Below are positions 1-64,000 of a stretch of DNA of 64,000 nucleotides, one piece after another (within the stretch, counting starts at the first letter, position 1; each line of letters opens with the position of its first letter). The position numbers and the translations under genes are program-made. The notes beneath the pieces were generated by a model. It did not search any database. It saw only the letters and a program-made list of their open reading frames with translations, and had not been told where the DNA came from. The DNA comes from Methylomonas sp. ZR1 (lineage in GTDB: Bacteria > Pseudomonadota > Gammaproteobacteria > Methylococcales > Methylomonadaceae): assembly GCF_013141865.1 (NCBI RefSeq), contig NZ_RCST01000001.1:3596001-3660000 (forward strand), read 5' to 3'.

Positions 1-37
1 AAGTTCTCGTAAGATATTCAGCATTACTAATTCCACA

Positions 38-499
38 TTAGAATTGATTGTTCATATTTTGTTGTTTAACCACAATAAGCGGTCGATTTTGCCAATATGT
101 TGGCGCTTTGCGATCAAATCTCAGCTTGAGTAAATCTCTTTTGAGGAGGCGCATTAATAGCCCAACAGGCAGAATAGTCAATAAGAAAACGGCTCCCATT
201 ATGACGGGATTAATTAAATAAGATAAAATGAGACCCAGACGGTACCAAAGATTATTAAGAGGACGTAGTGGCGCCATCCAAAAATAAGCCAGGAACAGAA
301 AAATGGCGGCAAGGGATAGCCCCGTCAGCCACCAATAATCATAAAAGTCACGGACTCGATATAGCCTTATAAAGGCAATCATTAAAAATACGACAGAAAA
401 AGTTATTCCAAATCCGCGTTCAGTTGGTTTTTCTGCATTCTCTTCTTGGCGCGAGTTTTCAAGCACGTAACCTGATCGTTTATAAGTGGATTTTCTCAT
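38..499 (-). CDS. SxtJ-like small membrane protein
   Basis: 153 residues with a polar N-terminus (about 1-28) and two or three hydrophobic segments (about 30-47, 56-76, 88-115). The stretch from WMAPLRPLN through NPVIMGAVF, LLMRLLKRD and LRFDR to TYW matches the pattern I know from SxtJ-family membrane proteins, which commonly sit in capsule and exosortase-linked polysaccharide loci. No enzymatic residues are visible and the family function is not established. It lies at the distal end of the polysaccharide locus on the same strand, which fits an accessory role in that system. Family recognition is fairly confident; the role is inference from context. Confidence 0.7.
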   Translation of the reverse strand: MRKSTYKRSGYVLENSRQEENAEKPTERGFGITFSVVFLMIAFIRLYRVRDFYDYWWLTGLSLAAIFLFLAYFWMAPLRPLNNLWYRLGLILSYLINPVIMGAVFLLTILPVGLLMRLLKRDLLKLRFDRKAPTYWQNRPLIVVKQQNMNNQF

Positions 500-519
500 A
501 GATTTTAACTACTAGCGGC

Positions 520-821
520 ACTGACCGATACGGCATTTAAACGCTGGTAAAAGTGGCCGATAAACTGGCGAACAACGCCATCCCATTGCTCGACGCCTCA
601 CCCAAATGCCACGAATCGATACTGATCAACACCCCAATCCCGCGGCATGACGACAACCAAAGCGATGATCGTCAAACTTTTTCCTTTTTATTATTTGATT
701 TCCCTGACAGGCAATATAAAAAAGTACGCCAGAAACAAGAAAATTGAATACGACACTCAAATCATGTATGAACTAAAGATGCAAAACCGGATGAATTTTA
801 CTCGTTAGCCTGTTGCATTAG
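520..821. other. Intergenic stretch, possible gene relic
   Basis: No convincing complete gene. A short plus-strand open stretch around 553-747 has a coding-like first third (it begins MADKLANNAIPLLDASP) and then degrades into low-complexity AT-rich sequence. It may be the end of a decayed gene. I do not recognise its family. Confidence 0.3.
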
Positions 822-921
822 GGAGCCTCTGATTAATTCGTTAACATGAATTTCCGTACCAATTAAATCCAATGGCTTGCGCATTGATTTTTATTGAAAA
901 ACTGAATTAATCAGAGGCTCC
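822..921. mobile_element. 100-bp MITE related to the local IS5-group elements
   Basis: Perfect 18-bp terminal inverted repeats (GGAGCCTCTGATTAATTC at 822-839 and its complement at 904-921) flank about 64 bp of AT-rich non-coding sequence. Both ends are bordered by TTAG (818-821 and 922-925), a 4-bp duplication that fits the YTAR target of the IS5 group. The ends closely resemble those of the decayed IS elements at 1866 and 4626-5463, so this is probably a non-autonomous derivative moved by the same transposase. It lies between the SxtJ-like gene and the GT2 gene and interrupts neither. Confidence 0.85.
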
Positions 922-959
922 TTAGAATAATACAACCTGTTTCTTTACGGTATGTTTTG

Positions 960-1697
960 TTATCTATTCAGACTAGGATGATAAAACAATGCATCTCGCA
1001 ATATGGATTTTAATAAAACAAGAGCGCTCTTATATTTTCCTAGCACCCCAGGATGGGCCCGACTTCCTTGCACGCCTATTCTAGGGGGCTCAGAAGAAGA
1101 AATTTCCGTTATCTTCAAGCCGTACCTAGCACCACGGGTTAATAACATTATTTCCGAAAAATCACTCTTGAATTTATCTATTTCCAATGTGTATAGATGA
1201 GACTTTTTGAATGCTTTATACATCACGAGCCCATCTGTGTATTTTGTTGAGAAAAGTATATTAATAAGACCGGTAAAAAACTTATTAGCAATTCCCGATA
1301 CGAAATCATCATCTTCCGAAATTGCATCACCTTTGTATCTCGATGCTACAACTATATCATAACCGGCGTTTATCTTTTCAATTAGCCTTGGAATATCTTC
1401 TGGAATCGAGTTACCGTCCGGCGAAAACGGAATAATGACATCACCTCTAGCCAATTCAAACGCTTCCCAAAAAGCCGCTTTAACTCCTTTTGATTTTTGG
1501 CGAACCACATTATATCCTTTAGAAATAAGATATTCTTTTGAGCCATCATCAGAACTACCATCAAGAATCAATATCTCGTCACACCAACTTTTGTCTATCC
1601 GCGGCATTATAACTTTCAATGCATCTATTTCATTTTTTACAGGAATAAAAAGCGTTGTTATAAATTTTAATTTCGAATTATCCATTTTATTCTTCAA
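960..1697 (-). CDS. Family 2 glycosyltransferase, polyprenyl-phosphate sugar type
   Basis: 245 residues with a GT-A fold signature. The N-terminus reads FIPVKNE, followed by DEILILDGSSDDG (nucleotide-sugar binding) and PFSPDGNSIPEDI around residues 90-103, where the DPDG-like acidic site of the dolichol-phosphate mannosyltransferase group would lie. There are no transmembrane helices, so it is a soluble or peripheral single-domain enzyme. It probably transfers one sugar to a lipid carrier or growing chain at the cytoplasmic face. Its place at the distal end of the polysaccharide locus fits that role. Donor and acceptor cannot be told from sequence. Two in-frame ATGs (1697, 1685) make the start uncertain by four residues. 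Confidence 0.8.
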   Translation of the reverse strand: MKNKMDNSKLKFITTLFIPVKNEIDALKVIMPRIDKSWCDEILILDGSSDDGSKEYLISKGYNVVRQKSKGVKAAFWEAFELARGDVIIPFSPDGNSIPEDIPRLIEKINAGYDIVVASRYKGDAISEDDDFVSGIANKFFTGLINILFSTKYTDGLVMYKAFKKSHLYTLEIDKFKSDFSEIMLLTRGARYGLKITEISSSEPPRIGVQGSRAHPGVLGKYKSALVLLKSILRDALFYHPSLNR

Positions 1698-1865
1698 ATA
1701 AACAGCCGCATTATAAATGCAGCTTGCTGTTCTTTTCTTAGCCTTTAATAAAAATCAAGCAACAACACGCCGTCAAATTATTTTTAAATCTATAACTCAA
1801 TATAATATCGACTTACATCATAAAAGCCCAGCAATAACTAACCGGAATATTAATAGCCACTCTAG

Positions 1866-2378
1866 GGAACCTCTGATTAATGCAGTTTATCAAGAAAAAT
1901 CGATGTGTAAGCCATTGATTAATATACAGTGAATTCAATGTTACGAATTAAATAGCCCTCCCTGAAAAAGCCAAAATTTTTCAGGGAGGACCGCCCTCAC
2001 ACGAACGATAAAAATTGCTCTGATGAAAATGTGCCCCTTAGCCGAAACAGCGACTGCCCAAAATGACGCCAAAAAATCCTCAACCGCCTGAGGATCAAAC
2101 GGATGTTGTGGCCTGCACCGCACAGGATGGCACGCAACGCATCGCCCATTTCGCCTTTCAGGTAGTTGCGCCCCATTAGTCCGTCGTTCTGTAGGTGGCC
2201 GATGATCGGTTCGATGGCGTTGCGGCGTTTCAGGGCACCTTTGAGTCGTCGGGTATCCACGCCGCGTTTTTGCCGGGCTTTGTAAATCGCGACCCCGGGT
2301 ACCTCGACGCCTGGATAACCGAAGTCCACACCCGCTTCTTTGGCGCTGGCAGGCATAGCAATCAAGTAGCGGCAGAAA
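1866..2378 (-). mobile_element. Truncated IS5-group element (right end only)
   Basis: The element end GGAACCTCTGATTAA starts at 1866 and is bordered by CTAG (1862-1865), matching the YTAR target. On the minus strand it carries the C-terminal third of an IS5-group DDE transposase, with the blocks KRGVDTR, RRNAIEPIIGHL, GRNYLKGEMGDA and GHNIRLILRRLR. This includes the conserved glutamate of the DDE triad (AIEPIIGH). The N-terminal part and the other terminal repeat are missing, so the copy is dead. It is fused in frame to a sulfotransferase fragment. Confidence 0.8.
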
Positions 2379-2452
2379 TGAATAACGACGCTAGCAAGCA
2401 AGGCAAAACCGCTACGCGGAGCGCCTAAAACTAGCGGCTTAAATGAATTCAT
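2379..2452 (-). pseudogene. N-terminal fragment of a sulfotransferase gene
   Basis: About 25 codons remain from an ATG at 2452. They encode MNSFKPLVLGAPRSGFALL, the start of a sulfotransferase with its PAPS-binding P-loop (GAPRSGF). The closest relative in the window is the 515-residue sulfotransferase at 10792-12339, which begins MTAPRPLVVGYPRSGFSLL. After roughly residue 25 the reading frame runs directly into IS5-group transposase sequence. The rest of the gene was lost during or after IS insertion. A longer in-frame ATG at 2497 overlaps the upstream acyltransferase stop codon, but family alignment favours 2452. Confidence 0.75.
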
Positions 2453-2493
2453 ACTCAATTCATTACCATATGAGCGTTCTATTACAGTCAAAC

Positions 2494-4500
2494 TCAAAAC
2501 ACATTCAAATTTTGGTATTTTGCACGAATGATCCCTCCAAGCTTTTTAAAGATTTTAGTTGACGCAGCTGGCGTTAAATGATTATTGTCAGCTGTAATCA
2601 AGCTATTTCCGATAATAAAGCTGCAAGTAGATAAATCATCGACAACATCACATAACTGTTCTTGAATGTCGAAGTAGTCAACATTTTCTTCATTTGCAAT
2701 TTTCTGAATTGCCCGGCGCAAATCGACAGTATTAGAAAGTAATCCGTCTCGCGCAATAGACTGAATCTCATACTCGGTGGATTTCTCACTTGCCTCTCGA
2801 GCAACTATATCAATTAGCTTCTCTTTAAATATAAATGGCTGCCCAACCACTAAAACTGGCTTACCAATTGCCTTCATGTATCTAATAGTTTCCCGGAAAT
2901 TATTATAATCCGGGCCAAGCGACGCAAATATCGTCAAATCGATAGCGTTTTTTTCAATAAAGTCAAACATAAATTGATTAGATTGAAGACAGTAATCCAT
3001 TCCCCAATTAACACCAGGCCTACAATTTGACGGTGTTGCTTGAAGAAGATTAAATCGCTCTCTAGGCAAATTCTCATTCAACCCCATCCAACTATAACTT
3101 GCCACAGAATCTCCCATCAGCAATATATTGACCTTACCATTAACAGGCTGAATACATTCTGCTTGATCAAAGTTTTTAAAATTTGTGAACGAGCAACCTG
3201 GCGCCCGAGGTTTCAAGGTACTTAACGAATCTTTTGTTCCTGATAATAAGTACGAGACATTTTTAGGGAAACGCCATCGCCAACCATCATGAGAGTAAAC
3301 ATGCAATGCTGGAGCTCCAACAATTACTAAAGACAATGAAACAGCAGACCAGAATTTACGTCGCCCGGAGGAAGTGCTTTGAAAATCGATCCTTCTAAAA
3401 GGCGCTTCAATAAATTTGTATAGTAAAGCGGCGATAGCTATCGATAAAATCAATACAGCGACCTTATCAAGCAAGCTCCATGACTCCGGTTTTATATATT
3501 TATAAAATACAATCGTCGGCCAGTGAATAAGGTATACTGAATAACTGATTAGACCCAAGCCAGAAACTAACGAATGCCTCAAAAGCGCACCGAAAAGTCT
3601 AGATGTTTTTGCGCCATATATTATTAATGCGGCGCCAAAACACGGGAGTAGCGCAAAAGTGCAAGTATAAGCATGCTCATCTTTATGCTGCGTAGCCGCA
3701 TACATAATTGTTAAAAATCCAATAAATACAGCAGCCTCTTTTACCCAATCAGAACGATTTTGACTGTGTTCAACACCCAATAAAGCAGCTCCTAGTGAAA
3801 ATTCAAATATACGAAATGGCATAAGAAAAAATGCCGAGGATTCAACGTTGGAAAACGATACGGACAAATATAATCCGAGTTTATTTTGAATTTCAAAAAG
3901 ATTATTGACATAAGCGATATTTAATAAAACACTGAAAGCGGAAATCAAAAAAAATGCTTGAGTTAAATGCGCTCTTGGGACTCTGCGAAACAAAAATAAA
4001 ACAATTATCGGCCAAATCAAGTAAAACTGTAGCTCGACGCTAAGAGACCAAGTATGCAACGCGGGCTTTAGATAAGCCACTTTGTCGAAATAGCCAGATT
4101 GACTCCAAAATAATATATTTGACAATCCGACCAAAGCATAAAAAATAGAACCGCCAAGATGTTCAAAATCGTCCGGTCTAAACGATATCTCCGCTATAAA
4201 AAATGATAAAAAAAGAGTAAACGCCAACGCCGGAAATATGCGTTTAGCTCGTCTAATCAAAAACAACCCATAGTCAATATTTTTTACACGGGACTGATAC
4301 AACTCATCCAACAACAATCCGGTTATTAGGTAGCCACTTATTACAAAAAATATATCAACACCGACAAAACCGCCCTTAAAGCCAGCGATCTCAAGATGAA
4401 ATAAAACAACTAATATGACTGCGATGGCACGGATACCATCAATTTCTTTGTAATAAGTGCTATATTGCGTGCCCGCAGTGTGCAAAAGCGAACTATTCAA
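2494..4500 (-). CDS. OafA/YrhL-type O-acyltransferase with C-terminal SGNH domain
   Basis: 668 residues. Residues 1-370 form an acyltransferase-3 membrane domain with about ten hydrophobic segments. It carries the family landmarks DGIRAIAV, a histidine in LFHLEI, FVGVDIFFVISGY and the WSLSVELQFY block around 151-160. Residues 400-668 form a periplasmic SGNH-like domain with GDS at 463-465 and a late Asn-His-Leu-Thr block that fits the catalytic His region. The family transfers acyl groups, often acetyl, from the cytoplasm to surface glycans. Its position in the polysaccharide locus implies O-acetylation of the exported polymer. The gene is intact and is flanked by IS5-group debris on both sides. 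Confidence 0.88.
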   Translation of the reverse strand: MNSSLLHTAGTQYSTYYKEIDGIRAIAVILVVLFHLEIAGFKGGFVGVDIFFVISGYLITGLLLDELYQSRVKNIDYGLFLIRRAKRIFPALAFTLFLSFFIAEISFRPDDFEHLGGSIFYALVGLSNILFWSQSGYFDKVAYLKPALHTWSLSVELQFYLIWPIIVLFLFRRVPRAHLTQAFFLISAFSVLLNIAYVNNLFEIQNKLGLYLSVSFSNVESSAFFLMPFRIFEFSLGAALLGVEHSQNRSDWVKEAAVFIGFLTIMYAATQHKDEHAYTCTFALLPCFGAALIIYGAKTSRLFGALLRHSLVSGLGLISYSVYLIHWPTIVFYKYIKPESWSLLDKVAVLILSIAIAALLYKFIEAPFRRIDFQSTSSGRRKFWSAVSLSLVIVGAPALHVYSHDGWRWRFPKNVSYLLSGTKDSLSTLKPRAPGCSFTNFKNFDQAECIQPVNGKVNILLMGDSVASYSWMGLNENLPRERFNLLQATPSNCRPGVNWGMDYCLQSNQFMFDFIEKNAIDLTIFASLGPDYNNFRETIRYMKAIGKPVLVVGQPFIFKEKLIDIVAREASEKSTEYEIQSIARDGLLSNTVDLRRAIQKIANEENVDYFDIQEQLCDVVDDLSTCSFIIGNSLITADNNHLTPAASTKIFKKLGGIIRAKYQNLNVF

Positions 4501-4625
4501 ATTTAAGCCCTCGCAAAGTCAAAAAATCAACATTGCCGCAATTAAAAATAATTTCTAACTTTAAATACCGAACCAATGTTAGCGTTTTAATTTTTTAACG
4601 CTCCACACTTCTGCATTTTCGTTAT

Positions 4626-5463
4626 GGAACCTCTGAATAATAGCTGTTTTGAAATACATCAGTTTCAATAGCCGGTCAAAACTCAAAAACTGACTGATGA
4701 TTGATCTAAAACAGTCCGTTTTGTGCTCGCAATGCGCCTTATTTGGCAATTGCAGACGCAATCAGGCTACGACGTTAGTAGGCATCCCCGCGCAGGACAT
4801 TGGCAATCGCTACCAGAAAGGCCAACGGGCCTGATAACCCGCATCGCCGTGGACAAACTGTTCCTCGCCGTGCAACAACGAGGCTGCTTCCGCGATGTCG
4901 CTGACGTTGCCCGAGGTGACTTTGAAGGTATGCACCAAGCCGGTTTCGCTATCGACAACAATGTGGAATTTAACCATTGAATGCCTTTCTTGCAGGCATG
5001 CATCTCGGGATCGTGCGCTTTGTCCTGATTTCTAGTCGAGGTCGGTGCCGGAACTGCAAAATCGTGCTTTCATCCAGCACGGCTTCCAGGCAGATACCGC
5101 AAAAACGCCGCAGCGATTCAATCTCATACAGCGCCTCTTCCACTTGTTCCCTATGGGTATGCCGGATCGGAGTAGTTATAGAGAATCTGTGCGACGTGAA
5201 CATGCAACATGGCATTCAACGGAAACGGTTTGCGCCCACGTCCTTTACCTGAAGCGTAATGCGGTTCGATCTTCGCTGGCATGACGGCCCACGGCAATAA
5301 AGCTTCGAGCTAACCGAGAAACTTCTCGTGCCGGGTGACTTTGCCTCTGTTAGCGTATTCGGCATCGGCAAAACTGAGTTATCGTTAAGGGTCCATGCGC
5401 GTCGTCGCGAAAACCAGGTGAATGCCAAATTATATCCCTGGTGTGCAATTAATCAGAGGTTCC
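4626..5463 (-). mobile_element. Decayed IS5-group insertion sequence
   Basis: The terminal repeats GGAACCTCTGAATAAT (4626-4641) and the complement of GGAACCTCTGATTAAT (5448-5463) match at 15 of 16 positions. They are bordered by TTAT and TTAA, near-copies of a YTAR target. Minus-strand pieces of an IS5-group transposase occur in order but in different frames: an N-terminal block ending near GRKPF, then a block with EEALYEIESLRRF and DESTILQFRH, then LVHTFKVTSGNVSD and GDAGYQ. Frameshifts, stops and internal deletions separate them. At 838 bp it is shorter than a typical full element of about 1.1 kb. It is inactive and possibly an ancestor or sibling of the MITE at 822-921. Confidence 0.82.
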
Positions 5464-5616
5464 TTAACGGAATAAATAGCACCACGAGACTTTAGTTATT
5501 TCAGAATTCCCTTGAAACTTCTGCCGGCAAGAAAAATATCACTTTTTAGGAAGCTGATGCGCCATCTTATAATCCATCAATATTTATCTTTTGTATAAAT
5601 AGTTCATGCCCATTAA

Positions 5617-6570
5617 TCAGGTGTCCAAGCGCTCCAATAAACTCCAATACTCTAACAAATCATGTGGAAACCGATGCTTTGCGAGAAAAGATTGCCGCAT
5701 GCCTTCATATTGCGTCAAACAATCTTCATAGGCCTGGGGCCAATTATTCACCACCCGCCTTAATTCATCTTCCCAGCCAGTTTCATGCAATTGAATACAG
5801 CATTCAGCAATGCAGGATCGGTCTTGCGTTCCAATCGAAACCGTTGCTCGGCCGCAACGCAACGCGGCAATGATACGCATCAATGAAAGCCAACGCCAAT
5901 TGGGTCGCTGGGGAATATTCAACACGATGCGCGCGGATTCATTAAGTCGGTCACGCCCCTTTCTCGGTAAAAAGTTCGAGGTTTGCGCTAACACAAAACG
6001 TTCGGCAATCGCCCGTAGCGTTTGATCCCGAAACGCAGTAAGTGCGCCGGAAAAAACGACTTCATGCGTCGGGTTTTGACCCGTCAATTCAACACGCACT
6101 AATTCGGGAAACGGAAGCGTTCTGACTGTAAGGCCGGGAAACATTCTCTCAGACCCTACTAACTCAGGCAGGTCCCCCAACACAAAAATAGCCCGAAAAT
6201 AAGGTACGCAATCCATGAGATTCTTGATTCTCGCCACCTGAGTTGCAGGATGCATGTAGTCATTATTGCTCCATAATCGGTCGCCATGGATGAACAATTC
6301 GTTTCCAACCAGATCAAGGTGCTCGGTCATAATAACCGCCACTCGCTTGCCAGTGCGTTCGCAATAATCAATGAGTGTCCTGCTGGTCATTTCCGAAAAA
6401 TTCTCGATGACTACATTTAGCGCACTATCCTTTGGCGTGCGCCCCATAGTCACGGAATAACCATGTTGCTGCATTATCAGAAAAAAGAACTCGATCTGAT
6501 CAGTTACGCCTTGTAAAGGATGGTTATATAACCAAAGGTGAATCGACCGACTCTTGGAATGCCCGGTCAT
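5617..6570 (-). CDS. Putative glycosyltransferase-like protein of the polysaccharide locus
   Basis: 317 residues, soluble, with no signal peptide. The alternating hydrophobic strands and a C-terminal stretch around 220-270 (RIVLNIPQRPNW, RIIAALRCGRATVS) resemble the C-terminal half of GT-B glycosyltransferases, but I see no diagnostic catalytic motif. Its start codon overlaps the stop of the upstream 722-residue glycosyltransferase by 4 bp (ATGA), so the two are translationally coupled. The gene is the last of a tightly overlapping series starting at wzt. Function is inferred only from fold impression and context. Confidence 0.5.
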   Translation of the reverse strand: MTGHSKSRSIHLWLYNHPLQGVTDQIEFFFLIMQQHGYSVTMGRTPKDSALNVVIENFSEMTSRTLIDYCERTGKRVAVIMTEHLDLVGNELFIHGDRLWSNNDYMHPATQVARIKNLMDCVPYFRAIFVLGDLPELVGSERMFPGLTVRTLPFPELVRVELTGQNPTHEVVFSGALTAFRDQTLRAIAERFVLAQTSNFLPRKGRDRLNESARIVLNIPQRPNWRWLSLMRIIAALRCGRATVSIGTQDRSCIAECCIQLHETGWEDELRRVVNNWPQAYEDCLTQYEGMRQSFLAKHRFPHDLLEYWSLLERLDT

Positions 6571-8735
6571 GACAAACTGCGCTCTACAGCCATTCTTACA
6601 TCCTCAAGCGAGTCGCCGGTATAGAGCTGGCTATAGCCGTTTGTATTTACACGATTCATATCAAATGCCCCTTCGGCTTGCATGATTGCAAAAAAAGAAT
6701 TTCCAACACGGATCAAATTGAAGCCGCAAACCCCCTCTTCAACTAACTCAATGCTTTCTTGCGATACAGTCGATAACTCTTCAACTTTACGCAGAATGTC
6801 CTTAAGACTTGTTCCTTTAATGCAAACTTCGTAATCTCCAGCATCTGCGCGCTGCTTGTTGAATTCTCCTCCATTCTTGGAGATGGCATAAAACTGATGA
6901 TTGCAACGTATAATATTCAGCCCATGCATATCTTGTGCAACAAGTTCAATATTGGCTTCCGGCTGGGCTATTTTTTGCTCCGCAACTATTTCGCCAAAGA
7001 ATTGCCTCCATGCTCGATATAAACGCCTTAACAACTTAAGAAATTTGGATGAGAGCGCGTAAACAAGGGGAAAAGGCATTAATTTGTTGGCTACGACTTC
7101 AATAAACCGTTTTGTATTGCGGCGCTCGGCCTCCGTGATTGGGACTCTGAGATAACATCCGCCTAGCCCTTTTATTTCCGTTGAAAACGCGAGAGGGATG
7201 GGCAATGACGGCTCGACATACTCAGTGATTGGAGACCAGTCATGCAACCCCACCGCTTGATCGCCAGGAGAGGCAATAAAACACCCTCCCATTTCGGTGA
7301 CGCATCCTTGACCGGTATGCAATCTGGCTACCGGTTGCGGCGGACTCGTGAAAACCCTGCCCCAATCGCTGTCGTCAATTAAAAGATGATGCTTCGCTGG
7401 CGATAAATCTGTTGCCCCATTCGACACAAGATTATCTTTAAGAAAATCCTGATATAAACCATATACGTCAGACCAAAAGGCTTCGCTGAATAGGCGCCCT
7501 GAAAACTCCATACGAGCTTTTCTGCACACGTTGGCAGACAATTCTGCGTATTTTTTTGGATTTTGGAACAGTTCCGTTATGCGCCTTAAGAGTTGTTCAA
7601 CAAGGGCGTCTTCCAAATCTGGATTTCGAGCATATTGATCAATCATTACTCCGCATTCAGGATCTCGTCGCCAATTGTTGGCATATACTCCGGATAAGAT
7701 TATTCCATCCTTCCCATCCACGACATAGAGGCTGGTCCCAATGGTATCGGAGACAACCGGCACAGCGCCCGCGTCCATAGCCTGCATGATCGAAACCGAA
7801 TGCAAGGAAGCGCTCGGAAGCAGCAGAAAATGCGCGGCGCACATTAGCTTCTCCAGTTCATGCGCTGTCAGATAATCCTCAATCCATATAATGCTATGAC
7901 CTTCGTGACAGCCCAACCAATCTAAATCAACACCATATTGTCGCAACATTGCATCCGAGGGGCGTCCGCAACGCATAAACAATCGTTTATTCTCCGGATC
8001 GCGACAAAAGGCTTGCCAAAAACGCAAGACAATATGCCCGCCGCGCAAGAAAAAATTTGCGGGATTCTGATTGGCCGAATTGACAAACAGGAATCTGGTT
8101 GACGATAGAGGACCTTTGGATAATTGTTTATTTTCTTCCGCCCCCTCCATTAAACCAATGCGCGACAAATGAAGCTTGGCATCGATGATAGGCGACGCAA
8201 AAAAACGGCTCAAATCCGTGATCGTCTCAGGTAAATGGGAAAAAACTCCAAGACACAGCGGATTTTCGAATATTTGCTTGTAATGCGCTCGTACCTGTTC
8301 TTGCGATTCCATGCTACCGGTTCCTTGATGCGCGAATGGAAAAAAAACCGGCGCGAACGATTCGCAGTGAAATACAAAAGGGCGACACAGACTCGGAAAC
8401 GGTGCAGTGTGATGAACTTCAATCTCACCGGGCAATAAACGGGTTAATCCCTGATTGGCAGACCAATAATGTGCAAAGTAATCCTTCTCGATAGGCGATA
8501 AGGAAACGTTTTCCAACTTGACGGCCTCTTTCGCAACTTCGGCGAGTAAGGATTCTCTGAACGCCTCGTCGCCGCGCAAAGATTGCGATAACTCGATGTT
8601 ATCCCATGCCGCGATATTCAACCAGTCGGGCTTCTCTTCGAACAACGCCCGGTAGAGGGGATGAAAGCCATTCAGCGGAATATAGTGTGTCAGGCTCCAG
8701 GGAATTGCGACATTCAGCATCTGTTCGCTCATCAA
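6567..8735 (-). CDS. GT4-like glycosyltransferase with two C-terminal repeat modules
   Basis: 722 residues. Residues about 210-420 resemble the nucleotide-sugar-binding half of a GT-B family 4 enzyme (RFLFVNSANQNPANF, FMRCGRPSD, LLLPSASLHSVSIMQAMDAG, VPVVSD). The first glutamate of the usual EX7E motif is replaced in SVSIMQAMDAG, so catalysis may differ. A basic hydrophobic patch at 550-580 could contact the membrane. Residues 596-654 and 661-721 are two copies of a module with the pattern G-x-N-[IL]-[IV]-R-x-x-x-x-F-[YF]-A-I, also present in the next two upstream proteins. The start overlaps the upstream stop by 4 bp. Donor sugar unknown. Confidence 0.68.
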   Translation of the reverse strand: MMSEQMLNVAIPWSLTHYIPLNGFHPLYRALFEEKPDWLNIAAWDNIELSQSLRGDEAFRESLLAEVAKEAVKLENVSLSPIEKDYFAHYWSANQGLTRLLPGEIEVHHTAPFPSLCRPFVFHCESFAPVFFPFAHQGTGSMESQEQVRAHYKQIFENPLCLGVFSHLPETITDLSRFFASPIIDAKLHLSRIGLMEGAEENKQLSKGPLSSTRFLFVNSANQNPANFFLRGGHIVLRFWQAFCRDPENKRLFMRCGRPSDAMLRQYGVDLDWLGCHEGHSIIWIEDYLTAHELEKLMCAAHFLLLPSASLHSVSIMQAMDAGAVPVVSDTIGTSLYVVDGKDGIILSGVYANNWRRDPECGVMIDQYARNPDLEDALVEQLLRRITELFQNPKKYAELSANVCRKARMEFSGRLFSEAFWSDVYGLYQDFLKDNLVSNGATDLSPAKHHLLIDDSDWGRVFTSPPQPVARLHTGQGCVTEMGGCFIASPGDQAVGLHDWSPITEYVEPSLPIPLAFSTEIKGLGGCYLRVPITEAERRNTKRFIEVVANKLMPFPLVYALSSKFLKLLRRLYRAWRQFFGEIVAEQKIAQPEANIELVAQDMHGLNIIRCNHQFYAISKNGGEFNKQRADAGDYEVCIKGTSLKDILRKVEELSTVSQESIELVEEGVCGFNLIRVGNSFFAIMQAEGAFDMNRVNTNGYSQLYTGDSLEDVRMAVERSLS

Positions 8736-10795
8736 GGTTTTCTCCGAAACAGACGCGATAGGAAACTCGCATTACGAATGTTGAGCTTATTATTCAAGTC
8801 CATAATTCGTTCTTCTTGTTTGTGTACTTCACCTTGCAAGCCTGCGTGCTGTTGAATAATGCTAGTTAACGTATTCTGCAAACTTTTGACCACAGAGTCC
8901 TCAATTTGCAGGCTCAATCCCTGTAGAGAACCTTCGATTTTTTCTCCGTATAAACGGGACATATCATAAACATGCTGTTGAATGATGCTAGTTAGCGTAT
9001 GTTGCAAACCTTTGACCACGGAGTCTTCAATCTGCAGACTCAAAGCCTGTAGAGAACCTTCGATTTTTTCCCCGTATAAACGGGCCATATCATAAACATT
9101 CTGTAACTGTAACTGTTCCGATTGCGTTTGAATCGAACGCGCACAGTCGTCGAGCTGAGCTTGCAAACCGGCAATATTTCCGTTGACATTATTCGTCAGG
9201 CGAACCGCCGTCGAGATACCATCTATATCATCCATCAGAGTGTCGACATCCCTTGCCATTAGAATAGCGTCCGGCGTGTAAAGGGTCAGCAAAGTCTGTA
9301 AATTTTGCGCTAAATTGATCGTGCCAACAGACTGACGCAAAGCGAAATAACGTCCCTTCCAGGCCACCAAATTGAAGCCTTTGTAAGCATCAAAGAGACA
9401 AGGCTCTTCGGATTCCATCCAGTAGGCCAGGGAAACGTTGTTCGCCGTGTTGGAATGCAACTCAAGCCCCGTATGGTTAAGCTGCGCCAATTGCAGATCA
9501 TAAGCCTTACGGCCAATCAACAATACGGACTTTAATTCGGCAAGCGTCGTTGCCGAAGGCAAGCGCGCAAGCTGCTGGGGCGCGCATTCATCCAGAGCAA
9601 TAACACCCGCCGAAAGGGGGACGGCATAAAAACGGCGGGCATAGCGGACAAGATTGCAGCCCATGAAGTCTTGTTCCACGGTCAAAGGCATCTCGTTGAA
9701 GTCTTTGGCCGAATACCGCAACGGACGCGACTGAAATTCAGCCACCCGGCTAGGAATCAACGAATCACCCCTTACCGTGTAGCCGAAGCCGGAAAGAACA
9801 TCAGCGCATCGATCGGCCAATTCGTCGATCAGATTTGAAGGCAATTGCGAAAGATAGCCACCTATACGACCTTCACGAAAGGTCGCCGAATTCTGATTGA
9901 AGACCTGAGCAGCAATGTCTTTGGTAATACCGTCCGCCTGAAGTTTTAATTGTATGGCCCAAATCGATTTAAGTTGAGCGCGTGCCGAACCGCCGCCGGC
10001 TCCCCCCACCAGTTCCTCGAAAGCGACCGGGATGACATTCGGAAAATTCAGCCATGGCAAAAAACCTCCCACACGCTGCCGTAAGGAACCCAACAACCAT
10101 TCGTCGTCTACCAATTGGCGCACCCGATGTTCAAAATCCTCACCGGAAAAATAGCCTGCGAAAACCGTTTTACCTTCGCGATGGTAGTAATGCGCCTCAG
10201 AGACCAGAATATCCAACGGGTGCCGGTAAACAAAGAGCACAGGGGATTGAGTAACCGGATGGTGCCGATTGCCAAATGGCGCTCGGCGCACCGAGTCGAT
10301 AAAGAAATCGCGAGCAACCGTATGTGAGTTACTGTATTCGATACAATACCAAGTGCCTGGCTTGGGAAAATCAGGTATTTGAATACCAGCAGCATATCCC
10401 AACGCTCGAGCAAACTCGTAGGCCAAATGCGTTCCGGCTTTGGGGATAGAAACTATAAACAAGGGTTTGCGACTCATGTGCCAATCACTTTTCGGCGCAA
10501 AAATCCGTACCTGTTGCAGATCCAAACATGCCAACAACAGATCCCCAAGTTGCTCGCCGCGAGTTTCCGTAAACAACAACACGCGAGCTTGTTTTAAAAC
10601 TTCCATTGGCGGAATATCCGCGTGCGCAATAACCGATACGCCTTCGTTAGCAGCATCCCGCACGATGGTATCCGCAAGCTCGCCGTGACCCACAAGATAA
10701 ACAGGCCCGTTTAATGGCGGATTGTCGCGAAAGGCTTCTGCAAAGGCTCGCGCAGTCGGCTCGAGAAATCTAAGTTCGCTGCTGTTTCCTTTCAT
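8732..10795 (-). CDS. Sulfotransferase with two repeat modules and a C-terminal coiled coil
   Basis: 687 residues. Residues 30-105 look like a small Rossmann-type region (PVYLVGHGELAD). Residues 110-345 are a PAPS-dependent sulfotransferase domain with the 5'-phosphosulfate loop SIPKAGTH (116-123) and the 3'-phosphate-binding block YRHPLDILVS (190-199). Two copies of the locus-specific module follow at about 371-430 and 464-520. The C-terminus (about 530-687) is predicted coiled coil and contains a 42-residue tandem repeat (567-608 and 609-650). The likely role is sulfation of the polysaccharide near the membrane. The coiled coil suggests oligomerisation or docking to other locus proteins. 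It overlaps its upstream neighbour by 4 bp. Confidence 0.78.
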   Translation of the reverse strand: MKGNSSELRFLEPTARAFAEAFRDNPPLNGPVYLVGHGELADTIVRDAANEGVSVIAHADIPPMEVLKQARVLLFTETRGEQLGDLLLACLDLQQVRIFAPKSDWHMSRKPLFIVSIPKAGTHLAYEFARALGYAAGIQIPDFPKPGTWYCIEYSNSHTVARDFFIDSVRRAPFGNRHHPVTQSPVLFVYRHPLDILVSEAHYYHREGKTVFAGYFSGEDFEHRVRQLVDDEWLLGSLRQRVGGFLPWLNFPNVIPVAFEELVGGAGGGSARAQLKSIWAIQLKLQADGITKDIAAQVFNQNSATFREGRIGGYLSQLPSNLIDELADRCADVLSGFGYTVRGDSLIPSRVAEFQSRPLRYSAKDFNEMPLTVEQDFMGCNLVRYARRFYAVPLSAGVIALDECAPQQLARLPSATTLAELKSVLLIGRKAYDLQLAQLNHTGLELHSNTANNVSLAYWMESEEPCLFDAYKGFNLVAWKGRYFALRQSVGTINLAQNLQTLLTLYTPDAILMARDVDTLMDDIDGISTAVRLTNNVNGNIAGLQAQLDDCARSIQTQSEQLQLQNVYDMARLYGEKIEGSLQALSLQIEDSVVKGLQHTLTSIIQQHVYDMSRLYGEKIEGSLQGLSLQIEDSVVKSLQNTLTSIIQQHAGLQGEVHKQEERIMDLNNKLNIRNASFLSRLFRRKP
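8847..9098 (-). repeat. Two tandem 126-bp units inside the sulfotransferase gene
   Basis: Two adjacent copies (8847-8972 and 8973-9098) differ at a modest number of positions and encode the 42-residue coiled-coil repeat that begins VYDM and ends SIIQQH. The unit length is an exact multiple of three, so copy-number change keeps the frame. The near-identity points to recent duplication. Confidence 0.9.
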
Positions 10796-12339
10796 TTATT
10801 CACCATCAAAATGAGTTCGGAAAAAGAATCTGCAATTCCCGTAAAAGCAATGCCGGAGAGGTTCGGCAGGCTAAAATCGACAGGCCCCAACGCCTGTGGA
10901 ACCGCATAATACTTGCCTTGAAAAAGTACGATATTTGTCGTTCCCACGCTATCCAGCAACAGAGGCTCAGAGTATTTCTCCTTCTTACCGGCGTAGGAGC
11001 ACTGGCCAGCATTGACCGCAGCGGTCATAGCGGATACAAACGAGGCCAGCTCCGCATCATTATCGTAAAGTCTTGATACGACTGGCGTTATCGAATCTAT
11101 CATGGCCGAATCTAAATCGTCATTATGCACCGCGTCGATCCAGATTGAGGCTGCTTCATTGAAAATGCCGCACGCCTCCTCCGCCACATCCGACACTTCC
11201 ATGACCAAGCTTTCGTCGCGGCACGAGGACCGCTCAATGGCCGTATGGGTTCGCCAAGGATATTGGCGAAAACCAAAACGAGAAAAATCGATATTGGACT
11301 TGTTGAAAGCAAATCCAAACAAATCTTCGTCACCGTAATCACGAAATACCTCGCCCCGTCGAATATAGTCTTCGAGCATTTGCTGAAATGGCGTATACGT
11401 ACTTTCGTCTAAAGGCGACATGGGGCCGTAACCGTAGCGAACCGCATACGTTTCGATCCCGTGGTCGCGCAAAATATCGAGATGGGTATTGGTTATCCAG
11501 TCCTTCCAACCCTCAACGATGCCATGCCCCCGACGTAGATTGTGCTTGTGGGCGCCGGTTAGATTCACGTGGTCGAGTTTTGCCCATAAGGCTTGCGCCT
11601 GAGGTACGCTTGTGCCGCAACCCAATTCATCCGCAATACCGAGAATGGTCTTGACCGGACTATCAATCAAGTCTTCCCAGCGCATCAAATAGTAGTGGTG
11701 ATCTTGCTGAGTGAATTCTTCAAGGTAAGCCTTAAAAGGCGGCAGTAGCGCTTCGAAAAAGTTAAGATCGCTAAGCTTGTAAAGAGCAAGGCGTTGTCTT
11801 AGAAAGTCGTTATCCTCCTGACAGGGAACAAAACGTTGGATATATTCACTGGCCAGCGCATTGATCGAAAAACAGGCAGATGTTAGCGTTCCCGCGGGAT
11901 GACGCATTGATGCAAAACGCAAGCCCTTCGGGACATCAAGCGCGCTCAACCAAGTCGCCGGCCCAACATGCGAATGGACAACCTCGTAATAATTGAGAAT
12001 CTCTCGGGGATGAGAAGTAATTAGTGTGAAATCCCCGCCACCACGCAGGCCGATATATTTTCGAAATCGAGCATCGCGAAACTCGGAACCGGCCAACCAT
12101 TTAGGTCCTCCGGCCAATTGTCGAAAGTTGTAATTGTAAATGAGATCGTGCGACAGACCGCGGCGCATGAACACATCTTCTATTCGCCGGAAAATCTGGA
12201 ATCCGGCAGTGTCGCACAGCGCTTTGATGCTAAGCGTACGTCTATCCCGTGCCGGACCGACAAGTTCAGCAATCACACTGATGAGTAAAGAGAAACCGCT
12301 ACGGGGATAACCTACCACCAACGGTCGTGGAGCTGTCAT
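10792..12339 (-). CDS. Sulfotransferase with one C-terminal repeat module
   Basis: 515 residues. The N-terminus PLVVGYPRSGFSLLIS carries the PAPS-binding P-loop of a sulfotransferase. FASMRHPAG around residue 135 matches the 3'-phosphate-binding region, and YYLMRWEDLI follows as in that fold. A less conserved middle region (about 310-450) ends in one copy of the shared module at 458-515 (TTNIVLFQGKYYAVPQALG). It overlaps wzt by 1 bp upstream and the next sulfotransferase by 4 bp downstream, so the three are co-translated. The truncated copy at 2379-2452 is a paralogue. The substrate is presumably the exported polymer or its lipid-linked precursor. Confidence 0.75.
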   Translation of the reverse strand: MTAPRPLVVGYPRSGFSLLISVIAELVGPARDRRTLSIKALCDTAGFQIFRRIEDVFMRRGLSHDLIYNYNFRQLAGGPKWLAGSEFRDARFRKYIGLRGGGDFTLITSHPREILNYYEVVHSHVGPATWLSALDVPKGLRFASMRHPAGTLTSACFSINALASEYIQRFVPCQEDNDFLRQRLALYKLSDLNFFEALLPPFKAYLEEFTQQDHHYYLMRWEDLIDSPVKTILGIADELGCGTSVPQAQALWAKLDHVNLTGAHKHNLRRGHGIVEGWKDWITNTHLDILRDHGIETYAVRYGYGPMSPLDESTYTPFQQMLEDYIRRGEVFRDYGDEDLFGFAFNKSNIDFSRFGFRQYPWRTHTAIERSSCRDESLVMEVSDVAEEACGIFNEAASIWIDAVHNDDLDSAMIDSITPVVSRLYDNDAELASFVSAMTAAVNAGQCSYAGKKEKYSEPLLLDSVGTTNIVLFQGKYYAVPQALGPVDFSLPNLSGIAFTGIADSFSELILMVNK

Positions 12340-13670
12340 TAAACTACCTGCTCATCCGGAATCTCTACAGCCACTAATTCAGGTACGACCTGAAGGTCAA
12401 CAAAACCGACCGACTGCGGTGTATCCGAAAATTTCAATCGTGCCACCGAGCGTCGCACATCGACAAAACTATCTTGCCCATCGACAAATTCGTTACAACC
12501 GAGATTGAGAAAATATTCGCCCCCGGTAAGATGCGCTTGCCAATGGAATCTTAACACCGCATAGCCGTCAGCTTCGATTTGAGCGGGAGGATGTCCCATC
12601 ATTGCCAGGTTAGTGCCAAAAACATAAGTGCCTTCTAGCGAGACGATGGCAAAACCAACCGAGAGTTGCACGAACTCGTTGCCGACTAATTTGACAATCA
12701 ACTCGCAATTGGCATGCGAGGCAATCTCGGGAGGATTCAATTCACCATCGACCACCAGATCGAAATCGACAATCCGGGCCTTACCCGAGCCCATTCGGGT
12801 TTCGTGGCGGTTATAGGTAGGTTTTAAGGGGATTTTATCGGTTTTGTCCGCCCTTTCCTTTTTGGGCATCTCCGACATTCCCTTGACCATTTCCTTCTTT
12901 CGCTTACCGTTGTTCTTCGATATGTTTTGAGCCTCTCCGAACAACAACTTTTGGTAGTGATTGACAGCACCAGCGATCGGGCCGATGTGTACCAACTCTC
13001 CCCGATCCAAAACGACGCCACGGTTGCAAATCCTTAACAGGGTGTCCGTACTGTGCGAGACAACCAAAATAGTCTTGCCTTGCTCCATGAAGTTTCGGAT
13101 GCGTTGGAAACAACGGTGTTGGAATTTGGAATCACCAACGCTCAGCGCCTCGTCGACGACAAGGATTTCGGGGTCTATATGAATCGCGGCCGCAAATGCA
13201 ACCCGGACAAACATTCCAGAAGAATAAAGCTTAACCGGCTGATCAAAGAATTCGCCGATGTCGGCAAATGCTTCGATATCGTCGATACGCTCTTGCATTT
13301 CCTGTTTCGAAAAACCTTGAATGGCACCATTTAAAATGACATTTTCACGCCCGGTGAATTCGGGATTGAAACCAGCTCCCAACTCCAGTAATGCGGAAAT
13401 TCTGCCGCTCGACTTAACCTCTCCTCCGGTAGCCTGCATCACTGCGCAGATGATTTGCAATAACGTCGACTTGCCTGAACCGTTACGCCCCAAAATACCG
13501 AAGATTTCCCCGCGATGCACATCGAAACTAATATTCCTCAGCGCCCAAAACTCTTTGTGGTACTGCTTACGGAATGGATGAATAGCCTCAATTAACCGTT
13601 GCTTCGGAGAAGAAAACAATCTGAATTTCTTACTAACGTTGCAAACTGATATTGCGGGCAACGACTCCAT
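12339..13670 (-). CDS. wzt: ABC polysaccharide exporter ATPase with C-terminal carbohydrate-binding domain
   Basis: 443 residues. The ATPase domain (about 5-240) has Walker A GRNGSGKST, the Wzt/TagH-type ELGAGFNPEFTGREN loop, signature YSSGM, Walker B ILVVDEALSVGD and the switch histidine in VVSHS. A linker of charged residues (about 245-290) leads to a beta-rich C-terminal domain typical of Wzt proteins that recognise the modified end of the glycan before export. It acts with the permease just upstream (gap 58 bp) at the inner membrane. The presence of a C-terminal domain suggests that chain length or end-capping is checked before export, as in ABC-dependent O-antigen systems. That last point is family knowledge. 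Confidence 0.9.
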   Translation of the reverse strand: MESLPAISVCNVSKKFRLFSSPKQRLIEAIHPFRKQYHKEFWALRNISFDVHRGEIFGILGRNGSGKSTLLQIICAVMQATGGEVKSSGRISALLELGAGFNPEFTGRENVILNGAIQGFSKQEMQERIDDIEAFADIGEFFDQPVKLYSSGMFVRVAFAAAIHIDPEILVVDEALSVGDSKFQHRCFQRIRNFMEQGKTILVVSHSTDTLLRICNRGVVLDRGELVHIGPIAGAVNHYQKLLFGEAQNISKNNGKRKKEMVKGMSEMPKKERADKTDKIPLKPTYNRHETRMGSGKARIVDFDLVVDGELNPPEIASHANCELIVKLVGNEFVQLSVGFAIVSLEGTYVFGTNLAMMGHPPAQIEADGYAVLRFHWQAHLTGGEYFLNLGCNEFVDGQDSFVDVRRSVARLKFSDTPQSVGFVDLQVVPELVAVEIPDEQVV

Positions 13671-13728
13671 TAAGCCCCCTCCATTTCAGTTAAATAACGC
13701 TTATTAATCACATTATGCTCCATTATTT

Positions 13729-14520
13729 TCAAAGCATATCGGCAAACTCAGGCTTAAGCCGCCGAAAAATATAAGCACCGAAAAATAGAATCGAAATTGT
13801 CACAATCCAAAAAAAAGCAGTCTCAGCTAAATTTGGTAATTTCGGCTCCGGAAATATAAGTAAGCCACGATACCCTTCAACAATATAGTAAATTGGATTA
13901 TAAGATAATAAATGGCGATAATTTTCCGGCAGCAGTTCCATTGACCACACAATCGGCGTTAACCAAAACAGAACATTCAATATCACGGATAGGGCTTGCG
14001 CTATGTCCCGGTAAAACACTTGTAGCGCGGAAAACAACCAACCCAGACCGAGTAGCAATGTGGCGTTGCACAGCATGAAATAGACCACCAACAAACGCAC
14101 CGGCGAAAATGCAATGTCATACCAAACTTGCATTCCTATCACAAAGATCATGAAGATCATATGCGGCACAATACCTGCCGTGATGAATACGAAGGGGAGT
14201 ATTTCGGTCGGAAAAACGGTTTTCTTAATCAGATGAGCGTTACCGGTCACCGATCCGGTAATGGTGATCAAAGTTTCATTGAAATAAAACCAAACCATCA
14301 GTCCGGTGATAAACCACATAATGAAAGGCGAACCGGCGGGCGCGGCCGCTTTAAAACCTACCGAGAACACAAAATAAAACACCGCCACCGTAGAGGCTGG
14401 CTGGATGATAGACCATAATGCCCCACCCATAGTCCCAACGTATCTGCTTTGCAAATCACGCAAGGCAAGTGCGCCAATTAGTGAACGATACTTCATAATA
14501 TTACTGACAATATCCAACAT
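13729..14520 (-). CDS. wzm: ABC-2 type polysaccharide exporter permease
   Basis: 263 residues with six predicted transmembrane segments and the ABC-2 transporter layout of Wzm/KpsM proteins. The N-terminal RDLQSRYVGTMGGALWSIIQP block is typical. It pairs with the Wzt ATPase encoded immediately downstream to export lipid-linked polysaccharide across the inner membrane. The window holds one such pair and no Wzx/Wzy candidates, so the locus appears to use ABC-dependent export. Confidence 0.9.
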   Translation of the reverse strand: MLDIVSNIMKYRSLIGALALRDLQSRYVGTMGGALWSIIQPASTVAVFYFVFSVGFKAAAPAGSPFIMWFITGLMVWFYFNETLITITGSVTGNAHLIKKTVFPTEILPFVFITAGIVPHMIFMIFVIGMQVWYDIAFSPVRLLVVYFMLCNATLLLGLGWLFSALQVFYRDIAQALSVILNVLFWLTPIVWSMELLPENYRHLLSYNPIYYIVEGYRGLLIFPEPKLPNLAETAFFWIVTISILFFGAYIFRRLKPEFADML

Positions 14521-14635
14521 GGAATCAAGGCGGAGATTAGATTACCGGGCAAATTAGTTTGGGCGGCGAATTGAACTCAAACTAGCTGATAGCACATTTA
14601 AAAAGCCGTAGCGGAGCAACAAATCAAAAATGTCT

Positions 14636-15235
14636 TCAAACATTGAAATCATGCGTCATCAACCATTTGTAAACCAGCACCAACGAACTGGCGTCTTCGA
14701 TTTCACCCTCGGCAATCATTTGTAATACCTTAGATCGGTCGAAAAATTGAAGCTCGCCGTGACCGAACTCCGGTTCGAACTTGGCGGTTGCACCGGCATC
14801 GACCGAAGCGGCAAACAGCCGAGAGCGAGCCTGGATAACGCCTGCTTCCGGCGACAGCGCCCCCATATCGCTCAAACCACCGTCCAATAGCACCAACCCC
14901 GTCTCTTCCATCAGCTCGCGTTCCGCTGAGGCGGCGGGGCTTTCGCCGGGCTCCCCATGCCCCTTGACCACTTCCCAAGACCAGCGCTGCAAGGGATGTC
15001 TTAACACTCGGATCAAGCCAATACAGTGCCTTGCAACCGGAAGTACAGCAACGCCAGCGACAGAGCCCTCGACTAAGCAGCGAGGTACGACGCTCAGATA
15101 GCGCGGCACTTCGTTGCCGTGAGAATCGACGACGTGATCGGCATAAACCCGAAATAACGTATTTTCGAATACCTCTTGCCGCCCCAAAAGTTCGATCCGA
15201 AAGTTTTCGTCCTTTACGTTATTTTCGTGTTGCAT
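14636..15235 (-). CDS. NUDIX hydrolase, ADP-ribose pyrophosphatase-like
   Basis: 199 residues with a complete NUDIX box (G-x5-E-x7-REL-x-EE-x-GL, in GHGEPGE...RELMEETGL around residues 92-114). Family members hydrolyse nucleoside diphosphates linked to another moiety, here possibly a nucleotide sugar. It is the last gene of the sugar cassette before the ABC exporter. Its role there could be removing an unwanted nucleotide sugar or a toxic intermediate. The substrate cannot be read from sequence. Confidence 0.8.
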   Translation of the reverse strand: MQHENNVKDENFRIELLGRQEVFENTLFRVYADHVVDSHGNEVPRYLSVVPRCLVEGSVAGVAVLPVARHCIGLIRVLRHPLQRWSWEVVKGHGEPGESPAASAERELMEETGLVLLDGGLSDMGALSPEAGVIQARSRLFAASVDAGATAKFEPEFGHGELQFFDRSKVLQMIAEGEIEDASSLVLVYKWLMTHDFNV

Positions 15236-15265
15236 GCCGGCGCTGAGGTTTAGTTTGGTGTTAGA

Positions 15266-16204
15266 TCAAACGTTGCCGTACATCGAGTTCTTGATCATCG
15301 TGAAACCTTTGATCAATTCAGCAATACCAGCATCAAGGCTGACAGAAGTTTTATAGCCGGTTGCCTCAATTTTTGCATTGGAGACGATGTAGTTGCGCTG
15401 ATCGGGATCTTTACCGACCGGTGCGTCGATAAACACGAAGTCGGGTATCTGTTTTTTGATTGTTTCGCACAATTCCTTTTTAGACACATTGGCTTCGGAG
15501 AGCCCCACATTGTAAATCTGGCCCTTCATCGCGTCATAATTGGCAATCGCATGCTGGAAAGCCCTTGAAACGTCACGCACGTGTACGTAATTGCGTTTGA
15601 AATAACCTTCGAACAGCACGACAAAACGGTCGTTGACAGCGCGATAGGTAAAGTCGTTAACCAGCAAATCAACGCGCATCCTTGGCGACATGCCAAATAC
15701 GGTCGCCAAACGGAAGCTGATTGCGTTTTCGCGCTGCATCAATTCCTGTTCGATTTTGACCTTTTCGATTGCATATTGCGAAATCGGACGCAACGGTGAC
15801 TCCTCGGTACAAAAGTTGTTTTCATCGCCGGTGCCGTAAGCGCTGTTCGTGGTCGGCATCAACACGATTTGATCCTTGGCCAACAACTTCAGCATCAGCG
15901 TTATCGCGTCGTGGTTGGTAGTGGTTGCGCCGATTGGATCCAGATTGCACAGCGGCGCCCCCACCAGCGCAGCCAACGGAATCACAATATCGGCATTTTT
16001 AAGCAATGGTGCGACATTTTTTTCCAAGCGGATGTCACCCTTTACGACCGAGAAATTCGGGTGGTGGCAGACGTGGTTCAAACTGCTTTGCTTGAACATG
16101 AAGTTGTCGAGCACCGTAACTTTATGTCCCGCCGCCAGCAAGTCGGGTACCATGGTAGAACCCAGATAGCCGGCACCGCCGGTCACTAAAATGTTGTAAC
16201 TCAT
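15266..16204 (-). CDS. NAD-dependent epimerase/dehydratase of the sugar cassette
   Basis: 312 residues, extended short-chain dehydrogenase fold. The Rossmann motif TGGAGYLGS is at the N-terminus, TTNSAYG holds the catalytic Ser/Thr region and YAIEK gives the Tyr-x3-Lys pair. The start at 16204 is preferred over 16240 because it has a strong ribosome site (AAGGAGAG) six bases upstream and aligns with the family N-terminus. It likely acts on a GDP-heptose or derivative made by the neighbours, as a 4,6-dehydratase, epimerase or reductase. Which of these cannot be decided here. Confidence 0.8.
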   Translation of the reverse strand: MSYNILVTGGAGYLGSTMVPDLLAAGHKVTVLDNFMFKQSSLNHVCHHPNFSVVKGDIRLEKNVAPLLKNADIVIPLAALVGAPLCNLDPIGATTTNHDAITLMLKLLAKDQIVLMPTTNSAYGTGDENNFCTEESPLRPISQYAIEKVKIEQELMQRENAISFRLATVFGMSPRMRVDLLVNDFTYRAVNDRFVVLFEGYFKRNYVHVRDVSRAFQHAIANYDAMKGQIYNVGLSEANVSKKELCETIKKQIPDFVFIDAPVGKDPDQRNYIVSNAKIEATGYKTSVSLDAGIAELIKGFTMIKNSMYGNV

Positions 16205-16229
16205 AACTCTCCTTTCGGTTCGAAAAAAT

Positions 16230-16814
16230 TCATTCGCCAAAGATTGCCGCTTCGACGCACTCGCACAGCGTATGCGCCAGGACTATGTGTAATTCCTGAA
16301 TAGTGCTGGTCGCAGTTCCCGGAACGACTACTGCATACATCGCAAGTTCGCGCGCTTTGCCGCCATCGCGGCCGCAAAATACGATGCTGGGTATCGACAT
16401 AGCGCGGCATTGCGCCAGCGCTTGCAAGATGTTCGGCGACTGGCCCGACGTGCTGATGCCTAAAAAGATGTCGTTGCCGCAGGCTTTACCGGCCAGCTGC
16501 CTGGAAAATACGTGTTCAAATCCGTAGTCGTTGCCGATTGCGGTCAGGATGGAACTATCGACAGTCAGGGCTTCTGCGGGCAAAGCGTCACGTTCCCGCG
16601 CTAGTTTACTGACAAACTCCGCCGCCAAATGCTGAGCATCGGCCGCCGAGCCGCCGTTACCGGCGATATAAATGCGGCCACCGTTGCGATAACAGGCAAT
16701 GACGGCTTCCACCGCTGCGCCGAATTCGGTTAAAGCCTCGGTATCCGCCAATAGACTGATCTTGGCATCAATCGAGGCTTGAACATTGATCCTGATGCGC
16801 GAAACTATATCCAC
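16230..16814 (-). CDS. gmhA: Sedoheptulose-7-phosphate isomerase-like SIS-domain protein
   Basis: 194 residues from a GTG at 16814 with AGGAGG just upstream. This start overlaps the stop of the guanylyltransferase by 10 bp and gives the normal GmhA length. The SIS domain has GNGGSAADAQHLAAEF, LTAIGNDYGFEHVF, GISTSGQS and a late ELHIVLAHTLCE, the GmhA landmarks for substrate and metal binding. The enzyme converts sedoheptulose 7-phosphate to D-glycero-D-manno-heptose 7-phosphate, the first step of GDP- or ADP-heptose synthesis. Together with the kinase and guanylyltransferase here it points to a GDP-heptose pathway. Confidence 0.85.
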   Translation of the reverse strand: MDIVSRIRINVQASIDAKISLLADTEALTEFGAAVEAVIACYRNGGRIYIAGNGGSAADAQHLAAEFVSKLARERDALPAEALTVDSSILTAIGNDYGFEHVFSRQLAGKACGNDIFLGISTSGQSPNILQALAQCRAMSIPSIVFCGRDGGKARELAMYAVVVPGTATSTIQELHIVLAHTLCECVEAAIFGE

Positions 16815-17524
16815 GCTGCCTCCTGGTTCAACACTTGCGCGGCGCGTGCGTAATCGTCTGGAATGCCAATGTCGATGAAAGTGCCCGGAAACTCTATACC
16901 GGTTAAACGCCGACCGGCCGTCAAAGCCGCCGGAAAAATATCGTCTTCGAGAGACCATTTGGCGTTTGGCGTAAATTGTTCTTCCAACAATGCGCTACGG
17001 CGCAGGCAATACACGCCGCCGTTGGCCAAACTGCCGATGCCGCCCTTACCTGACTGCAAGGACTCGATGCGCCCGTCGTCCGCTACTTCCAGCGCCATAT
17101 AGCGGCCTTCTTCGTTGGAACGAAACAACGAAAAACAGCAATCCGCGTCGTTACGTTGTGCGAAACACATTAACTGCTCCAAATCCACAGCGAAGAAAGT
17201 ATCGCCGTTGAGCAACAGAAAACGTTCGCGGGCCGGGATGTTGCGTGCGGCTAACAGCACCCCCCCACCGGTACCCAGAGGAGTTTGTTCGAGCACGTAT
17301 TCGATCATCGCACCACGGTAATTCTCACCGAAGTAATCAGTGATTGCATCCGAACGGTAGCCAACCGATAGAATGAAACGCTCCACACCCTGGGTACGCC
17401 AATACTCGAATAAAAATTCGAGAAACGGCCGACCATTAATTGGGGCCATCGGTTTCGGCAAATCGGGTACCGCGTCACGCAAACGAGTGCCCAAGCCGCC
17501 TGCCAGAACAATTGCCGTGGTCAC
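16805..17524 (-). CDS. hddC: D-glycero-alpha-D-manno-heptose 1-phosphate guanylyltransferase-like
   Basis: 239 residues of the nucleotidyltransferase family. AGGLGTRLRD at the N-terminus binds the nucleotide, LPKPMAPINGRPF follows, and LLLNGDTFF supplies the metal-binding aspartate. The best match is HddC, which makes GDP-heptose from heptose 1-phosphate and GTP. Neighbouring GmhA- and HddA-like genes support that reading over a glucose- or mannose-1-phosphate enzyme. It ends inside the start of the GmhA-like gene, so the two are translationally coupled. Confidence 0.8.
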   Translation of the reverse strand: MTTAIVLAGGLGTRLRDAVPDLPKPMAPINGRPFLEFLFEYWRTQGVERFILSVGYRSDAITDYFGENYRGAMIEYVLEQTPLGTGGGVLLAARNIPARERFLLLNGDTFFAVDLEQLMCFAQRNDADCCFSLFRSNEEGRYMALEVADDGRIESLQSGKGGIGSLANGGVYCLRRSALLEEQFTPNAKWSLEDDIFPAALTAGRRLTGIEFPGTFIDIGIPDDYARAAQVLNQEAAWI

Positions 17525-17534
17525 GATGTCGCCG

Positions 17535-18704
17535 TCAAACCGCGTTGAGCAACGCGCACAGTTCGTCGACTTCGGCAGAGCTCAAGTCGGGGAAATTGCC
17601 GATGTAAAAACCGTAAAAATGAACGTGTTCGGTATTCGGATATTCCAGATGATGGCCTTCCGGCACGATGCCGCGCAAATACGGCTGACGGATCTGGTTG
17701 CCGCCGCCGGCGCTACCTCGGCGGAATTCGATGCCGGATTCGCGCATTTTTTTCATCACTCGTTGAACCAAATTATCGTCGGCCTCTTTGAGGATCAGAT
17801 TAAAAGCGTAATTGCTCGACCCCTCAAGTTTGAAATCGGTGCGGTATTTGGACGCATCAATTTTATCGAGAAAGCGCAGCAAATTTTCGGTACGCCGTTG
17901 TACGATCATATCGAGGCGTTTGAGTTGGCTACGGCCCATTATGCCGCCGATTTCGGTATTACGGGTGTTATAGGCCGGATAGGCAAAAATAAAATCCGGG
18001 TTGAGCTGCGGATTTTCGTCGATGTAGCGTGCCTTCAAATCATTGTCGGTCGCCTCGCGCACCATGCCGTGCGAACGCAACATGCGCACTTGCTGGTAGA
18101 CCTCGGGGTCGTTGGTGCAAACCATGCCGCCCTCAATGGTGCTCATGTGGTGGGCGTAGTAATAGGAAAAATTGGAAATCCAGCCGATACTACCCAGCAA
18201 TTTACCGTTATGCCGGGCTCCGTGCGATTCGCAGACATCTTCGATCAACGGAATGTGGCGGCGTTCGAGTTCCGCGACCAGTTCGTCGGTCAGGCCATCG
18301 AAACCTTGGACGTGAGTCAGAAATACGGCGCGGGTTTTATCGGTAATCTTACTCAGAATTTGTTGCGTATCCATCGCCAGCGTCGCCGGATTGATGTCGG
18401 CAAATATCGGGGTAAAGCCGTTCTGCAACACCGATGCGACATCGGATACCCAGGCCAGCGGCGGCACGATGACTTCGCCGCCTTCGGGGTGGCGTATTTT
18501 CAACACCGCCATGGTCAGCAGGTTGGCCGATGCACCGGAATTCAGGAAAACACTGTATTTCACGCCCAGCCACTCCGACCACTCGGCCTCGAACGCGCGC
18601 ACGTTCACACCATGAGTCAAAATCGGATCGTCTTGTTTGAGATGTTCGATCACTGCGTCGAGATCTTCGCGCAGAATGTTGTTACGCATCAGGGGGAATT
18701 TCAT
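17535..18704 (-). CDS. ColD/E1-like PLP-dependent sugar 3-dehydratase (DegT family)
   Basis: 389 residues from ATG 18704, close to the length of ColD. This is a DegT/DnrJ/EryC1/StrS fold, but the PLP-lysine position is histidine (YYYAHHMSTIEGGM, His185/186). That replacement marks the 3-dehydratases ColD and RfbH/E1, which remove a C3 hydroxyl from 4-keto-6-deoxy nucleotide sugars instead of aminating them. The aspartate that binds the pyridine nitrogen is present (PLIEDVCESHG). A 3-deoxy step in the locus sugar is therefore predicted. The exact substrate, probably GDP-linked given the HddC-like neighbour, is inference. An upstream in-frame ATG at 18752 lies inside the preceding gene. Confidence 0.78.
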   Translation of the reverse strand: MKFPLMRNNILREDLDAVIEHLKQDDPILTHGVNVRAFEAEWSEWLGVKYSVFLNSGASANLLTMAVLKIRHPEGGEVIVPPLAWVSDVASVLQNGFTPIFADINPATLAMDTQQILSKITDKTRAVFLTHVQGFDGLTDELVAELERRHIPLIEDVCESHGARHNGKLLGSIGWISNFSYYYAHHMSTIEGGMVCTNDPEVYQQVRMLRSHGMVREATDNDLKARYIDENPQLNPDFIFAYPAYNTRNTEIGGIMGRSQLKRLDMIVQRRTENLLRFLDKIDASKYRTDFKLEGSSNYAFNLILKEADDNLVQRVMKKMRESGIEFRRGSAGGGNQIRQPYLRGIVPEGHHLEYPNTEHVHFYGFYIGNFPDLSSAEVDELCALLNAV

Positions 18705-18720
18705 GTTGTCGAATACCCGG

Positions 18721-19683
18721 TTAGTGAGAAAGTGATTGAATGAAGGCCGCAACGCGCCGTTGCACGGCTTCCGGCCCTATGCCGACTTGTTCGTGCAATT
18801 CGGCCCGTGTACCCAGCTCAAAACGGTAGCCGCCATTGACCCCCAGATTGAGCAGCGTCAAAGGCAGGTTCCGTCGAGCCAGAAAATCGAATAGCATGGC
18901 ATCAACCCCACCGCGGCCACTGAAGCCTTCTTCCAAACTGACCAAGCCTTGATAGCCAGCGAGTTCGTCAGCTAAGCTATCCTCATCGAAACGCGCAATG
19001 TCCACCAAATCGATGACACCGACATCGTGCTCGGGGTCTTGCTGAGCCGCCACCTTCAGCGCGGTATGTAACATGTAGCCGGTCGCCAGCAAACATATGC
19101 GCCGCCCTCGACGGTGAACGTGAAAACCCAATCGCAAATCAGGTGCCGTTTGTTCGTAGATTACCGGCAATACCTGAGCGTCAAAGCGCAAATATTTGGG
19201 GCCTGTAGCCGATACGCAGCGCTCGAACAATGCTCCAGCGGTTACATGGTCGGCGGGGGAAAACACCTGAAAATTCGGCATCGCGCGCATAAGGGTCAAG
19301 TCTTCGTAGCACTGGTGCGTCGGCCCGGAAACCACGTAACTATACCCGGCGCCGACGCCGATCAAATTAACGTTAATCGGCCGCACCTCCGACAGCAATG
19401 CCAAGCTGACACGAATCTGTTCGTAACAGCGCATGGTTATGAACGGCGCGATCGCGTAAGCAAACACGGTAAACCCTTCGAGCGCCAGACCAGCAGACAC
19501 GTTGATCAAATTTTGCTCGGCGATGCCGACGTTGACAAACCGGGAGGGGAAATCGGCGCGTATTTTATCCAGTATCGGCGAACCAAAATCCGCACTGACG
19601 AAAAATATTTTTGCATCCTGCCCCATCGCTTGCCAAATCCGATCAAGCAGAACGTCGCGCATCGGTAGCGGCTTGGTCGTCAT
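18721..19683 (-). CDS. Transketolase-like C-terminal subunit
   Basis: 320 residues covering the pyrimidine-binding and C-terminal domains of transketolase. NVGIAEQNLINVSAGLALEG carries the glutamate that activates thiamine diphosphate, and SGPTHQCYEDLTLMRAMPN is typical. It overlaps the N-terminal subunit gene by 4 bp (ATGA), so the two halves make one split enzyme. Split transketolases of this kind recur in surface-sugar loci. It may supply sedoheptulose 7-phosphate to the GmhA-like isomerase or transfer a two-carbon unit to a keto sugar. Confidence 0.85.
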   Translation of the reverse strand: MTTKPLPMRDVLLDRIWQAMGQDAKIFFVSADFGSPILDKIRADFPSRFVNVGIAEQNLINVSAGLALEGFTVFAYAIAPFITMRCYEQIRVSLALLSEVRPINVNLIGVGAGYSYVVSGPTHQCYEDLTLMRAMPNFQVFSPADHVTAGALFERCVSATGPKYLRFDAQVLPVIYEQTAPDLRLGFHVHRRGRRICLLATGYMLHTALKVAAQQDPEHDVGVIDLVDIARFDEDSLADELAGYQGLVSLEEGFSGRGGVDAMLFDFLARRNLPLTLLNLGVNGGYRFELGTRAELHEQVGIGPEAVQRRVAAFIQSLSH

Positions 19684-20498
19684 GGCAATTGCTCCAGTAG
19701 ACTGTCAATTAATTCCGGCTTGGGATTAAGAATGTGGGACAAAGGCGCATTCTCCAAACCCGGCACACCGCGACCTTTCAAGGTTTTGGCGATCAGTGCT
19801 TTCGGTTTACCAGCCGTCGTCGCCTTCATCTCCAACAAGCCAGCCTGCACAGCCAACACATCGTGACCATCGACTCGGCGGCAATCCCAGCCAAACGCGG
19901 TTAAGCGCTCGCTTAGCGAATGGTGGCTGACGATGTCATCGGTATAGCCGAGCATGCTGATACCGTTGTCGTCGATGACGAGATTCAGATTGTCGAGCCT
20001 GTGCTGAGAGGCAAACATCGCTGCCTCCCAATTGGCGCCTTCGTGCAATTCACCGTCGCCCGACACAACGAACACTTGTCGATCACTGTCGAGCCGCTTC
20101 AAGCCCAGAGCCATACCGGTGGCTACGCCCAGACCATGACCGAGCGAACCGTTGACGGTCTCATAACCGGGAATCACCGGATCGGGAATACCGCCCAAAA
20201 AACCGCCGCTATGGCAAACTCGCAACAATTCATCTTTCGAAAAAAAACCGAGATCGGCCAAAATCGGATACATGCAAATTGAACCGTGGCCCTTACTGAT
20301 CACGCAACGGTCACGATGCGCCGCCAATGGCTGAGAGGCATCGAAACGCAAGACGCCTCCGTAATACAAGGCGACGAAAATTTCAACGGCTGATAGCGAC
20401 GAAGCCAACCGAGTCTCGGGCGCGCGACGGTGAATCGCTAGCGTCTCTCTCCAGACCCAATGGGCCTTGGCGCGTAAATCAAGGGGTTCGGAATTCAA
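19680..20498 (-). CDS. Transketolase-like N-terminal subunit
   Basis: 272 residues from a TTG at 20498 with GGAGG seven bases upstream. An in-frame ATG at 20573 would add unconserved residues. This is the thiamine-diphosphate-binding domain, with KGHGSICMYPILADLG, NGSLGHGLGVATGMALG and the cofactor motif GDGELHEGANWEAA...NLVIDDN. It pairs with the C-terminal subunit immediately downstream. The pair is much shorter in total (about 590 residues) than housekeeping transketolase (about 660), as usual for split pathway-specific forms. Confidence 0.85.
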   Translation of the reverse strand: MNSEPLDLRAKAHWVWRETLAIHRRAPETRLASSLSAVEIFVALYYGGVLRFDASQPLAAHRDRCVISKGHGSICMYPILADLGFFSKDELLRVCHSGGFLGGIPDPVIPGYETVNGSLGHGLGVATGMALGLKRLDSDRQVFVVSGDGELHEGANWEAAMFASQHRLDNLNLVIDDNGISMLGYTDDIVSHHSLSERLTAFGWDCRRVDGHDVLAVQAGLLEMKATTAGKPKALIAKTLKGRGVPGLENAPLSHILNPKPELIDSLLEQLP

Positions 20499-20592
20499 AG
20501 CAGCGCCTCCGTTTCGGCGTTGGTTCGAGAACGGGGCGAACCGTTGGCCACCCCGGCATAAAGGCCAAGACATAAAAACTGGTGCATCACAA

Positions 20593-21588
20593 TTAAAGTC
20601 CGTTGGGTTGGTAGAGAACCACTCGGCTGCCGGAGTCTTCGAAATTGAACGGCACGTGAATCAAGTTGTTGAGCCGTTCGCGAATCACGGCCTGTTTCTC
20701 CGGTTTAGCAAACAACAATAAGAAACCACCGCCCCCCGCGCCCAAAATTTTGCCGCCGATGGCGCCAGCGTCCATGGCCGCATTGTATATTTCGTCGATC
20801 TCTGGGGTGGACACCCGCTCGGACAAGCTACGTTTGTAATGCCAACTGGCATCCAACAGCTTACCAAAGGATTCGATGGGTTCGCGGCCGTCCTGCAGCA
20901 ATGCAATAGCCTCGTCAACCATTGCCCGCATCAACTTCAGCTCTTTTTCGCGATTTTTCAAATTGTCGATTTTCGACTTCGCGACTTCGGAGGCGATACG
21001 CGAGAAGCCGGTAAAGCACAGCATCAAATGTTGACGGAGCTCTTGTTGGCGCTGTTGCGGCAGAATCAACGGTGCAACGTCGAAGGTATCATTGGTATGA
21101 AACTCAATCCGGTTGAAGCCACCGAAGGCGGCGGACACTTGATCCTGGGAGCCGACATTCTCACCAATCAAGTTTTGTTCGATGTGAATCGCATCGCTAG
21201 CCAATTCATCCTTGTTGGTCATTCGCCCTTGCAAGGCTTGCAAGGCGTTCAATAAGCCCACGGTAAACGACGAACTGGAACCCAAACCGGAACGAGCAGG
21301 CAGGTCGCCATCGTGATGAATTTCCAGGCCTTCTGCAACATTTGCCCAGTTAAGCACCGCGCGCACCGCGGGATGTTGAATTTCGTCGTTATGTTTGACG
21401 TTTTCGATCAAGGAATAGACGATGCGGTGTTTATGGTCGAAAAACGGCGGCAGGCGACGGCAACTGATGTAGCAATATTTATCGATGGAGGTCGACAGCA
21501 CGGCGCCGCCATGCTCGCGATACCAACCCGGGTAATCGGTGCCCCCCCCAAAAAACGAAATCCTGAACGGGGTTCTGGTGATAATCAA
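20593..21588 (-). CDS. hddA: D-glycero-alpha-D-manno-heptose 7-phosphate kinase-like (GHMP family)
   Basis: 331 residues from a TTG at 21588, four bases after the upstream stop. The family N-terminus ITRTPFRISFFGGGTDYP begins right there. The GHMP ATP loop is LPARSGLGSSSSFTVG and the C-terminal motif is KILGAGGGGFLL. HddA phosphorylates heptose 7-phosphate at C1. The resulting bisphosphate normally needs a GmhB phosphatase, for which I find no gene in this window. Upstream in-frame codons back to 22026 lie inside the radical SAM gene in another frame and are not coding. Confidence 0.82.
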   Translation of the reverse strand: MIITRTPFRISFFGGGTDYPGWYREHGGAVLSTSIDKYCYISCRRLPPFFDHKHRIVYSLIENVKHNDEIQHPAVRAVLNWANVAEGLEIHHDGDLPARSGLGSSSSFTVGLLNALQALQGRMTNKDELASDAIHIEQNLIGENVGSQDQVSAAFGGFNRIEFHTNDTFDVAPLILPQQRQQELRQHLMLCFTGFSRIASEVAKSKIDNLKNREKELKLMRAMVDEAIALLQDGREPIESFGKLLDASWHYKRSLSERVSTPEIDEIYNAAMDAGAIGGKILGAGGGGFLLLFAKPEKQAVIRERLNNLIHVPFNFEDSGSRVVLYQPNGL

Positions 21589-21592
21589 GTGC

Positions 21593-23113
21593 TCAATCTC
21601 CCAACAATTTTCGCTTAAGGCGGATGCTCGCCATGTCCTCGATATTCTTGCGCTCCTGCACGCCAAAACGGCGCTCGGCAAGCCCGAGATAGGCGGGATT
21701 TGAAAAGTAGGTTTGCCATGCCTGATCACGGAAACGCAACACATCCTCCGAACGCAAATACTTAGTCGGCAACGGTTCGCATTCATACGACAGGAAGGCA
21801 AAGCCTTCGTAAGTCTCGGGCAGTTTCCAGCCGTTGCGTTTGGCAATATGGTACATAGGACTGCCCGGCAAGGCCTGACAAGGATACATGTTGGCCATCT
21901 CGGTATTGAGCTCGATGGCAAGATCGAGCGTTTGCTGCATCGTTTCCAGCGTATCATCCGGGAAGCCGAAGATATAGTTGCTGATAATGCTGATGCCGGC
22001 ATCGCCAATCGTGTCGCACACGTCACGGATATTGACTTCCTTGAACGACCCCTTGGAAACTTCTTGGCGCACCATTTGATTACCCGCCTCGATGCCCAAT
22101 GCCAGCCAATTTACGCCGGCGCGTTTAAATAAATCGAGCGCATCGCGCCTGACGGTATCGACGCGGGAATAAGTCCACATGTTAAAGTCGAAACCTCTAT
22201 CGACCACGTTTTGCAGTATCGGCTCGTAGTACTTACGATTGAGGAAGAACATTTCGTCGCTGATGCGTAGTGTGCGAACGCCAAGCGTCGCCAGTTTTTC
22301 CATTTCGCGAATTACCCAGGCTGGCGACCAGAAACGCATGCCGCGGGAGTGCGAGGCATCAATGCCGGCGCCGTTATCGGACCGATTGACAATGTTGATC
22401 ATGCAGAAATCGCAACCGAAATTGCAACCTAGCGAGGTGTAAATAGCCGCGAACGGTGTGCGTTTGTCGTGGCTGAACTCTGCATGCCAGAAATGCGCCC
22501 GATAAAGATCGAGTGGTTTTTCGCGGTAAGGCAGCAAATCCCAGGCATAACCCGGCAGGTCTTCGTCCATTCGTTCCTGCGGCACCACGGACTGAGGTGG
22601 GTTGAGCACGGGCAAAGCCGAAGAGCTTTGTTTATAGCCGATGCCCTTGACATGCGCCAAGTCGCTCTTGAGATTGCCTTTCAACAGGTTGTGCAATGCG
22701 TAAACACCTTCGTTGAGCAACACAATATCGACGCACTCATGAGCCAGAACGTCTAGAGGCAAAGCGCTCGTATGCGACCCAACAAAGGCAATCGGCGTTT
22801 GATTACCAGCAGCATCCTTAAACGCGCTAGCCAAGGCCAATGCGCCGATCATACTGGTTGTTCCGGAATTGGGGTTTTGCCCGTAAACAACAAACACTAC
22901 CAAACGGGGGTTGAGCTCATCAATGCGCTGAACCGATTGTTCAAGCGTCAAACGCTCAGCGTCGCAATCCATTAAGGCTACATCAAATCCCTTGCTTCGG
23001 CATGACTCCGCCAGTAAAAGTGCCCATGTAGGGGGCTCGATAGCTGAATAGGTTTTAGCGAGATCCTGATAAGCCTTAGTAGACGAATCGGGGTTTATGA
23101 ACAATACATCCAT
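21593..23113 (-). CDS. B12-binding-domain radical SAM protein
   Basis: 506 residues. The N-terminal 150 residues form a cobalamin-binding-like Rossmann domain (VLFINPD at the start). The radical SAM core has the cluster motif CNFGCDFC (C-x3-C-x2-C) around residues 224-231. YIFGFPDDT and ALGIEAGNQ are typical of the core barrel. Such proteins carry out methylations and other radical steps. In this place a modification of the locus sugar or its carrier is likely, but the reaction is unknown. It is the first gene of the minus-strand locus, with only AT-rich sequence upstream. Confidence 0.8.
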   Translation of the reverse strand: MDVLFINPDSSTKAYQDLAKTYSAIEPPTWALLLAESCRSKGFDVALMDCDAERLTLEQSVQRIDELNPRLVVFVVYGQNPNSGTTSMIGALALASAFKDAAGNQTPIAFVGSHTSALPLDVLAHECVDIVLLNEGVYALHNLLKGNLKSDLAHVKGIGYKQSSSALPVLNPPQSVVPQERMDEDLPGYAWDLLPYREKPLDLYRAHFWHAEFSHDKRTPFAAIYTSLGCNFGCDFCMINIVNRSDNGAGIDASHSRGMRFWSPAWVIREMEKLATLGVRTLRISDEMFFLNRKYYEPILQNVVDRGFDFNMWTYSRVDTVRRDALDLFKRAGVNWLALGIEAGNQMVRQEVSKGSFKEVNIRDVCDTIGDAGISIISNYIFGFPDDTLETMQQTLDLAIELNTEMANMYPCQALPGSPMYHIAKRNGWKLPETYEGFAFLSYECEPLPTKYLRSEDVLRFRDQAWQTYFSNPAYLGLAERRFGVQERKNIEDMASIRLKRKLLGD

Positions 23114-24030
23114 CTAGTATTTAATTATTATGTGAGACTAAGGTCTGTTGCGACTCATTTAGGTAACCGAAAAAACATAATCTAAAGCAATTCTGCTTAT
23201 GTAATTGCGCTTCAATTTCTACGGCATCAATTGTTAAACGTTGTAAAAAAGCCTTTTCAGAAAAGACCGACTTGTACACGATAAAACACCCTTCCACTAC
23301 CTGCCGAAGCGGTCGTAATGTTATGTATTACGGCACATCCACCCACTTCTCTTTAAAGTTGATAACTCAATCTATTTAATTATTCGGATCGACGTCAAGC
23401 CAATAATAGCATCATTGACTAGCTTCTGACACCAGTTGATTTAAGACCCCGTTAAAAACACAATTCAGTCAGAAAATCACCCTCAAAACACAGCCTAATC
23501 ATTAAAGTTTACTCATCGACAACAAAAAATCAATAACTTGTCGACAATGTTTTGTAGTAACCATACTTATGGATACTCAACGTCGAAAATAATTTCAACC
23601 GCCTGCTGAAAAGGCGATTATCATGAAGATAAAAGTTACGTATTTGACCAGAAAATCCCCATGAGCCAAGCCTAATAAATACAAAATACTTTATCTCTTA
23701 ATATTTTATTTATTCCACACATTATTAAGAGCTTAAAATGTTTTTTGTAAAAAAGCAATCTACGTTGCCAACCAATTTAATAAGAGCCATGACTTACTTC
23801 ACTAGATACAACCATGATCGATCAGCCTTGAATCGTCAAAATTAACCAAGCATATTTGTACAACGAGCCTAGACCATATGAACTCAATCTCGCCCGCTTC
23901 CACCTACACCCCGGCAAGAGACAGTTTTAAGTTCGAAGGCTTCTGGCGATTAAAACAGAAAAAATGACCGTATCAAAATCCATTCTAACGGAATTGTTCG
24001 AGGCCTTACTCAGGCTATCAATAACCTGAG
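23114..24030. other. AT-rich gap upstream of the polysaccharide locus
   Basis: About 0.9 kb without a coding-like frame, clearly more AT-rich than its surroundings. It should contain the promoter and leader of the long minus-strand locus starting at 23113. I see no clear transposon ends and no exact JUMPstart/ops element. Confidence 0.5.
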
Positions 24031-26126
24031 GATCTCACTAGTGAAAACAGCCTGCTGACGCAACACCCCCAAAACCAAACGCCCTCGTGCTCGCGAGATC
24101 GAGCATAGCACGCAAATCGTGCCTAGCTTCAGAATGACGTAAGCGATTGGCGTAGCGTACCATCATGCCCGACAATGGCATCGAACAATCAAGCCCCCAA
24201 CCAGGACAACTGGCATTTTCTCGCCTATCCACGAGAGTTATTACGTTCGATCCGCCGACAATCCGGCACATTGTATTGCTCAGCATTATGTCGGCAGGCT
24301 CGGAATTGCAAGCTGCGTTGCCACCACTCCCCTTATCGGGCGTGTTTGACGCGGAAGGCATTTTACAGCGACTCACAACCTCCTTTCCAGCCTGACGCCA
24401 AACTGGGATTTCGAAACCGCTCTAGTGTTTTTTGTTGGCTGATCGCGGTGCAGACCCATGCCGTTCCGAGACCGGGAAAGTCACTCGCTGCAATTACACG
24501 TCGCCGATCATTTGCTGGTAATGATTGACGTATACCCCCTAAGCTACCCGACTCTTCCGAAATCGCCGACGCTCGACAGCAATTGCCGCACATGCTTCCA
24601 GCGTTTTCGGCCCGGCATAACCTATTGGCGATTGCATGGCAAACCCAGACTTTCCGCCTCCCCGCGACGAGCCTGCACAGCCACAAGACCTGATTATCCT
24701 ACTTTCAGTCACCCCCAGTCGCACTTCGCGTTGACGGCCAAGCACTTGGCAATACCTGCCAAATAGACCACAACCATCACCTGCGTTTCCGGCACCGGCA
24801 AAACCACCCGGATCAACTCACTCATCAGGCTGATAGCACCGAATAGCAGCACCATTTGGATTGACTAGGCGCACTGACTGCACTTCCGGGATGGCGAAAA
24901 AGCATTGCTTATATTCCAGAGGAAATACTGATTCAGGCCAGCACCTTCCGCGACAATCTGCTCTAGAGCAACACTGCACTGACCGACGATGAAATCTGGA
25001 GCATACTCGAGCGATCCGCCTCGTCCTGACTTATCGAAAAGCTATCGCTTGACCTGAATACCTCCATTGGCGAACGAGGCATCAAGCCTTCCGACGGGGA
25101 GCCGCAGGGCCTGGCGCTGACTCGCGCCCCGCACAGGCGCAAGGCAATACTGACAGCCAGCCACCAACATGAAGAGCTGGGCCGGTTTGATCGACGGCAC
25201 GGCAAAGATGGCGGACGGCAAGATCGAAGCCTAGCGCCCAGCTCCGTGCCATAGCTTAAATACGACACTGTAGGCCCGCTCCGCCCCACCTCTGCGCAAC
25301 GACTGACGTCGGCTTACATCGTCTGGGTATAGCTGAGCATATCGGTGTTATTGGCGGGGCGGGAGGTGCCGAAAGTCTTCGGCGACTATTTCTATTCGGA
25401 ACGCTGGACTTTCCACCTTGCTGCCGCGCACCAAAACCTCCACCAACCCGGCATTGGCGCAGAGCCACTTGCTGACCGTTTCGTTGGCAATCGTGCTCGG
25501 CACAGCCCCTGCACTACCACTTACTGAGGCCGCCCCCCTATCCCTACAGATATTCGCGCGCCTTTAGAAGGCCGGGGATTTTTACAGAGAGGCAAACCCT
25601 TAAATATACTGCAAAAACCTTCAGCGCCTTACCGGTCGCCAGCACCGCACTAAACACCGCCCCCAGCGCAAACAGCGTATTTTTTCCTGAGGCGGAACTG
25701 ATGGCATGCCGGGTAATGTTGCGCAGAGACTGTCAACGGCGCGCGTATTACCCTTGGGAGTTTTCGACCACAGAACAAGCTTCGGCTTTGTCTAGCTCGA
25801 ACTGGCCGCCCGCCAATTCAAAACCCGGAAAAAGAAGGCTAATTTCAAACTAAGAACCAGACGACTTCAACGGGAAATATTCATCAATAGACTTATGCAG
25901 CAAAACAGTAGCCAACTCGAAACCGCGCCATCCAACGCCTAAAAGCATAAAATTCCAACCGCGCTTAATAAGCACATGAAATAGCCGTCCTCATTTGTTG
26001 TCCTTTTTCATTAGACACCGAAGCACGCGACACAGAAATAGAGAGCAATCATTGTAAATGATGACTTTCTTTTGACACTTTATCACTCATAGCAACCGCC
26101 TTTGAATGATAAGTTATTGAATTTAT
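24031..26126. other. Dead, formerly coding region of about 2 kb
   Basis: GC rises to coding level but every frame is broken by stops and shifts. Short coding-like pieces appear on the plus strand in changing frames, for example SAGSELQAALPPLPLSGVFDAEG near 24290 before a stop. The only part I can assign is the ABC-transporter ATPase relic at 24730-25235. The pieces upstream may be its membrane domain. Those after 25260 are not recognised. Confidence 0.6.
24730..25235 (+). pseudogene. Relic of an exporter-type ABC ATPase domain
   Basis: Reading across frames gives, in order, LAIPAK...TCVSGTGKTTRINSLI (Walker A region), IPEEILIQASTFRDNLL (Q-loop region), ALTDDEIWSILERSA, LNTSIGERGIKPSDGEPQGLALTRA (degraded ABC signature and following helix) and HEELGRFDR...MADGKIEA (H-loop region and end). 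At least three stops and two frameshifts interrupt it. The Walker B segment between RKAIL and TASHQ is missing. The order and wording match the nucleotide-binding domain of MsbA/HlyB-type exporters. It is non-functional. Confidence 0.72.
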
Positions 26127-26203
26127 TGGGGTGAACGATGGGGCTCGAACCCACGACAACCGGAATCACAATCCGGGACTCTACCAACTGAGCTACGCTC
26201 ACC
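26127..26203 (-). tRNA. tRNA-His (GTG)
   Basis: A 77-nt cloverleaf with anticodon GTG in the loop TTGTGAT, the extra 5' G of histidine tRNAs paired with C73, T-loop GGTTCGAGCC and an encoded CCA end. It is third in a tRNA cluster read from 26383 downwards. Confidence 0.97.
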
Positions 26204-26223
26204 ATAATGATGATTTTTTGCGA

Positions 26224-26300
26224 TGGCACGCTTGGCAGGACTCGAACCTGCGACCCTCGGCTTAGAAGGCCGATGCTCTATCCAGCTGAGCTACAAGCGC
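26224..26300 (-). tRNA. tRNA-Arg (TCT)
   Basis: A 77-nt cloverleaf with anticodon TCT in the loop CTTCTAA, T-loop GGTTCGAGTCC and an encoded CCA end. It is second in the Pro-Arg-His cluster, a common gammaproteobacterial order. Confidence 0.97.
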
Positions 26301-26306
26301 AAATCT

Positions 26307-26383
26307 TGGTCGGGGTAGAGAGATTCGAACTCCCGACATTCTGCTCCCAAAGCAGACGCGCTACCAGACTGCGCTATACCCCG
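26307..26383 (-). tRNA. tRNA-Pro (TGG)
   Basis: A 77-nt cloverleaf with anticodon TGG in the loop TTTGGGA, T-loop AGTTCGAATCT and an encoded CCA end. It is the first tRNA of the cluster. Only 6 nt separate it from tRNA-Arg, so the cluster is one transcript. Confidence 0.97.
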
Positions 26384-26575
26384 AATTGACCTTCTTATTA
26401 TCCCGAAGAGCAGAAGCGCTCCAGAAAGATGACTATGATAAAGACATTGATTGCTTACGTCAACAGATTTTTTCAAACTGATCTGATAAACCGATTTTGA
26501 GCCTCAAATAGTTGGCACAAAAAATCCCAAAAAAAGCTTTTAAACTCCCAATAATATGTCCAGCACCGCAAAGTA

Positions 26576-28813
26576 TTAAGCAACAATACACTCCAACCCA
26601 TCCACTTTTTGGAAACCACGCGGCAATGCTGTGCCACGATTCGCACGATTGCCAGTGTATTGGGCAATATCCATGGCTTTCAGGGTGACATGCCGCTTGC
26701 CGGAGACGATTTTCAATTCGCTGCTCGCCGACAACGCCGTTACCGCTACCACAGCATCCTTACCGGAAACCAAGTCCCCGCCAGGAATCTGAATTAGTTT
26801 ATTACCCTTGCCTTTCGCCAACTCGGGCAGATCCAACGCTGGAAATATCAACAATCTACCCTGGAAGGTCGCAACCGCCAGCAAGTCGTGACCAGTTGGA
26901 ATCGGCGCCGGCGTTAAAACTTTGGCGCCAGTTGGCAAGCTCAACAACGCCTTCCCAGCTTTATTTTTACTTTGCAGCTCTTTTAACTGCACTCGAAAAC
27001 CGTAACCGGCATTACTGGCAATCAATAACCAATCTTCGGGTTGCCCAGTAAATACATCGGTAAACAAACTACCTGGCGGCGGATTAAGCCGACCGGTCAG
27101 CGGTTCACCCTGACTCCGTGCAGAGGGCAAATCATGAGTCGTAATGGTATAGACTCGGCCGGTGGAGTCCAATACATACGCCGATTGAGTGGTCCGGCCT
27201 TTCGCTGACGATAAATACGCATCGCCGGCGCGATAGCTCAAACTTTCGACTTCTATATCATAGCCTTTGGCCGCCCTGATCCAACCTTTTTGCGACAAGA
27301 TAATCGTCACCGGTTCATTCGCAATCAGCTCAGTGGTATCCAGGGCCTGAGCCGCATCCCGCGCAACGATGGGCGAACGCCGATCATCGCCGTATTTTTC
27401 CGCATCGCGTTCGATTTCCCTGCGGATCAGTCGATTCAACAAGCGTTCAGAGCCCAAGGTTTTTTCCAAGGCCTGTCTCTCCTGCTCAAGTTCGTCCTGT
27501 TCACCGCGAATCTTCATTTCCTCGAGCTTGGCCAAGTGCCGCAATTTCAGCTCAAGGATCGCTTCCGCTTGCAGATCGCTGAGGCCAAACCGCGCCATCA
27601 GAACCGGCTTAGGATGATCTTCGCTTCTAATAATCGCAATCACTTCGTCGATATTCAGATAGGCAATTAGCAAACCTTCCAGAATATGCAAACGCGCCAG
27701 CACTTTATCCAAACGATATTGCAGACGACGACGCACAGTTTCGGTTCTAAAGCTGATCCATTCAGACAAAATCATTCGTAGATTTTTGACCTGCGGCTTA
27801 CCGTTCAAGCCGATCATATTCATATTGACCCGATAATTTTTTTCCAGGTCAGTCGTGGCGAATAAATGCGACATCACCGCATCGACATCAATACGCTTGG
27901 TCTTGGGAATAACTAACAACCGTGTCGGATTTTCATGATCGGATTCGTCGCGCAAATCCTCGATCATTGGTAACTTTTTCGCCAGCATTTGCGCGGCAAT
28001 CTGCTCCAGCAACTTAGCGCCGGAGACTTGATGCGGCAAAGCCGTGATGACGATATTGCCGTCTTCCAGCTCGTATTTGGCACGCATTTTTATCGAACCG
28101 TTGCCGGTCGCATACATTTTTTGAATATCGGCGCTAGCCGTCACAATCTCGGCATCCGTTGGATAATCCGGTCCTTTGATATGCGTCAGCAAGTTTTCGA
28201 GTGGCGTTTCCGGATCGTCCAGTAATTGCAGACAAGCATTGGCGACTTCGCGAAGATTGTGCGGCGGAATATCGGTTGCCATCCCCACGGCGATACCCAT
28301 CGTGCCGTTCAGCAGCACATTCGGCAAGCGGGCCGGCATGAGGCTGGGCTCTTTTAAGGTGCCGTCGAAATTGTCGGTCCAATCTACCGTGCCCTGCCCC
28401 AATTCGCTAAGCAAGGTTTGCGCGTAAGCGGTCAGCCGTGACTCGGTGTACCGCATGGCGGCAAAAGATTTTGGATCATCCGGCGAACCCCAGTTGCCCT
28501 GGCCGTCAATCAAAGGATAGCGGTAAGAAAAGTCCTGAGCCATCAACACCATGGCTTCGTAACAAGCCGAATCGCCATGCGGATGGTATTTACCCAGCAC
28601 GTCACCGACGGTACGGGCCGATTTTTTGTATTTGGCCAACGCCGTTAGGCCCAACTCGGACATCGCGTACACAATACGGCGCTGTACTGGCTTTAGACCG
28701 TCACCGATGTGCGGTAAAGCCCGATCCAAAATTACATACATGGAATAATCCAGATAAGCTTTTTCGGTGAATTCTTTTAGCGGGAGTTGTTCGAAGTTTT
28801 CCTGTACACCCAT
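26576..28813 (-). CDS. parC: DNA topoisomerase IV subunit A
   Basis: 745 residues, the usual ParC length. The DNA-binding and cleavage core has [27 protein letters not shown] (quinolone-resistance region with wild-type Ser and Glu) and AAMRYTE with the catalytic tyrosine. A coiled-coil stretch (about 410-450) and a C-terminal beta-pinwheel region follow. With ParE it decatenates daughter chromosomes. ParC is preferred over GyrA because the C-terminal GyrA box is not evident and the protein is shorter than GyrA. No operon partner is visible. Confidence 0.93.
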
Positions 28814-29059
28814 GGTTTTGCGAGTAATCCTGTGTTGAAAGCCGCCGAACCGCGACGAAATAGAGGGCGGCTAAAATACCACAGTCGTAGCATGATGGGT
28901 GCTGGACATTGGCCTTCTCTGGGTGGATTCGATGAATCAACCCAAACAAAGCCAAATTCGTTGCGTGCTGGTCAAGAATTTTAGCCACTCCAAGCCGGCA
29001 TCACGTGACACCGACAAACTTGCCAGCTATCCAAATCATATACGCTTTGCCATGCGTAG
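28814..29059. other. Intergenic region upstream of parC
   Basis: No gene seen. It presumably contains the parC promoter. No clear -10/-35 pair or terminator hairpin stands out. Confidence 0.4.
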
Positions 29060-29220
29060 TTAACCTTTCGGGGAAGAGGTTATGCCCGGGCACGGCACGC
29101 TAGGCCAACTAATGACTACCACCATCCACCGGAACAAGCTCGCCGCTGACGTATCAATAATTAAAGTACAACTCGTTCCGGCGCTTGTTCGCCTAACACC
29201 AAGGCGATGCTCCGCAAGCC
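29060..29220 (-). pseudogene. Short relic of a short-chain dehydrogenase C-terminus
   Basis: On the minus strand one frame reads LVLGEQAPERV and a neighbouring frame YVSGELVPVDGGS, which resembles the usual SDR ending in which a V-x-G-x-x-x-x-VDGG motif precedes the C-terminus. The piece is out of frame with any start and has stops. It is probably the residue of a deleted gene. Low confidence because the match is short. Confidence 0.35.
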
Positions 29221-29259
29221 ATGGAGCTTGCAGAACATAATAACAATCATCGACTAGCG

Positions 29260-30495
29260 CTAACGATGACGCCCTAGGTGACTCCACTCCAATCCGCAAC
29301 ATTCTCCAGCCTGCGTGCCATCCCCGTGCACCGAGGCATCACGGGCCGCAACTCCGGTGTCGGCAAAGTCGGTAAACAAGCCATCCACACCTAAATCATA
29401 GTAATAGGTCATTTCCTGTTGCGGATCGGCGAAACCGTAGCCGCTAGCGTCGTTGCGGAACGTCCAGGTGTGCACCAGCAAGCCTTTGTCGTGGGCCATT
29501 TCCACTACGCCGGTGCTGCCTTCGACAATTCGGTCGTTAATGTTTATTTTGCCGTCGCCATTGCGGTCAAAATCGACGGCTACGGTTTTTACCAGATACG
29601 GTTTCCAGGGACCGACAGCATCGGCATAGGATTTAACAAAATCCAGGCCGTCGCTGCTCAGCAAATCGGCGAAAGTACGTTGATCGCCTTTTATTACAAA
29701 GTCATAAGGCTGCTTGTAAGGTGTGACCAGCGATATTGAGCCGTCGGCGTTGACGTCGTCCGCATCGATCAGCTGCACCAATTTGATGTCGGTCTTACGG
29801 CTCAAATATTGCAGATTGCTGACTTCAAACGACTGGATGAACACCGGTGCGCAAGCGCTATTGCCGTATGCCTTATGCAGTTTTTTCAGCAGTTTATCTT
29901 CGAAAAAATTCTTACCAAATAACGGCTTACCCTTAGCGTTCTTCAGTTCGGCGTGATAAGTGGAATGCTTGATTTCAGGATAGATGCCAATGCGGCGGCC
30001 GGTTTTTTCGCTTTGCTGCTTGGCCAGCGCAATCACTTCGTTCAAGGTTGGGATTTCAAACTCGCCGTCATAAGAATTATCCCGGCCGCGGGTTTGGATG
30101 GCGCGCAGGGTTTTGATTTCTTTCAAAGTAAAGTCGCTGGCAAACCAATCAGTCACCGCTACGCCATCTAACATCCGGGTGGTTTTGCGATCCGCAAATT
30201 CCGGGTGGCTGGCTACATCGGTAGTGCCGCCTATGATGGGTTCGTGACGGGCGATCATCTGACCGTCTTTGGTCAGCACTAAATCGGGCTCGATGAAATC
30301 GGCACCCAATTCGATAGCTAATTGGTAGCCGGCCAATGTATGTTCCGGGCGATAGCCGGACGCACCGCGATGGCCAATAACCAGCGGGCCGGCACTAGCA
30401 TGTTCGTGATGTTCGCTGTGCGGCAGTGCCTGGGCAGTGTTTTGCGTACCGATTGCAGCCAGCATGGCCATAGTCAATAACGTGGGTTTCAACAT
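29260..30495 (-). CDS. glpQ: Periplasmic glycerophosphodiester phosphodiesterase
   Basis: 411 residues with a signal peptide (cleavage near AQA-LP, residues 22-24). GHRGASGYRPEHTLAGY, EPDLVLTKDGQMIARHEP and EIKHSTYH form the metal-binding GDPD site. It hydrolyses glycerophosphodiesters to glycerol 3-phosphate and an alcohol. An EF-hand-like loop, DRNGDGKIN (about 327-335), is unusual and may bind calcium. The last 26 residues after VAARDAS look unconserved. It lies 83 bp downstream of the PhoD-type phosphatase, suggesting joint phosphate scavenging. Confidence 0.88.
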   Translation of the reverse strand: MLKPTLLTMAMLAAIGTQNTAQALPHSEHHEHASAGPLVIGHRGASGYRPEHTLAGYQLAIELGADFIEPDLVLTKDGQMIARHEPIIGGTTDVASHPEFADRKTTRMLDGVAVTDWFASDFTLKEIKTLRAIQTRGRDNSYDGEFEIPTLNEVIALAKQQSEKTGRRIGIYPEIKHSTYHAELKNAKGKPLFGKNFFEDKLLKKLHKAYGNSACAPVFIQSFEVSNLQYLSRKTDIKLVQLIDADDVNADGSISLVTPYKQPYDFVIKGDQRTFADLLSSDGLDFVKSYADAVGPWKPYLVKTVAVDFDRNGDGKININDRIVEGSTGVVEMAHDKGLLVHTWTFRNDASGYGFADPQQEMTYYYDLGVDGLFTDFADTGVAARDASVHGDGTQAGECCGLEWSHLGRHR

Positions 30496-30543
30496 GAATA
30501 AAGTCCTTATTTTGCTTGAAGTTAAATGGCTTAACCAGAGAAA

Positions 30544-30571
30544 TTGCCGGGCGGCAAATACCCCCCGGCAA
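30544..30571 (-). terminator. Hairpin after phoD
   Basis: An 8-bp GC-rich stem (TTGCCGGG / CCCGGCAA) with a 12-nt loop, 8 nt past the phoD stop on the minus strand and followed by a short T-rich run. It could attenuate transcription into the downstream phosphodiesterase gene instead of ending it fully. Confidence 0.55.
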
Positions 30572-30578
30572 CTTGGCT

Positions 30579-32174
30579 TTAGTCGTGATCGCGGTCGTGA
30601 TGATCCTGCTCGCGTTCACGTTCGGCTTCCGCCGCAAGAGTTTTGCTGAAGACCACGGCGCCGTCGATGTCCTTAAAATCCACCGTCATGGCGCGGCTTT
30701 TCTTGTCGATATGCACTTCGCCAAAAAATTGCAGGCCGGCGTAAGGCGACAGATTGGCTTGGCCGGCTGGCGGCGCTTTGGAGAAAACCACTTGCGGACC
30801 AAATGTACCGTCGGTACTGTTGGGCCCGAAGGAACCGGCATTTAACGGACCCGCGACGAATTCCCAGAACGGTGCGAAGTCCTTGGATGCCGCTTTGGCA
30901 GGATCGTAATAATGCGCGGCGGCATAATGGACATCGGCAGTCAGCCAAACCAGGTTGTTGATTTGCTCATGCTTGATAAAACTCAACAAACGAGCCATTT
31001 CCAGTTCACGACCCGCTGCCGGCCCATCATTGCCGTTGGCTACGGCCTCCCAACGCGCTTGGCCTTGGGCCGTGTTACCGTCGCCGATATTCAAACCAAT
31101 CGGCATGTCGGCGGAGATGACTTTCCAGGTGGCTTTGGAGTGTTTCAATTCGTCCTGCAACCAAGCCATTTGCTCGGCACCGAGGAAAGCGGTTTCGGCA
31201 TTTTCTTGAGATTGCAGATTGGCGGTGTTGGGGCCGCGATAGCTGCGCATATCCAATACAAATACATCCAGCAGCTTGCCGTAAGAAATTTTGCGATAAA
31301 TCCGTTCGGATTCTTCGGCGTCGTGCGGACGCAACGGCGCATACTCCAAGAAGGCTTTGGTGGCGTGAGCAATCAACGTCGGTACATTTTTTTCGGTGTA
31401 GCGCGGATCGGCGCTCAGGTCTTTGGAATCTGACCAGTTATTCACCACTTCATGATCGTCCCACTGCCAGATTTGCGGCACTTCGGCATTGAAGCGGCGA
31501 ACATTTTCGTCTAACAGATTGTACTTGTAGCGGCCACGGAACTCGTCCAAGGTTTCAGCGACTTTGCTCACTTCCGGCGTGACCAGGTTAGTCCAAGTCT
31601 GGCCGTTCTCGGCCAGTTTACTCTCCGGAATCGGCCCGTCCGAATACACGTTGTCGCCGCTTTGAATGAAAAACTGCGGCTGAACTTGGCGCATGGCTTC
31701 ATAAATCTTCATACCGCCAAAGCTTTCGTTGATACCCCAGCCTTGGCCGGCGGTGTCGCCGCCCCAAACAAAACGAATATCGTCGCGCTTGCCGATATTA
31801 TGGAAATGGCCAACCACCGGTGCGCTTTTGCCGCGAGCATTAGTCAAATCTTCAAACCAGACTTTGACATACACATCTTTTCCATCAGCCAACCCGGTCA
31901 AGTCCTGGCGGGCGGTAAAGTCGGTTTCTGCCAAGGCATACGGGCCGCGGACACTAATCGCGTCCTTGAACTGCGGGTTATAAGCATATTTCAGCATCAT
32001 ACGCGCCGGGCGATCTGCGCGGCTCCAAACGATAGCGCGTCCAGGCGCTAAATCACCGATCTGAATACCTTGCTCCATTTGCGGCACAGCATCGGTTTCC
32101 GCAAATACCGGCGTGTTAAGCGTTAACAAGCCGGCTATTGCCAGTGCCAGTTTGGTTGGCTTTATGAATTGCAT
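30579..32174 (-). CDS. phoD: PhoD-like alkaline phosphatase/phosphodiesterase
   Basis: 531 residues with an N-terminal signal peptide (cleavage near VFA-ET, about residue 25). It has the N-terminal beta-sandwich domain of PhoD enzymes (AIVWSRAD) and then the metallophosphatase core with WGGDTAG, FFIQSGDNVYSDGP, WQWDDHEVVNNW and WLTADVHYAAAHYYDP, which supply the Fe/Ca ligands of this family. It releases phosphate from esters in the periplasm. A candidate Pho box precedes the promoter, and phoBR lies elsewhere in this window. Confidence 0.9.
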   Translation of the reverse strand: MQFIKPTKLALAIAGLLTLNTPVFAETDAVPQMEQGIQIGDLAPGRAIVWSRADRPARMMLKYAYNPQFKDAISVRGPYALAETDFTARQDLTGLADGKDVYVKVWFEDLTNARGKSAPVVGHFHNIGKRDDIRFVWGGDTAGQGWGINESFGGMKIYEAMRQVQPQFFIQSGDNVYSDGPIPESKLAENGQTWTNLVTPEVSKVAETLDEFRGRYKYNLLDENVRRFNAEVPQIWQWDDHEVVNNWSDSKDLSADPRYTEKNVPTLIAHATKAFLEYAPLRPHDAEESERIYRKISYGKLLDVFVLDMRSYRGPNTANLQSQENAETAFLGAEQMAWLQDELKHSKATWKVISADMPIGLNIGDGNTAQGQARWEAVANGNDGPAAGRELEMARLLSFIKHEQINNLVWLTADVHYAAAHYYDPAKAASKDFAPFWEFVAGPLNAGSFGPNSTDGTFGPQVVFSKAPPAGQANLSPYAGLQFFGEVHIDKKSRAMTVDFKDIDGAVVFSKTLAAEAEREREQDHHDRDHD

Positions 32175-32208
32175 TGTGACTGCTCCTAAGCGTTGTGAAG
32201 AGGCCGGG

Positions 32209-32243
32209 ATTATAGGCAGCGGTAAATGACAATCTGATTAAGG
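32209..32243 (-). promoter_or_regulatory. Candidate Pho box and -10 upstream of phoD
   Basis: On the minus strand a half-site TTGTCAT (32226-32232) lies 11 nt before a consensus -10 TATAAT (32209-32214), the geometry of PhoB-activated promoters such as phoA. The other half-site (CCTTAAT, 32237-32243) matches the consensus at only about 4 of 7 positions. It sits about 35-70 bp upstream of the phoD start. Confidence 0.5.
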
Positions 32244-32626
32244 TCCGCAGAGAAGATTTGCAGCGGATTCCGGCGACAGAGAAGCTTTCCGTTTGCTAGG
32301 TACCAGGCGGGCGCAGCCCAGCGCGTTTTGTGACGTGCTTCGCATTTAGGCACGGTTGTTGCTAAGCAACATTTTGCCTTTCGCTTTTTATTTCAATTAG
32401 TTACGATTGGTCTATTATTGATACTCCGTTAAAGCTCGGCGCTTGGTTCACGGGTGGATTAACAATTGCTTAGCTGCCAATAACGGCACACGTAAGCAGC
32501 CCGGCAAGTTGTTTTACCTAGCGCGCATACCAACATGCCATTCAAGCCGACATGACTAAACAGTCATCGGTGTATGCCAGCTATAGCATTAATAACTATA
32601 ACAATAGCAAGCAAGAGGAAGGAATC
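32244..32626. other. Divergent intergenic region between phoD and the P450 operon
   Basis: No gene. It contains the 13-nt near-palindrome GTTGCTAAGCAAC around 32357 and a run of AT-rich sequence before the P450 gene that should hold its promoter. No known operator is recognised. Confidence 0.4.
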
Positions 32627-34663
32627 ATGATCAAACCCGGCAGTACGCGGCGTGGAGCCAAGTCCAAACAACTGAATCGTTTATTGACGATTCCAGTATC
32701 CCATATCAGCGAATTAGTACGTTGGATGCTCGACTACGGCGGGGTGCCGTACCGGGAAGAAGGTAGCGTGCCGATGCTGCATTTACCCGCCTTCTTGTTG
32801 GCGGGAGCCGATGCTAAGGCCATGCCGGTGCTGATCACCAGCGAAGCAACCTTATGTACCATGCACGAATCGCTGCAATACATCGACGCCCGTTTGCCCG
32901 CCGAACTGCGGCTGTATCCGCGCGACGAGAAAGGCAAGGCGGAAACCGAACGCTTGCTGGCCTTGCTGGTGGACAAATTAGGCTTGGCGACACGCAATTA
33001 CGGCTATGCGATGTTGCTGCCACACAAAGAAACCGTGCTGTCGTTCTGGCAGCAGCGGGTGCCAGCCTGGCAAAAATGGTTAGCCGAACGCGCTTATCCG
33101 CTATTGGCTCAAGCCATGGAAAAATCCCTACCTGCCGATCCCGGACAAATCGAACCCTGCAAACAACAAATCGAGGCGATCTTTTCGGAGCTGGACACTC
33201 TGCTGGCCGATGGCAGAACCTATTTGCTGGGCAACCAGCCCAGCATCGCCGATTATTGCCTGGCAGCACTGTCCGCACCAGTGCTGTTGCCGGCCCAATT
33301 CGGCGGCGTACAGCCTAGCAAAGCAGAATTACCGGCCGCATACCAGGCTTTTGTCGAGCAATTGGCAGCTACCCCCACCGGCGCCCTGGCCTTGAAAATG
33401 TACCGTGAGCACCGGCCCGCGCCGGCACCCATCCCAGATCATCACCCCACGTCCACGACCCCGCAAAATATCGTCAGCTATTACCTGGCGCGTGGCGTCG
33501 CGATGCTGACCGGCGCCACGGTGCAACGTTGGCTATTCGGATTGTTACGAAAACATAAACCGGTATTGGTCCTGGGCAAACGCGCTTTGGTGACTCGTGA
33601 CAGCGATGTCCGCGAAACGCTGGCTCGAGATACCGAGTTTACGATTGCCGAGATCAACGCGCCCAATATGCAGCGTCTGAACGGGCCATTCTTTTTGGGG
33701 ATGGATCGTTCCGAAGCCTACAGCAATGAGCAAGGCGCGCTGCGCCGGGTAATCAAGCCCGGCGAAGACCAATTGATTCGCCGCATCGTCCGCCAACATT
33801 GCGAGGACATGATCCAGGCTGCGCTGCCGGTGGGCCGAATCGACATGGTGTCGCAATTGACCCGACCGGTAGCGCGGCGTTTTATCCGCGATTATCTCGG
33901 TGTGCCGGGGCCGGACGAAGTGACGATGATGCGCTGGATGCGCTCCCTGTTTCACGACCTGTTTTTAAATCTCAGTAATCAGCGCAGCATACACATCACC
34001 GCCGAGCAGTCTTTCCAAGAAATGGGGCCGTACCTGTTAAATCTGATCGCGGAACGCCGGCAGCGCATCAAGCAAGGCGAGCAATTTGAAGATTTTCTAT
34101 CGCGTCTCATCAAAATGGGCATGGATGGCGAGCACGATCTGGACGACGACGGTATCCGCCGCAACATCTCCGGCTTGATTGTTGGCGCTTTGGATACCAC
34201 CTCGATGGCTACTACCTTGATTGTCGAGCAATTGCTTAGCAAGCCCGATGTATTGCAACAGGCCAAACAGGCTGCCGATGACGAAGACAAGCTATTGCAT
34301 CTTTGCTTCGACGTGTTCCGTTTCAACACCATGGCGGCGGCCATGCGCCGGCATTGTAAAAACGGCGCGGAGATTGCCGGCGTGAAGATTCCGCCCGGCA
34401 CCGAAGTCTTCGCCTTTACCGCCTCGGCGATGTTCGACGAGAGCGCTTGGCCGGAGCCATTTACTGTGCGTGATGATCGCGCGCTGGATCGCTATATGCA
34501 CTTTGGCGATGGTATGCACCGCTGTTTTGGTGAATACATCAATCGCATCCAAATCCCGACCTTGGTAGCCAGTTTGCTGCGCTTGAACAACTTAAAAATA
34601 AGCCGCGGCATCTTGTACGATGGACCGTTTCCCGATCAATTTGTCCTGAGTTTTGATCGGTAA
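32627..34663 (+). CDS. GST-like domain fused to cytochrome P450
   Basis: 678 residues from ATG 32627, chosen for the strong AGGAAGG five bases upstream; an in-frame ATG at 32552 lacks one. Residues about 20-260 resemble a glutathione S-transferase (thioredoxin-like part, then helices with TYLLGNQPSIADYCLAAL). Residues about 280-678 are a P450: I-helix GALDTTSM, haem-binding FGDGMHRCFG with the thiolate Cys near 633. The K-helix ExxR appears as DVFR (Asp for Glu). No TM anchor and no fused reductase are seen, so a self-sufficient peroxygenase, isomerase or partner-dependent reaction is possible. It heads a three-gene operon with a membrane protein and a DyP peroxidase. Confidence 0.8.
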   Translation: MIKPGSTRRGAKSKQLNRLLTIPVSHISELVRWMLDYGGVPYREEGSVPMLHLPAFLLAGADAKAMPVLITSEATLCTMHESLQYIDARLPAELRLYPRDEKGKAETERLLALLVDKLGLATRNYGYAMLLPHKETVLSFWQQRVPAWQKWLAERAYPLLAQAMEKSLPADPGQIEPCKQQIEAIFSELDTLLADGRTYLLGNQPSIADYCLAALSAPVLLPAQFGGVQPSKAELPAAYQAFVEQLAATPTGALALKMYREHRPAPAPIPDHHPTSTTPQNIVSYYLARGVAMLTGATVQRWLFGLLRKHKPVLVLGKRALVTRDSDVRETLARDTEFTIAEINAPNMQRLNGPFFLGMDRSEAYSNEQGALRRVIKPGEDQLIRRIVRQHCEDMIQAALPVGRIDMVSQLTRPVARRFIRDYLGVPGPDEVTMMRWMRSLFHDLFLNLSNQRSIHITAEQSFQEMGPYLLNLIAERRQRIKQGEQFEDFLSRLIKMGMDGEHDLDDDGIRRNISGLIVGALDTTSMATTLIVEQLLSKPDVLQQAKQAADDEDKLLHLCFDVFRFNTMAAAMRRHCKNGAEIAGVKIPPGTEVFAFTASAMFDESAWPEPFTVRDDRALDRYMHFGDGMHRCFGEYINRIQIPTLVASLLRLNNLKISRGILYDGPFPDQFVLSFDR

Positions 34664-34703
34664 CTTTTTACCAGCACGATAATAATTTCAAGAGGACGTG
34701 TGT

Positions 34704-36008
34704 ATGCAACAAAACCCCATGACCGTTATCACGGAAATATTGCCGGACCAGCTACAAAAGCTGGAAGCGTATCTGGCGCCGATAGGCACGGATATTAAAA
34801 ACAATCCGGTGATTAAATTTTCCAATTATCAACAGCTGCACTATTGCACTTTTTTCGTCATTCCCGGCAAACATCCCTCCGAGGTCGAAACTGGCGAGCC
34901 CGCCCTGCTGGCGTTTGAAGCCAATATCGACGGCGAGGTGAAGCAATTTATCAACGACCTGATTGCTGGCAATCCGGAGTTTGTGAATACCGTTTACGGC
35001 TGTTGCAAGGATTATCCGGGCAACAACGCCAGCCAACTGGCTGACTATCTATTAAAGAACGACCATGGCGCCAATGCCTTTTACGTCGCCCATCCCGGCC
35101 AAACGCGCAATACGATTGTCGAGCAGCGGCAAATCCGCGAACGCATCGAAGCCTATATCGACGCCAATCGCGCGGAACTGGCGGCCAAGCAACCGGCCGA
35201 AATTCACGCCGACATCGTCAAGCATCTAGGCGCCATCAACAAACCCACCCCGCAACCGTTTTTAAACAGCGCCGGACAAATGATCTTCAACGGCTTACTG
35301 GCAGCGTTGGGTATTTTATTGGTCGGCGGCTTCTTCGGCGTGTTTGGACCGCTGGTGGAGTTTTTGGCGGTACTGGCACTAATAGCCGGCGTCGCATTCG
35401 CAGTGCTGTTGCGCTGGAACGAAATGCGCGATAAGCAGGACGACAAACCCTGGACAGTCTCCGAACAGATGCAAGCCATCCAGCGAGTGGAAGACCGGCA
35501 ATTACAAAACCATCTGACCAGCGTCATCGAAATCAAACCCGGCTGGTTTCGGTTGACCACTTTAAAAATAGTGCTGGCCGGCATCAATCTAGTTGCCAAA
35601 CTGGTGGCGACCAAAGGCGACCTCAGCGGCATCGTCACCATCCATTTTGCCCGCTGGGTGATTCTGCCCGGCAATAAACGCCTGTTGTTCATGAGCAATT
35701 ACGACGGTAGCTGGGAAAACTACCTGGGCGAATTTATCGACCACGCCAGTGTCGGCTTGACCGCCGTTTGGAGCAACACGCAATTAGGCAAGGACCGGGG
35801 CTTTCCGGATACCCAATGGCTGGCCTTGCGCGGCGGCTCCCGCGACGAGCAGCGCTTCAAAAATTTCGCCAGAAACAGCCAGCTTGCCGAGTTGGTTTGG
35901 TATAGCGCCTACATCGATTTGTCCGTGAAAAATGTCGCCAATAACCGGGCGATACACGAAGGCTTGTTTTCCACGACCAATCTGGCTGCTTGGCTGAGAT
36001 GCTTATAA
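34704..36008 (+). CDS. Membrane protein of unknown function between P450 and DyP genes
   Basis: 434 residues from ATG 34704, seven bases after AAGAGGA. A GTG at 34698 is too close to that site. Residues 1-195 are soluble and mixed alpha/beta. Two transmembrane segments (about 200-225 and 230-250) follow. The C-terminal 180 residues carry a well-ordered block: IHFARWVILPGNKRLLF, SNYDGSWENYLGEFID, DRGFPDTQWL and VWYSAYIDLSVKNV. That block looks like a conserved domain, but I cannot name it. The tight spacing (40 bp and 13 bp) to P450 and peroxidase genes suggests it anchors, feeds or partners these haem enzymes. Confidence 0.6.
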   Translation: MQQNPMTVITEILPDQLQKLEAYLAPIGTDIKNNPVIKFSNYQQLHYCTFFVIPGKHPSEVETGEPALLAFEANIDGEVKQFINDLIAGNPEFVNTVYGCCKDYPGNNASQLADYLLKNDHGANAFYVAHPGQTRNTIVEQRQIRERIEAYIDANRAELAAKQPAEIHADIVKHLGAINKPTPQPFLNSAGQMIFNGLLAALGILLVGGFFGVFGPLVEFLAVLALIAGVAFAVLLRWNEMRDKQDDKPWTVSEQMQAIQRVEDRQLQNHLTSVIEIKPGWFRLTTLKIVLAGINLVAKLVATKGDLSGIVTIHFARWVILPGNKRLLFMSNYDGSWENYLGEFIDHASVGLTAVWSNTQLGKDRGFPDTQWLALRGGSRDEQRFKNFARNSQLAELVWYSAYIDLSVKNVANNRAIHEGLFSTTNLAAWLRCL

Positions 36009-36021
36009 AAGGACTCCCACA

Positions 36022-37377
36022 ATGACCACCATCGATAAATTAGACGACGTACAAGGCATCGTATTTAGCGGCTATAACAAACATATGGCCCACTGTAGTT
36101 ATTACCTGTTAAAAATCGACGATGCCGGCAAAACGAAACCTTGGCTGAAAAATCTGGTCGATCAAAATCAAATCAGCCATGGCGCGGACAAACCGACCGA
36201 TGAAACTGAAAACCGTATCAACCTGGCGATCAGTTATTCCGGTTTCGAACAGCTCAACCTGGATAAAGACAGCCTTTACAGCTTCGAACTGTCCTTCCGG
36301 GAAGGCATGGATTCTGAGCATCGCTCGGCGCTATTGGGCGACCGCGGCATCAACGATCCCAGCGCCTGGGATTGGGGCAGCGGCCAAAAACGGGTGGACC
36401 TGTTGTTTATGCTGTTCTCCAAAAACGACGCCATCCACAACGCCAGCCAGAAATATCATGAAAAAGCCTTTAAAGGCGCGGGCTTAAGCGTCGTACAACG
36501 CCTGGATGCCGGCGAGAAAAAGCAGGACGCCAACGGCTTTACCTTGGAGCATTTCGGCTTTGCCGACGGTATTTCCGATCCCGTCGTAGACGGCTTCCCG
36601 ACCACCAGCGGCACCGGCGAAATCGCTACCGGCGAGTTTTTGCTGGGTTATCCGAATCAATACGACGGCAAACTCACCAAAATGCCGCAGTTGGGTAGTG
36701 CCGGCGAAGCGTTCGGCAAAAACGGTACTTATCTGGTGCTACGGCAATTGAAACAGGATGTCGGCGCGTTCTGGCAATTCATGGAAGATGAAGCAGCGCG
36801 GCAAGGTATTACCGCCGATTATCTGGCCGCCAAATTTGTCGGCCGCTGGAAAAGCGGTGCGGTGGTGGAGCCTAATCAGGACAGCGATCCGAATAAGATT
36901 GATAACAGCTTCAATTTCACCAAAGACCCACACGGCACCGGTTGCCCGCTGGGCTCGCACATTCGTAGGGCCAATCCCAGAGCAGTCGGCTTGGGCGCCA
37001 CTGCCGAAGAAGCTTTGAAAGTCGCCAACCGCCACCGCATCCTGCGCCGCGGCCGCAGCTACGGCAACTTCCTGGAAAACCCGACGAAGGACGACGGCAA
37101 AGAGCGCGGTCTTTTGTTCATTTGTTTAAACGCCAATATCGAACGCCAATTCGAGTTTGTGCAACACACCTGGATCAACAGCGTCAAATTCGCCGGCCTT
37201 TACGACGAAGACGATCCATTGATCGGTAGCGGCGTAGCGGAAAATCGCAACTTTACGATTCAGGATGAACCATTGCGGCGGCGGGTTTGCGGATTTCAGC
37301 AATTTGTGACGACACGAGGCGGCAGTTATTTCTTTTTACCTAGTTTGAGTGCGCTGGGCTTGCTGGCTAGTTCCTGA
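36022..37377 (+). CDS. DyP-type haem peroxidase
   Basis: 451 residues, longer than the compact DyP classes (about 300). The family motif GFADGISDPV (catalytic Asp distal to haem) is around residue 180, and SHIRRANPR with the proximal haem histidine is around residue 313. There is no Tat or Sec signal, so it is cytoplasmic or recruited by the membrane protein upstream. DyP enzymes oxidise dyes, phenolics or other substrates with hydrogen peroxide. Here it may supply or use an oxidised substrate shared with the P450. AAAGGA lies 9 bp before the start. Confidence 0.85.
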   Translation: MTTIDKLDDVQGIVFSGYNKHMAHCSYYLLKIDDAGKTKPWLKNLVDQNQISHGADKPTDETENRINLAISYSGFEQLNLDKDSLYSFELSFREGMDSEHRSALLGDRGINDPSAWDWGSGQKRVDLLFMLFSKNDAIHNASQKYHEKAFKGAGLSVVQRLDAGEKKQDANGFTLEHFGFADGISDPVVDGFPTTSGTGEIATGEFLLGYPNQYDGKLTKMPQLGSAGEAFGKNGTYLVLRQLKQDVGAFWQFMEDEAARQGITADYLAAKFVGRWKSGAVVEPNQDSDPNKIDNSFNFTKDPHGTGCPLGSHIRRANPRAVGLGATAEEALKVANRHRILRRGRSYGNFLENPTKDDGKERGLLFICLNANIERQFEFVQHTWINSVKFAGLYDEDDPLIGSGVAENRNFTIQDEPLRRRVCGFQQFVTTRGGSYFFLPSLSALGLLASS

Positions 37378-37412
37378 TTGGGCATTTTGCAGTAAGGATT
37401 GCTATCGAATAC

Positions 37413-37448
37413 GCTTGGCGAAAGGAGCACCCGCCCCCTTCGCCAAGC
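37413..37448 (+). terminator. Hairpin after the DyP gene
   Basis: A 10-bp perfect stem (GCTTGGCGAA / TTCGCCAAGC) with a 16-nt GC-rich loop, 36 nt past the stop. A T-run is lacking, so termination efficiency is uncertain. Confidence 0.45.
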
Positions 37449-37619
37449 TGCGGCAAGCATGCCAACGCCTTGCAAACATTCCCTTCATCGCTAACTTTGC
37501 GTGCAGCGCACCTAAAGTCTCGGCGCAATTAGCCATTTAATCTTTTCAGTTTGCTTCATGGCAAACTCCTTCTGCTTCTTCTATGCTTAAAATCAATTAT
37601 TAACGGCCGGGAGGAGTTG

Positions 37620-38294
37620 ATGAGCATCAAGAATTGGCCCACAGACGAGCGACCCCGTGAAAAACTCTTGCAGCGTGGCGCTACCGCGCTGACGGACGCC
37701 GAGCTACTGGCGATTTTTCTGCGCACCGGCACGCCCGGCAAGTCGGCGGTGGATATGGCCCGGGATTTGTTGAGCGAATACGGCTCCTTGCAGGCGCTGC
37801 TTGGTGCCGATCAACAACGCTTTTGCCGGAGCAACGGTTTAGGCGATGCAAAGTACGCCCAATTACAAGCCGTACTGGAAATGGCCCGCCGCCATTTCGC
37901 CGAGATATTGCAACGCGGCAGCGCCTTGACCAGCCCGGACATCACTCGCGCTTATCTCAGCGCCCAATTGCGTAGCTACAGTTTCGAAGTGTTCGCCTGC
38001 CTGTTTCTGGACAACCAGCATCGGGTGATTCAATGGGAAGAGCTGTTTCGCGGCACCATCGACGGTGCCAGCGTCTATCCGCGCGAAGTGGCAAAAAGGG
38101 CCTTATTTCATCATGCGGCGGCGGTCATATTTGCTCACAATCATCCGTCCGGCATCAACGAACCCAGCCAAGCCGACCGGCAAATTACCGACAAACTCAA
38201 ACAGGCCTTGGGCCTGTTCGACATCCGCGTACTGGATCATTTCATCGTCGGCGACGGCCAACCCTTTTCGTTTGCCGAACATGGCTTGCTTTAG
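37620..38294 (+). CDS. radC: RadC/YeeS-family JAB-domain protein
   Basis: 224 residues from ATG 37620, which has GGGAGGAG just upstream. An earlier in-frame ATG (37551) is unlikely. The N-terminal helix-hairpin-helix region ([16 protein letters not shown]) leads to a JAMM metal-binding motif, [15 protein letters not shown]. The family was named for DNA repair, but its exact role is not settled. Confidence 0.9.
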
Positions 38295-38307
38295 CGCTTG
38301 ACCGCCG

Positions 38308-39042
38308 CTACTGGCTATCTTGACCGATAGTTGGCTTATATTGGCTTAACACCCGCTCCGCCAAGCGTGAAAACGGCATGCTCTGGATCCACACCGAACC
38401 GGTGCCTGTCAGCGTCGCCAGAAACAAGCCCTCACCGCCGAACAGCATGCTTTTCAAGCCGCCACTCATGCCAATGTTGTAATCGATGTCGCCGCTGAAC
38501 GCCACCAGACAGCCGGTATCCAGACGCAAGGTTTCGTTACGCAATTCCTTACGGATCACCGTGCCGCCGGCGTGGATAAAGGCCATGCCGTCACCGCGCA
38601 GACGTTGCAGAATAAAACCTTCGCCACCGAAAAAGCCGCTACCCAAGCGTTTGTTGAAAGCGATATCCACTTGGGTGCCGTAAGCCGCCGCTAAAAACGC
38701 CGATTTCTGGCAAATCACTTCTTCACCCAATTCAGCCATATTCAATGCCGCGATTGAGCCCGGAAACGGCGCGGCAAAGGCCACCCGGCGTTTTTGCGCA
38801 CCGTGATTGGTGAAATGGGTCAAAAATACCGACTCGCCGGTTAGCATGCGTTTGCCGATACCAAACAGCTTATCCATCACCCCACCGGAACCGTCGCCCA
38901 TCTTGGCTTCGAAGTCTATATCCTGCTCCAGATACGTCATCGCCCCCGCTTCGGCGATCACGGTTTCTTTGGGGTCGAGCTCGACTTCGACCATTTGAAT
39001 ATCATGACCGATAATCTGATAATCGACTTGATGGCAACGCAT
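38308..39042 (-). CDS. AIM24/TIGR00266-family protein
   Basis: 244 residues, soluble and beta-rich, with the family pattern [21 protein letters not shown] near the N-terminus, glycine-rich repeats and a C-terminal [16 protein letters not shown]. Relatives form oligomeric beta assemblies, and the bacterial function is unknown. It stands alone, convergent with radC and in the same direction as the cyclase upstream. Confidence 0.8.
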
Positions 39043-39091
39043 AGGTATCTCCTCTTATTTAGTTGAAAAATTAAACGCTCGCTGAACAGAC

Positions 39092-41413
39092 TCAACCGGG
39101 CTGAAAAAATTCATAGCTGCCTCGGCCCTGCTGTTTGGCAAGATACATGGCCTGATCGGCGTGACTGAGTAAGCAATCCGGCGTACCCACATCCAGCGGA
39201 CATAAGGTAATACCGCTACTGACGCCAATTTTCGCGGTTTGCCCGCCGATATAGTAGGGCTGGGAAATCGCCTGATGAACACGCAGCAAGGCTTGCTCAC
39301 ACTGCGGTTTGGATTCCAGACCGCCCATCAATAAGGCAAATTCATCGCCGCCTAATCGGCACACCGTGTCGTCCTCGCGCAAATTGGCCTTTATCCGCTT
39401 AGCCACCTCGATCAGCAATGTATCACCAGCCTCGTGGCCGAACTGGTCGTTGACCTGTTTGAACCCGTCCAGATCCATATACACGACACCCAATAAGGTA
39501 CTGTCGCGTTTACAGCGCGCCAAGGCCTGACAAAATCTATCGTTGAACAATATCCGGTTAGGCAATTGCGTCAACGGATCGTGATGCGCCAAGCGTTCCA
39601 GTTCCTGCTGCTGAAGTTTGGCTTGGGTGATGTCGGAAAACAAACCGACATAATTCAGAATTTCGCCGGTGCGGTTGCGCATGGCCGAGATCGTCAGCAA
39701 TTCGACATATAACTCGCCGCTTTTCTTGCGATTCCATATCTCGCCTTGCCAGCAACCCTCGGTTTGCAGGGTTTGCCACAAGTCTTTATAGAATTGCGCA
39801 TCGTGTTTTCCCGACTGCAAAATACTGTGATTGCGGCCGATCACTTCCTCGCGGGCATAGCCGGTTATCGCGCAAAAAGTCGGGTTGGCATCGATAATAT
39901 TGCCGGCCGCATCGGTGATGGTGATGCCTTCATGCGCATCGCTAAACACCCGGGCCGCCAATTGCAATTTATCTTCGGCGCGCTTGCGCTCAGTAATATT
40001 GGTCAAAATGCAATGAATAACGGCAGGTCGGGCCTTATCGCCCTGCAAGCGGCCGTCCAGAATCACGGTCAACATATGACCCAATTTTGTCAGCAGCGAC
40101 AATTCGCATTCCAGCAAACCGTAGTGATTCAGCAGGTGCAGTTTTAGCCGAAAATCCTGTCCGGTTTCCGGCGAAATGAACTCAAACAGTTTGCGGCCTA
40201 TCAGTTCATCAATGTCGTAGTCCAGCAGCGCACACAATTGCGGATTGACATCCAACAAATTACCTTGCCTATCCATTGCCAGATAGGCCACCGGCGAGTT
40301 TTCGAACAAGCTGCGGAACCGGCTTTCGCTTTGCCGTAACGACTCGGTCAATTGCAGCGCAATCGCCGCGTTTCGGCGTGCATTGATATAGGCCCAGGTA
40401 ATAAAAAACAGCAAAAAGCTGATCAGCACCAACGCCAACACTTCAACCCAGGGCGGCTCGAACCTGGCGGTCTTACTGAAGGCTGGCATGGCACTGTAAC
40501 GCAAGGTCCAAAAATGTCCGCCCAAATCCAGGCGCTGTATGCGAGTCATGGCACCGGCATCGGTTTTAAACGCTGCCGGCACCAAGCTGGCCTGACTATC
40601 GAAAAGCAGGCCCTCGGCACTGAGATCGTCCTGATCAAAAATTTCCAGGCGCAAGGCCAATAAATCCTGTCCCAGGATAGCTTTCAGCAAGTCATTCATG
40701 CGATAAGGAATGTATACCCAGCCCAGTAGCGCGGAACGGCGCTGCTCTAAGGTTTGTGGGATGCTGCCGTTGCGATACACCGGAAAATACGCCAACATCC
40801 CGGCTTGTAAATCGGCCTTGGTTTCCTGGATTAGAACCAACTTACCGGTATAGGCCAACTCGCCGTTGTCCCGCGCGCGCTCCATCGCTTTGCGCCGAAT
40901 CGGTTCAGAGTACATATCGTAGCCAAAGGCGCGGAGATTGCGGCCGCCGAACGGCTCCAAGTAGATAATGCTGGAATATTCGCTGCGCGGTTCTAACGGA
41001 TTAACTACATAGTCAGGAAAGCCCTGGCGGCGAATATCGGCAATATGCTGTTCGAGCTGTCCGGCGGGAATCCAGACCGTATAGCCCACGCCTTGCACCC
41101 CCGGATGACTGCGATCCAACTCCAGCATTTCAACAAAAGCACGCCAGTCCTCGCGGGTAACCTCATAGCTTGCGGCAAACAAGCCGGCGGCGCTACGTAG
41201 TGTTTGGCCATGTAAAGCCATACGTTTGCTGATGTCGCTGGTAAGGCGTTGGGTTTCAAAATCGAAATATTCCTGTAAGCGCTGTTGATAGCGCCAATTC
41301 AGATCTTGCCAAGCCACAAACAAGGCAGACAGCGAAATCAGCAAAATCAGGAGAGCCGGATAGTAATGCCGGTAGCGCGCCAATAACTTTCGTGGAGCAG
41401 GGCTAGTAGTCAT
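39092..41413 (-). CDS. CHASE-PAS-PAS-GGDEF diguanylate cyclase
   Basis: 773 residues from ATG 41413, preceded by GGGGAAAG. An in-frame ATG at 41584 gives a poor leader. Two transmembrane helices (about 15-35 and 310-330) flank a periplasmic CHASE domain. Two PAS domains (about 350-465 and 480-600) precede a GGDEF domain ending at the C-terminus with an intact CRLGGDEFALLM active site. It makes cyclic di-GMP in response to an external ligand. No EAL domain is present. Confidence 0.9.
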   Translation of the reverse strand: MTTSPAPRKLLARYRHYYPALLILLISLSALFVAWQDLNWRYQQRLQEYFDFETQRLTSDISKRMALHGQTLRSAAGLFAASYEVTREDWRAFVEMLELDRSHPGVQGVGYTVWIPAGQLEQHIADIRRQGFPDYVVNPLEPRSEYSSIIYLEPFGGRNLRAFGYDMYSEPIRRKAMERARDNGELAYTGKLVLIQETKADLQAGMLAYFPVYRNGSIPQTLEQRRSALLGWVYIPYRMNDLLKAILGQDLLALRLEIFDQDDLSAEGLLFDSQASLVPAAFKTDAGAMTRIQRLDLGGHFWTLRYSAMPAFSKTARFEPPWVEVLALVLISFLLFFITWAYINARRNAAIALQLTESLRQSESRFRSLFENSPVAYLAMDRQGNLLDVNPQLCALLDYDIDELIGRKLFEFISPETGQDFRLKLHLLNHYGLLECELSLLTKLGHMLTVILDGRLQGDKARPAVIHCILTNITERKRAEDKLQLAARVFSDAHEGITITDAAGNIIDANPTFCAITGYAREEVIGRNHSILQSGKHDAQFYKDLWQTLQTEGCWQGEIWNRKKSGELYVELLTISAMRNRTGEILNYVGLFSDITQAKLQQQELERLAHHDPLTQLPNRILFNDRFCQALARCKRDSTLLGVVYMDLDGFKQVNDQFGHEAGDTLLIEVAKRIKANLREDDTVCRLGGDEFALLMGGLESKPQCEQALLRVHQAISQPYYIGGQTAKIGVSSGITLCPLDVGTPDCLLSHADQAMYLAKQQGRGSYEFFQPG

Positions 41414-42029
41414 GCTTTCCCCTGTTGATATCGGAATATTCCGTTTCAGACCGTCGGCCAAGCTTGCGCCACAATCTAGGCTTAAAAGTATAGCGTGGTC
41501 GTAGGGATTAGTATCCGGCGAAATTTCAGCATCAAACCTTCGGTCATCAGTACTTGAAGATACCCCCCTTGAGCGCTTCGGCATAGCTCAATCATGGACC
41601 GGCTTTTCTCTAACTTGCCAGCGGTTTGGGCAGAGTATTAGAGGCCGAGGGGTGACGACTGGGAGAAGACAATTGTTTACACGGGCCCGGTGCGAACCCT
41701 GTTTCGGCGAGTGCCGGCTTCCGGCGGGAAAGATTGCTAGCCATCCCTGGCTAGCAATCGCGCCTCCACCGCCACGTGATTGCCTTCGGCGGCCCTGGCC
41801 GTCCGCGTCACCCCGGCTTTGACCCAGCAAGGGGTTCAAAGCCTTGGCTCTCGCATGACTCGACGCCGTGTCGCGAGGCCTTGCAGTTTTTCTAATCGAA
41901 AAACCGCCCGGCGCTACGGCTTCCAGGGGCTACTCGGCCTTCGCTCGCTAGCGCTTTGCTTTCCGGGCCTCGCAGCGTAGGCAGTTGGGCTCCCGCAGAA
42001 GCGGGAGTGCCTGTATTTTAAGAACCTGC
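41414..42029. other. Structured intergenic region
   Basis: About 0.6 kb without a gene. It contains several hairpins, notably a perfect 12-bp stem with a 4-nt loop (GATTGCTAGCCA / TGGCTAGCAATC, 41732-41759) and other inverted pieces. The region has the look of an imperfect extragenic repeat cluster. Confidence 0.45.
41990..42007 (-). terminator. Hairpin downstream of dapE
   Basis: A 7-bp perfect stem (CTCCCGC / GCGGGAG) with an AGAA loop, 22 nt past the dapE stop. No clear T-run follows on the minus strand, so the call is tentative. Confidence 0.4.
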
Positions 42030-43498
<1,469 letters not shown>

Positions 43499-43504
43499 GG
43501 ATTA

Positions 43505-43750
43505 TTAGCCTTCTTCGCCGGCCAACAATTCTTCCAGGCTAGGCAAGGTTTTATCGGCGTGGGCACGCGCTTTGTAAACGTCCACAAACTCCATGAAAGC
43601 CTGCTCCAAATCGTCCAGCACTTCTTCCTCATCGGCTACCTCGTCTTCCGGAATTTCATCGGATTCCAGGTAGTCTTTTTGAATAGCGATCTCGCCGTTC
43701 AGAGATAACAGGGCGAGGATTAGGGCATTATTGGAAATATTTTCTGGCAT
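43505..43750 (-). CDS. Small acidic hypothetical protein
   Basis: 81 residues from ATG 43750. It is strongly acidic, with glutamate-rich helices (SDEIPEDEVADEEEVLDDLEQ) and no cysteine or transmembrane segment. It lies 6 bp upstream of the ArsC-like gene and probably shares its transcript. I do not recognise a named family. No strong ribosome site precedes this ATG. An in-frame start at 43795 is also possible. Confidence 0.55.
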   Translation of the reverse strand: MPENISNNALILALLSLNGEIAIQKDYLESDEIPEDEVADEEEVLDDLEQAFMEFVDVYKARAHADKTLPSLEELLAGEEG

Positions 43751-44109
43751 GGTGTGCTCGCAGGTTAGGATTGAAGAGAAAAACGGGGCCGGCAACTGGC
43801 GGCAATTAAATCAACTGCGCGTAGGCAGCGTATCGAAAGGGTTCGCATTCATGCTGTGTTGCCTCCTTGAAACTTATGCCCGCATTGTAACGCATAGCCG
43901 CTCATCCTTGCCATGCGTTAAAACTCCCTCGCGCGCCGTCATACTTTCCCTGATCGGCTATTTTCCGCCGGGCATACTCCCGTTTCGATTCTCAGGACCA
44001 GCTTACCAGCTACATTTGCAATTACATCGGTTGGTTCGGAAAATTCCTACCTGGGGCTGCATAGCCGCACAAACCCGAGCGGCAGACCGCGTCCGGTCGA
44101 TCTATCCGC
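43751..44109. other. Intergenic region, nothing recognised
   Basis: Roughly 0.36 kb between convergent and divergent small genes. No coding-like frame, tRNA or clear hairpin is seen. Confidence 0.4.
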
Positions 44110-44547
44110 TTAAAGCCGTTTTAACTGTATCCGCGTTCTAAACACCGGCAGCCAGCTTCTGCTTGAAAAATGCAGGCAAGGGACGTTTTGCGGCGTAATA
44201 GTCACTTGCCAATCCTCATCTCGAAAAAACCTAAGCTTGAGGTTGGCATCGTCCAACACCCACACCTTGTCCAGCCAGAAAGAGCCGTAGGGCACGCCAA
44301 ACGAACGCACCGCCAGCACGTTGAACTGGCTATCCAGCAAGATTATCTCTGTCGCTTCTTCAAAGGGGCAATCCCAATCGCAAATTAACAGGTATTCATG
44401 CGCGGGAGTTTGAAATTGATGCAAAAGCCGATAGCCGGGCACATAAGACGAGCTCGGCAAACCATTTATCAGCAATTGGGTCTGCAATGGCCAATCTTGA
44501 TATTCGCCGGCGTGACTTTTCAAGGAAAAAATATCGGTTGTTTGCAT
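44110..44547 (-). CDS. Hypothetical protein
   Basis: 145 residues, soluble, beta-rich and Trp/Phe-rich, without signal peptide or metal motif. Hydrophobic strands such as YLLICDWDCPFEEATEIILL and YGSFWLDKVWVLD alternate. Codon use looks native. No family recognised and no partner evident. It is transcribed away from the mutarotase-like gene. Confidence 0.5.
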   Translation of the reverse strand: MQTTDIFSLKSHAGEYQDWPLQTQLLINGLPSSSYVPGYRLLHQFQTPAHEYLLICDWDCPFEEATEIILLDSQFNVLAVRSFGVPYGSFWLDKVWVLDDANLKLRFFRDEDWQVTITPQNVPCLHFSSRSWLPVFRTRIQLKRL

Positions 44548-44832
44548 CGTCTCGACCTGGATAAAACAAGGTTACCGCTTAATTTTATTACAGTCGAAAA
44601 TTCGACAATCCTGAGTCTATCAGCAGCGCCCGGTTACAGAAACATCATCAAGGCAACCTGAAATCCCCCATATTCCCTGCCCCGTTGTTTACAATAGCCC
44701 TCAAGGCACTTATTTTTGAGACCCATGACCGCAGACTGGCAACTTATGCCACATCGCGCCCCCTAAAAACTCACTCAATTATCGCCATACCCAATACCGT
44801 AAAACCATTCCAGCACAGGATACATTTTCCCC

Positions 44833-45537
44833 ATGAAATTCACCGACACAGGCACCCTAGTCAATTGGCAGTTAGACGACATTCATATTATCCAACCCTT
44901 ACACGATAAAGCCGACGGCGGTTCGCGCGGCGGTGTGTATCTGTGCATACCCAATTTTGAAGAACTAACACCGCCTTTTGCGCTTAAACACGGCGAATAC
45001 CGCATAACGCCTTGCGAGACTGATCTACCGCACCAAAAAAACCTCACGGCGCCTGACGAAACTAACTGGGGCAGCGTCGCAGTAATCACCGATTGGCAAG
45101 AGCAGACGGAAGCAAACAGCAAAACCCTGACCGTCAGCACCCGCATTCGCGCGATGTCGGAAACCGCCTTGGTTCGCCCTGGCTTTCACCCCTATTTTTC
45201 GATTTCGCCCAACAGTTTTATCGAGATTGCGGATACGCATATTGAGGTCTCGGCTCTCCCGCACGATAGCTTGAGAGTACATCACGCCAACTCGCCAGCG
45301 GCACCGATAAAGTTAAGCACAACCGATTACACGGTGACGATGACTTGCCACATCTCGCCGTTGTCGGCGGATCTGGCATTAGCGTTTGGCATTTGGAGCG
45401 ACAAAAAAGCCGAGTATGTCTGCATCGAGCCGATCATCGGCCTGCAACCAGGCCCGGATGGCCTGCCGACGCCGCTGACATTGCAACAGGATGAAGAGTT
45501 GGTGATGGTGTTTACCATCAGGGCGAATAAAATTTAA
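44833..45537 (+). CDS. Aldose-1-epimerase-like protein
   Basis: 234 residues, galactose-mutarotase-like beta fold. The motif RPGFHPYF with the key histidine is around residue 116, and CIEPIIGLQPGPDGLPTPL near the C-terminus matches the family's catalytic glutamate region. It is shorter than E. coli GalM and closer to the hexose-6-phosphate mutarotase-like group. Its stop codon overlaps the stop of the convergent gene downstream by 4 bp. Confidence 0.7.
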   Translation: MKFTDTGTLVNWQLDDIHIIQPLHDKADGGSRGGVYLCIPNFEELTPPFALKHGEYRITPCETDLPHQKNLTAPDETNWGSVAVITDWQEQTEANSKTLTVSTRIRAMSETALVRPGFHPYFSISPNSFIEIADTHIEVSALPHDSLRVHHANSPAAPIKLSTTDYTVTMTCHISPLSADLALAFGIWSDKKAEYVCIEPIIGLQPGPDGLPTPLTLQQDEELVMVFTIRANKI

Positions 45538-46085
45538 CTTTGCCGACAATCCTTATATTTAAACAAAGCACGGAGCATCGATTCGCGGGTATTTTCGGGA
45601 TTGCCGAGCGATCCACTGTGGTACCAAAGACTTGGAGCGAGAGCTGCTGGAAACAGGTACATTGGTGCAGCCAAACCCGGCCGAGCGGACTCTGGAGGAA
45701 AAAACACCAGATTTTCGTCGATCAAGAATATCGGTTGAAACTCGGTCAACTCGTGCTGCGTCGTTGGCGCGTCACGGAGCGGTATAGACTCCGAACCGGG
45801 CTTGGGCTGCTCCAAAGGCGTCATGGACAGTGTTGAGTAACCGTTTCCCGAGTTCAATCTGAACCAGTAGGTGTATTGACTGGCTAACGACGAGACAAAT
45901 ACCACAAGCTCTCCGGCCGGATTAACTCGCGTAGGCTTAATGTCAAAAACGGCGGAGAACTTTTCGTCCCCCATCAATTCATAACGGGCACGTTCTATGG
46001 GGCAGTTTTCGATGGCTCTGACGCCCGAGCTCAGCAGGCACACAGCATATAAGCTCCAAAACCCCACTTTGTTTGCTTTGGACAT
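45534..46085 (-). CDS. Exported hypothetical protein
   Basis: 183 residues with an N-terminal signal-like segment (WSLYAVCLLSSGVRA), so secreted or periplasmic. Beta-rich, with two cysteines in the mature part. No domain recognised. It is convergent with the mutarotase-like gene. Confidence 0.5.
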   Translation of the reverse strand: MSKANKVGFWSLYAVCLLSSGVRAIENCPIERARYELMGDEKFSAVFDIKPTRVNPAGELVVFVSSLASQYTYWFRLNSGNGYSTLSMTPLEQPKPGSESIPLRDAPTTQHELTEFQPIFLIDENLVFFPPESARPGLAAPMYLFPAALAPSLWYHSGSLGNPENTRESMLRALFKYKDCRQS

Positions 46086-46207
46086 CGCACTCCCTCATGG
46101 CGTTTTGTTAAGCAGCTTGGAGTATACAGGCCAACCAGAACCACTATGCCGGGACTGGAGTAACAAGGAAAAAATCTTGGCCGGTTAGCAACTGTCTCCG
46201 TGAAGAA

Positions 46208-46582
46208 TCAAACCAAATGTGCTATTTTCAGCAACACCGCCACAATGACTGTAGTTTGCAAGAACCCGGCGGCGACAATCCAGCGAGTTAAATCGGCTTT
46301 GGTTTCCGCTTGATCGCGTCGAGTGTCTGCTCGGAGTAATTCGATTTTGTGGCTTAACTCGGATTCCAACGCTTTGATTTCGGTACGCAATACGACTTCC
46401 AAGTCTTTTAAATCGCGTTTGGTGGAGACATCGTCGAGATGAAAATCGTGCCTGGCTTGTTCCAGCGTGTTGTCGACGACTTCCTTTTGCATTTCGGTGA
46501 TTACTTCGGCTTGGGCCTCGGTAAAACCCGCCGCCTTTAAACGCAGCGCAAATTTTAAGGTATCGAATGGAATTGCGTTCAT
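46208..46582 (-). CDS. DUF1640-like coiled-coil membrane protein
   Basis: 124 residues. FDTLKFALRLKAAGFTEAQAEVITE at the N-terminus, a long charged coiled coil (about 35-95) and one C-terminal transmembrane helix (about 98-120) give the typical layout of DUF1640/CCDC90-like proteins. Function in bacteria is unknown. Confidence 0.75.
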   Translation of the reverse strand: MNAIPFDTLKFALRLKAAGFTEAQAEVITEMQKEVVDNTLEQARHDFHLDDVSTKRDLKDLEVVLRTEIKALESELSHKIELLRADTRRDQAETKADLTRWIVAAGFLQTTVIVAVLLKIAHLV

Positions 46583-46664
46583 GCCCTACGCCCTCAAAGA
46601 AAAAGCGGTGCCAGCATTGTAACGCATGGCGCCAAACCAGCGCCATGCATCAGAGAGCGAGCGG

Positions 46665-47483
46665 TTAATCCCGCAACAACTCATTAATCCCGGTTTTGCT
46701 GCGAGTTTTCTCGTCCACCTGCTTAATGATCACCGCGCAATACAAGCTGTAGCTGCCGTCTTTGGATGGCAGGTTGCCGGAGACGACCACGGAGCCGGCT
46801 GGAATGCGGCCATAAGTCACTTCGCCGGTCATGCGGTTGAAGATCTTGGTGCTTTGGCCGATGTAGACGCCCATCGATACCACGCAATTATCTTCGACGA
46901 TCACGCCTTCGACGATCTCGGAGCGGGCGCCGATGAAGCAGTTATCGCCGATGATGGTGGGGTTGGCTTGCAAGGGTTCCAGTACCCCGCCGATGCCGAC
47001 GCCGCCGGACAGATGCACGTTTTTACCGATTTGCGCGCAGGAACCGACCGTTACCCAGGTGTCGACCATCGTGCCGCTATCGACGTAAGCGCCGATGTTG
47101 ACGTAAGACGGCATCAGGATCGCGCCGGGCGCTATGTAAGAACCGTAACGGGCTACTGCGTTGGGCACCACGCGGACGCCGGCTTGAGCAAAGTCGGCTT
47201 CGCTGTACTGGCCGAATTTGGTCGGCACTTTGTCGTAATAGCGCACGTCGCCGCTTTCGATGACTTTGTTTTCGTTGATGCGAAACGACAGCAGCACGGC
47301 TTTTTTCAGCCATTGATTGGTCACCCAATCGCCGTCTTTTTTCTCGGCGACGCGGGCTTCGCCTTTATCAAGCATATTCAAGGCTTCGGTAACCGCGTTA
47401 CGCACTTCGGTTGAGACGGTGGACGGGCTGATTTCGGCGCGGTTTTCAAAGGCGTCGTTGATGATGGTTTCCAGGTTTGACAT
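46665..47483 (-). CDS. dapD: Tetrahydrodipicolinate N-succinyltransferase
   Basis: 272 residues with the left-handed beta-helix hexapeptide repeats of DapD ([32 protein letters not shown]). It adds succinate to tetrahydrodipicolinate. It lies downstream of dapC on the same strand, separated by a repeat-rich gap. Confidence 0.93.
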
Positions 47484-47528
47484 GGTTTCACTTCTTGGAA
47501 TGGTTTTAAAAAAGGGTCTGGGTTTCTT

Positions 47529-47602
47529 CCCCCTTTGTAAAAGGGGGGTCGAGGGGGATTTATCTAAAAATCTCCCCTAGCCCCTCTTTTTCAAAGAGGG
47601 GA
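47529..47602. repeat. Paired hairpin repeat between dapC and dapD
   Basis: Two hairpins, one around CCCCCTTTGTAAAAGGGGG (47529-47547) and one with CCCCTCTTTTTCAAAGAGGGG (47581-47601), with a GAGGGGGATTT link. This C/G-rich palindrome type is scattered in many gammaproteobacterial genomes. It may modulate transcription between the two dap genes. Confidence 0.65.
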
Positions 47603-47607
47603 AATTC

Positions 47608-48810
47608 CTACGGCTTGTTTTCATTGAGAAATGCTTTAATCCGCTGCGCAGCCTCAACACATTCCTCAATCGGCGCGACCAAGGCAATGCGCACATGGTT
47701 AGCGCCGGGATTGATGCCGCCGCTATCGCGCGACAGATAACTGCCCGGCAGCACGGTAATGTTTTGCTCGGCGAACAATTTCCGCGCAAATTCGGTATCT
47801 GCAATCGGCGTCTTTAACCAAATATAAAAACTGGCCGGCGGCCGGCTGATGTCGCAGACGTCCTTGAGAATATCGATGAAAGCGGTGAACTTGTCGCGGT
47901 ACAACTGGCGGTTATGCTTGACGTGTTCCTCATCGTTCCAGGCGGCGATGCTGGCGTGCTGGGTCGGCACCGGCATCGGGCAGCCGTGGTAGGTGCGGTA
48001 TTTGAAATATTGTTTCAGCACCTCGGCGTCGCCGGCCACAAAGCCGGAGCGCAAGCCGGGCGCATTGGAACGTTTGGACAGACTCTGAAAAATCACGCAG
48101 CGTTTGAAATCGGTAATGCCGGCCTGATAAGCGCTTTGCAGCAAGCCTTGCGGCGGATTGGCCTCGTCGTCGTAGAGTTCTGTATAACACTCGTCGGAGG
48201 CGATGACAAAATCGTACTGGTCGGCCAAAGCCAATAATTTCAGATGATCGGCTGGTGTCAACACCGTACCGGTTGGATTGCCCGGCGAGCAAATAAACAT
48301 CAATTGGCAGCGTTGCCAAATCGCCTCCGGCACGCTGTCGAAATCCGGCAAATAACCATCGGCTTCCACGGTATTCAGATAATACGGCTCGGCGCCTGCC
48401 AGCAGAGCGGCGCCTTCGTAGATCTGATAAAAAGGATTGGGCATGATCACCACCGGCTTCTCAGCCGGATCGATCACAGCCTGCACCAAGGAAAACAAGG
48501 CCTCGCGAGTGCCGTTAACCGGCAATACCTGGGTTTCGGCATCTACTCCGCCCAACGGAATACCAAAGCGGCGACACGTCCATTCGGCAATGGTCTGGCG
48601 CAATTCCGGCAAACCTTTGGTAGTGGGGTATTGGGTCAAACCGTGCAAATGCCTTAGCAAGGCCTCCTGGATAAAGTGCGGGGTAGCGTGTTTGGGTTCG
48701 CCAATCGACAGGGCGATATGCGTTTTCTCGGCTGGCGGCGTGATGCCTTGTTTCAGCGCGGCCAGCTTTTCAAATGGGTAAGGATGTAACTGGGATAAAT
48801 GCGGATTCAT
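47608..48810 (-). CDS. dapC: Succinyldiaminopimelate transaminase
   Basis: 400 residues, class I PLP aminotransferase. SNAPGLRSGFVAGD follows the PLP lysine of SLSKRSN, and NPTGTVL and FVIASDECYTELYD are typical. The DapC assignment rests on the family pattern and on dapD and dapE nearby. The stop lies a few bases from the hairpin repeat. Its start overlaps the stop of the M48 gene by one base. Confidence 0.88.
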   Translation of the reverse strand: MNPHLSQLHPYPFEKLAALKQGITPPAEKTHIALSIGEPKHATPHFIQEALLRHLHGLTQYPTTKGLPELRQTIAEWTCRRFGIPLGGVDAETQVLPVNGTREALFSLVQAVIDPAEKPVVIMPNPFYQIYEGAALLAGAEPYYLNTVEADGYLPDFDSVPEAIWQRCQLMFICSPGNPTGTVLTPADHLKLLALADQYDFVIASDECYTELYDDEANPPQGLLQSAYQAGITDFKRCVIFQSLSKRSNAPGLRSGFVAGDAEVLKQYFKYRTYHGCPMPVPTQHASIAAWNDEEHVKHNRQLYRDKFTAFIDILKDVCDISRPPASFYIWLKTPIADTEFARKLFAEQNITVLPGSYLSRDSGGINPGANHVRIALVAPIEECVEAAQRIKAFLNENKP

Positions 48811-49595
48811 TATTTACTGCAATGCGGCTGTCTGCCATTGTTTTTGGCTTGTTGCTGCATTTGCAGCGCTTGATTCATATGCTGATTCAAATTCTCGATA
48901 CGGCTACCGTGCGATGGATGGGTGGACATAAATTCGATAGGTTGGCCGCCCTGCGCAGCCTTATCCATTTTCAACCACAAATTCACGCTCTGCCGCGGAT
49001 CAAATCCCGCTTTGGCCATTAAATCCAAACCGATGGTATCGGCTTCGGTTTCATGCACCCGGCTGAACGGCAGGATGACACCGTATTGGGCGCCAACGCC
49101 TAATAAGCCCAGCGCAGTTTGCCCCAATGCGGTTTGCGGCTGCGACACGGCTTGCACCATCGATAATCCGGTGCTGACCGCGGTTTCCTGCGACAAACGC
49201 TCATTACTGTGGCGCGCCAGGACGTGGCCTACCTCGTGACCTATGACAGCCGCCAGTTGATCTTGATTGTCGACCAGATTGATCAGACCGGTATGTACAC
49301 CAATTTTGTTGCCAGGCAATGCAAACGCATTCAGGGTTTCATCTTCAAACACCACCACTTCCCATTGCCCGCCGGTTTGTTGGGTAATGGCTTGCGCCAC
49401 ACAGCTGGCAAATTGACTGTAGCGTGGGTTTTGCGTAATAGGGTTTTTGCTTTTCATGTCGCTGAAGGATTGCAAACCCATTTGATCGACCTGATTATCG
49501 GACATGTAGATAAACTGGGAACGGCCGGTAGGGCTAGTAGCGCAAGCAGTTACCGCTAAGGAAACAGCCGTGGAAAGCAGGAATTTTTTCAACAT
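48810..49595 (-). CDS. M48-family metallopeptidase lipoprotein
   Basis: 261 residues from ATG 49595. The signal peptide ends in a lipobox VTAC (cysteine at about residue 18), so it is a membrane-anchored lipoprotein. The zinc motif HEVGH sits around residue 124, and HETEAD supplies the third ligand. It resembles the LoiP/YcaL group that degrades misfolded outer-membrane proteins. It overlaps dapC by one base. Confidence 0.88.
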   Translation of the reverse strand: MLKKFLLSTAVSLAVTACATSPTGRSQFIYMSDNQVDQMGLQSFSDMKSKNPITQNPRYSQFASCVAQAITQQTGGQWEVVVFEDETLNAFALPGNKIGVHTGLINLVDNQDQLAAVIGHEVGHVLARHSNERLSQETAVSTGLSMVQAVSQPQTALGQTALGLLGVGAQYGVILPFSRVHETEADTIGLDLMAKAGFDPRQSVNLWLKMDKAAQGGQPIEFMSTHPSHGSRIENLNQHMNQALQMQQQAKNNGRQPHCSK

Positions 49596-49775
49596 GGCGA
49601 CAACATCCGCAAGCAAAAGAAGCGGCATTTTAACGTAACTTGTGAGCCGGAGTTAAAAGCTTTTTGGCCGATCAAGCCTTGTTCCGACTCCGGACTGAAC
49701 CCAGGCTATTTACAGAACAGCTCTTGAAAATACTTGGATCAGACGCTGCCGAAGAAATAAAAATCGCCGGGATTA

Positions 49776-50627
49776 GGGGCTGTTGCCATTTTGAAACGAT
49801 AGCCTTGAAATCGAACGGCTCTGCCTCATTGATTGATTTTTCAATCAGAAGACAAGTGAGCTATGCCGCGACAAATGTTTACGGATGCATACTGGAATAA
49901 ATTCAAAGCCATCCTGTTAAGCCTGGGGATTTATGACAAGCCTTCGCTCAGGCAAACGGTAGAAGGGATTTTTTATCGCATGCGAGTCGGCTGCCCCTGG
50001 CGAGACCTGCCTGCCACGTTTGGTAAGTGGAATGCAGTCTACAAACGGTTTAATGCGTGGTCACTGCAAGAAAAACTGATGGGCATCTTTCGAGGCCTGG
50101 TTGTGGCACCGGATTTGGAATGGACCTTTATTGACGGCAGTATCGTGAAAGCGCATCAGCATAGTAGCGGTGCGGCTCATGAACAGGATGCCGCGATTGG
50201 GAAATCCGTTGCGGGTAACACCACGAAAATCCATATGGCCGTTGATGCCTGTGGGCTGCCTATTCATTTCTCAATCACCGGTGGTGAAGTCCATGACTGC
50301 AAAGAAGCGCCGGAATTAGTGGCTAAACTGCCTTTGGCTGACTACACGGTCGCTGACAAAGGCTATGACAGTGAACCTCTACGGATTCAAATTCGAGAGA
50401 AAGGGAGTGTCCCTATCATTCCTAGAAAACAAAATTCAATCGTCGGGAATGACGGAATGGATTGGTGCCTCTACCAATATCGCCACCTCGTTGAAAATGT
50501 CTTTGCGCGATTGAAACATTTCAGAGCCATCGCGACGCGATATGACAAATTGAAACGCAATTTTGAAGGCGTTGTCGCTTTGGCCTGCGCTTTTATTTGG
50601 TTACCCATGTAAAACGGCAACAGCCCC
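49776..50627 (+). mobile_element. IS5 family element, IS427-like
   Basis: 852 bp with terminal inverted repeats starting GGGGCTGTTGCC, matching at 17 of 18 positions at the two ends and flanked by TA on each side. It carries one transposase gene. It sits between the M48 gene and pncC, with its right end inside the pncC stop codon. The copy looks intact and potentially active. Confidence 0.88.
49863..50612 (+). CDS. IS5-family transposase
   Basis: 249 residues, DDE transposase. VGCPWRDLPATFG is the N-terminal family motif. The acidic residues lie in TFIDGSIVKAH, ADKGYDSE and HLVENVFARLKHFR. A single continuous reading frame covers the gene, whereas many IS427 relatives need a frameshift. Confidence 0.93.
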   Translation: MPRQMFTDAYWNKFKAILLSLGIYDKPSLRQTVEGIFYRMRVGCPWRDLPATFGKWNAVYKRFNAWSLQEKLMGIFRGLVVAPDLEWTFIDGSIVKAHQHSSGAAHEQDAAIGKSVAGNTTKIHMAVDACGLPIHFSITGGEVHDCKEAPELVAKLPLADYTVADKGYDSEPLRIQIREKGSVPIIPRKQNSIVGNDGMDWCLYQYRHLVENVFARLKHFRAIATRYDKLKRNFEGVVALACAFIWLPM

Positions 50628-51118
50628 TAGGCGTTTTCCAGCATGTGTAAAAGTTGCTGCAAGCAAAACAGCGTTGCCTGCTGGCGTATCGACTGCCGGT
50701 CGCCGCTGAATTGTTTCTGCAAACAAGCGCCGTTAGCGCCGCGCATTTGCCAGGCGATAAATACGGTTCCGACCGGCTTTACCGGCGTGCCGCCATCCGG
50801 TCCGGCAATACCGGTGACGGCCAAAGCCAGATCGGCCAGGCTATTGGTCAAAGTGCCCGCCACCATTTCCAAAGCAGTCTCTTCGCTAACCGCCCCCACT
50901 CTCGCCAAAGTCTCCGGTTTGACACCCAGCATATCGATTTTGGCATCGTTGCTGTAGGTGACGAAACCCCGGTCAAACCATCCGGAACTGCCCGGCACAT
51001 CAGTAATTGCCTTGGCAATGCCGCCGCCGGTGCAGGATTCCGCCAAAGCCAGACGTAGACTCAGAGTGTTTAGTCGATTGCCGAGCGCTTCGGCGAGTAA
51101 ATAGCTTGGATCGTGCAT
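50627..51118 (-). CDS. pncC: Nicotinamide-nucleotide amidase (CinA C-terminal family)
   Basis: 163 residues. AESCTGGGIAKAITDVPGSSGWF and GIAGPDGGTPVKPVGTV are the family motifs. It deamidates NMN to nicotinate mononucleotide in pyridine-nucleotide recycling. Its stop codon straddles the junction with the IS427-like element. Confidence 0.92.
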   Translation of the reverse strand: MHDPSYLLAEALGNRLNTLSLRLALAESCTGGGIAKAITDVPGSSGWFDRGFVTYSNDAKIDMLGVKPETLARVGAVSEETALEMVAGTLTNSLADLALAVTGIAGPDGGTPVKPVGTVFIAWQMRGANGACLQKQFSGDRQSIRQQATLFCLQQLLHMLENA

Positions 51119-51203
51119 AGCAGTCCGGTTAGCTGATACGGCATCAAGCCGAGAAGGGATTTTGTTGCAGCGAAAAGGTCATCGCTGCAACAGACGGGCC
51201 AAT

Positions 51204-51782
51204 TTACTTAGGTAATTTGGCGATTTCCGAGACTTTTTCGAAATCGGCGCCGACGCTGATGATAAAGCTGGTCACTTGCTCGATACTCATATCCGATTTA
51301 ACCACTTTCGATTCGTGCACAATCACCGCAAACCCTGAAGTAGGATTGGGCGATGTCGGCACAAACAACACATAACGGTCGTCGGTCTTGTTGGTTACGT
51401 AGGCAGGCACCCAAATGCCCTCCTTTGGATATTCGATGTACACCACTTCGCGCGGCTCTTGCAATTGATGGCCGGCAATCATGTTCACCAGTTTCTTGGT
51501 CACCCGGTAAATCGTACTTAACAGCGGGATGCGCTCGATCAGGTGTTCGAACATCGCGATGATGGAAAACCGGCCCAGACTAACCCGACTCCCCACATAG
51601 GTAATGGTCGCGAAACTGGCGGCAAACAACAAAAATGTCACCAGATAATTATCGGAATAACCGTAAACGAATTGAAACAAATCGGTAAGTCGGTCTTTCA
51701 CGAACAACACGATTTGTACAATCACCATAACCGGTATAAACGCCAGAATGCCGATCAGGGTGTGGTTAAGGATTTTCTTCAT
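51204..51782 (-). CDS. DUF502-family membrane protein
   Basis: 192 residues from ATG 51782. Two transmembrane helices near the N-terminus (about 8-28 and 45-65) are followed by IPLLSTIYRVTKKL and VLFVPTSPNPTSGF, the conserved core of DUF502. Longer frames to 51929 lack homology. Function unknown. Confidence 0.85.
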   Translation of the reverse strand: MKKILNHTLIGILAFIPVMVIVQIVLFVKDRLTDLFQFVYGYSDNYLVTFLLFAASFATITYVGSRVSLGRFSIIAMFEHLIERIPLLSTIYRVTKKLVNMIAGHQLQEPREVVYIEYPKEGIWVPAYVTNKTDDRYVLFVPTSPNPTSGFAVIVHESKVVKSDMSIEQVTSFIISVGADFEKVSEIAKLPK

Positions 51783-51894
51783 GATGCGCCTACCTTTATT
51801 AATTATAGTTGTTAGGAAACTAGGTTTTAGCAGAGTTACGCCGGTTAAGGAAGTCTCGATGCATGCATTACCTGCGAAACACCCCGAGCCGCAC

Positions 51895-52986
51895 TCAAGG
51901 TAACATTTTATAAAGGCCGCGCGTGGCAATCGCCATCAGCGGCAGCATTACTCCCGTCAGGCACAGCAGCGCGCTCAAGGTCGTCAGACTGGCGCTGGCA
52001 TCCCAAATAGTCAAAGAACTATTTAAAGAGATATTGGACGGCGCCAAGAACGGAAACAAGGACACTCCCATGGTTAAAATCACCATCACCACCATCACGG
52101 CACTCGCCAGCAACGCCCAATGCGCTCTATCCAGACGGGACAACACCAACGCGGCTATCCCGCAGACAAAGGCCAAAGCAGGCAAGGCCCATAGAGCCGG
52201 TTCGTGCTCGTAATTGTCCAGCCACAAACCGTCGCCGCGTTTCACAAATTTGGTCAATGGGTTGGAAACCCCATTCGGCATAATCTCGGTGCTGACGTGA
52301 TAACCCTCCAGATGAGTAATCCAACCGCCGGCCAACGCAAACAACACCAAAAATGCCAGACCACTGGACATGGCCAGCGCCTTACTGCGCTGGTATAGCT
52401 CGTCTTGGCTATGCGTTTGCAGATAAATCGCGCCATGCACTGCCAATAAGGCTACGCAGGTAGCGCCGACCAAGGACGCAAACGGACTGAACAGCCCGGA
52501 AAAACTGCCCAGAAAAGCAATGTGCATATCACTGGCTAAATGAAACGGCACGCCTTTCAACAGATTGCCGGCCATCACCCCCAACAGCGCCGCCGGCAAC
52601 AAGCCACAAATAAACAAGGCCTTATCCCATTTTTTCAGACTATCCTCGCGCGTCACGCTAGCTCTGAAATACCAGCCCAAAGGCCGCACGAATAGCGATA
52701 ACACCATCAACAATAGCAAAGGTTGAAAGCTGGCAAACGTCGCCGCATACACTGTCGGCCAACCGACAAACAATACACCGATAGTTACCAATAGCCAGAC
52801 CTGATTCCCGGCGCTGGTTGGCGCCAACCTGGCGACCAGCTCGGCGCGCTGCACCTCGGAGGCATGCAAAAAGGGCAACAACAGGCTGACGCCGATCTCG
52901 ATACCGCTGCTCAGCACAAAACCGATCACGAACAAGCCCAACACGCCCCAACAGATCAAGCGCAGCATTTCATAATCAAGCAACAT
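51895..52986 (-). CDS. cydB: Cytochrome bd-like subunit II, altered acidic residues
   Basis: 363 residues, about eight transmembrane helices. The N-terminus and AGNQVW follow CydB, as do AIYLQTHSQDELYQRS and PFLAPSNISLNSSLTIWDA. Against E. coli CydB from memory, Asp29 is Glu (SSGIEIG) and Asp58 is Ala (TSAGNQVW). Asp58 is one of the acidic residues placed in proton uptake. The start overlaps the cydA-like stop by 11 bp. The two encode a pair that deviates together from the standard oxidase. No cydX-like gene follows. Confidence 0.8.
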   Translation of the reverse strand: MLLDYEMLRLICWGVLGLFVIGFVLSSGIEIGVSLLLPFLHASEVQRAELVARLAPTSAGNQVWLLVTIGVLFVGWPTVYAATFASFQPLLLLMVLSLFVRPLGWYFRASVTREDSLKKWDKALFICGLLPAALLGVMAGNLLKGVPFHLASDMHIAFLGSFSGLFSPFASLVGATCVALLAVHGAIYLQTHSQDELYQRSKALAMSSGLAFLVLFALAGGWITHLEGYHVSTEIMPNGVSNPLTKFVKRGDGLWLDNYEHEPALWALPALAFVCGIAALVLSRLDRAHWALLASAVMVVMVILTMGVSLFPFLAPSNISLNSSLTIWDASASLTTLSALLCLTGVMLPLMAIATRGLYKMLP

Positions 52987-54382
52987 AACTCGGCTCCTGG
53001 TTAATCGGCAACGCGGTGGCGCAGCCCTGCCCGATAAACTTTAAAGTTAACATGACGGCCAACGCCAGCAGGCCGGCATAGGTCAAACCGTAAGCCGCCA
53101 GACTGACCGCCAGATCGGCGACAGCCAATGTGGATACCCCTTGCCAGATGGGCAGCATATCGGCCACCAGCCAAGGCTGCCGGCCGAACTCCGAGATAAA
53201 CCAGCCGCTGGCACTTGCCAACCACGGCAACGGTAAAGCGTAAACACTGGCCTTGAATAACCAGGCATGCTGCCACCCGACGATATTGACCGCGTTTGCC
53301 GCTACAAACAGCAGCGCCAGTAAAGCGCCGGCCGCAATCATCAGTCTATATCCCCAATACAAACGCCCGCTAGCCGGCACGCTGGCGCTGACGGCTTGTT
53401 CTATCTGCGCTGGACTGGCATCGGTCACGCTCTCCCGCCAACGCTTCAGCAATAAGCCATAACCCAAATCAACTTTGGCGGCGGCAAATGCCGCCAACAG
53501 TTCCGGCTCTTTTTTGTCGTCGCGCAATTCTTGCAACAGCGCGTAAGCTTTTATGCCATTGCCTATGCGCTGACGATTTTGTGCCAAAATCGCAGCATTG
53601 GGCAGACCGTTAATGGCCGCCAATTTGTTATGCTGCATCGCGCCGGCGCCATAAACACTGGCATCGCCTATCGCCATCGTAGCGATCACACTCGCCAAAC
53701 CCAAAGCGGCCGCCATCCGGTAAGAACGTTGCGCCAATTCGGTTTCGCGCTGCTTCAGTAAATAGTAAGCGCTGATAGCCAACACAAAACCAGCCGCCAC
53801 CACATAACCGGCCAGCAAACTATGCACAAATTTCGCCCAAGCCAGCGGATTGCTCAGCACCAACGACACATCGAGCAACTCCAGGCGCAGCGTTTGGGTG
53901 TTCAATTCCGCACCCACGGGATTTTGCATCCAGCCGCTGGCGATCAGAAAACCGAAAAAACTCAAGTGACAGCCAATCGCGATTAGCCAAGTTACCGCCA
54001 AATGTGTGCCTTTACCCAGGCGCTGCCAGCCAAATAAAAACCAGCCCAGGCCGTTGGCAGCTATAAACAAACCGGCAAACCCCAACAATAAAGGCAAGGC
54101 AAACACATCGCCGACATAATGCGCAAAATACGACCAATGAGAGCCGAATTGACTCGCCATCACCAGAGAAGAAGCCATATTCAAGCCAAAACCAATCGCG
54201 AACAACTTTCCCCAGAACTGCGTGATACGTTGATAAACGCTCTGCCCGCTGAATACAAACCAGGAATCCATAGCCGCCAACAAGAGCGATAAACCCAGCG
54301 TCAAAGGTACGAATAGAAAATATTGCACCGCATGTAGCGCAAACTGCGCCCGCGATAACTCAACAACCGTTTCGGAAATCAT
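52976..54382 (-). CDS. cydA: Cytochrome bd-like subunit I lacking high-spin haem ligands
   Basis: 468 residues from ATG 54382, preceded by GAGGAG. The fold and most landmarks of CydA are kept: FLFVPLTLG, WGKLF, GWMQNP, KFVHSLLAGY (haem b558 His187), MIAAG (b558 Met348), GRQPW and the late Q-loop segment DLGYGLLLKRW. Compared with E. coli CydA recalled from memory, His19 is Tyr21 (a His sits four residues earlier), Glu99 and Glu107 are missing (LPLLLGFAGLFIAAN), and Glu257 is Asn. About 50 residues of the N-terminal Q-loop are deleted. A normal haem d site is therefore doubtful. Confidence 0.8.
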   Translation of the reverse strand: MISETVVELSRAQFALHAVQYFLFVPLTLGLSLLLAAMDSWFVFSGQSVYQRITQFWGKLFAIGFGLNMASSLVMASQFGSHWSYFAHYVGDVFALPLLLGFAGLFIAANGLGWFLFGWQRLGKGTHLAVTWLIAIGCHLSFFGFLIASGWMQNPVGAELNTQTLRLELLDVSLVLSNPLAWAKFVHSLLAGYVVAAGFVLAISAYYLLKQRETELAQRSYRMAAALGLASVIATMAIGDASVYGAGAMQHNKLAAINGLPNAAILAQNRQRIGNGIKAYALLQELRDDKKEPELLAAFAAAKVDLGYGLLLKRWRESVTDASPAQIEQAVSASVPASGRLYWGYRLMIAAGALLALLFVAANAVNIVGWQHAWLFKASVYALPLPWLASASGWFISEFGRQPWLVADMLPIWQGVSTLAVADLAVSLAAYGLTYAGLLALAVMLTLKFIGQGCATALPINQEPSYVA

Positions 54383-54547
54383 CCCCACTCCTCGGTCAAG
54401 CTCAAAAATGCGGGCAATTATAGAGTTATCCGCTTGTTTGTCTGCGATTTTTCTCGACCGATTCGCATTAAAACCCGCGTGAAAAACTGGAGAATACAGA
54501 CGACTGATATACACTTTTCAACTTACAAGTACACATTCCAAAACCTC

Positions 54548-56689
54548 ATGGGCTTTACTCCGCGCCACATCGTTGGACTGAAAATAGTCGCTATAGCCCT
54601 GCTCTACGCCATGCTGGCCAAACTGGTATTGGCTTTTTTTTCCGACAACGGCAATGTCACGCTGGTTTGGTTTCCAGCCGGCCTGGGGATGGCCACTTTT
54701 CTGTTGGGCGGCAAGCGCTATTGGCCGGGCGTATTCATCGGCGCGTTTCTGGCCGGCATGCTGGTCGGCGACTCCTGGTTAATCTCCGCCTGCATCGCTA
54801 CCGGCAATATCCTGGAATCCTGGCTTGGCGCCTGGCTACTGCTTGGCAACCCAGGCTTTTCGCTATCGCTACGGCACCCGCGGGATTTTGCCTGGCTGAC
54901 TTTGACAGGCATCATCGCCGCCTGTTTCAGCGCACTGATCGGCCCCATGACCTTGTTTTTAAGCAAGTATCTGCCTGCCGAAGCCCTGCTGCCCAGTATG
55001 CGGCACTGGTGGATGGCCGACGTATTGGGAATCGCCTTGGTCACGCCTTTAATTCTGATCTGGCGACACTGGCCGAAAGACTGGTTCGCCCCCAAACGCT
55101 TACTGGAAACGCTGGCCTTCATAGCAACGAGTTTTTTGAGCGGCCAGGCGGTGTTTTTAAGCTGGTTTCCCAACCTGCTGAACGCTTACGGCGAAACCTA
55201 TTGGGCCTTCCTGTTTGTGGTTTGGGCGGCTGTCAGATTCGGCCGTCACGGCGTGCTGCTTTTGGTGACCATGACCGCCATTCAATCCCTGTGGGGATTG
55301 CAACATCAGTTGGGCGCATTCGCCACCATACACCTGCAAAGCGGCCTGCTAAACATCTGGTTTTACCTGTTCATCCTGGCTAGCGTGGGCATACCGTTGG
55401 CCCTGACTTTATTCCATCAACAACAAATCAACCAGGCCTTACAACAAAGTGAGGCCCGCTTGAGTTTTGCATTGGAAACCATCGATACCGGCGCCTGGGA
55501 TCTGGATTTGCAAGATTATTCGGTGCAACGCACGGCCATACACGATCAAATTTTCGGCTACAGCCAACTGCTGCCGCATTGGACCTATCATACATTTCTC
55601 GGCCATGTCACACCGGAACATCGAGATATGGTCAATGCCGGTTTCCAAACTGCCTGCACCCAACACAGCAATTGGAATTTCGAATGCCGCATCCGCCGCA
55701 TCGACGGCGCAATCCGCTGGATTCGCGGCTCCGGTTGCCACCAAATCGGCAATAGCCCGCGCATGACCGGTATTCTGCAAGACATCACGGCACACAAATT
55801 GGCTGAAGAAGATCGGCAACTAGGGATGTTGTTTTACCAAAATTGCAGCGAAGCGATGATGATCACCGAAGCGGATGCCACCATCGTCTCGATTAACCCG
55901 GCATTCAGTCGCATTACCGGTTACTCCGCCGAAGAAATAATCGGCAAGAACGCCCGGATTCTGGGCTCCGGCCGGCATGACGATAGTTTTTTTCAATCCA
56001 TGTGGCAAATCATCAATAGCAAAGGAAAATGGCAGGGCGAAATCTGGAATCGACGTAAAAACGGCGAACTTTATGTCGAGCAGCTCAACATCAACACCAT
56101 TTTCGACCGCAACGGACTACCGCTAAAGCGTATTGGCCTGTTTTTCGACATCACCCAACGTAAGCTTGGTGAAGAACAACTGTGGAAACAGGTTAATTTA
56201 GATCCGCTCACGGGTGTTGGCAATCGCCGCCTGTTTTACGACAGACTGGAGCAAGACATTAAAAAAGCGCAGCGCGGCGGCTGGTTTTTGGCGTTGCTGG
56301 TGGTGGACATCGAGCACTTCAAAGACATTAACGAGCGCTTTGGTTATGCGCAAGGCGACAGCATTTTGCAGGAAGCCGCGCAGCGCGTGCTGGCGAATGT
56401 GCGGGAAACCGATTTGGTGGCGCGAATGGATGGTGCTGAATTTGCGGTCATCCTTACCGAGCTGGAAAAAACCGACAGCACTGAGCGCGTCGCGCAATTA
56501 ATTATCGAAAAACTCGCCGAACCGTTTACGCTGGAACACGATACAGCCCAACTCAATTGCCGTATCGGTATCGCCATCTGCCCTGACCATGCCGACAATA
56601 CCGAAGCGCTGAAACAAGCCGCTATGAATGCCGCCAAAAAAGCCGCCTCACAAACTTACCGATTCGCCAATCCGCCGACCGCGTTTTAA
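54548..56689 (+). CDS. MASE1-PAS-PAS protein with degenerate GGDEF domain
   Basis: 713 residues from ATG 54548; upstream in-frame codons from 54434 are less likely. A MASE1 membrane sensor (about 1-290, eight hydrophobic segments, LVWFPAGLG) precedes two PAS domains (about 305-425 and 430-550) and a C-terminal GGDEF fold. The active-site loop reads MDGAEF, with Asp and Ala at positions usually Gly and Asp/Glu, so cyclase activity is doubtful. It may be a regulator or c-di-GMP/GTP sensor. It is divergent from the cydA-like gene. Confidence 0.82.
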   Translation: MGFTPRHIVGLKIVAIALLYAMLAKLVLAFFSDNGNVTLVWFPAGLGMATFLLGGKRYWPGVFIGAFLAGMLVGDSWLISACIATGNILESWLGAWLLLGNPGFSLSLRHPRDFAWLTLTGIIAACFSALIGPMTLFLSKYLPAEALLPSMRHWWMADVLGIALVTPLILIWRHWPKDWFAPKRLLETLAFIATSFLSGQAVFLSWFPNLLNAYGETYWAFLFVVWAAVRFGRHGVLLLVTMTAIQSLWGLQHQLGAFATIHLQSGLLNIWFYLFILASVGIPLALTLFHQQQINQALQQSEARLSFALETIDTGAWDLDLQDYSVQRTAIHDQIFGYSQLLPHWTYHTFLGHVTPEHRDMVNAGFQTACTQHSNWNFECRIRRIDGAIRWIRGSGCHQIGNSPRMTGILQDITAHKLAEEDRQLGMLFYQNCSEAMMITEADATIVSINPAFSRITGYSAEEIIGKNARILGSGRHDDSFFQSMWQIINSKGKWQGEIWNRRKNGELYVEQLNINTIFDRNGLPLKRIGLFFDITQRKLGEEQLWKQVNLDPLTGVGNRRLFYDRLEQDIKKAQRGGWFLALLVVDIEHFKDINERFGYAQGDSILQEAAQRVLANVRETDLVARMDGAEFAVILTELEKTDSTERVAQLIIEKLAEPFTLEHDTAQLNCRIGIAICPDHADNTEALKQAAMNAAKKAASQTYRFANPPTAF

Positions 56690-56707
56690 CCGCGATTCAG
56701 CCAAGCC

Positions 56708-57982
56708 TCAACACACGCGCTGCCGCGGAAACACGCAGCGGAATTTACTGCCTCTGCCCAGTTGGCTTTCAATGTCCAGCTTGGCATCGTGCCTGACCAA
56801 CACATGCTTGACGATGGCCAGCCCCAAACCCGTGCCGGGGATTTTTTGATTGCGTTTCACTTCGGCGCGGTAAAAGCGTTCGGTAATCCGGGGAATATCC
56901 ACACTGGAGATGCCGTCGCCAAAATCTTCCACTTCAAAATAAACGCTGCCGTCGGGCTTGCCCCGCCAACTCACTTTAACCGGCGAGCTAGGCTGCGAAT
57001 ATTTCATGGCATTGACCAACAGATTGCTGAAAGCGCTACGCAACTCCTCCATATCGCCACGCACATTGGCTCGGCTATCCAACACCAGCTCGACCCGGCG
57101 CTCATCCTTTTCCAACAAATCGCTTTCCTGGCAAACCTGCACGAGCAAATCAGGAATATTCACGCATTCGAATTTCTTGGTTTTGCTCTCCAGGCGCGCC
57201 AGTAGCAGTAAATCATCGATCAAGGCTTGCATGCGCTCGGTCTGTGCCGCCATGTTTTGGAATGAGCGCGTGTAAGGACTGCTACCGTCGTCAAGTTCCT
57301 GCAAGGTCTCCAGATAACCACGCAACACGGTAATCGGCGTGCGTAATTCGTGCGAGACATTGGCCACAAAGTCGGTACGCATCCGTTCGATATTCTTTAG
57401 ATGGGTGACATCCTGCGCCATCAACAAACGTAAGCCGGCACCGTAAGGGAAGATGCCGATTTGCAAAATCATGTTTTCGTTGATAGGCGAGGGAATACAA
57501 ACCTTGTTGTGGTAATCCTGATCCTTCAGGTACTGAATAAACAGCGGGTGCCGGACCAAGTTAGGAATCCGCTGTCCGTTATCGGAACGCTTCAGGCCCA
57601 GATAGTCATAGGCCACTTTGTTGCTCCACTCGATTTCGCCATAGCTGCCTAGTACCACAATGGCGTCAGGCAAGGCGCTGGTCGATTTGCGAAACCCATC
57701 CAGCATTTTGCCCAACTTCTTCTTCTGGCGTTTTTGGCTTTTGCGAATTTTATAAAAGTGGTAGTAGATGTCGCCCCAGATCCCTTTAAAATCGGGACGC
57801 TCTCCTCGGCCGCCCTGGCTTAACCAACGCTCCAGGCGGCTCACGTTGATCGATTGCTTAATGTAGAGAAAAAGGGTGATTGCCCATAAGAAATAGCTGA
57901 GGTGCCCGACAATAAAACTCAGCAGTAAAGCCGGTATCAGTAAAGCAATAGCAATATTTATTTCCCGCTGCCAACGCTGCAT
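56708..57982 (-). CDS. phoR: Phosphate-regulon sensor kinase
   Basis: 424 residues. Two N-terminal hydrophobic segments, a PAS-like region (about 90-190), then HisKA with SHELRTPITVL and a HATPase domain (NLLVNAMKYS, DFGDGIS, GTGLGLAIVKHV). Short spacing (6 bp) to phoB supports the PhoR assignment. It phosphorylates PhoB when phosphate is limiting. It is convergent with the MASE1 gene, 18 bp apart. Confidence 0.92.
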   Translation of the reverse strand: MQRWQREINIAIALLIPALLLSFIVGHLSYFLWAITLFLYIKQSINVSRLERWLSQGGRGERPDFKGIWGDIYYHFYKIRKSQKRQKKKLGKMLDGFRKSTSALPDAIVVLGSYGEIEWSNKVAYDYLGLKRSDNGQRIPNLVRHPLFIQYLKDQDYHNKVCIPSPINENMILQIGIFPYGAGLRLLMAQDVTHLKNIERMRTDFVANVSHELRTPITVLRGYLETLQELDDGSSPYTRSFQNMAAQTERMQALIDDLLLLARLESKTKKFECVNIPDLLVQVCQESDLLEKDERRVELVLDSRANVRGDMEELRSAFSNLLVNAMKYSQPSSPVKVSWRGKPDGSVYFEVEDFGDGISSVDIPRITERFYRAEVKRNQKIPGTGLGLAIVKHVLVRHDAKLDIESQLGRGSKFRCVFPRQRVC

Positions 57983-57988
57983 GAATAA

Positions 57989-58687
57989 TCAGTTTGCCAT
58001 CGAAAAACGGTAACCGAATCCGCGCACGGTCTGGATCAATTCCTCGCGGCCGTATTCGGCCAGAATTTTGCGCAAGCGGCGAATATGCACATCCACGGTA
58101 CGCTCCTCTATGTACACGCTACGCCCCCAGACCTGATCCAGCAAATGGGTTCGACTGTAGACCTTGTCGGGATTGGTCATAAAAAACTGCATCAATCTAA
58201 ACTCGGTAGGACTGACTTCCAGACTGCGGCCGGCGATAGTCAGTTTGTGTTGCTCGGCATCCAAAGTGAGATCGCCGACGCTGAGCTGTCCGGATTCCGA
58301 CAACTTACCGCTGCGACGCATCACGGCCTTGATCCGGGCGATCAGTTCTTTCGGCGAAAAAGGCTTGGTCACATAATCGTCCGCACCAATTTCCAAGCCG
58401 CGAATTTTGTCTTCTTCCTCGCCGCGCGCGGTGAGCAAAATAATAGGCAACTCCTTGTAACCCGGCTCATTTTTCAAGCGTCTGGCCAATTCCACGCCGC
58501 TGATCCCCGGCAGCATCCAGTCCAGAATAATCAAATCCACCATATTATCGGCCAAACTCTCCCGGGCCTGCTCGGCACTGCCAACGGCGATCACCGTCAA
58601 ATTGGCCTGTTCCAGCACCATGACCAGCATCTCCCTGATCGCTTCTTCGTCTTCCACGACCAGGATTTTCAAGTTCGACATAAGCAT
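57989..58687 (-). CDS. phoB: Phosphate-regulon response regulator
   Basis: 232 residues. The receiver domain has VVEDEEAIRE, the phospho-acceptor LDWMLPG and the switch lysine in VTKPFSPKEL. The OmpR/PhoB winged-helix domain ends with YIEERTVDVHIRRLRK and VRGFGYRF. It binds Pho boxes, one candidate being at 32226-32243. Start at 58687 or 58681. Confidence 0.94.
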   Translation of the reverse strand: MLMSNLKILVVEDEEAIREMLVMVLEQANLTVIAVGSAEQARESLADNMVDLIILDWMLPGISGVELARRLKNEPGYKELPIILLTARGEEEDKIRGLEIGADDYVTKPFSPKELIARIKAVMRRSGKLSESGQLSVGDLTLDAEQHKLTIAGRSLEVSPTEFRLMQFFMTNPDKVYSRTHLLDQVWGRSVYIEERTVDVHIRRLRKILAEYGREELIQTVRGFGYRFSMAN

Positions 58688-58773
58688 GTTTAGTCTAAAG
58701 GGTCCAAGGATTAGGCTAATTTAGCAGCGCTATATTACCGTTTTGTGACAAAAAAAGCCGGCCAATCCCCGAG

Positions 58774-60774
58774 CTATCGTCCCTTGCCAGAGTCCGGCAT
58801 CGGCCGCGCCGTCACGCCGCTATCCCCAACAGGAGCGGCAAAGGCGTCCGACACTAAAGTACTTATATTGCCGCCGCTCAGCGCTTCCAGAAACGCTACA
58901 AGATCAGCGATTTCCCGATCAGACAAGCCCAGCGGCTTGAGCAAGGGCGACAAATTTTCGTTGGCTACGCCGCCTTGATTATAAAACTTCAGCACCCCCG
59001 CCAGACTAGGCAAGGAACCGTTATGCATATAAGGCGCGCTGAGCGCGACGTTGCGTAGCGACGGGGTTTTGTAAGCCCAGCGGTCGGCGGGATTTTGACT
59101 GACCTCGTAATAACCCAAATCGCCGGGTTTCTCGGTATTTACACCTTTCAGATGCTCGCTATCCACCTCCACAAATACGCCCGGCGCCACTTGCACTCTT
59201 TGTTTTTCCGGCGACTTTTGCATGGATTCGGCATAGCCAATACCGGTGTTATGGCGTTTTTGATCGGTAAATAAGGCAGACTTGTCGCCAATCACGTGAC
59301 AACTGCTGCAAGCGGCTTTACCGGTAAACAAAGCAAAACCCCGTTGCGCCGCCTCGCTAATCGCCGTTTTTTGTTTGCCAAAATACCAGCGGTCGAATGG
59401 CGAATCGGCGGCATTTAACGTGCGCTGATAGCTAGCCAAGGCCTGACCGATGGTTTCCATCGTCGGCCCTTTGTTAAAGGCTTTTTCAAACAGTCCGCGA
59501 TAATCGGCGCTGGCTTTTAGCTTTTCCACCACATAGCCAATTGACGGATTCGCCATCTCGTTGTGCGCCAGCAATGGGCCCCAGGCTTGTTGCTCCAGGC
59601 TGTTCTCTCGACCATCGTGAAACAGCAATTGCGCGTAACCTACGTTATACAAAGACGGGCTATTGCGCCGCACACTGCGCCCTTCAATACCCACCGCCGT
59701 GGTCATTTCGTTATTACTAAAGCCTTGTTCCGGGATGTGGCAGATGGCACAGGAAAAGGTATTGTTCAGGGAGAGCCGCCGGTCGAAGAACAGCTTGCGA
59801 CCCAACGCGATCTTGGCAGGCGTGAGCGGGTTGTCTTTGGGCACCGGTAATTTCGGCAAACCCAGCGGCGGTTGTTGCGCAAACGCCAGCAAATTAGCCG
59901 GCTGACCCATACGTTGCGCCAGCGCCAGCGAGCGGGTTTGGTAATCGGCTTGCTGGTAGTTTTGTTTATTGTCGCCAGGCTGGAACAACATTTCGGGCTT
60001 GACTGCTAGCACTGCGGCGACTTGCGGCCTTGCGTCTGCCAGTAGCGTTTTCACATCGTTGATCAGCGTGTCGGCATGCAGAAAATCCACGCTATAAATA
60101 TTGCGGACGTTTTTATCCTTATCGATCAGATACACTCGCAGCAAATGCGAAAACGTACCGGTAAACTGGCCTTTGTCGTCGTAGACTTTTTGCACATTTT
60201 GCTGGTAGCCGTCGAGGATGGGCTGCAAGCTGGCCTCGTCTTTGGTGGTCAGAAATTGCCAATCGAAATCGCCGGTTTTAAATCCCTCGCCGTACTGGCG
60301 CATCATTTCCGGGGTGTCCTGGGCCGGGTTAAAGCTCAACGTCAACAATCTGAGTTTGTCGGCCAATTCCGGCTGTTTTTGTAATTGCCGGCTGATTTTG
60401 TGCAACACCTGAGTTGCCAGCGGGCAGCCGTTGACGTCGCTGCAGGCCGCGTAAATGAAGCTCAGCAATACCAGCTTGCCCCCCATTAAGTCGTGGAGGT
60501 GTTTGGGCTGGTTGTTGGTGGTTAGGATTTCGCCGTCGGCGGCTTGGGTGATGACTGGCAGGGTGTAGGTGCCGGGTTTTGCGGGTTCGAAAGGTAATGC
60601 GGTGTAGCCGGGGGCGATGGGTTTGGTTTCTTGAGCTTGGCTTAATGGCGTTATCAAGTTAAAGAGAAAGCACAGGAACCCTATCGTTCCCATGCTCCAG
60701 CGTGGGAATGCCGCTGCGGACGCTCTAGCGTCCGCTTTCAGACAAAGTAGACTGAGGCGATAAGGAAGTTTCAT
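58774..60774 (-). CDS. SCO1/SenC - MauG-type cytochrome peroxidase fusion
   Basis: 666 residues. After a long N-terminal leader, residues about 55-260 are a SCO domain with the copper-binding CSDVNGC and a downstream SHLLRVYLID histidine. Residues about 310-660 are a di-haem peroxidase/MauG domain with the haem sites CAICH and CSSCH. SCO and MauG genes normally flank methanethiol oxidase genes, where they are thought to mature the copper enzyme. Here they are one polypeptide. The leader contains an in-frame repeat insertion (residues about 13-31). A start at 60693 is the alternative. Confidence 0.82.
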   Translation of the reverse strand: MKLPYRLSLLCLKADARASAAAFPRWSMGTIGFLCFLFNLITPLSQAQETKPIAPGYTALPFEPAKPGTYTLPVITQAADGEILTTNNQPKHLHDLMGGKLVLLSFIYAACSDVNGCPLATQVLHKISRQLQKQPELADKLRLLTLSFNPAQDTPEMMRQYGEGFKTGDFDWQFLTTKDEASLQPILDGYQQNVQKVYDDKGQFTGTFSHLLRVYLIDKDKNVRNIYSVDFLHADTLINDVKTLLADARPQVAAVLAVKPEMLFQPGDNKQNYQQADYQTRSLALAQRMGQPANLLAFAQQPPLGLPKLPVPKDNPLTPAKIALGRKLFFDRRLSLNNTFSCAICHIPEQGFSNNEMTTAVGIEGRSVRRNSPSLYNVGYAQLLFHDGRENSLEQQAWGPLLAHNEMANPSIGYVVEKLKASADYRGLFEKAFNKGPTMETIGQALASYQRTLNAADSPFDRWYFGKQKTAISEAAQRGFALFTGKAACSSCHVIGDKSALFTDQKRHNTGIGYAESMQKSPEKQRVQVAPGVFVEVDSEHLKGVNTEKPGDLGYYEVSQNPADRWAYKTPSLRNVALSAPYMHNGSLPSLAGVLKFYNQGGVANENLSPLLKPLGLSDREIADLVAFLEALSGGNISTLVSDAFAAPVGDSGVTARPMPDSGKGR
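60685..60734 (-). repeat. REP-like palindromic repeat inside the SCO-MauG leader
   Basis: CGTTCCCATGCTCCAGCGTG followed by GGAATGC and a second stem GGACGCTCTAGCGTCC. The same unit occurs at 63688-63766 upstream of mtoX. It lies in frame within the predicted signal peptide of the SCO-MauG gene. Confidence 0.75.
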
Positions 60775-60798
60775 GATTGCTGTTTACTTTTGGGATAG

Positions 60799-61060
60799 GT
60801 GTCGCTGTCGCGACGGCTTATTTTAATGTCGGTTCGCGGACCGACAACCGCGATACTTTCTTTTGCTTGGCCAAAAGAAAGTATCCAAAGAAAAAGCCAC
60901 CCGGACGCCGCTTATTCCCTGCGCTCCGTAGCTTTTGAACGGGGTTGCCGAAAGGGGCTCCTGCCCCTTCGGCAACGCGATGCATCCCTGCATCGCCCCT
61001 GCGGGCTGATCCGTTCAAAAACTCCGGTGCTCGGCGCGGCATACGGGAAGAAACCATCCT
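60799..61060 (+). repeat. Inverted repeat copy A flanking the HNH-like gene
   Basis: About 262 bp, closely matched in inverted orientation by 62046-62306. It contains ACTTTCTTTTGCTTGGCC and CGCGGCATACGGGA, and ends short of the HNH-like stop. The repeat class is common in related genomes and is non-coding. Confidence 0.8.
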
Positions 61061-61083
61061 AAAATTTGGCTAAACCCTTGCGT

Positions 61084-61968
61084 CTAAAAGCAATTATTCG
61101 AAAGGCCATCCAACTCCTTCAAGCAGCTACGAAATGACATTCTTTTTAGCTGCCTATCTCCCAGCGCGACGACGTGGCCTAAGTCATAGTCGCCGGTTCT
61201 TGGAAAAGCGTCGCAATTGGCCGGACAACTAATTACACCTGTCAAATGCCCTAAGACGCCAACAACAATAATAATTTTATCGGGAACTGCACTGGTAATT
61301 ATCGCGACAAAAGAGCAACCGAACATGTCATTGATTCGCTCGAAAATACTATGCATTTCGGCATCGCCATCACCGACAGGTTTAGGCCAATACCAACCTG
61401 TTGAAACTATATTGTTGATCAACACCTCATCGTGAAGCTCGCCTCCATAATGCATCAAAGCCCGAAGCTCCGACGTTTCTGTATTTGCAATAAAAGCGTC
61501 TCCATACACGAAATAGCCTGATGCAAGCGCAACTTTTGCGGTGAATTTGAGCCGGAGACTTCTTTCTTGGCAAATCCCGATAGTGACTCTCTGTCCTTTC
61601 AGGTCATCACTTGTTAATGACTTCGCCCTTAGATGGCTATAGAGTTGCAACAAACCATTTTCATCAAATTTAAAAACCACCGACTTGTCAGTTCCAACGG
61701 TTATTTTGGCTTTAGGCGGCGTTATCGCCTTATTCTTGTGTCCACGAGCATCATGCTTTTTCCTATTTGTTGCCAAGAACAGGCAGGACTTTAGTTTCTC
61801 GTCTAATTCCCTGTTAGAACGAGTGTTGGAAATCTTTGAGACTTGAATTGTGAATGCATTGCTTCCTCCAAGAGTTAAAGGAAATATATGTTCTTCGTTT
61901 GAATCGTTATCTGAGATATGAGAATTTGAATATATGCAGAAAACCATAGGATCCCTTTTCATTATCAA
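61084..61968 (-). CDS. HNH-endonuclease-like protein inserted in the mto locus
   Basis: 294 residues. FCIYSNSHI...EEHIFPLTLGG near the N-terminus resembles the first half of an HNH nuclease with EHI-x-P, but zinc cysteines of related HNH proteins are not obvious. The middle and C-terminus are unrecognised. It is AT-richer than its neighbours and flanked by 260-bp inverted repeats, suggesting acquisition. It separates mtoX from the SCO-MauG gene. Activity uncertain. Confidence 0.55.
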   Translation of the reverse strand: MIMKRDPMVFCIYSNSHISDNDSNEEHIFPLTLGGSNAFTIQVSKISNTRSNRELDEKLKSCLFLATNRKKHDARGHKNKAITPPKAKITVGTDKSVVFKFDENGLLQLYSHLRAKSLTSDDLKGQRVTIGICQERSLRLKFTAKVALASGYFVYGDAFIANTETSELRALMHYGGELHDEVLINNIVSTGWYWPKPVGDGDAEMHSIFERINDMFGCSFVAIITSAVPDKIIIVVGVLGHLTGVISCPANCDAFPRTGDYDLGHVVALGDRQLKRMSFRSCLKELDGLSNNCF

Positions 61969-62045
61969 GTACGGCCATACGATGCGCCTCCTTACGTCGG
62001 CAGCATCCTATCTGATTGCAACTGATTGAGTTTCAAATCCCCGGT

Positions 62046-62306
62046 GGGTTTTCCTCCCGTATGCCGCGCCGAGCACCGAAGCTTTTATCGAGATCAGCCC
62101 GAAGGGGCAGCGCATGGATGCGCTGCGTCGGCGGAGGGGCTGGGAAGCCCCTTCTGCCGACCCTCGATAAAAGCTTCGGAGCGCAGGATCAAAGCGGCGT
62201 TCGGGTGGCGTTTTCTTTGGATACTTTCTTTTGGCCAAGCAAAAGAAAGTATCTCGGCCGTCGGGCCGAGACCCGACTTCAAATAAAGCCGTCGCGCCAG
62301 CGACAC
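62046..62306 (-). repeat. Inverted repeat copy B flanking the HNH-like gene
   Basis: About 261 bp, the inverted partner of 60799-61060. Shared blocks include the GTGTCGCTG end, GATACTTTCTTTTGCTTGGC and GTGCTCGGCGCGGCATACGG. The pair would form a large stem around the HNH-like gene. Confidence 0.8.
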
Positions 62307-62342
62307 AAATACAACAAACCCGAACGGCCACCGAGCAAACAA

Positions 62343-63656
62343 CTACTTGGGCGAACCGCCATACAAAGCATACGCCCCAAACCGCATTTGATGCGCCCTA
62401 CCCAATTTCTCTTTTGTAAAATCAATCGAGAACTGCTCGGTCAACTTGCTGCCATCCCAGCTATACGCCTTGAAGAATTGCTCGTTATCCGCGCCCTTCT
62501 TGTCCCAGTTCGCCAACAGCGACGAAGTGTAATACAAGCGCTTGCCGTCCCAGCTTGAGGACACCATATTCACCTGCGCACCGATTTTTTGTTCGAACAC
62601 TTGTTTGGGGTGGAACGGATCACTGATGTCGAAGCGGCGGGTCATGCCGTCCATGAAGGTGTTGACCCATAAAGTTTTGTCGTCGCTGGAGATCGAGATG
62701 TCCACCGGCAGCGGGATTTTGGCCGGTTCGCCGATGTCGGCAACATCCTTGGCTTGCCATTCGCCTTTGTCGTCTTGATGAATCAGCCAGATTTTTGAAG
62801 TCAGCGCGGTGCTGGTGAAGCAGTAATTGTGGTCTTCCGCCCAGGCACAGCGGATTTCCAGCGGCGCGCCGGGCACGTCGAACACCTTTTTCGGTTGACG
62901 GCTGTGTAAATCCCATTGCACCACGGTGTTGCCGAAGCGTTTCATCGCTTCCGGGTCGGCCAGCATTTTGCCGAAATCCATCATGTAGTTCGACCAGCCG
63001 GTGAACGACGAAGTCAGCATCAAGTTTTTACGCGGCAGTACCCGCACGTCGTAGTTATAGCCGTCGGCGTATTTGCCGGATTTGATCGCGCCTTCCAGGT
63101 TGCTGTCGGTCGGCAGCCAGTAGGTGGCGATGTAATCGCCGGCGTTGCTGTATTCCACAATCGCGGTGCGGCCGCCGTGGTCTTTGTTGTTTGACAAACC
63201 GGTGATGATCATTCGCCCCGGCAAGGCGTACAAGCTGTGCGGGCCAACTACGCCGCCGCTTTTGGCGACGAAATCGGTGATGGTTTTAGTCAGCTTGGGC
63301 TTGGCCGGGTCGGTAGACACATCGAAGATGAAAATTTTGTTGGTATCCAAGCCGCCGGCCCAGAGAAATTTACGGTCGTCGGTAAAGTCGGAATGGTGCG
63401 CTTCGTTGCGGCCACCCACCGACAGACTGCCGATCACCTTGCCGTATTGTTTGGATTTTGGATTGACGTCGACGGTGACCAGTTTGTCCTGCTCGTCGCC
63501 GACGCCTTCTGCGCCCAAGGTCCAGATGTATACAAAATCCTCCTGGCCGGTGATTTTCGCCATGTACGGCGAGGCGCAGGTTTCGTCGGCGTTGGCCGAC
63601 AGGCTGGCGGTGCCGAGCAATAGCGCGGCGGTAAAGGTGCTTAGTTTAAATGTCAT
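62343..63656 (-). CDS. mtoX: Methanethiol oxidase / selenium-binding protein family
   Basis: 437 residues with a signal peptide (cleavage near SANA-DE, about residue 23), so periplasmic. It is the seven-bladed propeller of the SBP56 family, with GGRNEAHHSDF, GPHSLYALP and HQMRFGAYALYGG. Bacterial members oxidise methanethiol to formaldehyde, hydrogen sulfide and hydrogen peroxide using copper. Conserved histidines in EAHHSDF and AHQMRFG fit the metal site. Next to a SCO-MauG partner this assignment is stronger than generic selenium binding. Confidence 0.88.
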   Translation of the reverse strand: MTFKLSTFTAALLLGTASLSANADETCASPYMAKITGQEDFVYIWTLGAEGVGDEQDKLVTVDVNPKSKQYGKVIGSLSVGGRNEAHHSDFTDDRKFLWAGGLDTNKIFIFDVSTDPAKPKLTKTITDFVAKSGGVVGPHSLYALPGRMIITGLSNNKDHGGRTAIVEYSNAGDYIATYWLPTDSNLEGAIKSGKYADGYNYDVRVLPRKNLMLTSSFTGWSNYMMDFGKMLADPEAMKRFGNTVVQWDLHSRQPKKVFDVPGAPLEIRCAWAEDHNYCFTSTALTSKIWLIHQDDKGEWQAKDVADIGEPAKIPLPVDISISSDDKTLWVNTFMDGMTRRFDISDPFHPKQVFEQKIGAQVNMVSSSWDGKRLYYTSSLLANWDKKGADNEQFFKAYSWDGSKLTEQFSIDFTKEKLGRAHQMRFGAYALYGGSPK

Positions 63657-63687
63657 GATTGTTATCCCCGTTAATTGTCGTTGTTAT

Positions 63688-63790
63688 CGTTCCCACGCTC
63701 CAGCGTGGGAATGCATGTTGAACCGCTCCTGCGGTTCGGGACGCTGGAGCGTCCCTAGCTCGGTTCCAACGCCGGAGCGTGGGAACCATA
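63688..63790. repeat. REP-like palindromic repeat upstream of mtoX
   Basis: CGTTCCCACGCTCCAGCGTG with a GGGACGCTGGAGCGTCCC stem and a further CGGAGCGTGGGAACC copy. It is the same unit found inside the SCO-MauG leader. Confidence 0.75.
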
Positions 63791-63803
63791 AATTGGTGGT
63801 GTA

Positions 63804-64000
63804 TCAATCGCCCGTGGTCGGGTCGATAATGGTGGTAATTTGTTCGATGCGATTGGCCGGAAACCCGCCTTGCTCGGCGTGTTCGCGTATTGCTTGTTCG
63901 CTGTCGGCAATATACACGCAATACACTTTGTCGCCGGTCACGTAGCTGTGCAGCCATTGAATGCGCGGCCCCATGTCGCGCAACACGCCGCAGGATTTTT
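63804..64000 (-). CDS. DUF4242-like small protein, cut by the window edge
   Basis: At least 65 residues, open to the window end at its 5' side. The visible part reads SCGVLRDMGPRIQWLHSYV, then DKVYCVYIADSE, AEQGGFPANRIEQI and IDPTTGD, matching DUF4242 (nickel-binding-like) proteins. It is upstream of mtoX on the same strand, possibly co-transcribed. Confidence 0.75.
   Translation of the reverse strand, partial: KSCGVLRDMGPRIQWLHSYVTGDKVYCVYIADSEQAIREHAEQGGFPANRIEQITTIIDPTTGD

Follow-up and report, generated by a model that had tools for sequence, protein, structure and literature searches.

A cytochrome bd-like gene pair kept under selection across Methylomonas, probably without normal oxidase activity

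Methylomonas sp. ZR1 carries a cydA- and cydB-like gene pair in the 64,000-nucleotide stretch of DNA analysed here (the window; positions are counted from its first base). Orthologues of the pair occur throughout the genus, they are under selection, and they usually share their genome with an ordinary cytochrome bd oxidase; all of this lay beyond the reach of an earlier note made from the window's letters. Judging from the sequences, we think that it is probably a selected pseudo-oxidase, i.e., a descendant of bd-I that has been kept without normal quinol:O2 turnover and whose function would reside in the scaffold and in CydB. This suggests that an old machine has been put to new use in the genus.

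The gene pair in the window

The cydA-like gene (52976-54382, minus strand) encodes 468 amino acids with a bd subunit I fold and a degenerate oxidase site, and the cydB-like gene (51895-52986, minus strand) encodes 363 amino acids without the proton-path residues. The two frames, which the earlier note had placed correctly, overlap by 11 bases. Both subunits belong to the cytochrome bd superfamily by sequence (PF01654 and PF02322), and a model of CydA alone (mean pLDDT 67.5) kept the bd fold, with 42-44% identity to two bd-I structure entries over structurally aligned residues. A frame or annotation error was rejected, because both frames are intact and the orthologues repeat the same changes.

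A DUF502 membrane protein gene (51204..51782, minus strand; start chosen by eye at MKKI) adjoins cydB downstream. Upstream, a MASE1-PAS-GGDEF gene (54434..56689, plus strand; true start uncertain), present in 10 of the 29 wider loci, separates cydA from phoR (56708..57982, minus strand; above the TIGR02966 cut-off), with phoB (57989..58687, minus strand; above the TIGR02154 cut-off) further upstream. In 24 of the 29 wider loci, phoB and phoR share the strand of cydA and precede it (phoR-cydA gap 92-3927 bases), and DUF502, again on the same strand, is found in 15 of them. Beyond phoB lies a gene (58774-60774, minus strand) for a 666-residue protein that combines a SCO1/SenC domain with a MauG/MbnH-type di-haem peroxidase.

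Residues were numbered after, and compared with, the E. coli K-12 CydAB sequences. The alignment bore out a series of losses claimed in the earlier note: window CydA has Tyr21 (codon 54320..54322, minus strand, computed from the residue number) in place of His19, a one-residue gap and then Gly in place of Glu99, Ala for Glu107 and Asn for Glu257, and the Q-loop is shorter by about 46 residues (query 258/264 = E. coli 257/309), close to the roughly 50 claimed. The b558 ligands His186 and Met393 and the GRQPW motif are retained, as had been stated, and in CydB Asp29 has indeed become Glu and Asp58 Ala (position 58 is Glu in 9 of the 12 working enzymes compared). We also found Glu74 replaced by Ala in CydA, a change not listed before, and Lys252, Arg391, Trp441, Glu445 and Arg448 retained; in CydB, Trp57 is Ser, Asp105 is Tyr, Lys109 is Ser and Tyr379 is absent. 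These CydB changes, like the lack of CydX described below, are further losses that the earlier note did not name. We take His19 to be the conserved His that binds haem d, and we presume that Arg391 and Arg448 have roles.

The losses touch parts that the enzyme uses for electrons, protons and oxygen. PMC8951039 gives a conserved His as the ligand of haem d and a Glu as that of b595; the haem d site (His19 with Glu99) is missing from the window, and the b595 ligand Glu445 is present. PMC6853902 places Glu99 and Glu74 at the edge of the O2 cavity of haem d and has protons travel through Lys109, Asp105 and Tyr379 of CydB to Asp58; the title of a further paper assigns CydA Glu107 to this path. The window pair has lost the path (an acid at 58, Asp105, Lys109 and Tyr379 in CydB and Glu107 in CydA). 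An excerpt of PMC13189123 defines the Q-loop lid as Glu259-Gly306, with Tyr243 and Arg298 as quinol contacts. Because the Q-loop deletion covers the lid, lid and Arg298 are gone from window CydA, and the pair has no long Q-loop with lid 259-306.

Distribution, ancestry and selection

The orthologous degenerate pair occurs in 35 of the 37 sampled Methylomonas genomes, each with a full-length short cydA copy (30 at loci L003-L032 and five more); the two remaining genomes had an ordinary copy only (G009) or only fragments (G027). Some losses are uniform. Among the 35 copies, Glu74, Glu107 and Arg298 of CydA are never present and Glu257 is present once; CydB never has Asp29, Trp57, Asp105, Lys109, Tyr379 or an acid at 58; and the Q-loop lid is deleted in all. 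The haem ligands vary: His19 is kept in 24 copies, Glu99 in 17 (with Asp in one more), His186 in 33, Met393 in 29 and Glu445 in 29. All five stand together in 11 copies (L020-L029 and L113) and both b558 ligands in 29, and no single ligand is present in every copy. Of the six genomes lacking one or both b558 ligands, G015 (L115) has lost His186, Met393 and Glu445 and kept His19 and Glu99; G033, G035, G032 and G024 are without Met393, Trp441 and Glu445; and the very divergent G034 (L117), whose alignment is unsure, is without His19, His186 and Met393. Since the lid and the proton path are lost everywhere and the haem ligands only in part of the genus, the former probably went first and the ligands later.

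Multiple alignment could have revealed that the ligands were conserved after all. Instead, the window lacks His19 and Glu99, and the losses are not due to chance, as they recur in syntenic orthologues. The change of His19 to Tyr, real in the window, is a late step affecting part of the window's subclade and not the family hallmark for which it might have been taken, given the 24 copies that retain His. Functional residues were kept at a mean frequency of 0.38 (n = 22) versus 0.58 (n = 279) for other invariants of the working enzymes, with p-values (0.005, 0.007) that are too favourable, the list having been drawn up after the first tables and partly from background knowledge. Both His186 and Met393 were kept better than the average working-enzyme invariant.

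When 311 genomes of the order were compared, the matches listed, which extend to about 1e-76, included unbroken short copies only in Methylomonas and in G233 and G236, two genomes of one other genus. The copy in G236 (L158:7307-8665) is a lone degenerate CydA without an adjacent CydB.

We placed the short CydA on a tree of 55 CydA sequences, an analysis proposed in the earlier note. The 30 short ones (28 from the genus, and L157 and L158 from another) formed one side of a branch with support of 99/97 and joined the ordinary Methylococcales enzymes at a group of six, the branch to the other 19 rows having support of 95/87. Six ordinary Methylomonas CydA sat elsewhere, in a group (100/100) that includes E. 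coli, Shewanella and further gammaproteobacteria; a long-branch warning applies, above all to the pairing of L115 with L117, and the inner order is unsure. DUF502 follows cydAB in four of the nearest six loci (L041, L045, L051 and L061), and it was found in no others of the 25 ordinary loci that do not belong to the named Methylomonas-type set (Shewanella supplies one of these loci, and several contigs end soon after cydB). Tree and synteny together indicate that the degenerate pair descends from a Methylococcales bd-I. A recent duplication of the working oxidase within the genus was rejected, the six placed ordinary Methylomonas CydA being on another branch.

The simplest reading is that the old bd-I lost its duties and another CydABX took over. 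Ordinary CydA or its remains were found in 34 of the 35 pair-bearing genomes, and without an internal stop in 32. A single TAG interrupts the ordinary CydA of G022 (C43:18624-20108); in G016, whose completeness is rated 100%, all that is left of one is a C-terminal remnant; and in G023 (95% complete) no ordinary CydA was found. The latter two both keep the degenerate pair.

In a pattern search, a CydX-like sequence was present at all 25 working loci scanned (the ordinary-CydA loci L163, L167, L168 and L169 were left out), and a recognisable CydX at none of the 30 degenerate loci in the fetched sequence, 29 of which were informative (L150 ends inside cydB); one unlike, misplaced match occurred in L154. 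A CydX-like peptide might still be encoded elsewhere or be too diverged for the search pattern. At two ordinary loci (L051:10708-11301 and L061:4450-5043), CydX forms the start of a frame of about 197 amino acids, i.e., it carries a long extension.

The dN/dS of cydA was 0.034-0.244, with a median of 0.138 (46 pairs, each of similar length and from the same naming block of loci, dS 0.03-1.0, trimmed starts), where pairs share branches and the top value rests on 24 changes. For seven genome pairs, the ratio was 0.019-0.244 for the short cydB and 0.029-0.088 for the working copies, calculated on stop-to-stop frames that include some untranslated bases. In the degenerate pair, CydB is now the subunit under the heavier sequence constraint: it was more alike than CydA in 279 of 300 comparisons (25 of the 35 loci; near-copies, L031, which is truncated, and L117, an outlier, were set aside), but in none of 36 in either of two working groups, each of nine loci.

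Of 34 short copies, 33 have a perfect TATAAT placed 39-41 bases ahead of the start, the exception being L028; L113, which the start pattern had missed, has it at -44. Before ordinary starts it was found in 1 of 15 (L049). In the window it belongs to a promoter-like CAGACA-16-TATAAT (54417..54444, minus strand; -10 box at -40 from the cydA start codon). A consensus promoter scan of 51100-54700 gave 1 site versus 3.0 in shuffled sequence, which is not above chance, and because of this only the conservation of TATAAT counts; the box is a putative working promoter. A Pho box before cydA was unsupported (best simple score 10/14), and no FNR-like site was found by simple score in 17 upstream stretches. 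The dN/dS values, open frames and conserved TATAAT rule out a pseudogene.

Possible functions

The pair would fold as a CydA-CydB membrane heterodimer that is unable to couple quinol oxidation to O2 reduction in the normal manner. Loss of quinol-driven oxygen reduction, one of two readings offered in the earlier note, is strongly supported at the level of residues, and on more grounds than were given there, by the missing lid, proton path, O2-site glutamates and CydX; the other, a site rearranged around a shifted His, is not supported (see below). Haem b558, and perhaps b595, is predicted to be carried still in most species, including that of the window, and probably not in six. Because the haem ligands vary across the genus and constraint is heavier on CydB, a genus-wide function seems to reside in the scaffold and CydB more than in electron flow through the haems. 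Most likely, the pair would be a membrane complex, occupied by quinone or lipid and centred on CydB, that serves in sensing, regulation or stabilisation, for example by sensing or buffering the quinone pool; E. coli CydB holds a structural ubiquinone, according to a passage of PMC6853902.

The place behind phoBR is at most suggestive with regard to function. Expression of CydB is reported to be controlled by SenX3-RegX3, a system with a phosphate-responsive role (PMC3116866), and phosphate starvation is a condition in which E. coli expresses bd-II (PMC8585947). A literature search for PhoR and quinones yielded nothing usable. A more specific proposal, that the pair is a CydB-centred quinone sensor or membrane regulator that needs no one haem, possibly acts with PhoBR and was kept while lineages lost different ligands, appears unlikely in that full form. 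The function could also differ between lineages.

The main rival would be an electron relay: in most members, electrons from quinol or another donor would enter at b558 (with b595) and pass to a partner other than O2. We consider this possible but doubtful. His186, Met393, Lys252, Trp441 and Glu445 are present in all 17 loci of the window's subclade, and Tyr243, the quinol contact in the excerpt of PMC13189123, is Tyr in 15 of them. In most members, haem binding seems to have kept its importance, because the b558 ligands are well kept, above the average invariant, and 11 of the 35 copies keep all five ligands. A possible partner would be the product of the di-haem gene of MauG/SCO type beyond phoB, which is found in 8 of the 29 wider loci as well as in the window. 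However, the lid with Arg298 is deleted in every copy, Glu257 survives in only one and Tyr243 in 16 of 35, and the frames are still open in the six orthologues without His186 and/or Met393. A role for the pair as a non-catalytic partner or regulator of the cell's ordinary CydABX or other oxidases we judge quite improbable. The bd fold kept in the CydA model, the near-constant company of an ordinary CydA or its remains, and the dimers in which E. coli bd-I also occurs (an excerpt of PMC13189123) would agree with it. In that excerpt, however, the dimer forms through CydX, which was not found here, and the pair persists in G016 with its remnant, in G023 with no ordinary copy and in G022, where the ordinary copy has a TAG.

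Slow decay of a functionless leftover is very improbable. The pair does evolve faster than its neighbours and than the working copy, and the G034 member is very degenerate, but the frames are open and full-length in 35 of the 37 genomes, dN/dS is well below 1 and TATAAT is conserved, all of which speaks against decay. The pocket might have been rebuilt in the window's subclade, i.e., the 17 loci L003-L019 without an acid at 99. All 17 share Ala108, Cys137, His138, Gly143 and Phe144. This His (His139 in the window, at E. coli Asn138; codon 53966..53968, minus strand), preceded by the invariant Cys, occurs in 5 of the 18 other genus rows, and Cys137, Gly143 and Phe144 in none of those 18 or of 12 working enzymes. 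Such shared new residues go beyond plain decay and may mark a re-used pocket; in E. coli, Ile144 roofs the O2 cavity (PMC6853902). That Cys137-His138, Gly143 and Phe144 bind a haem in a changed geometry, forming a new gas or oxygen site, is nevertheless hardly to be expected: the proton path is gone, other lineages do without these residues, and a metagenomic member of the subclade (P0008) has Leu at 144. The earlier note had proposed as replacement ligand a His moved by four residues, but His stands at E. coli position 15 in only 9 of the 37 short CydA and shows no link with the Tyr, since P0008, P0010, P0011, P0013 and P0014 have Tyr with Asn or Thr there. If a site was rebuilt, Cys137-His138 would be the better candidate.

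Relation to known systems

The pair resembles the E. coli CydABX bd-I (qOR1, long Q-loop) in fold, gene order, b558 ligands and Glu445/Trp441/GRQPW, and differs from it in that the window pair lacks lid 259-306, Glu74, Glu99, Glu107, His19, the CydB proton path and a recognisable CydX. Its nearest working relatives on the tree are ordinary Methylococcales cydABX, with which it shares the DUF502 neighbour in four cases of the nearest six; unlike the degenerate pair, those tabulated have the catalytic residues and CydX. Archaeal CydAA' (in its CydA') and the non-quinol bd families, reportedly old and separate families, likewise belong to the bd superfamily and deviate from the pattern of the quinol oxidases. 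The degenerate pair would differ from them in coming from a proteobacterial bd-I and in mostly keeping CydB; the 55-sequence tree took in none of their reference sequences.

Searches of open-licence papers turned up no description of a respiratory pseudo-enzyme of two subunits in which constraint has shifted to the one without haem. Databases name these proteins cytochrome ubiquinol oxidase subunits, and high-affinity oxidase genes have been taken as a sign of microaerobic respiration (in part of PMC8407424); to read such respiration from this pair would lead to error in most members of a methane-oxidising genus. Nature has here provided a series of orthologues from which parts of a bd oxidase have been removed stepwise, from copies with all five ligands to copies with few. 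It can therefore be tested directly on them which residues bind which haem, and what a CydA-CydB scaffold is capable of in the absence of normal oxygen chemistry.

Minor observations concern the neighbourhood of the pair. A di-haem gene of the SCO1/SenC-MauG/MbnH type beyond phoB recurs in the 8 wider loci mentioned above. The window also has a tRNA-like gene without assigned identity (ARAGORN; 63692-63784, plus strand) and a transposase-like gene (recognized by eye; 49863-50612, plus strand) that has no match in the relatives L128-L131 and lies between an M48 peptidase gene and cinA.
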